DNA of 36,443 nucleotides from Anaerolineae bacterium (GTDB lineage: Bacteria; Chloroflexota; Anaerolineae; Anaerolineales; Villigracilaceae), in the NCBI GenBank assembly GCA_003130845.1, contig QEXW01000026.1:1-36443 (forward strand), read 5' to 3'. Shown here in pieces: positions 1-36,443 of this stretch. Under the pieces are notes generated by a model. The model made no database searches and was not told the origin of the DNA. It saw only the letters and a list, made by a program, of their open reading frames with translations. Numbering within the stretch: position 1 is the first letter of the stretch; each line of letters starts with the position of its first letter. A program made the position numbers and the translations under genes.

Positions 1-2165
1 ACCCATACCCGCCGGTGTATATCTCGCCGGAGAGCGGAAAAACTCAGAATCAAAAAATGCCCGTCAGGGCATTAAGACCAGGGCGGAACCACGACCCAGC
101 GGCCAGAGCGCGGCCTCAGAATCAAAAAATGCCCGTCAGGGCATTAAGACTTTGTACTCGTCAGCGGTCAGAGGGGGACGCTGTTGCTCAGAATCAAAAA
201 ATGCCCGTCAGGGCATTAAGACGCCAGTACCCCATCCAGCTGGTCGTAGCCCTGGAGCTCAGAATCAAAAAATGCCCGTCAGGGCATTAAGACGAACTAA
301 AGCGGCTCGATGCCGAGTACAAACAGGCCAAGCTCAGAATCAAAAAATGCCCGTCAGGGCATTAAGACTCAATTTCCTTTCAAGCGCGCGCAGATAGGCA
401 AAATAGCTCAGAATCAAAAAATGCCCGTCAGGGCATTAAGACCAAAGGCCAATCTGTTACTTGATTCATTGGCACAGAAACTCAGAATCAAAAAATGCCC
501 GTCAGGGCATTAAGACACACTAATGTACGCAATGCGTTGATACAATGATACACTCAGAATCAAAAAATGCCCGTCAGGGCATTAAGACATCGGCCGCCAG
601 CCGCTCCAGGAGCGGGAGCGCCGCTCAGAATCAAAAAATGCCCGTCAGGGCATTAAGACCATATCGCCGCAGGCCTGGGCTGCGGTCTGGCGGACACTCA
701 GAATCAAAAAATGCCCGTCAGGGCATTAAGACCGATCCTGCGGCGAGAGCGGCCCGGCTACCACTATCTCAGAATCAAAAAATGCCCGTCAGGGCATTAA
801 GACACGCCTGCGCTTCCTGACGCAATCGCCGCCACCGATTGCCTCAGAATCAAAAAATGCCCGTCAGGGCATTAAGACATATTCCATAGCGTGCTATATT
901 CTTGATGTATGCGGTGCCTCAGAATCAAAAAATGCCCGTCAGGGCATTAAGACCACCACTTGCACAGCGCGCGGTGTAAATCCCGATGGCAAGCTCAGAA
1001 TCAAAAAATGCCCGTCAGGGCATTAAGACTCTAATAAATCCAAGCATTGCATTTTCGCAAGGGATTCTCAGAATCAAAAAATGCCCGTCAGGGCATTAAG
1101 ACAGCACGGAGCGCTCCCAGCAGTCAATCATGCTACCCCTCAGAATCAAAAAATGCCCGTCAGGGCATTAAGACAACGAGAAAGAACCAAGCCGCCAGCC
1201 AGACAAGACCGCCTCAGAATCAAAAAATGCCCGTCAGGGCATTAAGACTCGACTGGCCCTCCACCGAATCATGAGAACAGTACAACTCAGAATCAAAAAA
1301 TGCCCGTCAGGGCATTAAGACGTCGGAAGCATATAGCTTCCGGTCTAACACCTCCCTCAGAATCAAAAAATGCCCGTCAGGGCATTAAGACATAATTTCT
1401 CTGTAATTAGTTCCACAACCAAATAAACAATCTCAGAATCAAAAAATGCCCGTCAGGGCATTAAGACCCCGACAAGTCGCACAAACGATAGGCCGCGATG
1501 CGCTCTCAGAATCAAAAAATGCCCGTCAGGGCATTAAGACTCAAGAAATTGACCGACTGTCTCCCCTTTGACACTCAGAATCAAAAAATGCCCGTCAGGG
1601 CATTAAGACCCAAGGCGGCACGACAACCCAGCGACCTGCGCGCGGTCTCAGAATCAAAAAATGCCCGTCAGGGCATTAAGACCAGGAAAATAGAATTTTC
1701 CTTCTATGACCGCATCAAAGCGGCTCAGAATCAAAAAATGCCCGTCAGGGCATTAAGACTCACAGAGTGAATCAATATATTGCAAGAATGTAATTAGCTC
1801 AGAATCAAAAAATGCCCGTCAGGGCATTAAGACACTTCCGGTGTAGTCGGAAGCGTATAGCTTCCTGTCTCTCAGAATCAAAAAATGCCCGTCAGGGCAT
1901 TAAGACTTCGTAAAACTTGGGTTTGTTGATTTGATGTTCATTCGCTCAGAATCAAAAAATGCCCGTCAGGGCATTAAGACACAGCAGAGGGATTCGGTAC
2001 ATCCCCTGCTGCACTTGCTCAGAATCAAAAAATGCCCATCAGGGCATTAAGACGGATTGTCACCCATATACTATGCCCACCAGAGCATCAAGCCCCCCTG
2101 TATCCGCTACATCCGCCCCATCCGCTACAGCCAGAATCAAAAAATGCCCGTCAGGGCATTAAGAC
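1..2165 (+). CRISPR. CRISPR array, 36-bp repeats, truncated by the window start
   Basis: There are 29 recognisable copies of a 36-bp repeat that begins CTCAGAATCA and ends ATTAAGAC, with an inner hairpin AATGCCC/GGGCATT around a GTCA loop. Copies start at 43, 115, 187, 258, 333, 407, 481, 553, 624, 697, 768, 843, 918, 994, 1067, 1139, 1213, 1286, 1356, 1432, 1505, 1574, 1647, 1724, 1798, 1871, 1945, 2018 and 2130. Spacers are 33-41 bp. The first 27 look identical; 2018 has one change in the loop and 2130 differs in its first two bases. Bases 1-2 are probably the end of another repeat, so the array continues to the left. Repeat decay at the right end and an ATTAAGAC 3' end (a plausible 8-nt crRNA handle) suggest plus-strand transcription with the leader off-window. 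No cas gene is in the window, so the subtype is not assigned. Confidence 0.98.
2059..2094 (+). repeat. Decayed CRISPR repeat relic
   Basis: An ungapped alignment to the array repeat gives 22 of 36 matches. Most are in the 3' part, where ATGCCC, CAG, GCAT and AAG are kept. Only 5 bp separate it from the repeat ending at 2053, so a spacer may have been lost by deletion. It is followed by about 35 bp before the next repeat, which is normal spacer length. This fits erosion at the leader-distal end. Confidence 0.6.
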
Positions 2166-2322
2166 CAATCTACACGCCTGTTTATCGCGTGTCTCTGTTT
2201 TATCTAGCCGCCGTACAGTTTTAAGTCGACACAAGCATATTTCGCAAAAAACCTGGAAAAATTCCGCGTTTTCCGCGTCAATCCGTGTCCAAAAAACAAA
2301 GTATCAGATAGCAAGTGCTTTG

Positions 2323-2356
2323 TCAAAATCAAAAAATAGCCCTGCGGGCAAGAGAC
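2323..2356 (+). repeat. Isolated CRISPR repeat relic beyond the array
   Basis: The stretch starts TCAAAATCAAAAAAT and ends AGAGAC, close to the array repeat (TCAGAATCAAAAAAT ... TAAGAC). The inner sequence is changed but still forms a small hairpin, GCCC-TGC-GGGC, in place of GCCC-GTCA-GGGC. It lies 157 bp past the last clear repeat, so the array was probably once longer on this side. Confidence 0.6.
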
Positions 2357-2532
2357 ATTCGAAAATGACCCAAACAACACTCGGCTCAGAACACCAATGA
2401 CCCAAAAGCACCACATCGCACCACCTCCAAGCGCAACGCGAACCAAAAACACACGTTCCACCAACCCCAACAGCAGGGGTACATCTCGCCCCACAAACAG
2501 CATGTTATAATCACCCTACGCCCTTCGCACCC

Positions 2533-2553
2533 ATCCCGGCCCGGCGCCGGGAT
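2533..2553 (+). promoter_or_regulatory. GC-rich hairpin in the presumed leader of the corrinoid pair
   Basis: Perfect 8-bp arms ATCCCGGC / GCCGGGAT surround a 5-nt loop and are followed by TTCTTAATAA. It lies downstream of a TATAAT at 2506-2511 and about 80 bp before the ATG at 2632. It could be a weak intrinsic terminator or attenuator; the T-tract is poor, so the role is uncertain. Confidence 0.4.
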
Positions 2554-2631
2554 TTCTTAATAACAGCGACACACCCACACCCCCTCCCCCCTTGCCTAGG
2601 TTCTCTGCGACTAGCATCACATCCCCCTACC

Positions 2632-3330
2632 ATGCCCCTACTTCCTGCTCCTGCGATTGAAATCACTGCCGACCAAGTATTACTAGGCCAGGGAGCCAAC
2701 CCAAACGTCATTCGTGCCAGAAGCCCCCGGCTCATCACCGCCGCCGAACACGCCCTAGCCGAGGGCCTGCCCCTGCTCACACCGCGCATCCTATACCAGC
2801 AGCTGAACATCCAAAAAATACAACCAGAACAGATTGTTCTGGAAAACAACCACACCCTCAGTGGGCGATTACCGGCACAGCAATTAAGACACGCCCAATC
2901 CATCATCGTCATCCTCTGCACCGTAGGCGAAGCCATCGAAAAACGCAGCCTGCACTACCTAGAAAGCAACCCCCTACACAGCTTGGCATTATATGGCGTT
3001 GGCTCCGCCGCCGTAGAAGCCCTTAGCACCGCCGTCTGCCAACACTTTAGCGCCCAGGCCGCCCGCCACGGCCTGCTCACCACCATCCCCCTCAGCCCTG
3101 GCCTAGAGGGTTGGTCAATCGAACAGGGACAACCAGAAATCTTCCGCATCCTCGATGCAGCCCAAATCGGCGTAGAACTGCTCCCCTCCGGCCTCATGCG
3201 CCCCATCAAATCCATCTCCCTGGTCATTGGCATCGGCCAACACTTCGACTCAGCCGCCCGCATCTGCCACTTTTGCGCCAAACGTTTTGGCTGTGCCTTT
3301 CAAAAACAGCATGCCCCCACTGACCGTTGA
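2632..3330 (+). CDS. Vitamin B12-dependent methionine synthase activation-domain-like protein
   Basis: A 232-aa protein resembling the stand-alone relatives of the MetH reactivation domain, which bind corrinoid proteins or help their reductive reactivation. The middle (about 85-130) has the family pattern of an ILCTVGEAIE stretch followed by a Gly/Ala-rich helix (YGVGSAAVEAL), then a PLSPGLEGW stretch near 155-163. The C-terminus has three cysteines, C212, C215 and C221 (CX2CX5C), within ICHFCAKRFGC, typical of these small homologues. It overlaps the next gene by 20 bp, and the two likely form one operon; the neighbour is the ATPase expected to reactivate corrinoid proteins. No methyltransferase or corrinoid protein gene is adjacent. 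The ATG at 2632 lacks a clear Shine-Dalgarno. Family call is good; the exact partner is unknown. Confidence 0.8.
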   Translation: MPLLPAPAIEITADQVLLGQGANPNVIRARSPRLITAAEHALAEGLPLLTPRILYQQLNIQKIQPEQIVLENNHTLSGRLPAQQLRHAQSIIVILCTVGEAIEKRSLHYLESNPLHSLALYGVGSAAVEALSTAVCQHFSAQAARHGLLTTIPLSPGLEGWSIEQGQPEIFRILDAAQIGVELLPSGLMRPIKSISLVIGIGQHFDSAARICHFCAKRFGCAFQKQHAPTDR

Positions 3331-5107
3331 CTTCCAACCCCTCGGACGTCGCACCCAAATCGAACGCGGCGCAACCCTGCTCCAAGCCGCTCAAGACGCC
3401 GGCGCGGAACTGCTCGCAACCTGTGGCGGACAAGGAACATGCGGTGACTGTCGAATACGCATTGCCTACGGCACCGTTTCACCCCTCACCCCTGAAGAAC
3501 AAACAGCCCTCACCCCAACCGAACAAGCAACCGGTTGGCGGCTGGCCTGCCAATGTGTGCCGCTCAGCGATGTCAAAATCGAAATCCCCCCCACCAGCCT
3601 CAGCACCCCCCAAAGACTATCCATCGAAGGCCAAGCCGAAGAAATACAACTCGACCCGCCAATAACAGCCACAGAGATAAACATCACCCCCCCCTGCCTG
3701 ACAGACCTGCGCGCCGACTCAACCCGCCTGCTAGAGACCCTGCAACGCCCCAACCTACACCTTAGCCGGCATCTGCTCACTCACCTCTCAGAACACCTGC
3801 GCCGCCAGCACTGGCAAGCCTGCCTAGCTCTACGCAAAGACCAAATCATCGCCGTTCTCCCCCCTGGCAGCCCCCTGCTCGGCCTAGCGGTTGACATTGG
3901 CACAACCAAAGTAGCCGCCTACCTCGTCAACCTACAAACCGGCCACACCCTCGCCAAAACTGGCGCCATGAACCCACAAATCGCCTACGGCGAAGATGTC
4001 ATCAGCCGCATTCACTACGCCAACACCCACCCCAACGGACGCCACATCCTACAGCACCGCATCATCGAAAGCATCAACCAACTCATCCAAGAACTGACCG
4101 CTCACGCCCAAATCCGCGCGGAAACCATCGTCGAAGCAGTCATCGTCGGCAACACCGTCATGCACCACCTATTTGCCGGACTACCCGTCGAACAACTAGG
4201 AACATCACCCTATCTACCCGCCGTTGCCGAACCACTCGAATTCCCAGCCGCCGAAATCGGGCTGGCCATCGCCCCCGCCGCTTACATATACCTGCCCCCC
4301 AACATCGCCGGCTATGTGGGCGCCGACCATGTAGCCATGGCGCTGGCCGCCGAAATACACCATACCACCCGGCGTGTCCTTGCTGTAGATATTGGCACCA
4401 ACACCGAAATCAGCCTAGCCGCCAACGGACGCCTGCGTTGCTGCTCCTGCGCCAGCGGCCCGGCCTTCGAAGGCGCCCACATCACCTTTGGCATGCGCGC
4501 CGCCCCAGGCGCCATTGAAAAAGTGAGAATAGGAGAAACCATCCAAATCGCCACCATCGAACACCGCCCACCGGTTGGCATTTGTGGCTCTGGCTTGCTC
4601 GATGCCGTTGCCGAACTCACCCGCGTCGGCGCCCTCGAAAAACGCGGCAACTTCAACCCCCAACATCCCCTCGTACAAACCCGGCAAGGCAAACGCCAAA
4701 TCATCCTCTCCCCAGCCGAAGCCAACCCGCACAAACAAGACATCAGCCTCTTGCGCACCGACATCAACCAAATCCAACTCGCCAAAGCCGCCATCCGCAC
4801 CGGAATAGACATCCTCCTGACCGAAGCCGGCCTGCACCCCACTGATTTAGATGAATTCATCCTCGCCGGCGCATTTGGAACCTACCTCGACATCGCCTCC
4901 GCCATACGCATCGGAATGTTCCCCCCCCTGCCACGAGAAAAATTCCGCCAAATCGGCAACGCCGCCGGCGCAGGCGCACGTCAAATGCTCCTCTCACACA
5001 ACCGGCGGCGCCAAGCGCTGGACTTTGCCCGCCATAGCGAATACATCGAACTCAGTACACACCAAGACTTTCAGACAAAATTCACACAAAACCTGCTGCT
5101 CGGCTAG
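3311..5107 (+). CDS. RACo-like corrinoid activator (2Fe-2S ferredoxin + ASKHA ATPase, DUF4445 type)
   Basis: A 598-aa protein of the reductive activator of corrinoid proteins family, which uses ATP to return an oxidised Co(II) cofactor to active Co(I). An N-terminal ferredoxin-like domain (about 1-95) has C38, C44, C47 and C80 (CX5CX2CX32C), the plant-type 2Fe-2S spacing. After a linker, the ATPase region shows AVDIGTTK (193-200), GNTVMHHLFAGL (280-291), AVDIGTNTEIS (358-368), the CASGPAFEGAHITFGMRA region (380-397) and a C-terminal AGAFGTYLD block. I chose the ATG at 3311 because the ferredoxin fold begins right after it. An upstream in-frame ATG (3227) would add 28 residues lying inside the previous gene. 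There is no strong Shine-Dalgarno, so translation is probably coupled to the upstream gene. The stop codon at 5105-5107 abuts the next promoter's -35 box. Confidence 0.9.
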   Translation: MPPLTVDFQPLGRRTQIERGATLLQAAQDAGAELLATCGGQGTCGDCRIRIAYGTVSPLTPEEQTALTPTEQATGWRLACQCVPLSDVKIEIPPTSLSTPQRLSIEGQAEEIQLDPPITATEINITPPCLTDLRADSTRLLETLQRPNLHLSRHLLTHLSEHLRRQHWQACLALRKDQIIAVLPPGSPLLGLAVDIGTTKVAAYLVNLQTGHTLAKTGAMNPQIAYGEDVISRIHYANTHPNGRHILQHRIIESINQLIQELTAHAQIRAETIVEAVIVGNTVMHHLFAGLPVEQLGTSPYLPAVAEPLEFPAAEIGLAIAPAAYIYLPPNIAGYVGADHVAMALAAEIHHTTRRVLAVDIGTNTEISLAANGRLRCCSCASGPAFEGAHITFGMRAAPGAIEKVRIGETIQIATIEHRPPVGICGSGLLDAVAELTRVGALEKRGNFNPQHPLVQTRQGKRQIILSPAEANPHKQDISLLRTDINQIQLAKAAIRTGIDILLTEAGLHPTDLDEFILAGAFGTYLDIASAIRIGMFPPLPREKFRQIGNAAGAGARQMLLSHNRRRQALDFARHSEYIELSTHQDFQTKFTQNLLLG

Positions 5108-5136
5108 TTGACAACCAGCCTCAATCGCAGTATAAA
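5108..5136 (+). promoter_or_regulatory. Sigma-70-type promoter for the tetR-SDR operon
   Basis: A perfect -35 TTGACA (5108-5113) is separated by 17 bp from TATAAA (5131-5136). The -35 box starts on the base after the stop codon of the RACo-like gene. The start site would fall inside the palindrome at 5136-5163, so repressor binding there would block initiation. Confidence 0.85.
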
Positions 5137-5163
5137 AAAGATACCGACTGGTCGGTATCTTTT
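5136..5163. promoter_or_regulatory. TetR-type palindromic operator, also a possible terminator
   Basis: Arms GATACCGAC (5140-5148) and GTCGGTATC (5151-5159) are perfect inverted repeats around TG, and flanking A and T runs extend them to 13 bp each. ATACCGAC/GTCGGTAT half-sites are typical of TetR-family operators. The site overlaps the -10 box and start site of the tetR promoter, so autoregulation is likely. As RNA, the hairpin followed by TTTT could also end transcription from the RACo-like gene. Confidence 0.85.
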
Positions 5164-5186
5164 ATATCCCCCCAACAGGAATAACC

Positions 5187-5792
5187 ATGCAAACCCGCAG
5201 CGAAGAAACCCGCACACACCTACTCGAGGCCGCTCTACGGCGCTTTGCCAGCGTAGGCTACAACGCCGCCAGCGTAGATGACATCTGCGCCGCAGCCGGA
5301 GTCAGCAAAGGCGCGTTCTATCATCACTTCCCCAGCAAACAAGCGCTCTTCCTGGCCTTGCTCAACGCCTGGCTAGAGACCATTGATAGCGGCTTCCAAG
5401 CCGTTCGGCAAGAGACCGTTCCCGAAACACTGCGCGCCTTTACCGGCCTACTACCTGCCATCTTCGCCGCCGCCGATGGCCACCTGCCAATGTTCCTAGA
5501 ATTCTGGCTGCAAGCCAGCCGCGACGAAACCGTCTGGCAAGCCACCATTGCACCATATCAACGCTACCAGCAATACTTCACCACCCTCATCCAACAGGGA
5601 CAAACCGAAGGCAGCCTGCGCCCCGAACTAGACGCCCCCGCTGCCGCCAAAACCATCGTTGGCTTAGCCATCGGTCTGCTGCTGCAAAGATTACTAACCG
5701 ATGATGCCAATTGGGAAAAAACAGCCCACGCAAGCATGGAAATCTTGCTCCATGGGCTGATGCAGAACGATTCATCCGGCGAAAAACCATGA
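5187..5792 (+). CDS. TetR/AcrR family transcriptional regulator
   Basis: A 201-aa regulator with an N-terminal helix-turn-helix at about residues 10-56, including ASVDDICAAAGVSKGAFYHHF (read as two helices around VSKGAFYHHF) and the SKQALF stretch that follows it in this family. The rest is the helical ligand-binding and dimerisation domain, with no recognised ligand signature. An AGGA lies 6 bp before the ATG. The operator at 5136-5163 overlaps its promoter, so it probably represses itself and the coupled SDR gene, with which its stop codon overlaps (ATGA at 5789-5792). The ligand is unknown but may be a substrate of the SDR. Confidence 0.92.
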   Translation: MQTRSEETRTHLLEAALRRFASVGYNAASVDDICAAAGVSKGAFYHHFPSKQALFLALLNAWLETIDSGFQAVRQETVPETLRAFTGLLPAIFAAADGHLPMFLEFWLQASRDETVWQATIAPYQRYQQYFTTLIQQGQTEGSLRPELDAPAAAKTIVGLAIGLLLQRLLTDDANWEKTAHASMEILLHGLMQNDSSGEKP

Positions 5793-6787
5793 ACAACCAC
5801 CCCCTGCTCGTCACCGGCGCCACCGGACACATCGGAAACGTCCTTGTGCGCACACTGCTCGAACATGGCGAACAGATACGAGCCCTGATTCTACCCGGCG
5901 AAGATACCACCCCCCTCAGCGGGTTAGACGTAGAACAAGTGCCGGGCGATATTCTCGATTGCACCGCACTCCGGCACGCCTTACAGGGTGTAAAAACTGT
6001 CTTTCATCTCGCAGGAGTCATCTCCATCCTGCCCGGTGAGCAGCCTCGCGTTCGTCAAATCAACGTTCAAGGCACCCTTAACGTCCTAAAAACCGCCATG
6101 CAAACCGGGGTGGAACGCCTAATCTACACCAGTTCCATACACGCCCTGGCACGCCTGCCACATGGTCAAACCGTGGACGAACAAACACCGTTCGACCCAC
6201 ACAACCCCTACGGAGTGTACGACCAATCCAAAGCACAGGCCACCCTGGCAGTGCAACAAGCCGCCGCCGAGGGGTTGCCAGCCGTCATTGCCTGCCCCAC
6301 CGGCGTCATTGGCCCCTTCGACTTTCGCGGTTCGTTCATGGGCAGCCTCATCCGCTCGGCTGCCACACAACAGATGACACCTTACGTAGATGGAGCCTAC
6401 GACTTCGTAGATGTACGCGATGTGGCCGCCGGACTGCTTGCAGCCTGGAAAAAGGGGCGGCCTGGCGAAACCTACATTCTTTCAGGGGAGCAAATTACCA
6501 TCAAAGCCCTGCTCGAAACGGTGCGCCAAATCACCGGCAAAAATTTCCTACAGGTGCGGGTACCGCTTGCCCTGGCGCGCCTGGTCGCCCGCTTCACCCC
6601 ACTCTACTACCGCCTCACCCAACGCACACCACGCTTCACGCCGTATGCGCTTGAAGTCTTACAAAGCAACTGCCAAATCAGCCATGCCAAAGCCAGCCGC
6701 GAGCTAGGCTACCAGCCACGCCCGCTCTACGAGAGCATTCGCGATACGGTACATTGGTTTCTGGCCCAGCGCTACATGCCCGCCTAA
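5789..6787 (+). CDS. Extended SDR / NAD(P)-dependent epimerase-dehydratase family protein
   Basis: A 332-aa extended short-chain dehydrogenase. The N-terminus has the Rossmann motif TGATGHIG (G10, G13, G16), followed by an acidic D58 region and HLAG (73-76). The catalytic set is visible as S115/S116 (YTSS) and Y144-x3-K148 (YDQSK). The C-terminal part resembles dihydroflavonol-reductase-like and sugar-epimerase-like members. I chose the ATG at 5789 because it overlaps the tetR stop codon (ATGA) and the Rossmann strand follows at once; an in-frame ATG at 5711 lies within tetR. It is co-transcribed with and likely controlled by the TetR protein. The substrate cannot be told from sequence. Confidence 0.88.
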   Translation: MNNHPLLVTGATGHIGNVLVRTLLEHGEQIRALILPGEDTTPLSGLDVEQVPGDILDCTALRHALQGVKTVFHLAGVISILPGEQPRVRQINVQGTLNVLKTAMQTGVERLIYTSSIHALARLPHGQTVDEQTPFDPHNPYGVYDQSKAQATLAVQQAAAEGLPAVIACPTGVIGPFDFRGSFMGSLIRSAATQQMTPYVDGAYDFVDVRDVAAGLLAAWKKGRPGETYILSGEQITIKALLETVRQITGKNFLQVRVPLALARLVARFTPLYYRLTQRTPRFTPYALEVLQSNCQISHAKASRELGYQPRPLYESIRDTVHWFLAQRYMPA

Positions 6788-6825
6788 AGAGTAAGCACTT
6801 CAAAAACACCCTGCACAAACCACAA

Positions 6826-6857
6826 GGGCTATCCCACCAAGCCAGGCGGGATAGCCC
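6826..6857. terminator. Bidirectional terminator between convergent SDR and pfkA genes
   Basis: Perfect 10-bp arms GGGCTATCCC (6826-6835) and GGGATAGCCC (6848-6857) surround a 12-nt loop, between two convergent genes. The downstream T-tract is weak on both strands, so it may act partly by blocking read-through. Confidence 0.7.
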
Positions 6858-6875
6858 CAAATACAACGCCGCTTC

Positions 6876-7859
6876 CTAGCGCGCCAACAAACCGACCATT
6901 TCGTAATACTCCATGTTCACTTCGCGCTTCCCGGCCACCACATCTTCCAGCGGCACATACTCAATCCCGCGCCCTTGCAAACCGGTCATCACACCGCTCT
7001 TGCCGGCCATCAACGCATCTACGGCTTTGACACCCATGCGCGAGGCCAACAGCCGGTCATACGCCGTGGGAGACCCACCGCGCTGAATATGCCCAAGAAT
7101 GGTAACACGGGTTTGAAAACCGACATCCATCGCCTCCAACTGCTTGGCCAGGTCCTCGGTCTTATGGCCCGAACCTTCGGCGTTAATGATAAAAGCATGC
7201 GTCTTGCCACGCCGATAGGCGCCTTCCACCGTTTGGGCAATCTCCTCAATCGTCGAAGGACGTTCCGGAATAAGCACCATTTCGGCGCCGCACACAATAC
7301 CGGCCATCACGGCCAAATACCCCGAACTGCGCCCCATGGTCTCCACCAAAAAGACGCGCCCATGCGAAGAAGCGGTATCGCGCAATTTATCCACCGCATC
7401 CATAATCGTGTTCATGGCCGTATCTACGCCGATAGCCATGTTCGTTCCCCAAATGTCATTGTCAATACTGCCCGGCACGCCCACCACTTTCACACCCTGC
7501 TTGTGCAAAGCCAGGGCGCCGGTCAGCGAACCATCCCCGCCAATCACAATCAGCCCATCAATGCCGGCCTCGTTCATACGCCGGATGGCCTCCCGCTGCC
7601 CGCGCGGTTCGCGAAACGCCAGCGAGCGGCGCGTTTGCAGAATGGTGCCACCACGCAACAAAATGCCACCCACATCGCGCGCACCCAACTCGCGAAATTC
7701 GCCATTCATCAGGCCTTCGTAACCGTTATAAATGCCGATGACGCGCACACCATGCGCTAATCCAGCTCGCACCACAGCGCGAATACAAGAATTCATGCCA
7801 GGGGCATCACCACCCGAGGTGAGAACGCCAATTTTGGTTGGTTTTTGTTCAAGTGCCAT
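6876..7859 (-). CDS. pfkA: ATP-dependent 6-phosphofructokinase
   Basis: A 327-aa PFK that phosphorylates fructose 6-phosphate in glycolysis. Visible motifs are GVLTSGGDAPGMN (11-23), GGDGS (107-111) and PGSIDND (129-135) with catalytic D133. Glycine at the second GGDG position and in PGSIDND (not PKTIDND) points to ATP rather than pyrophosphate as donor. MGRSSGYLA and GHIQRGG, which contact substrate, are also present. The ATG at 7859 has GGGAA upstream and gives a normal N-terminus; an earlier ATG would add 32 residues lying within rnz. It begins 4 bp after the rnz stop codon, so the two form an operon. Length is normal for a bacterial PFK. Confidence 0.96.
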   Translation of the reverse strand: MALEQKPTKIGVLTSGGDAPGMNSCIRAVVRAGLAHGVRVIGIYNGYEGLMNGEFRELGARDVGGILLRGGTILQTRRSLAFREPRGQREAIRRMNEAGIDGLIVIGGDGSLTGALALHKQGVKVVGVPGSIDNDIWGTNMAIGVDTAMNTIMDAVDKLRDTASSHGRVFLVETMGRSSGYLAVMAGIVCGAEMVLIPERPSTIEEIAQTVEGAYRRGKTHAFIINAEGSGHKTEDLAKQLEAMDVGFQTRVTILGHIQRGGSPTAYDRLLASRMGVKAVDALMAGKSGVMTGLQGRGIEYVPLEDVVAGKREVNMEYYEMVGLLAR

Positions 7860-7863
7860 ACAA

Positions 7864-8781
7864 TTATTCCCGTTTAATGATGAAATTATCGAAATCGCGT
7901 GCCACCACCGTATTCGGAAAGACGCTCTGCGCTTCGGCCAACACATCCTTCTCACGGTAACGCCGCGAAATATGCGTCAAAATCAAATGTTTAACACCGG
8001 CTTGTTTTGCCAGTTCCGCCGCACCACGCGCCGTCATATGCGAAAATTGACGCGCCATATCGGCCTCCTCATCCAGGTACGTGGACTCAATCACCAGCGC
8101 ATCGGCTTCCCGCGCCACTTCCAGCAAGTCATCCGTACGACCGGTATCGCCCACCACCACCAATTTTGTGCCACGCTGAAGCGGCCCCAGCACATCCTCC
8201 GGCCCAACCAGCCGACCATCGGGCAAGGTGATTGATTGCCCTTCCACCAACAGCCGACGTTCTGGCCCAAAAGGAACACCCAAAGCAGTTGCACGCTCGT
8301 TCAAAAAGGGGCGGCGCGCTTTTTCCTCAAACAAATACCCCAAACAATCCGGGCCGCGATGCGTAACCGGAAACGCGCTGACCGTGAAATCATCCCCCTC
8401 AAAAATCACACCCGGGCCAATCTCACGGAAATACAGCGCCATCGGCGGCTTTTGCCCACGCAAAACCACATCTTGAATCAAGACCTTGACCCGCTCCAAA
8501 GTCGTTCGTCCACCGAAAATCTCTAACTGTTCAATCGTCTCCCAGCGCATAAACGTAGACATCAGCCCGGCCAAACCCAAAATATGGTCAAGATGCCCAT
8601 GCGTGAGCAAAATGCGAGTCAGCTGCTTAAAGCCAACACCAGACTGAAGAATCTGCCGCTGCGTGCCTTCACCGCAATCTACGAGAAAGCGATATTCATC
8701 ATGCTTCACAATTTGCGCCGACAGGCCTCGCTTGGCCGACGGCGCGGATGCAGACGTGCCTAAAAAGAGAATCTCAAACAC
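7864..8781 (-). CDS. rnz: Ribonuclease Z-like metallo-beta-lactamase-fold nuclease
   Basis: A protein of about 305 aa of the RNase Z family, which trims tRNA 3' trailers. It starts EILFLGTSASAPS, then has VDCGEGTQRQ and the zinc motif THGHLDHILGL (HxHxDH), VTHRG, VGDTG and a C-terminal LTHIS stretch. I prefer the GTG at 8781, since AAGGA lies 6 bp before it; a TTG at 8787 would sit directly on the Shine-Dalgarno. A -10-like TAAAAT is upstream (8811-8816, minus). It is co-transcribed with pfkA, an unrelated housekeeping partner. This matters for processing tRNAs that lack an encoded CCA; the tRNA in this window encodes CCA. Confidence 0.9.
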   Translation of the reverse strand: MFEILFLGTSASAPSAKRGLSAQIVKHDEYRFLVDCGEGTQRQILQSGVGFKQLTRILLTHGHLDHILGLAGLMSTFMRWETIEQLEIFGGRTTLERVKVLIQDVVLRGQKPPMALYFREIGPGVIFEGDDFTVSAFPVTHRGPDCLGYLFEEKARRPFLNERATALGVPFGPERRLLVEGQSITLPDGRLVGPEDVLGPLQRGTKLVVVGDTGRTDDLLEVAREADALVIESTYLDEEADMARQFSHMTARGAAELAKQAGVKHLILTHISRRYREKDVLAEAQSVFPNTVVARDFDNFIIKRE

Positions 8782-8810
8782 AGACAATCCTTATGAATCA
8801 GTGTCGTGGT

Positions 8811-8816
8811 ATTTTA
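8811..8816 (-). promoter_or_regulatory. Candidate -10 box for rnz-pfkA
   Basis: On the minus strand this reads TAAAAT, about 30 bp upstream of the GTG start at 8781. No good -35 hexamer is seen at 17 bp, so support is limited. Confidence 0.45.
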
Positions 8817-8906
8817 CCCCAAACCGCCCGCTTCGTTCCTGGATGCACGGCACGACCTGCACACCCCAGGCGGCGAAAATTACAGTTTCGTTAATTGTCG
8901 GACAAG

Positions 8907-8939
8907 CGTAGGGAAATCGTAGGGGAATCGTCAAGTAAG
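8907..8939 (+). repeat. Three 11-bp tandem units in the rnz / tyrA-like divergent region
   Basis: CGTAGGGAAAT (8907-8917), CGTAGGGGAAT (8918-8928) and CGTCAAGTAAG (8929-8939) lie head to tail with exact 11-bp spacing. The first two differ by one base; the third is more diverged. A related CGTAAGGTGAT lies at 8967-8977, out of phase. Direct repeats spaced one helical turn apart are typical of binding sites for OmpR/PhoB-type winged-helix regulators. The rest of 8788-9114 holds the hairpin at 9000-9028 and a -10 box at 9063, with no convincing gene. Confidence 0.6.
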
Positions 8940-8999
8940 ATTTCCGGCCGCATGTTAAATTAAAGTCGTAAGGTGATTTCTCTTCTCCTCCTTTTATTG

Positions 9000-9028
9000 G
9001 AGAGCCGGGGTCGGCGTCCCCGGCTCTC
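9000..9028. terminator. Strong hairpin between divergent transcription units
   Basis: Perfect 11-bp arms GAGAGCCGGGG (9000-9010) and CCCCGGCTCTC (9018-9028) enclose a 7-nt loop. Neither strand has a proper T-tract, and both flanking genes point away from it. It may be a leader structure, a small-RNA terminator or a transcription insulator. Confidence 0.5.
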
Positions 9029-9062
9029 TCGATTCTAACAGCACACGGGCTATAAGTCACGT

Positions 9063-9068
9063 TATAAT
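9063..9068 (+). promoter_or_regulatory. Candidate -10 box for the TyrA-like gene
   Basis: A consensus TATAAT lies 46 bp upstream of the ATG at 9115; no matching -35 hexamer is evident. The gene has AGGAG at about 9 bp before its start. Confidence 0.5.
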
Positions 9069-9114
9069 TCAAAACAACTTCTCATCTCCCGCCTGTACTT
9101 AGGAGCTGGCTTTC

Positions 9115-10083
9115 ATGACCATCCAAATTACCGTGATTGGGCTAGGACAACTTGGCACTTCCATTGGCCTGGCCCTGGCTGCGCGCGAGAACATCCGCCG
9201 CATCGGGCATGACCGCGAACCCGCCGTCATGAAACAGGCCAAGCTGCTTAAAGCCTTCGATGAAACACCCTATAACCTACCTGCCTCGGTAGAAAAAGCA
9301 GATGTCGTCATCCTCTGCCTGCCGCTTGACCAAGTTGAAGAAACCCTGAAATACATTGCTGCCGATTTGCGCGAAGATGCCGTGGTGTTGGACATATCCC
9401 CCCTCAAACGTGTGGTGGCAGGTTGGTTTGAAAAACACATCCCCCCGCGCCGACATTACATCGGCCTGGTACCAGCCATCAACCCGTTGATGTTGACAGA
9501 AAACGAACGCGGCATACAGGCTGCCCGCGCCGACCTGTTCGAAAAGGCCACCATCGGCATTGCTGCTCCGGCAGATGCCCGCCCCGAGGCCGTCAAACTC
9601 GCCGAAGACCTGGTGCGCTTACTCGGCGGCGAGCCGCTCTTCCTAGACCTGCTCGAGGCCGATGGCTTAATCACAACCGCCCACCTCCTGCCCCAACTGG
9701 TTTCGGCCGCCCTGCTCAACGCAACCGTCGGGCAGCCCGGCTGGCAAGAAACCCGCCGCTTTGCCGGCCGTGCTTATGCCCAGGCCACAGGCAGCCTCGG
9801 CGAAGATCCCTTGCCCGCCCTCAAACAAGCGCTCTTGCTCAACCCCCAAATGACCACCCACGCGCTGGACCTAATGATTGGCGCACTCACGCACCTGCGC
9901 AACGCCGTTCGCGAGGGAAACGAGACCGACCTAGAACGCCGCCTGCGCCTGGCCTATGACGACCAAAGCACTTGGCGCAAAGAACGCCACCAAGCCCAAT
10001 GGCAAAGAGACGATGCCCAGAAGGTCGAATACGAAAACCCCTTCCGGCGGCTCTTCACCGGTTCAAGACCTGCCAAATCATAA
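9115..10083 (+). CDS. Prephenate/arogenate dehydrogenase-like protein (TyrA fold, atypical active site)
   Basis: A 322-aa protein. The N-terminal Rossmann domain has IGLGQLGTSIGLALA (8-22, GxGxxG), and ADVVILCLPLD (about 63-73) matches the TyrA family. The helical C-terminal domain has the family pattern DGLITTAHLLPQLVSAAL near 183-200. In TyrA enzymes the loop after the Rossmann domain carries a catalytic His in an HP motif; here the matching stretch reads GLVPAINP, with no His. A polar tail of about 50 residues (from 270) is extra and rich in Arg, Gln and Glu. It may use another substrate, be a variant oxidoreductase, or be inactive. It stands alone, not next to aromatic amino acid genes, and is followed by a strong terminator. 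Confidence 0.75.
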   Translation: MTIQITVIGLGQLGTSIGLALAARENIRRIGHDREPAVMKQAKLLKAFDETPYNLPASVEKADVVILCLPLDQVEETLKYIAADLREDAVVLDISPLKRVVAGWFEKHIPPRRHYIGLVPAINPLMLTENERGIQAARADLFEKATIGIAAPADARPEAVKLAEDLVRLLGGEPLFLDLLEADGLITTAHLLPQLVSAALLNATVGQPGWQETRRFAGRAYAQATGSLGEDPLPALKQALLLNPQMTTHALDLMIGALTHLRNAVREGNETDLERRLRLAYDDQSTWRKERHQAQWQRDDAQKVEYENPFRRLFTGSRPAKS

Positions 10084-10094
10084 CCAAAACCAAA

Positions 10095-10144
10095 CGCCCC
10101 GAAGAATGCCCACAAGCGCATGCTCATTCTTCGGGGCGCTTTTT
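10095..10144 (+). terminator. Rho-independent terminator after the TyrA-like gene
   Basis: Perfect 14-bp arms CGCCCCGAAGAATG (10095-10108) and CATTCTTCGGGGCG (10125-10138) are followed by CTTTTT (10139-10144). It ends 8 bp before the start codon of the next gene, which has no visible promoter of its own. Confidence 0.9.
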
Positions 10145-10152
10145 CAACTTCT

Positions 10153-10425
10153 ATGCCGTTCTACTGCTACATCCTTCAATGCGCCGATGGCACGCTCTAT
10201 ACCGGCTGGACCACCGACCCCATCCGGCGTGAGCGCGAACACAACGCCGGCAACGGCGCGCGCTACACACAAACCCGCCGACCGGTACGCCTAGTGTACG
10301 TCGAAGAGGCGCCCGATAAACCTTCAGCCCTCAAACGAGAGCGAGAAATCAAACGCCTGCCGCGCAAGCAGAAATTGGCTCTGCTCGCCCAACACCTACA
10401 GCCTGCACCCCCCTCCAACCAATGA
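10153..10425 (+). CDS. GIY-YIG nuclease family protein (UPF0213 type)
   Basis: A 90-aa single-domain GIY-YIG protein. The signature appears as FYCYILQC followed by LYTGWT, with RREREHNAG next (R residues and His of the family), then a basic C-terminus. Proteins of this group are small predicted endonucleases of unclear biological role. The ATG at 10153 gives the usual family N-terminus; an upstream in-frame ATG at 10120 would lie inside the terminator hairpin. No Shine-Dalgarno is evident. The next gene begins 13 bp after the stop codon. Confidence 0.85.
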   Translation: MPFYCYILQCADGTLYTGWTTDPIRREREHNAGNGARYTQTRRPVRLVYVEEAPDKPSALKREREIKRLPRKQKLALLAQHLQPAPPSNQ

Positions 10426-10438
10426 CAAGAGTGTTTGC

Positions 10439-12877
10439 ATGAACGCACACATTTACCTGGCCTTTCGCTTTCATGGCAACTTCTATCACTCCTACCGCGG
10501 CGATACCCCCGATGAACTCGGCTTTGGCAAAGACATCCGCATCATTCGGCACATCTTGCACACCCTCGACGATTTGAACGCACGCGGCATTCCGGTTTGC
10601 GGCACATGGGATTTCGAGAACCTCTTCTCCCTGCAAGAAATTATCCCCACCTACTGTCCTGACATCTTGGAGAATTTACAACGCCGCGCACGGGAAGGTC
10701 GTGATGAGTTTCACCTGATGTCCTATAACAACGGCCTCATCAGCGCACACGATGCCCGCGAATTCGAGGCCGCCATACGGCGCGGCATAAGTAACCCTCA
10801 AGGCAGCGGCCTGCGTGATTTGTTTGGCCCAGCGTTTTACCCAATGGTTCGCCCGCAGGAGATGATGTTCACCCCCATGCACCTGCAACTTTATCCAGCC
10901 TGCGGAATCCATGCTATCAGCCTGTACTATTCCGCCCTGCCCTTCAACGGGTTTAGCAACTTCATCCCTACGCTCTCGCTCACCGAGCGCTACAACCCGC
11001 TTACCCTGGCCTATCCTGGCCTCGAGCAGACCATGACCCTGGTGCCATGCTACAACACGGGCGACCTGGCTGACCACCTGACGTTGCGCCGCTGGGTCAA
11101 ACAACTGCGCCGCCATCAAATGCAGCAGCGACCGCCGCGCGACTTGCTGCTCTTGATTGACATGGACGCTGATGATGAGTTTTGGGTCGGTTTTCACTTA
11201 CCGCTGCTCAAGGGACTTTTTTCCACCACCGGCGGCCTGCGCGGATTGGTTGAAAACGTGGCCGATTTAGAATATATCCGCTTCAGCACGCCGGGACGCT
11301 ACCTGGCCTCACACCCACCACTTAAAACAGTGACGATTGGACAAGATACAGCCGATGGCAGTTTTGATGGCATGGCAAGCTGGGCCGAAAAATGGTCGAA
11401 TCACCAAATCTGGACGCTGCTCGAGCGCGCCCGCCTGCGCGAATGGCAAACCCGTCACATAGCCGCGCACGAGTTGCCGATGGAAGCAGAACACCTTTTG
11501 GACGAATCCTTCGAAACGCGGCTGCGTTTACTTTCCACAACGCATTTTGGCATGTCGGCCCCGGTGATGAACCGCACCCGCGAGAAAATCGCCTTCGATT
11601 TGGCCCAGCAAGCCCTAGAGAAGGCAGAGCAAGCCTTTCAGCAGGTCTCTCGGCCTGCGCCGCCCGGCAGGCTGCGACTATTCGATTTTCCGCGCGGCAC
11701 TTCTACCGAGCTCATTCAGTACCCGGCACATCCTTCGGCCGGGCTGATTCGCTTGCACCTAGAAAACCCACCTGCACCCCCTTTTGCCCTGTACGATTTG
11801 GCCGGGCGCTCCATCCCTTGCGCAACTTGGCAAGGGGAATTGTTCTTTGTCGAACGTTTTGCCGCGGTAGAAACACACGAATACCTCTTACAGCCTGGTC
11901 AGACACCACAGCCACCCACCCAACCGGTCAGCCTAACCGATGATGGGCTACAAAACGAATTGTTGCAAGTCAAATTCAATCCGCAAGGGCACCCTGTCAG
12001 CCTCAGGCTGGATGAACAAGAGTATGCAGCAGGGCCCTTTCTCAACAGCGCAGTGACCTACGCCGGACGTACCTGGCAAGTGCAGACCTGGCATACCCTC
12101 GAAGCGCGTACGCTGGGCGTGGTCGGCTGGATTCGGCAACAGGCACAGTTGCTGTTGGCGCAGGCATATCCCATCCACTATGAGCGCGAAATTTTGCTCG
12201 CAGCCGGCTTGCCGTATCTCTATCTCACATTGCGGGTCGAATATCCCACCACACCCCATATCGGGTACAGCCAGAGCAAAGCGCGGCGCTTAGGGCGCAC
12301 CTGGGACAACCGCTGGCAAGAAGTGCGCCCTTGTGAGATTCACCCCGCCCTGACAGGCGATTTGCGGGTCTGGAAGCACAATCCGTATGGACAAGTGAGC
12401 ACATACCGCTTGGACTACAGCCAATTTTCCAGCAACCGTGAACTGGATAGCGTCAACAACCATGTGACGCACGGCTGGGTGGCAGTTTCAGATGGCACGC
12501 GCGGTCTGCTGGCAGCGCCAACGACAGAACTATTAACCGGTTTGGCCTTTTGTCCCCTGCGCACGCGCCAAACGCCACAAGGGTTACGCGCCACGCTCAA
12601 TCCGTTTGGTAGTTATTGGGGGCGGCAATATCGTTATGATACGGCGGATACCGGGTTAGGGCGCTTTCTGGCAATTGCACTTTCCGCTTCCGACCACATC
12701 AACCCCTACGCACCCTCCTACAATGGACAGATTCAGCACTTCCGCCTCTTGCTCGCTCCTTATGCAGGTGACGCCCCGCCAGAGCAAATTCAATTTGACG
12801 CCCAGGCATTTTGCTATCCGTATGGCCTGCAGCGACCTGCCGATACACCATACCCTTTTCCCCAGGAGACCCAATGA
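10439..12877 (+). CDS. Large GH38/GH57-like glycoside hydrolase family protein
   Basis: An 812-aa protein without a signal peptide. The first ~330 residues look like the alpha/beta barrel of GH57/GH38-type enzymes: AFRFHGNFYHSY near the start, CGTWDFENLFSL about 54-65, FHLMSYNNGLISAHDA about 91-106, and LLLLIDMDADDEFW about 236-249. DTADGSFDGMASWAEKW near 300-320 recalls GH38 proteins. The C-terminal half looks like beta-sandwich domains of the mannosidase type. I could not assign nucleophile and acid residues with confidence. It overlaps the next gene, an SLC45-like sugar transporter, by 4 bp (ATGA), so the pair probably imports and cleaves a glycoside in the cytoplasm. The substrate is unknown. 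Confidence 0.65.
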   Translation: MNAHIYLAFRFHGNFYHSYRGDTPDELGFGKDIRIIRHILHTLDDLNARGIPVCGTWDFENLFSLQEIIPTYCPDILENLQRRAREGRDEFHLMSYNNGLISAHDAREFEAAIRRGISNPQGSGLRDLFGPAFYPMVRPQEMMFTPMHLQLYPACGIHAISLYYSALPFNGFSNFIPTLSLTERYNPLTLAYPGLEQTMTLVPCYNTGDLADHLTLRRWVKQLRRHQMQQRPPRDLLLLIDMDADDEFWVGFHLPLLKGLFSTTGGLRGLVENVADLEYIRFSTPGRYLASHPPLKTVTIGQDTADGSFDGMASWAEKWSNHQIWTLLERARLREWQTRHIAAHELPMEAEHLLDESFETRLRLLSTTHFGMSAPVMNRTREKIAFDLAQQALEKAEQAFQQVSRPAPPGRLRLFDFPRGTSTELIQYPAHPSAGLIRLHLENPPAPPFALYDLAGRSIPCATWQGELFFVERFAAVETHEYLLQPGQTPQPPTQPVSLTDDGLQNELLQVKFNPQGHPVSLRLDEQEYAAGPFLNSAVTYAGRTWQVQTWHTLEARTLGVVGWIRQQAQLLLAQAYPIHYEREILLAAGLPYLYLTLRVEYPTTPHIGYSQSKARRLGRTWDNRWQEVRPCEIHPALTGDLRVWKHNPYGQVSTYRLDYSQFSSNRELDSVNNHVTHGWVAVSDGTRGLLAAPTTELLTGLAFCPLRTRQTPQGLRATLNPFGSYWGRQYRYDTADTGLGRFLAIALSASDHINPYAPSYNGQIQHFRLLLAPYAGDAPPEQIQFDAQAFCYPYGLQRPADTPYPFPQETQ

Positions 12878-14295
12878 GTACCCCAACCGCCTCCCTTTCC
12901 CTGCGCTGGTACGAGTATCTGCCCATCAACATCAACTGGTTCGCCATCACCTTGCGCTCCCAAGTGTTGGCCGGGCTGGTTGTGCCATTGCTGGTACAAA
13001 ATTTTGTAGGCGAAGCCCAAAAGGGAACGTATTTTGGCACCATTCGTCTATGGGGCCTGATGGTGGCTTTGTTGGCGCAGGCCTTATTCGGCCTGCTGAG
13101 TGACCGTTCGCAGCTGGCATGGGGGCGCCGTCGTCCCTTTATTTTCATTGGTGCGGTACTCGAATCGTTCGTCATCCTCGGTTTGGCCTGGATTGCCGGC
13201 CTGGAGGGAATGACCGGCTACGCTGTGCTGTTCACCGCATACATTGCATCTATGGTGCTGGCAAATATGTCCCATGCTGCTACGCAAGGCCTCATCCCCG
13301 ATGTTGTGCCACCACAAAAGCGCGGCATTGCTTCAGGCCTAAAAATGCTGTTAGAAATCCCTTTGCCGTTGGTGCTGGTGGGACTGGTGATTGCACCCAT
13401 CGTCAGCCGGGGCAATTTGCTGCTCGCACTAGGTGTAACAGCAACAGCCATGCTAGCCTGCATGGGGCTAACCATGTTGGTACGCGAAAAGCGCCTGGAG
13501 ACAACGCCGCCCCCACTCGATTGGAAGCCCCTGCTGAGCCTGGTGATGATGACCGCGATTTTCACCGGCATTGTGCTAGGTTTGGGCGAAGCCGTGCAAT
13601 GGGCCATTGCCGCTTTGCCGGGAGCCTCGCAACTCCTGTTCGGGGCAATTGGTGTCATCGCTATGCTGATAGCGGTGGTGCTAGGCATTTTTGCTGCGCT
13701 CTACGTACACCTGGATGCCTCTGTGCGGCAAAGCCAAGCCTTCGTTTGGTTTATCATTTCCCGCCTAGCCGCGTTGGTGGCCATTAACAACATCTCTTCG
13801 TTCTTGTTGTACTTTTTTCAAGAAAAATTTGATTTACCCGTCAAGCAAGCCGTCTCCCTGGCCGGGCAACTGCCGATGGTGCTGGGCGGCTTCGTGATTA
13901 TATTTGGGTTAATCGCCGGCTGGCTTTCAGACCGCTTTGACCGGCGCCTGTTGACGGCGCTGGGCGGATTAATCGGCGCTTTGGGTGTGGTGGTGATGAT
14001 TTTTGGGCCAACCCTGTGGTTGATGTACGTTGCCGCAGCAATCATCGGCTTAGCGTATGCCCTGTTCAACGTGTCCTCTTGGGCGCTTGGCACAGAGATT
14101 ATCCCCAAAGAACGCGCCGGGGAATTTCTGGGCCTACAAAACCTGGCCGGGGCCGGCGCCGGTGCGATTGGCGCGTACATCGGGGGACGCATCGCAGACC
14201 ATTCCGGCTATCTACTCATGATGGGCATGTTCGGTGTGATGTTTTTGCTTTCGGCAGGAACAGCGCTGCTTATTCAGCACAAACAGAATGGCTAG
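12874..14295 (+). CDS. MFS transporter, SLC45 / GPH-like sugar symporter
   Basis: A 473-aa membrane protein with about 12 hydrophobic segments. The loop between the second and third segments carries RSQLAWGRRRPFIFIG, close to the GRRRPF motif of SLC45/plant sucrose-proton symporters, and SDRFDRR appears in the second half. The ATG at 12874 has AGGAG 6 bp upstream and overlaps the stop of the hydrolase gene; an earlier in-frame ATG would add 21 residues within that gene. Context suggests uptake of the disaccharide or glycoside that the upstream enzyme cleaves. Co-transported ion and sugar are not known. Confidence 0.88.
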   Translation: MSTPTASLSLRWYEYLPININWFAITLRSQVLAGLVVPLLVQNFVGEAQKGTYFGTIRLWGLMVALLAQALFGLLSDRSQLAWGRRRPFIFIGAVLESFVILGLAWIAGLEGMTGYAVLFTAYIASMVLANMSHAATQGLIPDVVPPQKRGIASGLKMLLEIPLPLVLVGLVIAPIVSRGNLLLALGVTATAMLACMGLTMLVREKRLETTPPPLDWKPLLSLVMMTAIFTGIVLGLGEAVQWAIAALPGASQLLFGAIGVIAMLIAVVLGIFAALYVHLDASVRQSQAFVWFIISRLAALVAINNISSFLLYFFQEKFDLPVKQAVSLAGQLPMVLGGFVIIFGLIAGWLSDRFDRRLLTALGGLIGALGVVVMIFGPTLWLMYVAAAIIGLAYALFNVSSWALGTEIIPKERAGEFLGLQNLAGAGAGAIGAYIGGRIADHSGYLLMMGMFGVMFLLSAGTALLIQHKQNG

Positions 14296-14328
14296 CCCCA
14301 GCGCGCGTTCCCCCTCCGGGTAAACAAA

Positions 14329-14349
14329 AACACCCCTCAACGGGGTGTT
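14329..14349. terminator. Terminator hairpin, copy A
   Basis: Arms AACACCCC (14329-14336) and GGGGTGTT (14342-14349) enclose a 5-nt loop. On the minus strand it is followed by a T-rich run, as expected for the duplicated tRNA terminator. On the plus strand it may also end transcription of the MFS gene. Confidence 0.8.
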
Positions 14350-14353
14350 TGCG

Positions 14354-14376
14354 TGGCGGAGAGGGCGGGATTTGAA
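14354..14376 (-). pseudogene. tRNA-Ser 3'-end fragment
   Basis: On the minus strand this 23-bp piece reads TTCAAATCCCGCCCTCTCC followed by GCCA in two parts: the 3' half of the T-loop, the T-arm, the acceptor strand, the discriminator base and CCA. The rest of the tRNA is missing, so it cannot be functional. It arose through the 76-bp duplication. Confidence 0.9.
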
Positions 14377-14395
14377 TATCATCCCCTCAATGGGG

Positions 14396-14471
14396 GCGCG
14401 CGTTCCCCCTCCGGGTAAACAAAAACACCCCTCAACGGGGTGTTTGCGTGGCGGAGAGGGCGGGATTTGAA
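14396..14471. repeat. Copy B of the 76-bp duplication, part of the intact tRNA-Ser locus
   Basis: This copy joins the complete tRNA gene, so it is presumably the original. It matches 14301-14376 at every base; the two diverge immediately after base 14471 (within the tRNA T-arm) and before base 14396. Confidence 0.97.
14424..14444 (-). terminator. Terminator of tRNA-Ser (copy B)
   Basis: On the minus strand, AACACCCC and GGGGTGTT arms form a hairpin followed by TTTGTTT, starting 5 bp after the tRNA CCA end. This is the working intrinsic terminator of the tRNA gene. Confidence 0.85.
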
Positions 14472-14538
14472 CCCGCGTTCCCTTGCGGGAAACACGCTCT
14501 CCAGGCGTGCGCGCTAAACCAGGCTACGCGACCTCTCC
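14449..14538 (-). tRNA. tRNA-Ser (anticodon GGA)
   Basis: A 90-nt class II tRNA. Acceptor arms GGAGAGG and CCTCTCC pair perfectly, with discriminator G and an encoded CCA. The anticodon stem ACGC/GCGT holds the loop CTGGAGA, giving anticodon GGA (Ser, UCC/UCU codons). A long variable arm (TTTCCCGCAAGGGAA) is typical of serine tRNAs, and the T-arm is GCGGG-TTCAAAT-CCCGC. A TATAAT -10 box lies upstream on the minus strand at 14554-14559. Confidence 0.97.
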
Positions 14539-14553
14539 ATCAGAGCGGGCGGT

Positions 14554-14559
14554 ATTATA
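14554..14559 (-). promoter_or_regulatory. Candidate -10 box for tRNA-Ser
   Basis: The minus strand reads TATAAT, about 15 bp upstream of the mature tRNA 5' end, in the gap after the ATP-grasp gene. No clear -35 box is seen. Confidence 0.55.
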
Positions 14560-14566
14560 CCACGCT

Positions 14567-15742
14567 TTAACGGCGCGAGCCGGTTTTTAAACTACCGGTT
14601 CGCTTAGGCATTCGAAGCGGAGTTGCGCGCGCTTCCACCATTCCCCACCGGCTAGCGCCCAGGTATAAAATTTCCAAAATCAAATCCTCGTAGGAAATCC
14701 CCTCGGCAGCGGCCTCAATGCACAGGTCACTGTAACCGGGCGTCAGTCCGGGCAGTGTGTTGATTTCCATCAACATCGGTTCCCCTTCCGCGTTCAGGCG
14801 AATGTCGGTGCGTGAAACATCGATCGCCTTAATCGCCATGTGCGCCCGTACCACCAATTGCTGCAGTTTTTTGGTTAATTCCGGGGAAATATCTGCCGGG
14901 CAAATATAGCCAGGCGCACCCTCCTCGCCGACCGATTTCGACTTGGATTCCTGGCTGTAAATCCCCGGCGTCACCGAACGGCTGCTATCCAGTTCCAACA
15001 CCGGAAAGACATGATACCCATGCTTCTCGTCATACCACTCCGGGTGGCGAGAATACTTCCAAGCATCCCAGCGCCCAATCAGGCCACAGGTAAATTCACG
15101 CCCAGAAAGGAAACTCTCCACCAGCGCGGGCTGACGGTACGTGTGAATGATGTAATTGACACGTTCGCGCAACTCGGCAGGAGTTTCCACAATCGCTTTG
15201 GCATCCACCCCCATGCCGGTCCCCTCGCGTGCTGGCTTAACAAAGAGTGGGAAGCGCAGTTCCGGCCGCAGAGATTCATCCCCCACAATAAATTCCTGAA
15301 AGGGCGCCACCGGCAAGCGGCGGTCGCGCCAGATGCGTTTGGTGAGCGTTTTATCGAGCGAAATGGCATTGGCCATCACGCGCGAATGTGTGTACGGAAT
15401 GCGCAACATCTCCAACAAAGCCGGCACTTGCGCCTCGCGGGCATCACCGCCTAGTCCTTCGGCGATGTTGAAACAAATATCCGGTTTAATTTCTCGCAGC
15501 GCATAGGGGAGTTCGCGGTCAGCCTGAATAAAGACCGTGCGGTGCCCATCGCTTTCAATCGCAGCACGAATACAATCAATCGTCTCGATGTGGTCATAAT
15601 CAGCTAGGGCATCGGCGGCAACATCCGCCGGAAGCGGAATATTTTCATCCTTGATATTGGCCAGCACGGCCACCAGCCAGGGTTTTTCCGGTTTCAGCCA
15701 ACTGGGAGGCTTTTCTTCAGCAGGAAGAGATGATTCGGACAT
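14567..15742 (-). CDS. D-alanine-D-alanine ligase-like ATP-grasp enzyme
   Basis: A 391-aa ATP-grasp ligase related to Ddl. Motifs seen are CFNIAEGLGGDAREAQVPALLE in the N-terminal domain (about 91-112), FPLFVKPAREGTGMGV (ATP-binding Lys and Gly-rich loop), ALVESFLSGREFTCGLIG, and RTDIRLN followed by MEINTLPGLTPGYS, which carries the Mg-binding Glu and Asn. It is longer than typical Ddl (about 310-360 aa), with extra residues at both ends and an insert near 230-270. It may make D-Ala-D-Ala or another dipeptide; sequence alone does not decide. AGGAG lies 6 bp before the ATG. It is transcribed divergently from clpS and is followed on the same strand by tRNA-Ser. Confidence 0.8.
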   Translation of the reverse strand: MSESSLPAEEKPPSWLKPEKPWLVAVLANIKDENIPLPADVAADALADYDHIETIDCIRAAIESDGHRTVFIQADRELPYALREIKPDICFNIAEGLGGDAREAQVPALLEMLRIPYTHSRVMANAISLDKTLTKRIWRDRRLPVAPFQEFIVGDESLRPELRFPLFVKPAREGTGMGVDAKAIVETPAELRERVNYIIHTYRQPALVESFLSGREFTCGLIGRWDAWKYSRHPEWYDEKHGYHVFPVLELDSSRSVTPGIYSQESKSKSVGEEGAPGYICPADISPELTKKLQQLVVRAHMAIKAIDVSRTDIRLNAEGEPMLMEINTLPGLTPGYSDLCIEAAAEGISYEDLILEILYLGASRWGMVEARATPLRMPKRTGSLKTGSRR

Positions 15743-15850
15743 GGTTTACTCCTAGAGGGAAGAAGAGATTCATACAGGCATTATCTTATAACATTTGGAA
15801 CGTGCAATCAAGCAACGAATTGTAAACAAAATTTATGTTATCATTTTCAC

Positions 15851-16159
15851 ATGCCAGGCACACAGTCACGCTCTCTGCCACGCGTTATTGAGCGCCCCCA
15901 AACCGAACTGGAGCCGCTCTATCGCGTCGTCATCCACAACGATGATGTAACGCCCATGGACTTCGTTGTATACATCCTAGAGCGAATTTTCTTTCTCGCC
16001 GAACCGGATGCCATGACGGTCATGCTGACCGCTCACTATGAGGGGCAAGCCTATGTCCAAACCCTCCCCAAGCAAGAAGCCCAAACGCGGGTAAACAAAG
16101 CGCACTTCGCCGCCGGCCTAGAAGGCTACCCCCTGCACTTCTCCATAGAGCCGGAATAA
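15851..16159 (+). CDS. clpS: ATP-dependent Clp protease adaptor ClpS
   Basis: A 102-aa adaptor that binds N-degron substrates and the N-domain of a Clp ATPase. The diagnostic stretch YRVVIHNDDVTPMDFVVYIL is present, with the DD and TPM residues that form the N-end-rule pocket, then AMTVMLTAHYEGQA and a degenerate C-terminal PLHFSIEPE. ClpC, a plausible partner, is encoded at 29288-31795. No Shine-Dalgarno is visible; a TATCAT -10-like hexamer (15839-15844) ends 6 bp before the ATG, so the mRNA may be leaderless. Confidence 0.95.
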   Translation: MPGTQSRSLPRVIERPQTELEPLYRVVIHNDDVTPMDFVVYILERIFFLAEPDAMTVMLTAHYEGQAYVQTLPKQEAQTRVNKAHFAAGLEGYPLHFSIEPE

Positions 16160-16228
16160 CCCTCCTGATGGCAAACACCGTTTGGAGCCATAAAAAACAC
16201 CGCAATCTACAAAATTTGGGCGCTTATC

Positions 16229-16251
16229 TGTGCATTTCACAGTCATGCACA
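16229..16251. promoter_or_regulatory. Inverted repeat upstream of the aldo/keto reductase operon
   Basis: TGTGCAT (16229-16235) and ATGCACA (16245-16251) are perfect 7-bp inverted repeats with 9 bp between them, about 50 bp before the ATG at 16303. This has the geometry of a dimeric regulator site; no regulator gene is adjacent. Confidence 0.45.
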
Positions 16252-16302
16252 TTCTTTTCCCCCCTCGGGCCGGGCCATCCTTATTTCAGCGTGGAGTAAT
16301 TC

Positions 16303-17121
16303 ATGAAATTTGAAACCGTACACGGCATCACACTTCCCAAAATCGGGTTTGGATGCTGGACCATTGGCGGCGAAGCCACAGCCGACCCATCCCAAGATGA
16401 GCGCTCGCTCGCGGCCTTACGCTCGGCGTTGGCACTCGGTTACACCCACTTTGATACAGCCGAATACTACGCCGCCGGGCATTCCGAAGAATTGCTCGGC
16501 CAAGCCATCCGCCAGGCCGGGCTGCCACGCCAAGCCGTGTTCATCACCTCCAAAGTCAGCCCCAATCACCTGAGTTATGACGATGTCCTACGCTCTTGTG
16601 AGAACAGCCTGCGCCGCCTAGGAACAGACTACCTCGACCTGTACCTCATCCATTGGCCAGAGCGCCACATGAACCTGCCGGAAACCTTTCGCGCCCTCAA
16701 CCGCTTGGTGCGCGAGGGCAAAGTGAAACACTTGGGGGTAAGCAACTTCAACCTCAAGTTACTCCAAGCAGCCTGCGCCCTTTCCGAAACCCCGCTCCTG
16801 ACCAACCAAGTGCCATACAGCCTCCCCGACCGGTCGTACGTCAAAAACGGTGTGCTGGATTATTGTCAGAAAAACGACATTCTGCTGACGGCCTACTCAC
16901 CGGTCAAAAGCCGCTTTTTTAAGGGGAAAAAACTGGCTGAATTTGCCCGCCAGCGCGGGGTGACGCCCTTCCAAGTGGGCCTGGCCTGGCTTGTCCACCA
17001 GCCGCGCGTCATCACCATCCCCACCTCGTTTAACCCACAGCACCAGGCCGAAAACCTGGCCGCAGCCGAGCTGATGCTAACCGATGATGAAATGGCTTTC
17101 CTTAACGGCTTGGCCGAATGA
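16303..17121 (+). CDS. Aldo/keto reductase
   Basis: A 272-aa NAD(P)H-dependent oxidoreductase with a TIM-barrel fold. The catalytic tetrad is visible: D51 and Y56 (FDTAEYY), K84 (ITSKVS) and H117 (LIHWP). GVSNFN follows at about 145-150, and IPTSFNPQHQAENLAA near the end binds the cofactor phosphate in relatives. GGAG lies 6 bp before the ATG. It is the first gene of an apparent operon with the MESH1-like and DegV genes, 15 bp upstream of the former. The physiological carbonyl substrate is unknown. Confidence 0.94.
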   Translation: MKFETVHGITLPKIGFGCWTIGGEATADPSQDERSLAALRSALALGYTHFDTAEYYAAGHSEELLGQAIRQAGLPRQAVFITSKVSPNHLSYDDVLRSCENSLRRLGTDYLDLYLIHWPERHMNLPETFRALNRLVREGKVKHLGVSNFNLKLLQAACALSETPLLTNQVPYSLPDRSYVKNGVLDYCQKNDILLTAYSPVKSRFFKGKKLAEFARQRGVTPFQVGLAWLVHQPRVITIPTSFNPQHQAENLAAAELMLTDDEMAFLNGLAE

Positions 17122-17136
17122 GACAAAGGAGAGACT

Positions 17137-17709
17137 ATGGAGCAGGTTTTTGATGAACCCACCGGCAAATTACTCACCGCCATTCACTTCGCCGCCCTCA
17201 AACACCGTGACCAACGCCGCAAAGATACGCCACTTTCGCCCTACATCAATCATCCGCTGGAAGTGGCCCGCCTGCTCTGGGAAGTGGGCAGCGTGCGTGA
17301 TATAGCCACGCTCACCGCCGCCATCTTGCACGACACGCTCGAAGATACCGCCACCACCCCCGAAGAGATTCGCCAAACGTTTGGCGAGAAAGTGCTGGGC
17401 TTGGTGTTGGAAGTGACCGACGACAAATCGCTCCCCAAAATGCGCCGCAAGCGTTTACAAATCGAACAAGCGCCACACCTTTCTCGCCAGGCCAAGTTGA
17501 TAAAACTGGCCGACAAAATCAGCAACGTGCACGACCTACTCTACGCTCCACCGCGGCGGTGGAGATTGGAACGCAAACAAAAATACCTGCTATGGACCGA
17601 ACAAGTTGTGGCAGGCCTGCGTGGCACCAACGCGCTGCTAGAGCAACGCTACGATGCCTTATTCCAAGCAGGCAAAACACTTCTCCACCTAGCACAGGAG
17701 CAGCAATGA
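17137..17709 (+). CDS. MESH1-like HD-domain (p)ppGpp hydrolase (small alarmone hydrolase)
   Basis: A 190-aa HD phosphohydrolase that resembles metazoan/bacterial MESH1 and the hydrolase half of SpoT/Rel. It has [12 protein letters not shown] (19-30, substrate loop), YINHP with H39, [11 protein letters not shown] with H65, D66, E69 and D70, [21 protein letters not shown], and [12 protein letters not shown] with a further Asp. These give the four metal ligands of the family. No synthetase domain is present, so it should only degrade alarmones or related nucleotides. AAAGGAG precedes the start. It overlaps degV by 4 bp (ATGA), implying coupled translation. Confidence 0.9.
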
Positions 17710-18548
17710 TTCGCATCGTCACCGATACCTTAACTGGCTTCCCCCTAGAAATCATGCGCGCACGCGGCATTCCGGTCATTCCACAAATCGTCATTTTTGG
17801 CGAAACGGCCTACCGAGATGATACCGAAATTGACACCGCCACCTTCCTGCAAAAATTGCGAACAGGCCGTGAAACCCCCAAAACTGCCGCGCCCCCACCG
17901 CATCTGTACACCCCCATCTTCCAAGAAGCCGCCCAAAACGGCGATACGGTGCTGGTCATCGCTCCCTCCGCACGCGTCAGCGGCACAGTGCGCTCGGCGG
18001 AAACCGCCAAAGCCGACTTCCCCTCAGCCGACATTCGTATTCTCGATACCCAAACGTTGGCCTGCAACCAAGGAACGCTCACCCTCTTGGCCGATGACCT
18101 GGCCAAACAAGGCAAGAGCGCCGATGAAATTGAAACACGCCTGCGAGCCATGATACCACGTGGACGTACCTACTTTGTACTCGATACACTCGAATATCTC
18201 AAACGGGGCGGTCGAATTGGCGCAGCCAAGGCTTTGCTAGGCGAATTGCTCCAGGTAAAGCCCATTTTGCAAATCAAAGAAGGCCAAGTAGCCCCATACG
18301 ACCAAGAGCGCACCAAAAAACGCGCCGTCGGCCGCTTGATTGAAATCGCTGCGGAACAAGCACGCAGTGCCGATGCGCATCTGTGCATCCTGCACATTGA
18401 CGCCCAAGACGAAGCCCAAGCCTTACAATCGGAACTCTCTGCCCGCACCGGCCTGCAAGACATCCCTATTTATCTGTTGCCCCCGGCCATTGTCGTTCAC
18501 GCCGGGCCAAAAGCGCTGGGCATCGGATTCTTCGCCCAAGCCATGTGA
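17706..18548 (+). CDS. DegV family protein (fatty-acid-binding)
   Basis: A 280-aa DegV protein; relatives bind fatty acids and in some bacteria present them to a fatty acid kinase. Motifs are [15 protein letters not shown] at the N-terminus (the usual DS is DT here), [13 protein letters not shown] (about 60-75), RVSGTVRSA (ligand site) and [14 protein letters not shown] in the second domain. The ATG at 17706 overlaps the stop codon of the MESH1-like gene; an in-frame upstream ATG would add 49 residues within that gene. No fatty acid kinase gene is adjacent. Confidence 0.92.
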
Positions 18549-18554
18549 TATAAT
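18546..18554 (+). promoter_or_regulatory. Extended -10 promoter for yebC
   Basis: TGATATAAT (TGN plus consensus TATAAT) begins on the stop codon of the DegV gene and lies about 65 bp before the yebC ATG. The extended -10 makes the lack of a clear -35 box acceptable. Confidence 0.7.
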
Positions 18555-18619
18555 TCGTACGCTTAATTGCCAAATCCCCACCCAAGCGGGTTTCGAGAAA
18601 GAAGAAGGAGAACGGTTTT

Positions 18620-19375
18620 ATGTCTGGTCATAGCCATTGGGCTACCATTCGCCGCAAAAAAGGCGCGGCAGACGCGAAGCGGGGAGCGTTATTCACCCGC
18701 CTGGCGCGTGAAATTACCATGGCCGCACGTTTAGGGGGCGGCGATATTAACGCCAACGTGCGCCTGCAACTGGCTGTTGAAAAAGCACGCTCCAACAACA
18801 TGCCCAAAGAAAACATCGAACGCGCCATTCGACGCGGCACGGGAGAAGATAAAGAAGGCAGCGCGTTGGAAGAATTGACCATGGAAGGGTACGGCCCGCA
18901 CGGCGTGGCGCTCATGATTGAGTGTGTTACCGACAACCGTAACCGCACCGTGGCCGATATGCGGCACACCTTTAACAAAAACGGTGGCAACATGGCCGAA
19001 CCCGGCGCGGTCGCTTGGCAGTTCGAGCGCAAAGCGTATTTCGCTTTCCCTTCCAGCCAACTCTCCTACGAAAAAGCCTTTGAACTGGCCATTGAAGCCG
19101 GCGCCGATGATGTGCAAGAAGATGGCGAAAACGTCGAAATCATCGGGCCGGTCGAAGCCTTCAAAACCATCTCCGATGCTTTGCACGCCGCCAAAGTCAG
19201 CCCCGAAGAAGCCGGTCTGCGCCTGATGGCCAAACAAGACCTGGAACTGGGCGTAGAAGAGACCCTCCAGGTACTCAAGTTCGTGGAAGCCATTGAAGAG
19301 TTAGATGACGTGCAAAACGTCTATCACAACCTGAAGATTTCCGAAGAAGCCCTGGCGGCGCTCGAAGCAGAATAA
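18620..19375 (+). CDS. yebC: YebC/PmpR family protein
   Basis: A 251-aa member of the YebC/TACO1 family, first called DNA-binding regulators and now linked to ribosome function. It starts with the signature MSGHSHWATIRRKKGAADAKR, here read as MSGHSHWATI then RRKKGAADAKR, then NMPKENIERAIRRGTGE and ALMIECVTDNRNRT; FNKNGGNMAEPGAVAWQF is seen at about 115-132. Length is normal. AAGGAG lies upstream of the ATG. yebC next to ruvC is a widespread bacterial arrangement, and is seen here too. Confidence 0.97.
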   Translation: MSGHSHWATIRRKKGAADAKRGALFTRLAREITMAARLGGGDINANVRLQLAVEKARSNNMPKENIERAIRRGTGEDKEGSALEELTMEGYGPHGVALMIECVTDNRNRTVADMRHTFNKNGGNMAEPGAVAWQFERKAYFAFPSSQLSYEKAFELAIEAGADDVQEDGENVEIIGPVEAFKTISDALHAAKVSPEEAGLRLMAKQDLELGVEETLQVLKFVEAIEELDDVQNVYHNLKISEEALAALEAE

Positions 19376-19380
19376 ATTCA

Positions 19381-19404
19381 CAGGGCGGGGACAAACCCGC
19401 CCTG
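19381..19404 (+). terminator. Hairpin between yebC and ruvC
   Basis: Perfect 9-bp arms CAGGGCGGG (19381-19389) and CCCGCCCTG (19396-19404) with a 6-nt loop are followed by TTGCTTT. It ends 11 bp before the ruvC start codon, and no promoter is seen between, so it is probably leaky or regulatory. Confidence 0.7.
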
Positions 19405-19415
19405 TTGCTTTCGAT

Positions 19416-19895
19416 ATGACCCTTGCTCTTGGCCTCGACCCCGGCACAGCCACCACCGGCTACGGCCTGGTGCGCCAACTCCCCGATGGCACACTAGACG
19501 CCGTTCACTTTGGCGTCATTCTCACCCCCAAACACCTGCCCGCCGCCGAACGCCTGGATTTGCTCTACCAGCAACTCAGCCACTTACTCAAAACATATCA
19601 ACCCCAGACCGCCGCCGTAGAAAAACTCTTCTTTCAAAAAAACGTCAGCACCGCCCTGGCAGTGGGACAAGCACGCGGCGTGCTGCTCTTAGCCTTAGCA
19701 CAAAACGGCCTAGAAGTCGCCGAATACACCCCCAACGAAGTCAAGCAAGCCGTAGCAGGCTATGGCTCGGCCGAAAAACGCCAAGTGCAAGAGATGGTGC
19801 GCGTTCTACTGGCGTTGCCAGAAATCCCTAAACCGGATGACGCCGCCGATGCCTTAGCCATCGCCATTTGCCACCTCAGCACCCAACGCTACTGA
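19416..19895 (+). CDS. ruvC: Holliday junction resolvase RuvC
   Basis: A 159-aa endonuclease that cuts Holliday junctions in recombination. All acidic catalytic positions are visible: D8 (LGLDPGTATTGYG), E69 (AAVEKLFF), D142 and D145 (PDDAADALAIA). NVSTALAVGQARGVLLLA, typical of RuvC, is present at about 76-93. Length is normal. The start lies 40 bp after yebC, just past a hairpin, with no clear Shine-Dalgarno. ruvA and ruvB, often next, are not in the window; a secreted protein gene follows instead. Confidence 0.96.
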   Translation: MTLALGLDPGTATTGYGLVRQLPDGTLDAVHFGVILTPKHLPAAERLDLLYQQLSHLLKTYQPQTAAVEKLFFQKNVSTALAVGQARGVLLLALAQNGLEVAEYTPNEVKQAVAGYGSAEKRQVQEMVRVLLALPEIPKPDDAADALAIAICHLSTQRY

Positions 19896-19981
19896 GAATT
19901 TACAACTTTTTTACATCCTCTTCACACCCAGCTGACCCGCCTCCCCTACAATGAGAGCAACCTAACCTACGGAGGCAAATG

Positions 19982-20524
19982 ATGAAAACCCACCTGAAAA
20001 AACTGTTTCTGCTCTTCACCCTGCTCTCGCTCGTCTGGCTGGCGCTGCCTGCCCAAACTGTCCTGGCCGCCGGGCCGCAAACCCCCTCCACACCATCCAC
20101 GCCCAGCCCAGAACGCGCCAAAGCCCGCCTCGAATGGGCCTTTGCCAACCAAAAACTGGCTGTCGAACGCATTCGCATTAACCTAGAATACCAAGATGAA
20201 TTCATCGCCGGCATTGAAGAACGCATTGCGCAAGCCAAAGAACAAGGCAAAGATGTTTCCGCAGTCGAACAAGCGCTTGCAGCCTACAAGCAAGCCCTCG
20301 TCCAAGCCCAACCATACTACCAGCAGGCTCTGGCCCTCGTCCAAGCACAGGCTGGCTTCGACTCCAACGGCAAAGTAACCGACCTAGAAAAAGCGCGCCA
20401 AACCGTGCAAGCCTTGGCTGAGAGCCTCAAACAATACCGCCAAACACTCCGCGAACCACTCCAGGCCCTGCGTGAAGCCCTGAAAACTCTGCGCCCCCAA
20501 AAAACAGAACCGAGTAATCCATAA
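19982..20524 (+). CDS. Secreted helical (coiled-coil-like) protein of unknown function
   Basis: A protein of about 180 aa. The N-terminus is a signal peptide: THLKK, a hydrophobic stretch LFLLFTLLSLVWLALPA, and a likely cleavage site after VLAA. A short Pro/Thr/Ser linker follows (about 33-45), then an Ala/Gln/Glu/Lys-rich helical region to the end, with no cysteines. Two adjacent ATGs exist (19979, 19982). I prefer the second because GGAGG (19971-19975) lies 6 bp before it. No family was recognised; the composition suggests an exported alpha-helical protein, perhaps a periplasmic-type chaperone or cell-wall-associated protein. Confidence 0.8.
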   Translation: MKTHLKKLFLLFTLLSLVWLALPAQTVLAAGPQTPSTPSTPSPERAKARLEWAFANQKLAVERIRINLEYQDEFIAGIEERIAQAKEQGKDVSAVEQALAAYKQALVQAQPYYQQALALVQAQAGFDSNGKVTDLEKARQTVQALAESLKQYRQTLREPLQALREALKTLRPQKTEPSNP

Positions 20525-20550
20525 TAACATACCATCTCAAGGCAGCTTGC

Positions 20551-20593
20551 TCCTCCTACCTCAACCACTTGCGCAAGGGTCTAGGTAGGAGGA
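20551..20593. terminator. Long hairpin between the secreted protein and ridA
   Basis: Perfect 11-bp outer arms TCCTCCTACCT (20551-20561) and AGGTAGGAGGA (20583-20593) surround a second, inner palindrome CTTGCGCAAG (20568-20577). There is a weak T-rich run on the plus strand. It may be a terminator or a structured leader for ridA; it is unusually elaborate. Confidence 0.6.
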
Positions 20594-20666
20594 CAGGTAC
20601 TTTCCCTGTTAGAATTGGGGCATCTCGCCATGTAATCCAAATCTTAATGCCCACCAGGAGACCCCC

Positions 20667-21044
20667 ATGCGAAACGTGATTACCACCGAAAACGCCCCGC
20701 AAGCCATCGGCCCCTACTCAGTCGCCATTCAGACCGAAAACTTCGTCTTCTGCTCCGGTCAATTGGGGCTGAACCCGGCCAACGGCGAACTGGTCGCCGA
20801 TGATGTCGCCGCCCAAACCCGTCAGGCGCTCACCAACCTAAAAAACATACTAGAAGCCGCCGGTTCCAGCCTGCAAAACGTCGTCAAAACCACCGTCTTT
20901 CTCAAAGACATGGCCGATTTCCCCAAAATGAACGCCGTCTATAGCGAATTCTTCCCGGATGCCCCCCCAGCGCGTTCCACCATCGCGGTTGCCGGTTTGC
21001 CCAAAGGTGGATTGGTGGAAATCGAAGCCACAGCCTTACGCTAA
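20667..21044 (+). CDS. ridA: RidA family enamine/imine deaminase
   Basis: A 125-aa RidA (YjgF/YER057c/UK114) protein, which hydrolyses reactive enamine/imine intermediates such as those from threonine dehydratase. It has APQAIGPYSVA (10-20), FCSGQLGLNP (28-37), the key substrate-binding Arg R103 (PARST) and E120 (VEIEATA). It is full length. AGGAG lies 6 bp before the ATG. The response regulator begins 3 bp after its stop codon, so it is co-transcribed with a two-component system, an uncommon partner. Confidence 0.95.
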   Translation: MRNVITTENAPQAIGPYSVAIQTENFVFCSGQLGLNPANGELVADDVAAQTRQALTNLKNILEAAGSSLQNVVKTTVFLKDMADFPKMNAVYSEFFPDAPPARSTIAVAGLPKGGLVEIEATALR

Positions 21045-21047
21045 CCC

Positions 21048-21731
21048 ATGGAAACCATCCTGCTGGTAGATGATGAACCATCTATCCTCTCGCTGGCCAA
21101 ACTCTACCTAGAGCGAGATGGGTTCCGCACCCAGGCCGTGACCAATGGTCTGCAAGCGCTCGAAACCATCGAGCGCTTGCGCCCGGCCCTGGTCGTGTTA
21201 GATGTCATGCTGCCAGGGTTAGATGGCTTCGAAGTATGCCGCCGCTTGCGCGCCGCCGGGGACGAAACCCCCATTCTCATGTTAACCGCGCGCGATGAAG
21301 ACATCGACAAAATTCTCGGCCTAGAACTCGGCGCCGATGATTATCTCACCAAACCTTTCAATCCACGCGAACTGACAGCGCGCGTTCGCGCCATCTTACG
21401 GCGGCTAGACAAAAAACCGAGCGATGCCACCCTCGCCTTACGCCTAGCCGACCTGGAAATTGACCCCGCCTGCCGAACTGTCACCATCAACCAACAACCG
21501 GTCCACTTGCGCAGCCAAGAATTTGACCTGCTACTCACCCTGGCCGAGCAGCCAGAGCGCGTTTTCACCCGAGAACAATTGCTCGAAAAGGCCTGGGGAT
21601 TTGATTTTTACGGTCAAACCCGCACCGTAGATGTACACATTGCCCAACTGCGCCGCAAACTGGCTGCCAGCCAAACGAAAATCGAGACCGTGACCGGCGT
21701 GGGGTACAAATTCACCCTGCGAAATACATAA
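21048..21731 (+). CDS. OmpR/PhoB-family response regulator
   Basis: A 227-aa response regulator. The receiver domain (1-~115) has the acidic pair D8/D9 (LVDDE), phospho-acceptor D52 ([12 protein letters not shown]), T80 (LMLTA) and K102 (LTKPF). A C-terminal winged helix (about 130-227) has [30 protein letters not shown] and VTGVGYKF, so it binds DNA, typically at 11-bp direct repeats. The start ATG is 3 bp after ridA. The paired kinase follows 32 bp later. The stimulus is not evident. Confidence 0.96.
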
Positions 21732-21763
21732 ACCTTAGTTCACCAGCCGCGCTCTACCGTGCC

Positions 21764-23137
21764 ATGTTCTCCTCCCTTCGTTCCCGCTTGTGGCTGACCT
21801 ACGCATTATTAATCGGCGTAGCATTGTTCGTAGTGGCAACAGCCTTCCTGGTCTACGTCATCCGCAATCCCCTGGCTTCTCGTCAGGCACGCATCCAATT
21901 GAACACGGTGCAAACGATTTTACTCGCCCGGCGTAACGAATGGGAAAACCTGCCCCTCGAACGGCTAAGAACACTTCTCATCCGGCAGGGGAAACAACTA
22001 GAAACGCGTATTCTGTTGCTGGATGAAAAACGCCAGGTGCTGGTTGATTCTCAACCGCTCTCCCTGGCCCTTGACCTAAGCCGCCTAACGCGCCTGAATC
22101 AAACGACCTACGACTCCCAGGGCAATCCCTGGCTGTTCAAAACCCAGCGCCTCGAAAATGGTAACATTCTAGTCCTTGCCGTGCCACGCCCGCAGCCCCC
22201 TCTACTGGCCTTGCTAAAAGACGAGATTCTGCCTCCCTTAATGATTGGCGGTTTTGCCGCTTTAGCCCTTTCCCTTTGGCTGGCATTTTGGTTAGCGCGC
22301 TGGATAGCCGACCCCCTCCAGCAACTGGTGAACGCCGCCCGCTCCTTTTCCGGTCAAAATGCACCCACTCTGCCGGTGACAGGCCCTCACGAAGTGCGCG
22401 CGGTACTGCACGCCTTCAACCAAATGACCACCCGCGTACAAGCCGGACAAAAAGCGCAGCGCGAGTTCGTAGCAAACGTCTCGCACGAATTAAAAACCCC
22501 ACTCACATCCATCCAAGGCTTTGCCCAAGCCATCCTAGATGGCACCGCAGATACTCCTGAAGCCCAACGGCAAGCCGCACAAATCATCTACGACGAATCC
22601 GCCCGCCTGCACCGCCTGGCGCTCGACCTGCTCGACCTGGCCCGGCTTGATTCCGGCCTGGCCGACTTCAAGCACGACCCCCTCGACCTAAATGCACTAG
22701 CACGCAGCGCAGCAGAACGGTTTGAACGGCGCGCCCAAGCCGCCGGCGTACAATTGCACTTGCAACTCACTCCCCTCCCCAGCCTCGCCGGCGATGGTGA
22801 CCGCCTGGCACAAGTTCTCGACAATTTGTTAGATAACGCCCTCAAATTCACACCGGCCGGTGGACAGGTGACACTGAGTACCCTGCAGCGCGGCGAAACC
22901 ATCGAACTCCGCATCCAAGATAACGGCGCGGGCATTCCACCCCAAGCCTTGCCGCACATTTTCGAGCGCTTCTATCAGGCCGATCCATCCCGACAGAACA
23001 GCAAATCACATGGCGCCGGCTTGGGGCTTTCCATTGCAAAAGAAATTATCACCGCGCACGGGGGCACCATCAGCGCCCAAAGCACGCCGGGACAAGGAAG
23101 TCTATTCACTGTTCATTTGCCCGTACCCGGCAGATAA
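21764..23137 (+). CDS. Sensor histidine kinase (HAMP, HisKA, HATPase)
   Basis: A 457-aa membrane kinase. The first membrane helix is at about 11-33, an extracytoplasmic domain of about 120 residues follows, and the second helix is at about 156-178. HAMP is at about 178-230. The phospho-acceptor is H241 in NVSHELKTPLTSIQGF. The ATP-binding domain shows the N box (LDNLLDNALKF, 352-362), G1 DNGAGIP (386-392), the F box (IFERFYQ, 399-405) and G2 HGAGLGLS (416-423). All essential residues are present. No clear Shine-Dalgarno precedes the ATG. It converges with ssb, whose stop codon lies 12 bp away, with no terminator visible between them. Confidence 0.95.
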   Translation: MFSSLRSRLWLTYALLIGVALFVVATAFLVYVIRNPLASRQARIQLNTVQTILLARRNEWENLPLERLRTLLIRQGKQLETRILLLDEKRQVLVDSQPLSLALDLSRLTRLNQTTYDSQGNPWLFKTQRLENGNILVLAVPRPQPPLLALLKDEILPPLMIGGFAALALSLWLAFWLARWIADPLQQLVNAARSFSGQNAPTLPVTGPHEVRAVLHAFNQMTTRVQAGQKAQREFVANVSHELKTPLTSIQGFAQAILDGTADTPEAQRQAAQIIYDESARLHRLALDLLDLARLDSGLADFKHDPLDLNALARSAAERFERRAQAAGVQLHLQLTPLPSLAGDGDRLAQVLDNLLDNALKFTPAGGQVTLSTLQRGETIELRIQDNGAGIPPQALPHIFERFYQADPSRQNSKSHGAGLGLSIAKEIITAHGGTISAQSTPGQGSLFTVHLPVPGR

Positions 23138-23149
23138 ACGCCTGCTTTG

Positions 23150-23530
23150 TTACACATCGTACTCCCCAGCGTCCTCTTCCACCGTTAGCACGGGTTCTTC
23201 GGCTGGCTTACGGTCGAGCATTTGCAATAACAAAGCAACCACCTTCGTAAAATACTTGGTTTCCCCTTTGTCTTCGTATTTATCCGTCTTCAAACGCCCT
23301 TCCAGATACACCAAACTGCCCTTTTTGAGATATTGGTCACAGATTTCACCAATCCGTCCCCAGGCTTCAACGTTAATCCACTCGGTATATTCTTTGGTCT
23401 CCCCGGCGCTCTTCCAACGCTGGGTGACAGCCAGACTAAAATGCGTCACTTTCTTGCCGGTCGGGGTGAAACGGGTTTCCGGGTCTTTGCCCAAATACCC
23501 AATTAGCTGGACGCGATTCAAAGCGGGCAT
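23150..23530 (-). CDS. ssb: Single-stranded DNA-binding protein (short, atypical C-terminus)
   Basis: A 126-aa SSB with one OB fold. Motifs are LNRVQLIGYLGKDPETR (4-20), TPTGKKVTHFSLAV, EWINVEAWGRI, YLKKGSLVYLEGRLKTDKYED. AGGAGG lies upstream of the ATG at 23530; an earlier ATG would add 26 residues in the intergenic region. The tail is short and acidic, and ends EYDV rather than the usual DDxPF tip that recruits partner proteins. It may be a secondary SSB, or this lineage may use a different tip. It converges with the histidine kinase gene. Confidence 0.93.
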   Translation of the reverse strand: MPALNRVQLIGYLGKDPETRFTPTGKKVTHFSLAVTQRWKSAGETKEYTEWINVEAWGRIGEICDQYLKKGSLVYLEGRLKTDKYEDKGETKYFTKVVALLLQMLDRKPAEEPVLTVEEDAGEYDV

Positions 23531-23647
23531 GGTTATCCTCCTGAGTTCAGTAGTGAAGATAATGTTAGTGTACGCCGTTGCTGGGCGATTTACAAGCACA
23601 TTTTCCACGAGTTTGGCTTCAGTTTGTGTTTCAACAGGATTTTTGTA

Positions 23648-23706
23648 TTGACATACTGCCTGCTATTTGATACCATATAGATACCCCACCCCCCTGGGGG
23701 GGGATA
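23648..23706 (+). promoter_or_regulatory. Copper-operon promoter with CsoR-type operator
   Basis: TTGACA (23648-23653) is followed after 17 bp by TACCAT (23671-23676), with an alternative TATAGA just downstream. A G/C-tract palindrome, TACCCC ... CCCTGGG ... GGGATA, covers 23682-23706, directly before the csoR Shine-Dalgarno. CsoR operators in other bacteria are of this TACCCC/GGGGTA pseudo-palindrome kind. Copper-free CsoR bound here would block transcription of the operon. Confidence 0.8.
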
Positions 23707-23719
23707 AGGAGAAAGAGAC

Positions 23720-23989
23720 ATGGCCAGTGAACCTGTAGTGCGGCGACTCAAGACCATTGAAGGACATGTGCGCGGGATTGTGCGCATGGCCGAAGAAGGC
23801 GCCTATTGCATTGACCTGATTCGCCAGATTCAAGCGGTCGAAGCCGCGCTCAACAAAGTCAGTTCCCAGATTCTCGAAGAACACCTACGCTCATGCGTCA
23901 TCACCGCCATTCAAGGAGAAGACCCCAAAGAACGCGAACGCGTACTGAACGAAATCGCGGAAGTCTTCGAGATGGCGAACAAGGTGTAA
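23720..23989 (+). CDS. csoR: CsoR-type copper-sensing repressor
   Basis: An 89-aa all-helical repressor of the CsoR/RcnR family. The Cu(I) ligands are in place: C30 (AYCIDLIRQI), H55 and C59 (EEHLRSCV), the Cys-His-Cys set that separates CsoR from RcnR and FrmR types. RRLKTIEGHVRGI (8-20) is the basic DNA-contacting helix. AAGGAG precedes the ATG. It is first in the copper operon and its own operator lies just upstream, so it is autoregulated and released by Cu(I). Confidence 0.93.
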   Translation: MASEPVVRRLKTIEGHVRGIVRMAEEGAYCIDLIRQIQAVEAALNKVSSQILEEHLRSCVITAIQGEDPKERERVLNEIAEVFEMANKV

Positions 23990-24027
23990 TCCTATTCAGA
24001 ATTCCATTCCAAAAAAGGAGAAAAAGC

Positions 24028-24243
24028 ATGACAACTGTTAAGTATTCTGTTCCCAACATCTCCTGTGGACATTGCGTCCACACCATCCAGACAGAACTCA
24101 TCGAACTGGAAGGCGTACAAGAAGTGCGCGCCAGCGCAGAGACCAAAAGCGTGCTTATCACCTTCGACGCGCCCGCCAACGAAGAAAAAATCAAAGCCCT
24201 GTTGACGGAAATCAACTACCCACCGGTCGGACTAGCCCTTTAA
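24028..24243 (+). CDS. copZ: CopZ-like copper chaperone (HMA domain)
   Basis: A 71-aa single heavy-metal-associated domain. The metal loop is NISCGHCVHTI with C13 and C16 (CxxC), followed by the ferredoxin-like fold pattern with VQEVRAS and INYPPV. AAAGGAG lies 6 bp before the ATG at 24028; longer in-frame forms would read into csoR. It sits between csoR and copA, consistent with handing Cu(I) to the CopA exporter and to CsoR. Confidence 0.93.
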   Translation: MTTVKYSVPNISCGHCVHTIQTELIELEGVQEVRASAETKSVLITFDAPANEEKIKALLTEINYPPVGLAL

Positions 24244-24291
24244 CCCGTCCCACGCGCCACCTAAAACATCTGCGCCTAGCGATTCAGCCCT

Positions 24292-26772
24292 ATGCCCAAA
24301 TCTCTTACGCTCCCCATTACTGGTATGACCTGCGCCAACTGTGTAGCAACTGTTGAGCGCAATTTAAAAAAACTAGATGGCGTTTCGGCAGCAACCGTCA
24401 ATCTTTCCTCCGAACGCGCCACGGTGGAATTTGATGCTGCCAAACTCGGGCTGGCTGACCTGATTGCACGGGTCGAGCGTGCTGGCTATGGCATTGCCAC
24501 CGGAGAAGCAGAACTAGTCATCAAACGCCTGGCAGATGACAATGACGCTCGGCGGCTAGAAAAAGCGCTCGCCAAGTTAGAAGGCGTCCTAGAAGCCAGT
24601 GTGACCTATGCCAACGAAAAAGCGCGCATCCGTTACATTCCCACCATCATCAGCCAGGCCGAAATTCGGCGTGCCATCAGCGCCGCCGGCTTCGAAGCGC
24701 TTGAACTCGGTGGTCAGGCCGAAGACGCCGAAGCCCGCGCCCGCGAGCAAGAAATTGCCTGGCAACGACATTTGCTTCTGGTGGGCCTTTTCTTCACCGT
24801 GCCGCTCTTTCTGCTCTCAATGGGCAAAGATGCCGGGCTGTTACCGGCTTTCTTCTACGCACCGAATTACCAGAAAATGTACTTGATGATGGGCATGTAC
24901 CCTGGCGCTTGGTGGTTCAATTGGTTACTGCTTGCCCTGGCAACCCCGGTGCAATTCTACGTTGGCTGGCAATATTATCTTGGCGCATACAAAGCCATCC
25001 GCAACGGCGCCGCCAATATGGATGTGTTGATTGCGATGGGCTCCTCGGCAGCCTATCTCTACTCTCTGCCGATTACATTCGGTTGGTTAGAGGGGCATGT
25101 GTATTTCGAGACCGCCGCTGTCATCATCACCCTCATCAAGTTGGGCAAATTTCTCGAAGCACGCGCCAAAGGACGCACCTCCGAAGCCATTAAAAAGTTG
25201 ATGGGCTTACGCGCTAAAACCGCGCGCATCATTCGACAAGGCATAGAAACCGAAGTTTCGGTGGAAGATGTGCGCGTGGGTGACGTGGTGCTGGTACGCC
25301 CGGGTGAAAAAATCCCCGTAGATGGTGTCGTCATCGAAGGTCGCTCCACGGTAGACGAATCGATGCTGACAGGCGAATCGTTACCCTTGGAGAAAAAACC
25401 CGGCGACCCGCTCATCGGCGCGACCATCAACAAACAAGGCTTTCTCAAATTTGAAGCCACTCGTGTAGGCAAAGAAACCGCCTTAGCGCAAATTATCCGC
25501 CTGGTAGAAGAAGCACAAGCCAGCAAAGCGCCCATTCAAAAGCTAGCAGACCAAGTTTCCAGCATCTTTGTACCGGTTGTGATTGGTCTGGCCTTGCTGA
25601 CCTTTGTGGGTTGGTACTTTTTTGCGCCCCCTCCACCGGTCAATGCGGATACCACTGCTTTCACCCGCGCTCTCATCAACATGGTAGCAGTTCTAGTCAT
25701 CGCCTGCCCTTGCGCCCTCGGCCTGGCAACCCCCACGGCCGTCATGGTCGGCACCGGCAAAGGCGCCGAATTGGGCATCCTCTTCCGCAACAGCGAAGCC
25801 TTAGAGCGGGCCGGCAAAGTCTCGGTGGTTGTGCTGGATAAAACAGGCACCGTCACAAGAGGCCAACCCGCAGTGACCGACATCGTCCTCGGCCAACAGC
25901 CACACCTGACCGAAAACGAGGTGCTGGCCTTGGCCGCCTCGGTGGAACAAGGCTCCGAACATCCGCTCGGCGAAGCCATTTGGGCCGAAGCAACCGCCCG
26001 AGGATTAACCTTGTTTGAGCCGCTGGCGTTTCAGTCCGAGGCCGGGCATGGCGTCGAAGCCGAAGTGAATGGACAGCAAGTAGCCGTAGGCAATCTGCGC
26101 ATGATGGAGAAATGCGGTTACCGGCTCAACGGGCTGGAGAACGAAATCCAGCGTTTGCAAGCCGAAGCCAAAACGGCCATGCTGGTTGCCATCAATCGAG
26201 AAGCCGCCGCCGTCATTGCCGTTGCCGATACTCTTAAAGAGGACGCCATCCAAGCCGTTGCGGAACTGCGCCGCATGGGGCTGCGAGTGATTATGCTCAC
26301 CGGTGATAACCAAAAAACCGCCCAAGCCGTTGCTCGGCAAGCAGGCATTGCAGAAGTCATCGCCGAAGTTCTACCGGATGGCAAAACAGCCAAAATCAAA
26401 GAATTGCAAACATCTGCCGACCATCTGGTAGCCATGGTCGGAGATGGCATCAATGACGCGCCGGCGTTGGCGCAAGCGGATGTCGGGTTTGCGATTGGCA
26501 CCGGCACCGATGTAGCCATGGCGGCTGCTCCGGTGACCTTAATCCGCGGCGACCTGCGTGGTGTGGCACGCGCCATCGCGCTCTCGCGCCTCACGCTCGG
26601 CACCATCAAACAAAATCTGTTCTGGGCCTTCTTCTACAATGTTTTACTTATCCCCGCCGCCGCACTTGGGCTACTTAACCCCATGCTGGCCGCCGGCGCC
26701 ATGGCCTTTAGCAGTGTGTTCGTGGTCTCCAACTCCTTGCGCCTGCGCAGGAGACGGATTGGACTGACATGA
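24292..26772 (+). CDS. copA: Cu(I)-exporting P1B-type ATPase
   Basis: An 826-aa P1B ATPase. The first HMA domain has GMTCANC (C14, C17). A second HMA fold (about 75-142) has lost its cysteines, its loop reading LADDNDARR. Then come the membrane region, the transport motif CPC (472-474, [12 protein letters not shown]), the phosphorylation site D516 (DKTGT), H557-P558 (SEHPLG), and [10 protein letters not shown] (717-726). The final membrane segments include NLFWAFFYN and a [12 protein letters not shown] stretch typical of Cu(I) pumps. The only in-frame start is the ATG at 24292, since TAG lies 15 bp upstream; there is no good Shine-Dalgarno. Confidence 0.96.
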
Positions 26773-26824
26773 TAGCCTCTCTCCATGCTTTGGCACCAAC
26801 AAAGAAAGAAAGGAAATTCTTAGC

Positions 26825-27337
26825 GTGAAACCCCTTCCTTGGTTCATGAGTAGCATTTTGTTGCTCTTTGTTCTTTCGGCTTGCGCTGCTCCTGCCAGCG
26901 GCCCGGCCAAAGCAGAATTACCGGCAGGCTTGGCCTATGCGGATGGTAAAGAAATCTACTTCGTCCATACCGAAGCATCCGACCCTGGCGTGGCTGAAAC
27001 GCTCACCAACATGATGCGTTCACCCGTGTTATATGTTCCGTCGCTAGCAAATGTGCCGCAAGCAGCGCTGGGAAAAGTATATGTCTTCCAAAACGGGTTA
27101 CCCGGTAAAGGGCCTTTCGGATTTCAGGAAGATGTCTTTGATAATCCGCCTGGTTCGCCAGACTACACCCCCTTGCGCAGTATCCACTTGGTCAAGTGGG
27201 TGGATGAATCCAAAGCCCGCCTGCTGAAATCGGCAGCAGAAGTAGAAGCCGCACAATCAGCCGGTGAAGTCACCATCGAAGTGCCTGGCATTGTGGTCAA
27301 TATGCCGTTCATTGTCTGGGATGGCGGAAAGCGCTAA
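26825..27337 (+). CDS. Lipoprotein of unknown function in the copper operon
   Basis: A 170-aa lipoprotein with a GTG start (AAGGA upstream). The signal peptide ends with the lipobox LSAC (C20). The mature part starts with an Ala/Pro linker, then YADGKEIYFVHTEASDPGVAETLTNMM, given here as YADGKEIYFVHTEA and DPGVAETLTNMM, YVPSLANVPQ, VYVFQNG and GPFGFQEDVFDNPPG. The metal-binding potential is modest: one His pair and several Met (NMM), no CxxC. I recognise the look of a domain seen as unknown-function lipoproteins elsewhere but cannot name it with certainty. It starts 52 bp after copA and ends 2 bp before the next gene, so it is part of the operon. An extracytoplasmic copper-handling role is inferred from context alone. 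Confidence 0.8.
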   Translation: MKPLPWFMSSILLLFVLSACAAPASGPAKAELPAGLAYADGKEIYFVHTEASDPGVAETLTNMMRSPVLYVPSLANVPQAALGKVYVFQNGLPGKGPFGFQEDVFDNPPGSPDYTPLRSIHLVKWVDESKARLLKSAAEVEAAQSAGEVTIEVPGIVVNMPFIVWDGGKR

Positions 27338-27339
27338 AT

Positions 27340-28398
27340 ATGATTGAGCAGTATCTCCTAGCCTTTATCACCGGTTTAACCACAGGCGGACTGTCCTGCT
27401 TAGCGGTGCAGGGCGGCTTACTGGCCTCTTCTTTGGCCAATCAAATCGAACGTGACTTGCTCCAGACCCCCTCGGCGCCACCCAAAAAAGCAAAACACCC
27501 CATCCGCCCCAAGCGTCCGAATGCTGCTCTGCCCATTCTGCTCTTCCTATCTGCCAAATTGGTTGCCTATACCCTGCTCGGCTTGCTGTTAGGCTGGCTT
27601 GGTTCCTTTTTGGCTTTCGACCCCATCACACGCGCCGGATTGATGATTGTGATTGCCATTTTCATGGTTGGCAACGGGTTGCGTATGCTCAATGTGCATC
27701 CCTTCTTCCGCAACTTTGTCATCGAGCCGCCCCGCTTCATCACCCGCGCGATTCGGAAAACCGCAGTGCGCAACGAAACAACCGCCGGCCCCGATACAGC
27801 CACGCCTCTTTTCCTCGGCGCGCTGACCGTCTTCATCCCCTGTGGTGTAACGCAAGCCATGATGGCGGCCGCTCTCGGCTTGGGTAACCCCTTAAGCGCT
27901 GCTCTATTCATGTTTGCCTTCACACTTGGCACCAGCCCGGTATTCTTTTTTATCGCCTACTTTGCCACCCAAGTGGGTGCCACACTCGAAAAGCACTTCA
28001 TGCGCTTTGTGGCCATCGTGGTCTTGTTCTTAGGACTAGTCACCTTTGATAATGCGCTCAATCTGCTCGGGGCGCCTTCCGTTTCGGGGATATTGACCAC
28101 ACAACAGGCCAACGCCTCCACAGCCGAAGCCGCCGATACGCTTACCCTGCAAGCCGAAAATAACGGCTATGTCCCGGCCCGGCTGACCGCCCGCGCCGAT
28201 TCACCCATCACGCTCACCATCATCACCGAAAACACCACCTCCTGCGCGCGCGATTTTGTCATCCCGGCACTCAAATACTATGTCCTGCTGCCTGTTAGCG
28301 GAACCGAGACAGTACAAATTCCACCCCAACCGGCTGGCACAACCATGCGCTTCACCTGCTCGATGGGTATGTACACAGGCTTGATTGAATTCAAGTGA
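27340..28398 (+). CDS. SafE/TauE-like membrane protein fused to a C-terminal cupredoxin domain
   Basis: A 352-aa protein. About six membrane segments (residues 5-250) match the sulfite exporter TauE/SafE or UreH-like membrane family. They include FIPCGVTQAMMAAALG (a CxxxQ motif in a helix), SAALFMFAFTLGTSP and a long basic loop at about 45-65. After a linker (about 253-266) comes a compact beta-rich domain (267-352) with TSCARDFVIP (C302) and FTCSMGMYTG (C340, M342, M344), the ligand pattern of copper-binding cupredoxin-like domains. Such fusions are found in metal resistance loci. The start is 2 bp after the lipoprotein stop codon. It likely moves or passes copper across the membrane; direction is unknown. 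Confidence 0.87.
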   Translation: MIEQYLLAFITGLTTGGLSCLAVQGGLLASSLANQIERDLLQTPSAPPKKAKHPIRPKRPNAALPILLFLSAKLVAYTLLGLLLGWLGSFLAFDPITRAGLMIVIAIFMVGNGLRMLNVHPFFRNFVIEPPRFITRAIRKTAVRNETTAGPDTATPLFLGALTVFIPCGVTQAMMAAALGLGNPLSAALFMFAFTLGTSPVFFFIAYFATQVGATLEKHFMRFVAIVVLFLGLVTFDNALNLLGAPSVSGILTTQQANASTAEAADTLTLQAENNGYVPARLTARADSPITLTIITENTTSCARDFVIPALKYYVLLPVSGTETVQIPPQPAGTTMRFTCSMGMYTGLIEFK

Positions 28399-28399
28399 T

Positions 28400-28621
28400 A
28401 TGCAAACCAAAACCTACCGTATCACCAACATGGAATGTCCCAATTGCGCCATCATCCTCGAATCAATCGAGGACAAACTGCCCGGCATACGCTCGGCGCG
28501 CGCCAGTTACAAAACAGGCGAAATGACCGTGACGTTTGATGAACAACTGGTCAGCGAGGCGGAAATTATCACGGCCATTCAGAAAAAAGGCTACATTATT
28601 GGCGCTGTCAAAACTGAGTGA
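28400..28621 (+). CDS. Second small HMA-domain metal-binding protein
   Basis: A 73-aa heavy-metal-associated domain with NMECPNCAIIL (C13, C16), LPGIRSARASYKTGEMTVTFDE and a C-terminal AIQKKGYIIG, i.e. one full ferredoxin-like fold. The loop MECPNC differs from the ISCGHC of the CopZ-like protein, so partner specificity may differ. It begins 1 bp after the stop codon of the SafE-cupredoxin gene and is the last gene before the operon terminator. It may serve that membrane protein rather than CopA. Confidence 0.9.
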   Translation: MQTKTYRITNMECPNCAIILESIEDKLPGIRSARASYKTGEMTVTFDEQLVSEAEIITAIQKKGYIIGAVKTE

Positions 28622-28628
28622 AGAGATA

Positions 28629-28660
28629 AAAACAGGCGGGATTTGGCTCCCGCCTGTTTT
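28629..28660. terminator. Strong terminator at the end of the copper operon
   Basis: Perfect 13-bp arms AAAACAGGCGGGA (28629-28641) and TCCCGCCTGTTTT (28648-28660) with a 6-nt loop give a T-tract on either strand. It separates the copper operon from convergent msrA and should work in both directions. Confidence 0.93.
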
Positions 28661-28674
28661 CATCTGCCAAGTGG

Positions 28675-29211
28675 CTATTTTTTCAATCGGTCCACAAATT
28701 GCTTGCGAAATTTTGCCACTTTGGGGGCCACCACCGCCATACAGTACGGTTGAAACGGATTGTGAGCAAAGTATTCCTGGTGATAGTCCTCGGCCAAATA
28801 AAACGTGTCAAAGGGGGTGACTTCCGTCACAATCGGATGGGGCCATAATTTGGCTTCGGTCAACTCCTGAATCACCTCTTCTGCCGTCCGTTTTTGCTCC
28901 TCATCTACGTAAAAAATGGCCGAACGATATTGCGTGCCAACATCATTGCCTTGGCGGTTGAGGGTCGTCGGGTCATGAATGGCAAAGAACACCCGCAATA
29001 GGTCACGATACGAAATAACCGTCGGGTCAAAGGTGACTCGCACAACTTCGGCATGGCCGGTTTCGCCGCTACACACTTGTTTATACGTGGGATGGGGGAT
29101 GTGTCCACCCGAATAACCGGATTCGACCGAAATCACACCTTGCAATTCATCAAAAACCGCTTCTAAGCACCAGAAACATCCACCGGCTAAAATAGCAGTT
29201 TGGGTGTGCAT
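28675..29211 (-). CDS. msrA: Peptide methionine sulfoxide reductase MsrA
   Basis: A 178-aa enzyme that reduces methionine-S-sulfoxide in oxidised proteins. The active site is [11 protein letters not shown] with nucleophile C12. Typical MsrA stretches follow: [42 protein letters not shown] and [11 protein letters not shown]. Length is standard. AAGGAG and a TATAAT box (29226-29231) precede the start. Copper stress oxidises methionine, so its place next to the copper operon may be meaningful, though it is on the opposite strand with its own promoter. Confidence 0.96.
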
Positions 29212-29225
29212 ACCTACTCCTTCAG

Positions 29226-29231
29226 ATTATA
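29226..29231 (-). promoter_or_regulatory. Candidate -10 box for msrA
   Basis: The minus strand reads TATAAT 14 bp before the ATG, overlapping the end of the clpC terminator's T-run. The leader would be very short but retains AAGGAG. Confidence 0.55.
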
Positions 29232-29232
29232 G

Positions 29233-29263
29233 AAAAAAGCGGGGCAGGTTTAGCACCCGCCCC
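29233..29263 (-). terminator. Terminator of clpC
   Basis: On the minus strand, GGGGCGGG and CCTGCCCC form a stem with one internal mismatch (29256-29263 and 29241-29248), followed by GC and TTTTTT (29238-29233). This is a good intrinsic terminator 25 bp after the clpC stop codon. Confidence 0.85.
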
Positions 29264-29287
29264 ATGTGTTGTGTTACACACTTTGCG

Positions 29288-31795
29288 TTAAGTTGCCATC
29301 TCTGGCTGTCCCTGCGCTTCAGGGGATTCCAGCCGTTTTAGGACAATTTCGCCCTCTGGCGTAAGTTCAACCACAATCGAATCGCCGTCTTTGAATTCGC
29401 CGGCGAGCAAATTGTCAGAGAGTTTATCCTCCACTTTTTGCTGAATCACGCGGCGCAATGGACGGGCGCCCATTTCGGGGTCGTAGCCTTCCTCGCCCAA
29501 TTTGGCCAGGGCTTCTGGTGTGGCGGTGAGAGTGATATTATGCTCGGCCAGGCGCGAGGCCACTTTGTCCAATTCCAGTTTGACGATTTTCTGAATATCT
29601 TCTTTGTTGAGCGCGCGGAAGACAATCACACCATCTAGGCGATTGATAAATTCGGGGCGGAAAGCGCGCTTGAGCGTTTCGGTCAACTTCTTGCGCATGT
29701 CCTCGTAACTTAGGCGTTCTTCGGTGGCTTCATCGCGCTTGAGCGCAAAGCCCAGCGCAGCCTGCTTTTTAATCATATCCGCGCCCACGTTCGAGGTCAT
29801 CACAATAATCGCGTTGCGGAAATCCACCTTACGGCCTTTGGCATCCGAAAGATGCCCCTCTTCCATGATTTGCAAGAGCATGTTGTGAACTTCAGGATGC
29901 GCTTTTTCAATTTCGTCAAAGACGACAATCGAATAGGGGCGGCGCCGTAAGGCTTCGGTCAGTTGACCGGCATCTTCGTAGCCAACATAGCCAGGGGGAG
30001 CACCGACCAGCCGGCTGGCGGTATGGCGCTCCATAAACTCAGACATGTCGAGTTGTAGAGCGGCATCCTCGGAACCAAACATAAATTTAGCCAGCGTTTT
30101 GGTCAGCTCGGTCTTACCCACGCCGGTTGGCCCCAAGAAGATGAATGACCCAATCGGACGGCGCGGGTCTTTCAGGCCGGCCCGCGCCCGGCGCACAGCA
30201 CGTGAGATGGCTGCAATCGCTTCATCCTGCCCGATGATGGACTTCTTAAGTTCTTCTTCCATCCGTAACAGGCGCTGCGATTCTTCTTCTGCAATCTGCA
30301 TTAACGGTACACCCGTCCACATCGAGATGACCTCGGCAATGTCTTCGGCTGTGACTACTGGGCTGTTGGCACGGTCCCAACCGGTGCGCAAACGCTCCAA
30401 TTGATTTTCAATGGCAATTTCGCGCTCCTGCCAAAAACGTACCTCCTCCGGGTTGCCTTCCTCCATTGCCAAAGCGCGGTTCTGACGTACTTCCCGTAAT
30501 TGGCTAAACAGGTCTTTGGCCTGCTTGGCTGCCGGGGATTTGTACATACGCACGCGCGAGGCTGATTCATCAATGAGGTCAATGGCTTTATCTGGCAAAA
30601 ACCGCTCGGTGACATATCGGCTAGAGAGATGTGCCGCAGCCTCCAGCGCTTCATCGGAAATAATCAGTTTGTGATGTTCCTCGTACGCGCTGCGAATCCC
30701 ACGCAGGATTTCGATGGTCTCTGATTCCGAAGGTTCATCCACTTGCACCTGCTGGAAGCGCCGCTCCAAAGCAGCATCGGATTCGATGTGCTTGCGATAC
30801 TCTTCTAACGTAGTCGCGCCAATCACTTGCAATTCGCCGCGCGAAAGGGCTGGCTTGAGGATATTGGCCGCATCAACACTCGAACCGGCCGCACCGGCGC
30901 CAACCAACATGTGAACTTCATCAATAAACAAGATAGCGCCCGATTGCTTGAGTTCTTCGATCACCCGCTTCAGGCGCTCTTCGAACTGACCACGATACAT
31001 CGTTCCGGCCACCAAAGAACCAACATCCAACTGCAAGACACGCTTGTTCATGAGCGGTGCCGGCACATCACCATCCACAATACGCTGGGCCAACCCTTCC
31101 ACAATGGCAGTTTTACCCACCCCCGGCTCGCCGATGAGGGCTGGGTTATTCTTGGTGCGGCGCGCCAAAATTTGAATCACGCGCTCAATTTCCATCTGCC
31201 GACCAATCACCGGGTCCAGCTTGCCTTGCTCGGCTTTGGCGGTCAGGTCAATGGCCAATTGGTCCACCAAGGGAGTTTTCGCCGCTTGCTGGGATTGAGA
31301 GGCACCCGCACGCGCTGGCTCTCGTCCAGCCGGGGCAGCGGGTAAGTTCGGCGAAGAAGACTCTTGTAAAATGCGCCGCGTCTGACGGCGAATTTCATCC
31401 GGGGTAGCACCCAAGCGACGCAAGGCTTCCATCGCTGTTCCTTCGGTGCGAATCAAGCCCAATAACAGATGTTCTGTGCCAATGTAGTGATGGCCCATAC
31501 GGCGGGCTTCATCCACTGCATATTCTAAAACCTGCTGCGTATCGTTAGAGAGTTCGATTTTCTCTCCAGGCGGCGTACGACCTTCGCCGGTTAGGCGATA
31601 AATGATTTCACGCACACGATTCGGCTCAAAGCCCATCTCGCGCAAGACTCGCCCGGCCACACCGCCTTCTTCTTCAATCAGCCCAATCAGTAAATGCTCC
31701 GTTCCAATGAACGAATGCCGCGCACGTTCAGCCTCGGCATGTGCCAAGCTCAACACACGGCGGGCGCGCTGGGTAAATCGTTCCATACCAGACAT
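29288..31795 (-). CDS. clpC: ATP-dependent Clp protease ATP-binding subunit ClpC
   Basis: An 835-aa Hsp100 unfoldase that feeds ClpP. Two Clp-N repeats cover about 1-145 ([30 protein letters not shown]). Walker A of the first AAA domain is GEPGVGKT (about 222-229), with [14 protein letters not shown] as Walker B. A UVR-like coiled middle segment (about 420-460, [16 protein letters not shown]) marks ClpC rather than ClpA. The second AAA domain has GPTGVGKT (about 555-562) and ends with the D2-small domain ([10 protein letters not shown]). I chose the ATG at 31795 because AAGGAG lies 6 bp before it; another ATG is 6 codons upstream. ClpS (15851) is a candidate adaptor. No CtsR operator or CIRCE element was seen in 31796-31903. 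Confidence 0.96.
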
Positions 31796-31903
31796 ACAAT
31801 TCTCCTTGACCAATTCGACAAGAACGGTCTAGAATGAATTTTACCAAAAAAGCGAAAAATGACATTGTATGAATCTGATTAGAGTTTAATAAGGTCTCCA
31901 AAA

Positions 31904-32812
31904 TCAGCGGGAAAGCAAATACCTCTCTAAAAAATCCAGAATCGTATGCCGATACCTGTTCGGCTCTTGCGTCATAAAGCCACCATGTCCCACCGTTTGG
32001 TACACAACCAGTTCTTTTGGGTCGCCGGCCGCTTGATATAACTGATAACTGTTACGCACCGGTAACGTGGTATCTTGCGCGCCGTGAATCAACAAGACGG
32101 CTCGTGGGCTAATTTGGCCAATCACATCAATCGGGCGAACAGCGGAAATATCCAACCCGGCCAACCACTGCCCCCAAAACAAGACCAACGGGCCAAAAAA
32201 GCGGGGGTCTAAACCGGTCAAGGCGCGCACACCCTCATTCAGGTTATCTTCTAAACTGGTATAAGGACTGACTGCAATCACCGCACCGATTTCTGGCAAT
32301 TCGGCAGCCGCTAACAACACCGTTGCAGCCCCCATAGATTGCCCCAACGCAGCCATCCTAACGGTCTTCCCCTCTTTCTGGTGAACGAACGAGACCGCAG
32401 CCGCCACATCGCGGACTTCCTGTAAACCCAAAGTAGTCACTTCTCCTTCGCTCTCGCCATGATTGCGTACATCGAACAGCAAAATGCCATACCCATTGGC
32501 ATACAGAAATTCGGCCTCCTCTAACAACTGCGCACGGTTTCCGGCCATACCATGTACGCCAATCACCACCACCCCATTCCGGGGTAGAATGTACCAGCCC
32601 CTAAGGGATAAGCCATCCCAGGTCTGCAATAGCACCTCTTCATACGGCAAACCAAGCGCGGAAGGCGTGCGGTCAATCGGCACACGTTGGGGATGCACCA
32701 ACCCATAAGCACGTACATACGGCAGGATACCCAACCCAACCAACAACGCCGCGCCCAACAAACAGAGCAACGCAAAGCGAAGCAGGTTAAAAATTCTGCG
32801 CCTCATACCCAA
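31904..32812 (-). CDS. Membrane-anchored alpha/beta hydrolase
   Basis: A 302-aa hydrolase with one N-terminal membrane helix (about 8-30), so the enzyme domain is probably outside the membrane. The oxyanion-side motif is VHGMAGN (86-92). The catalytic triad is S159 (GQSMG), D247 (HGAQDTTLP) and H276 (GHGGF). It resembles the serine aminopeptidase S33/BAAT-like fold group often annotated as lysophospholipase-like; the substrate is unknown. A second in-frame Met is two codons downstream, and no strong Shine-Dalgarno decides between them. It lies upstream of clpC on the same strand, 108 bp away. Confidence 0.88.
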   Translation of the reverse strand: MGMRRRIFNLLRFALLCLLGAALLVGLGILPYVRAYGLVHPQRVPIDRTPSALGLPYEEVLLQTWDGLSLRGWYILPRNGVVVIGVHGMAGNRAQLLEEAEFLYANGYGILLFDVRNHGESEGEVTTLGLQEVRDVAAAVSFVHQKEGKTVRMAALGQSMGAATVLLAAAELPEIGAVIAVSPYTSLEDNLNEGVRALTGLDPRFFGPLVLFWGQWLAGLDISAVRPIDVIGQISPRAVLLIHGAQDTTLPVRNSYQLYQAAGDPKELVVYQTVGHGGFMTQEPNRYRHTILDFLERYLLSR

Positions 32813-32903
32813 TCAGAAACGGCGCCAAAACATGATACCGCCGAGATTAAAAAGTGACTCTCACTCAAGTTGCACCCTTTGGTTTTGAGTCGCGTTCGAG
32901 TGT

Positions 32904-32974
32904 TTTTAACGCAAAGGCACGAATCCACCCAGATTCTCATTTTTTGTTTGCGACTCTGCGACTTTGCGTTAAAA
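32904..32974. repeat. Inverted repeat with AACGCAAAG arms
   Basis: TTTTAACGCAAAG (32904-32916) and CTTTGCGTTAAAA (32962-32974) are perfect 13-bp inverted repeats. Outer CGAGT (32897-32901) and ACTCG (32974-32978) extend the pairing with a small bulge. The loop contains further GCGACT phrases. Such AACGCAAAG/TTTGCGTT phrases resemble short dispersed intergenic repeats. The rest of 32813-33040 holds only a promoter box. Confidence 0.75.
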
Positions 32975-33028
32975 CTCGTGCAAATTTTGCAAAGTGACAA
33001 CTTGGGTTAATTCTAAAGCCTATCGAAT

Positions 33029-33034
33029 TATAAT
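33029..33034 (+). promoter_or_regulatory. -10 box placed for a leaderless start
   Basis: A consensus TATAAT ends 6 bp before the ATG at 33041, and no Shine-Dalgarno is present, so transcription may begin on or next to the start codon. The -35 region (GTTAAT at 33006) is weak. Confidence 0.6.
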
Positions 33035-33040
33035 CTCGCT

Positions 33041-34096
33041 ATGACCTTCCCTGTTTTCTCTCGTCACCGCCGGTTAGCCTGGATAAAAATCTTCATACAC
33101 GGCTGCTTCCTAAGTCTGTGGCTCACGGCCTGTTGGCCAGCTGCCAACCCCAATGCACCCTACACACCCGGTTTTTTTTACTATGCTCTGGATTCAACAT
33201 CCATCCTGTTTGAGGATCGTTCCTACCGGCTGCCTGCCCCCGCCGATTGTGTGTTTTACGCCCTGCGCCCAGCGCCACGCGGGCGATGGCTAGCGATTGA
33301 ATGGGATTGTCCCTCCGGCCCGCGTGTAGGATTGTTCGACAGCGCCAACGGCCGTATTCGTCTGGCCATCAATGACCAAACGCTGGATAACCGTCTGTTA
33401 GCCTGGCACCCAGATGGCGGTTCCGTGTATCTCAAAATCGGCATGTTGTCGTTTCCCCAAATCATTCGTGTGGATGTGGAAACCCTAAAAGCCGTGGAAC
33501 TCTCCATTTCCGCTTTCGTCTATGATTTAGCCGTTTCACCCGATGGCAAAAAAACGCTGTACTCACTCTCCAACGGGATTGGCTTCGGCTCCGAGACCTG
33601 GTTAGGCGCAGAAAACGCCCAAAACCCATCGCAACTCTGGCTGGAGCCTCGGCATATCATCGCACTGGCCCAATTCTCGCCAGATGGCAGCCACATTGCA
33701 TACATCAAAATGCCCGATTCGCAACAAGCCTACCCAGCCGGAGAGTTATGGATTGTAAACGCAGATGGAAGCAACCCAATGTACATTGCCGTAGCCGATG
33801 CAGGGCGCGGTTATCCGCCCGTCTGGGCACCGGATGGGAACAAAATCGCCTTTGTTGGGCGCACCGACCCCGCCGATGACCGTTCCCGCACCCTCTCTAT
33901 CTACGACCTGCAGAGCGGTATCGTCAGTGTGTACCCTGCTGTGATGGTCACACCACCTGCTTGGTCACCGGATGGCGAGTTACTGACCTTTACGGTGCGC
34001 GAAAATGATACAATCACCGTGTGGCGCTACAATGTAATTACCGAGCAGAAAGAGACGATTGCGCCAAATGCTTGTTGTGCTGGTTGGATTCGCTAA
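33041..34096 (+). CDS. PD40/TolB-like beta-propeller lipoprotein
   Basis: A 351-aa predicted lipoprotein. A basic N-terminus (RHRRLAW) and a hydrophobic stretch lead to the lipobox LTAC near residues 28-31. The rest has repeated WD40-like PD40 blades, each with the SPDG/APDG/HPDG turn: LAWHPDGGSVYL, LAVSPDGKKTLY, AQFSPDGSHIAYIK, PVWAPDGNKIAFVG and PAWSPDGELLTFTV. It should form a beta-propeller on the outer face of the membrane; binding partner unknown. It heads a three-gene cassette; the next gene starts on the last base of its stop codon (TAATG). Confidence 0.88.
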   Translation: MTFPVFSRHRRLAWIKIFIHGCFLSLWLTACWPAANPNAPYTPGFFYYALDSTSILFEDRSYRLPAPADCVFYALRPAPRGRWLAIEWDCPSGPRVGLFDSANGRIRLAINDQTLDNRLLAWHPDGGSVYLKIGMLSFPQIIRVDVETLKAVELSISAFVYDLAVSPDGKKTLYSLSNGIGFGSETWLGAENAQNPSQLWLEPRHIIALAQFSPDGSHIAYIKMPDSQQAYPAGELWIVNADGSNPMYIAVADAGRGYPPVWAPDGNKIAFVGRTDPADDRSRTLSIYDLQSGIVSVYPAVMVTPPAWSPDGELLTFTVRENDTITVWRYNVITEQKETIAPNACCAGWIR

Positions 34097-34794
34097 TGGC
34101 TAAAAAACTTCTCCTGGTGCTGTCTTTGTTACTGAGCGCCTGCGCGTCACACGCCGTGCCGGGCCTGGTCACCGTTACACCAGCCAGCTCACTTTTGGAA
34201 ATGACCGTTTACCCCAATCTCACGGCTACACCTGTGCCACGCACCAGCACCCGCACGCCTCTCTCGCCAACCATAACCCGCACAGCCAGTCCTGTGCCTT
34301 GGAAAAGCCTACCCCAAGCCACCGCCACCTTGCCTGGCCCCACCCCCACCGAAACGCTGTTGCCTGCCCTAGAATTGCCCACCGCGCAGCCTTTTGCACG
34401 TGCTCGTCAGCCCTGGCGAGGTGAACCAACCTACCCCGCCGACTCACGCCCTGGCTTGCTCTTCCGTGTTGATTACGATACCGACCAGTGGGCACTCACC
34501 GAAGACAATTTCGGCGTAACCGTGTTGGCACACCGCGAAATTCCCTACTGCACCATCTTGCCCTGGAGCGGACGCGGCTTACCCAGCGGCTGGCAAGTGA
34601 CGCATGAATTCCGCACCATCGGTGGGGCCGATTTCGATGTGCATACCGTCACACGCAATGGGGTGTTAGAGTTTGTTGCCTACGTGGGCGGTGACCGAAA
34701 AATCGTCACTGGATTTCAAGTCAACTTTCAAGAACAACCAGAACGGTGCATTCAAGAGGCCGAAGCCGTGCTGGCCACCCTGCGCTCGGAATAA
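34096..34794 (+). CDS. Lipoprotein with Thr/Pro-rich linker, function unknown
   Basis: A 232-aa lipoprotein. The signal peptide LLLVLSLLLSAC gives lipid-anchored C16. Residues about 35-105 are rich in Thr, Pro and Arg (TRTPLSPTITRT), a surface linker type common in Chloroflexota. The C-terminal domain (about 115-232) has RVDYDTDQWAL, CTILPWSGRGLPSGW and RKIVTGFQVNF, and two or three cysteines; no family was recognised. The ATG at 34096 shares a base with the previous stop codon; an in-frame ATG at 34021 would be inside that gene. It ends 6 bp before the M23 peptidase gene. Confidence 0.85.
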   Translation: MAKKLLLVLSLLLSACASHAVPGLVTVTPASSLLEMTVYPNLTATPVPRTSTRTPLSPTITRTASPVPWKSLPQATATLPGPTPTETLLPALELPTAQPFARARQPWRGEPTYPADSRPGLLFRVDYDTDQWALTEDNFGVTVLAHREIPYCTILPWSGRGLPSGWQVTHEFRTIGGADFDVHTVTRNGVLEFVAYVGGDRKIVTGFQVNFQEQPERCIQEAEAVLATLRSE

Positions 34795-34800
34795 GTCCTT

Positions 34801-36443
34801 ATGTACTCACGCCGGCCCATGTTATTCACCCTCTACACCATTTTGGCTGGAGCGCTTGTACTTGGCAGCTGGCAAATGGTTCTAGCTCGTTCTCAGCCTC
34901 AAACCATCAGCCCTTTTCTCTATCCACCTTACTATGGGCGGTCATCAGAAGAATCAATTTTTGACCATAGCGCCCCCAACTATAGCCTGAGCGATAACAA
35001 AATTATCACCTACGCGGGCGAGGTATTAAACAAAATCTGCCCGGCTCCAGCACCCCTTGGCACGCCGCCCCCCAACGGCATCTGCGACCAGGGGTTTGGC
35101 AGCTACTGGAGTTACCAACTCGGCATTTATCTATGGTACAACGGCCACGATGGCATAGATTACGGCCTAAGTTACCGCCCTTTGCTGGCCGCTGCCGATT
35201 CAGACCAGGTGGTGTATGCCGGTTGGTATAACCCACAAGACCACAGCGCCAATTTAGGCATCTTTGTCCGCTTGCGTCACCTAAACGGCTATCACACCTG
35301 GTACGGACACATGAGCGCCATCGCCGTACAGTCTTGCCCTACCATCGGCTGTGCCGACATCCAACGCGGCGATGTGATTGGCATCAGCGGTAGCACGGGC
35401 AATTCGTCCGGGCCACATCTACATTTTCGCGTCACCAACCCGCAAAATCGAGCAGTGGACCCATACGGCTGGATTGGCCCCGGCGATTCCCCCTGGCCGC
35501 ACAATCAGCGTGAGTCCTTATGGGTACAATACCCCGACATCAGCGGCTATCCTCGTAATGTTTACCCGAGCGGCGACCCCTTACCCACGCCAACCACGCC
35601 GCCGACAGGCATCCTGGTAGATGACCTAGATGCACGCTTTGACCAAATTCCAGAAAATTGTTGGACCATCGTTTACACCAGCAGCGCCAACAGTCATAAC
35701 GGACGCATGTTAACCACCCGCCCCACCACTGGCGGAGCCGACACATGCCGTGCACGCTGGAAACTGCCGCCCGGCTCAGACGCAGGCACCTATGCCATCT
35801 ACGTTCGCATTCCTGGGGTACGTGCCACCAGCCGCGGCGCGATGTATGCCATCCTTCACAGCGGGGAAACCGATACGGTTGTCGTCAATCAGGCCGTCTT
35901 TCCCAACCTAAATGTACCAGATGGCTGGGTGTATATCGGAAAATACGCATTCGATGGTACCTCCCTAGAATATGTGCAACTCGGCAACCGCACACAGGAT
36001 ATGAGCGCAGAGGCCGATAGCCTAGAACTCGCCGCAGATGCTGTGCGCTTTGTGCCGCTTGCACCTGGCACACCACCTCCTTCTCGAACCCCAACCATCT
36101 CCCCCACACCCACCATCACGCTAACGCCTACCATCACTCGCACCCCAACCATCACCCGTACACCGACCGAGACACGCACTCCCACCATCACACGCACTCC
36201 CACCGTCTCCCGCACGCCAACCGTCACACCATCTATGCGCCCAAGCGATACCCGTTGGCCAACCAGAACGCCTTCCATCACCAAAACGCCCATCCCCTCT
36301 GATACGCGCGTCCCTACGCGCACACTCACTCCATCCCGAACGCCCACCCCGTCACGCACATCCACCGTTACGCAAACCTTCACCCCAAGCCGCACACCTA
36401 CCCCGTCGCGCACCCCCACCGTTACCCGAACCTTCACCCCAAC
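34801..36443 (+). CDS. M23 (LytM) peptidase with golvesin-like domain and Thr-Pro-rich tail, 3' end cut by the window
   Basis: An open frame of 547 codons that continues past the window. A hydrophobic N-terminus (about 8-28) is a signal peptide or anchor. The M23 zinc-peptidase domain (about 105-225) has H116 and D120 (NGHDGIDYG), H170 (YGHMS) and H206/H208 (GPHLHFRV), all the metal and catalytic positions. A beta-rich domain (about 275-420) with CWTIVY, TCRARWKL, GTYAIYVRIPG and DAVRFV resembles the golvesin/xanthan-lyase-like C-terminal domain. From about 425 the protein is a Thr/Pro/Arg/Ser-rich tail (TPTITRTPT). It probably cuts peptidoglycan cross-links or peptide bonds at the cell surface. 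Confidence 0.9.
   Translation, partial: MYSRRPMLFTLYTILAGALVLGSWQMVLARSQPQTISPFLYPPYYGRSSEESIFDHSAPNYSLSDNKIITYAGEVLNKICPAPAPLGTPPPNGICDQGFGSYWSYQLGIYLWYNGHDGIDYGLSYRPLLAAADSDQVVYAGWYNPQDHSANLGIFVRLRHLNGYHTWYGHMSAIAVQSCPTIGCADIQRGDVIGISGSTGNSSGPHLHFRVTNPQNRAVDPYGWIGPGDSPWPHNQRESLWVQYPDISGYPRNVYPSGDPLPTPTTPPTGILVDDLDARFDQIPENCWTIVYTSSANSHNGRMLTTRPTTGGADTCRARWKLPPGSDAGTYAIYVRIPGVRATSRGAMYAILHSGETDTVVVNQAVFPNLNVPDGWVYIGKYAFDGTSLEYVQLGNRTQDMSAEADSLELAADAVRFVPLAPGTPPPSRTPTISPTPTITLTPTITRTPTITRTPTETRTPTITRTPTVSRTPTVTPSMRPSDTRWPTRTPSITKTPIPSDTRVPTRTLTPSRTPTPSRTSTVTQTFTPSRTPTPSRTPTVTRTFTP
36334..36441 (+). repeat. Two tandem 54-bp coding repeats in the M23 protein tail
   Basis: Two successive 18-residue units, both beginning SRTPTPSRT and ending TFTP, lie at 36334-36387 and 36388-36441. 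They differ at two residues (S to P, Q to R) and at several silent positions. They are part of a longer region of shorter TPT/TRT repeats from about 36095 and probably continue past the window. Confidence 0.85.

What the first reader, a model, noticed from the sequence alone, without database searches (positions are those of the whole stretch)
79..1646. Two CRISPR spacers encode nearly the same peptide and differ almost only at codon third positions
The spacer at 79-114 and bases 1611-1646 of another spacer align without gaps over 36 bp with 28 matches. Seven of the eight mismatches fall at offsets 3, 9, 12, 15, 24, 27 and 36, all multiples of three; the eighth is at 29. Read in that frame they encode QGGTTTQRPERG and QGGTTTQRPARG. 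This is what purifying selection on a protein-coding gene would leave. The two spacers therefore look as if taken independently from one gene in two diverged relatives of the same virus or plasmid. Shared acquisition position in two targets, about 21 spacers apart in the array, suggests a preferred site or a persistent target lineage.
Basis: partly seen in the sequence, partly recalled or inferred. Interest (0 to 1): 0.78.

Follow-up and report, generated by a model that had tools for sequence, protein, structure and literature searches.

The report
Two spacers against one capsid motif
Two entries in a bacterium's CRISPR memory were taken from the same short, conserved stretch of a virus coat-protein gene in two different viruses; this is ordinary CRISPR immunity, but it shows which gene and which strand are attacked.

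Summary
Spacer A (79-114) and spacer B (1610-1646) match at 28 of 36 positions, and 7 of 8 mismatches fall in one codon phase. No pair in 2,153 shuffled spacer sets scored as high.

QGGTTTQRP is the antisense reading. On the minus strand both spacers read PR[S/A]GRWVVVPP(W), a motif of the phage major head protein (PHROG 267). In 34 of 34 viral contigs encoding GRWVVVPPW (arginine as CGN) it lies inside that gene; 8 of the 34 built the test profile.

The array is most likely type III-A: two same-family genomes carry a near-identical repeat with csm genes beside it. The crRNAs would then be complementary to capsid mRNA. The window's own csm genes were not found.

Two phages with this capsid gene were met at different times. 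Capsid pairs this similar at the site have a median of 51% protein identity, so one virus lineage is not shown. A general preferred site is not supported: 0 of 173 spacers from other same-repeat arrays encode the motif. Homologous spacer pairs do recur in the other long arrays, including six spacers on one short region.

The parts
43..2165 (+). CRISPR array: 29 repeats of 36 nt (CTCAGAATCAAAAAATGCCCGTCAGGGCATTAAGAC), 27 perfect; the contig starts inside the array and the leader side is missing
   Evidence: only place of this repeat in its genome
79..114 (+). Spacer A (36 nt); minus strand encodes PRSGRWVVVPP of a phage major head protein; newer of the two by inferred array polarity
1610..1646 (+). 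Spacer B (37 nt); minus strand encodes PRAGRWVVVPPW; older of the two by inferred array polarity
1322..1355 (+). Spacer of a second homologous pair, overlapping 1834-1870 with 23 of 25 matches; minus strand can read EVLDRKLYASD
1834..1870 (+). Partner of 1322-1355; minus strand can read DRKLYASDYTGS; target gene not found
2018..2165 (+). Trailer end: repeats with 1 and 2 mismatches and a decayed repeat inside the 76-nt 'spacer' (2059-2094, 22 of 36; best elsewhere in the rest of the window 21 of 36)

Best explanation
The array is the memory of a type III-A CRISPR system in a bacterium related to Anaerolineae (Chloroflexota) MAGs. At two times its ancestors captured the same roughly 36-nt stretch of the major head protein gene from two different tailed phages. 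That stretch encodes the conserved motif PR[S/A]GRWVVVPPW, so the two spacers differ almost only at wobble positions. Transcribed from the plus strand and cut by Cas6 after the repeat hairpin, each crRNA carries the antisense of capsid mRNA. It would let the Csm complex bind that transcript and switch on Cas10 and CARF effectors. Shown: the spacers' likeness, the gene and strand by homologues, a III-A operon beside the near-identical-repeat array in G026, and a csm3 on the array-side contig in G022. Inferred: that the window's array is or was served by III-A, its polarity, and interference itself.
For: 28 of 36 matches, mismatches in one codon phase; 0 of 2,153 shuffles. The motif lies in the head gene in 34 of 34 contigs, 26 of them outside the test profile. 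PHROG 267 major head protein E 3e-49 to 4e-79 in 7 of 7 head-gene proteins scanned. 55% identity over 90% of the query to the annotated capsid or head proteins of phages D6E and AP45. Of 201 spacers only A and B stand out in a peptide comparison with the phage contigs (45.2 and 37.1 bits for B and A; next 29.9; best reversed control 30.8), and only these 2 of 201 contain the motif. A genome of the same class holds a head gene with PRPGRWVVVPPW, profile E 1.9e-116. The G026 array with a near-identical repeat lies beside cas2, cas1, cas6, csx15, CARF genes and csm5-csm1; csm3 in G022 on the contig whose end holds one repeat. The repeat hairpin sits near the 3' end in plus orientation. Decayed repeats lie at the right end.
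Against: No exact or near-exact protospacer was found in viral contigs, genome contigs or phage records: best 29 of 36 for A and 29 of 37 for B. No Csm1 hit and only weak, below-cut-off Csm3 hits in the window's own genome, so the array may be an orphan or its operon unassembled. L024, the perfect peptide match to B, was fetched with a pattern made from that peptide, so its score is not independent.
Confidence: 0.9

Rival explanations
1. The spacers come from a gene on the plus strand that encodes QGGTTTQRP[E/A]RG, as first read.
For: The plus frame is equally conserved between the two spacers (11 of 12 residues).
Against: In 34 of 34 contigs with GRWVVVPPW the plus-equivalent frame is short (median 47, maximum 120 codons) and never matches the head-gene profile, while the minus frame is the head gene.
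Confidence: 0.02
2. One evolving phage lineage: the phage escaped spacer B by silent changes and the host re-took the same site as spacer A.
For: Same site, almost only silent changes, and the shared residues P-R-[S/A] before the motif, found exactly in only one contig of the viral collection (L024 and L060 are that contig).
Against: A-B divergence (28 of 35) equals that between head genes with a median of 51% protein identity, so no close lineage is needed; type III tolerates mismatches (recalled), so silent escape is a weak pressure.
Confidence: 0.2
3. Acquisition or selection favours this very site (hot window), so independent captures land on it.
For: Right ends identical. Other same-repeat arrays have near-coincident homologous pairs (offset 0 in L113, offset -2 between L114 and L115) and a cluster of six in L113.
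Against: 0 of 173 spacers of other same-repeat arrays encode the capsid motif, and no other genome of the order and class samples has it in a spacer. The site ranks 41 of 272 windows (all 104 genes) or 90 of 272 (72 genes lacking WVVVPPW) for DNA conservation within the head gene, so it is not the best-conserved target (gene set picked partly by motif).
Confidence: 0.15
4. Spacer B is a duplicated, mutated copy of spacer A, or the reverse, within the array.
For: Similar length, shared right end.
Against: Spacers are not translated, so copying errors would not sit at codon third positions, and both resemble natural head-gene sequences.
Confidence: 0.01

Closest known systems
Type III CRISPR arrays with transcript-complementary spacers (PMC7515739, Thermus, 2020; PMC8482600, strand-bias survey, 2021; passages read)
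   Same: crRNA complementary to phage mRNA; spacers kept by selection for transcript targeting; cas1 without reverse transcriptase in the relative's operon
   Different: Here it is inferred from two archived spacers in a fragmented genome assembly, not from an infection or many mapped spacers; the window's own csm genes were not found
Spacers on a conserved capsid gene shared by several phages in pink berry aggregates (PMC10370329; passages read)
   Same: Host spacers match one capsid protospacer in more than one phage; the capsid gene is commonly targeted and diversifying
   Different: There two spacers are reverse complements of one sequence; here two diverged spacers of the same orientation lie in one array
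PHROG 267 major head protein (Pfam Phage_capsid_4 and P22_CoatProtein)
   Same: Spacer-encoded peptide equals the GRWVVVPPW segment found in members of this family
   Different: Only 11-12 residues are known from each target

Membership tests
CRISPR array | Regular identical repeats with unique spacers of similar length | tested here: met
   29 repeats of 36 nt, 27 perfect; 27 spacers of 33-41 nt, besides the cut first spacer and a 76-nt stretch holding a decayed repeat
Type III-A system | csm1-csm5 operon adjacent to the array | tested here: inconclusive
   Met in same-family genome G026 with a near-identical repeat; csm3 on the array-side contig in G022; own genome has no Csm1 hit and only weak Csm3 hits that lie in a Cmr locus; the leader side is cut off by the contig end
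Type III-A system | Spacers antisense to target transcripts | tested here: met
   For A and B only: both are antisense to the head gene, given plus-strand array transcription, which is inferred (relative's operon, hairpin, decayed end)
Type III-A system | No PAM; flank must not pair with the 5' handle | not testable with these tools
   True flanks unknown: no exact protospacer found
PHROG 267 major head protein as target | Protospacer lies in a gene of this family | tested here: met
   By homologues: 34 of 34 motif-bearing contigs match the head profile; 7 of 7 head proteins scanned are PHROG 267; exact targets not held
Same virus lineage for both targets | Head genes closely related | tested here: inconclusive
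   137 comparable pairs (27-29 of 35): median protein identity 51%, range 26-95%

The most novel reading that the evidence does not exclude
Arrays with this repeat, type III-A where the operon could be seen, repeatedly re-capture the same short gene windows from successively diverged phages (capsid motif here; a membrane-peptide-like window hit by six spacers in G022), so each array holds an evolutionary time series of a few favoured targets. Either acquisition or selection after acquisition would favour these windows.
Probability: 0.25. Interest if true: 0.6.

Novelty: new member of a known kind. Interest (0 to 1): 0.38.

Why it matters
It shows that spacer-to-spacer comparison inside one array, read as codons, can point to the target gene even when no matching phage has been sequenced. 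Because the codon phase fits a frame on each strand, homologues are needed to decide the strand. It links an uncultured Chloroflexota host to phages with a PHROG 267 capsid. The recurrence of homologous pairs in other same-repeat arrays suggests a usable record of host-phage coevolution.

Tried and rejected
Plus-strand gene: rejected. Chance similarity: rejected. Self-target or resident prophage: the wobble pattern occurs only in the array, and the head-protein profile finds nothing in the own genome at E 1e-10 (8 of 400 order genomes have a match). Selection for the best-conserved site: not supported. Reverse-transcriptase acquisition: the relative's Cas1 is 361 aa and matches Cas1-type models only; the own genome's single Cas1 hit lies in a type I-C locus followed by an array with a different repeat. 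Exact protospacers: none in viral contigs or genome contigs; the array as a query gave 13 phage records, all with E of 0.6 or more. Other spacers against the capsid phages: in the best rows shown, no spacer but A and B exceeds the best reversed control. Targets of other homologous pairs: the membrane-peptide pattern gave 35 contigs; the peptide was re-read in 22 of them and by eye none continued like the spacers. PFWACRPT gave 2 contigs, where the motif frame is short (55 and 45 codons); in one (L203) a 497-codon frame covers the other strand. A codon-restricted DRKLYASD pattern gave none. The I-C array (19 spacers) has no homologous pair (best 9.5), but is too small to serve as a contrast. 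Four paper searches, of which I saw the listings, and passages of four papers showed no report of codon-phase spacer pairs within one array; no wider claim is made.

Full report
What is there. The window begins inside a CRISPR array of 29 repeats of 36 nt (27 perfect), the only place of this repeat in its genome. Spacer A is 79-114; spacer B is 1610-1646, one base longer on the left. They match at 28 of 36 positions with mismatches at offsets 3, 9, 12, 15, 24, 27, 29 and 36. Against 2,153 dinucleotide-preserving shuffles of 28 window spacers (27 whole ones and the cut first one; the 76-nt one left out), the best shuffled pair scored 16.5; A/B scored 17.5 and a second pair (1322-1355 with 1834-1870, 23 of 25 overlapping bases) scored 20. 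Seven or more of eight mismatches in one of three phases has p about 0.008.

Which strand is coding. Mismatches at every third base fit two frames, one on each strand, whose wobble positions coincide. The minus frame gives PRSGRWVVVPP and PRAGRWVVVPPW. A codon pattern for QGGTTTQRP in the viral contigs gave 15 contigs. In 12 of 15 the opposite strand holds a head-protein gene; in 3 (L005, L011, L013) the opposite frame does not match the head profile. A pattern for GRWVVVPPW with arginine as CGN gave 34 contigs, 12 of them shared; 34 of 34 carry it inside a gene matching the head-protein profile. Eight of these had built the profile, so 26 are outside it, and several contigs are near-identical. 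The family is PHROG 267, major head protein, for 7 of 7 head-gene proteins scanned; an eighth protein, from L005, had no hit. Pfam Phage_capsid_4 or P22 coat matched 6 of the 7. Phages D6E and AP45 carry a relative annotated as capsid or major head protein, 55% identical to the query. Of 201 spacers compared as peptides with the phage contigs, only B (12 of 12, 45.2 bits) and A (10 of 11, 37.1 bits) stand out; the next is 29.9 and the best reversed control 30.8. The top contig L024 had been fetched with a pattern for that peptide, so this score is not independent. A direct motif test finds it in A and B alone among the 201.

How different the two targets were. Among the 45 of 104 head genes where the site was read, 92 of 990 pairs match at 28 or more of 35 positions. 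The 137 pairs with 27-29 matches have a median protein identity of 51%, range 26-95%. The spacers' likeness therefore mostly reflects the motif, and the two phages may be only moderately related. The shared P-R-[S/A] before the motif argues for a somewhat closer tie: a pattern for PR[S/A]GRWVVVPPW hit one viral contig and no genome contig. One genome of the same class (G659) has a head gene with PRPGRWVVVPPW; its DNA matches A at 26 of 36 and B at 26 of 37, with mismatches again mostly at wobble positions. No sequence found is a true protospacer: best matches are 29 of 36 for A (L194) and 29 of 37 for B (L024, L185, L196).

System and orientation. A genome-collection scan with the repeat found nine stretches in five named MAGs, titled Chloroflexi, Anaerolinea, Anaerolineae or Anaerolineales. 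Contig lengths identify G022 as JAIOAQ and G026 as DYID01, an Anaerolinea sp.; both are in the window's family. In G026 the array lies beside cas2, cas1 (361 aa, only Cas1-type models matched), cas6, csx15, CARF-nuclease genes and csm5-csm4-csm3-csm2-csm1: type III-A. In G022 a csm3 lies on the contig whose end holds one such repeat. The window's own genome gave no Csm1 hit. Its Csm3 hits are weak and lie in Cmr genes; that contig also holds type I-C genes, the genome's single Cas1 hit and an array with a different repeat. The leader side of the window's array is beyond the contig end, so its operon is either unassembled or lost. Plus-strand transcription is inferred from the relative's operon, the hairpin near the repeat's 3' end and decayed repeats at the right end. 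On that reading both crRNAs are complementary to capsid mRNA. Passages of PMC7515739 and PMC8482600 report that type III spacers are biased to transcript-complementary orientation, in Thermus through selection rather than acquisition.

Preferred site or persistent target. Of 201 spacers in arrays with this repeat (28 window, 47 in G022, 76 in G026, 49 in JACRPQ, 1 in CALGPL), 12 distinct spacer pairs are homologous at a score of 14 or more; a reversed control gave 0. They occur in all four genomes with long arrays: 2 in the window, 7 in G022 (a cluster of six spacers that by eye read into one short membrane-peptide-like segment, plus one separate pair), 2 in G026, 1 in JACRPQ. Several of these spacers hold palindromes, and codon phase alone does not fix the strand, so I claim the antisense orientation only for A and B. 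0 of the 173 spacers outside the window encode the capsid motif. Its DNA pattern is absent from the 399 other genomes of an order sample and present in 1 of 395 others of a class sample, as a head gene and not a spacer (overlapping samples). The site is not the most conserved window of the head gene (rank 41 of 272 over all 104 genes, 90 of 272 over the 72 lacking WVVVPPW; the gene set was partly picked by motif). As an inference without a call: if all 28 spacers came from one strand of a co-linear 40-kb target, a pair within 1 nt would be expected about 0.03 times. The exact coincidence is thus mildly surprising, but it was picked from many arrays. A persistent group of PHROG 267 phages is the simpler account. 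A hot window remains possible, mainly because of the G022 cluster.

Verdict. The finding is a new example of a known kind: spacers, most likely type III, against a conserved capsid gene. A published parallel for shared capsid protospacers is PMC10370329 (passages read).

Noticed in passing
window 1322-1355 and 1834-1870: Second homologous spacer pair with 23 of 25 overlapping matches; both can read DRKLYASD on the minus strand; target gene not found.
   Followed up: partly
L113 (G022:C22), minus strand 265, 489, 1536, 1685, 1909, 2656: Six of 47 spacers overlap on one short hydrophobic-peptide region in diverged versions, an unusual concentration with no convincing target found in viral contigs.
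   Followed up: partly
L114:13136-13172 with L115(-):6094-6131; L115(-):7142-7182 with 7518-7556; L175(-):2924-2961 with L183:3724-3763: Further homologous spacer pairs in same-repeat arrays, with offsets of -2, 10 and -4 nt.
   Followed up: partly
L207 (G659:C1:1705162-1705187): A same-class genome carries a head-protein gene with PRPGRWVVVPPW, probably a provirus of the kind the spacers target.
   Followed up: partly
G000:C55 (L124, L125): The own genome has type I-C and Cmr (III-B/C) genes followed by an array of repeat GTCGCCTTCCCCCCGGAAGGCGTGGATTGAAAC that runs to the contig end.
   Followed up: partly
window 2059-2094 and 2322-2357: Decayed repeat-like stretches (22 and 23 of 36; best in the rest of the window 21), suggesting erosion at the trailer end.
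   Followed up: no
window 2632-5107: Beside the array: a RACo-like (corrinoid-activating, ferredoxin-domain) protein at 3227-5107, preceded by a 232-aa ORF without a Pfam hit; ordinary chromosomal genes.
   Followed up: no
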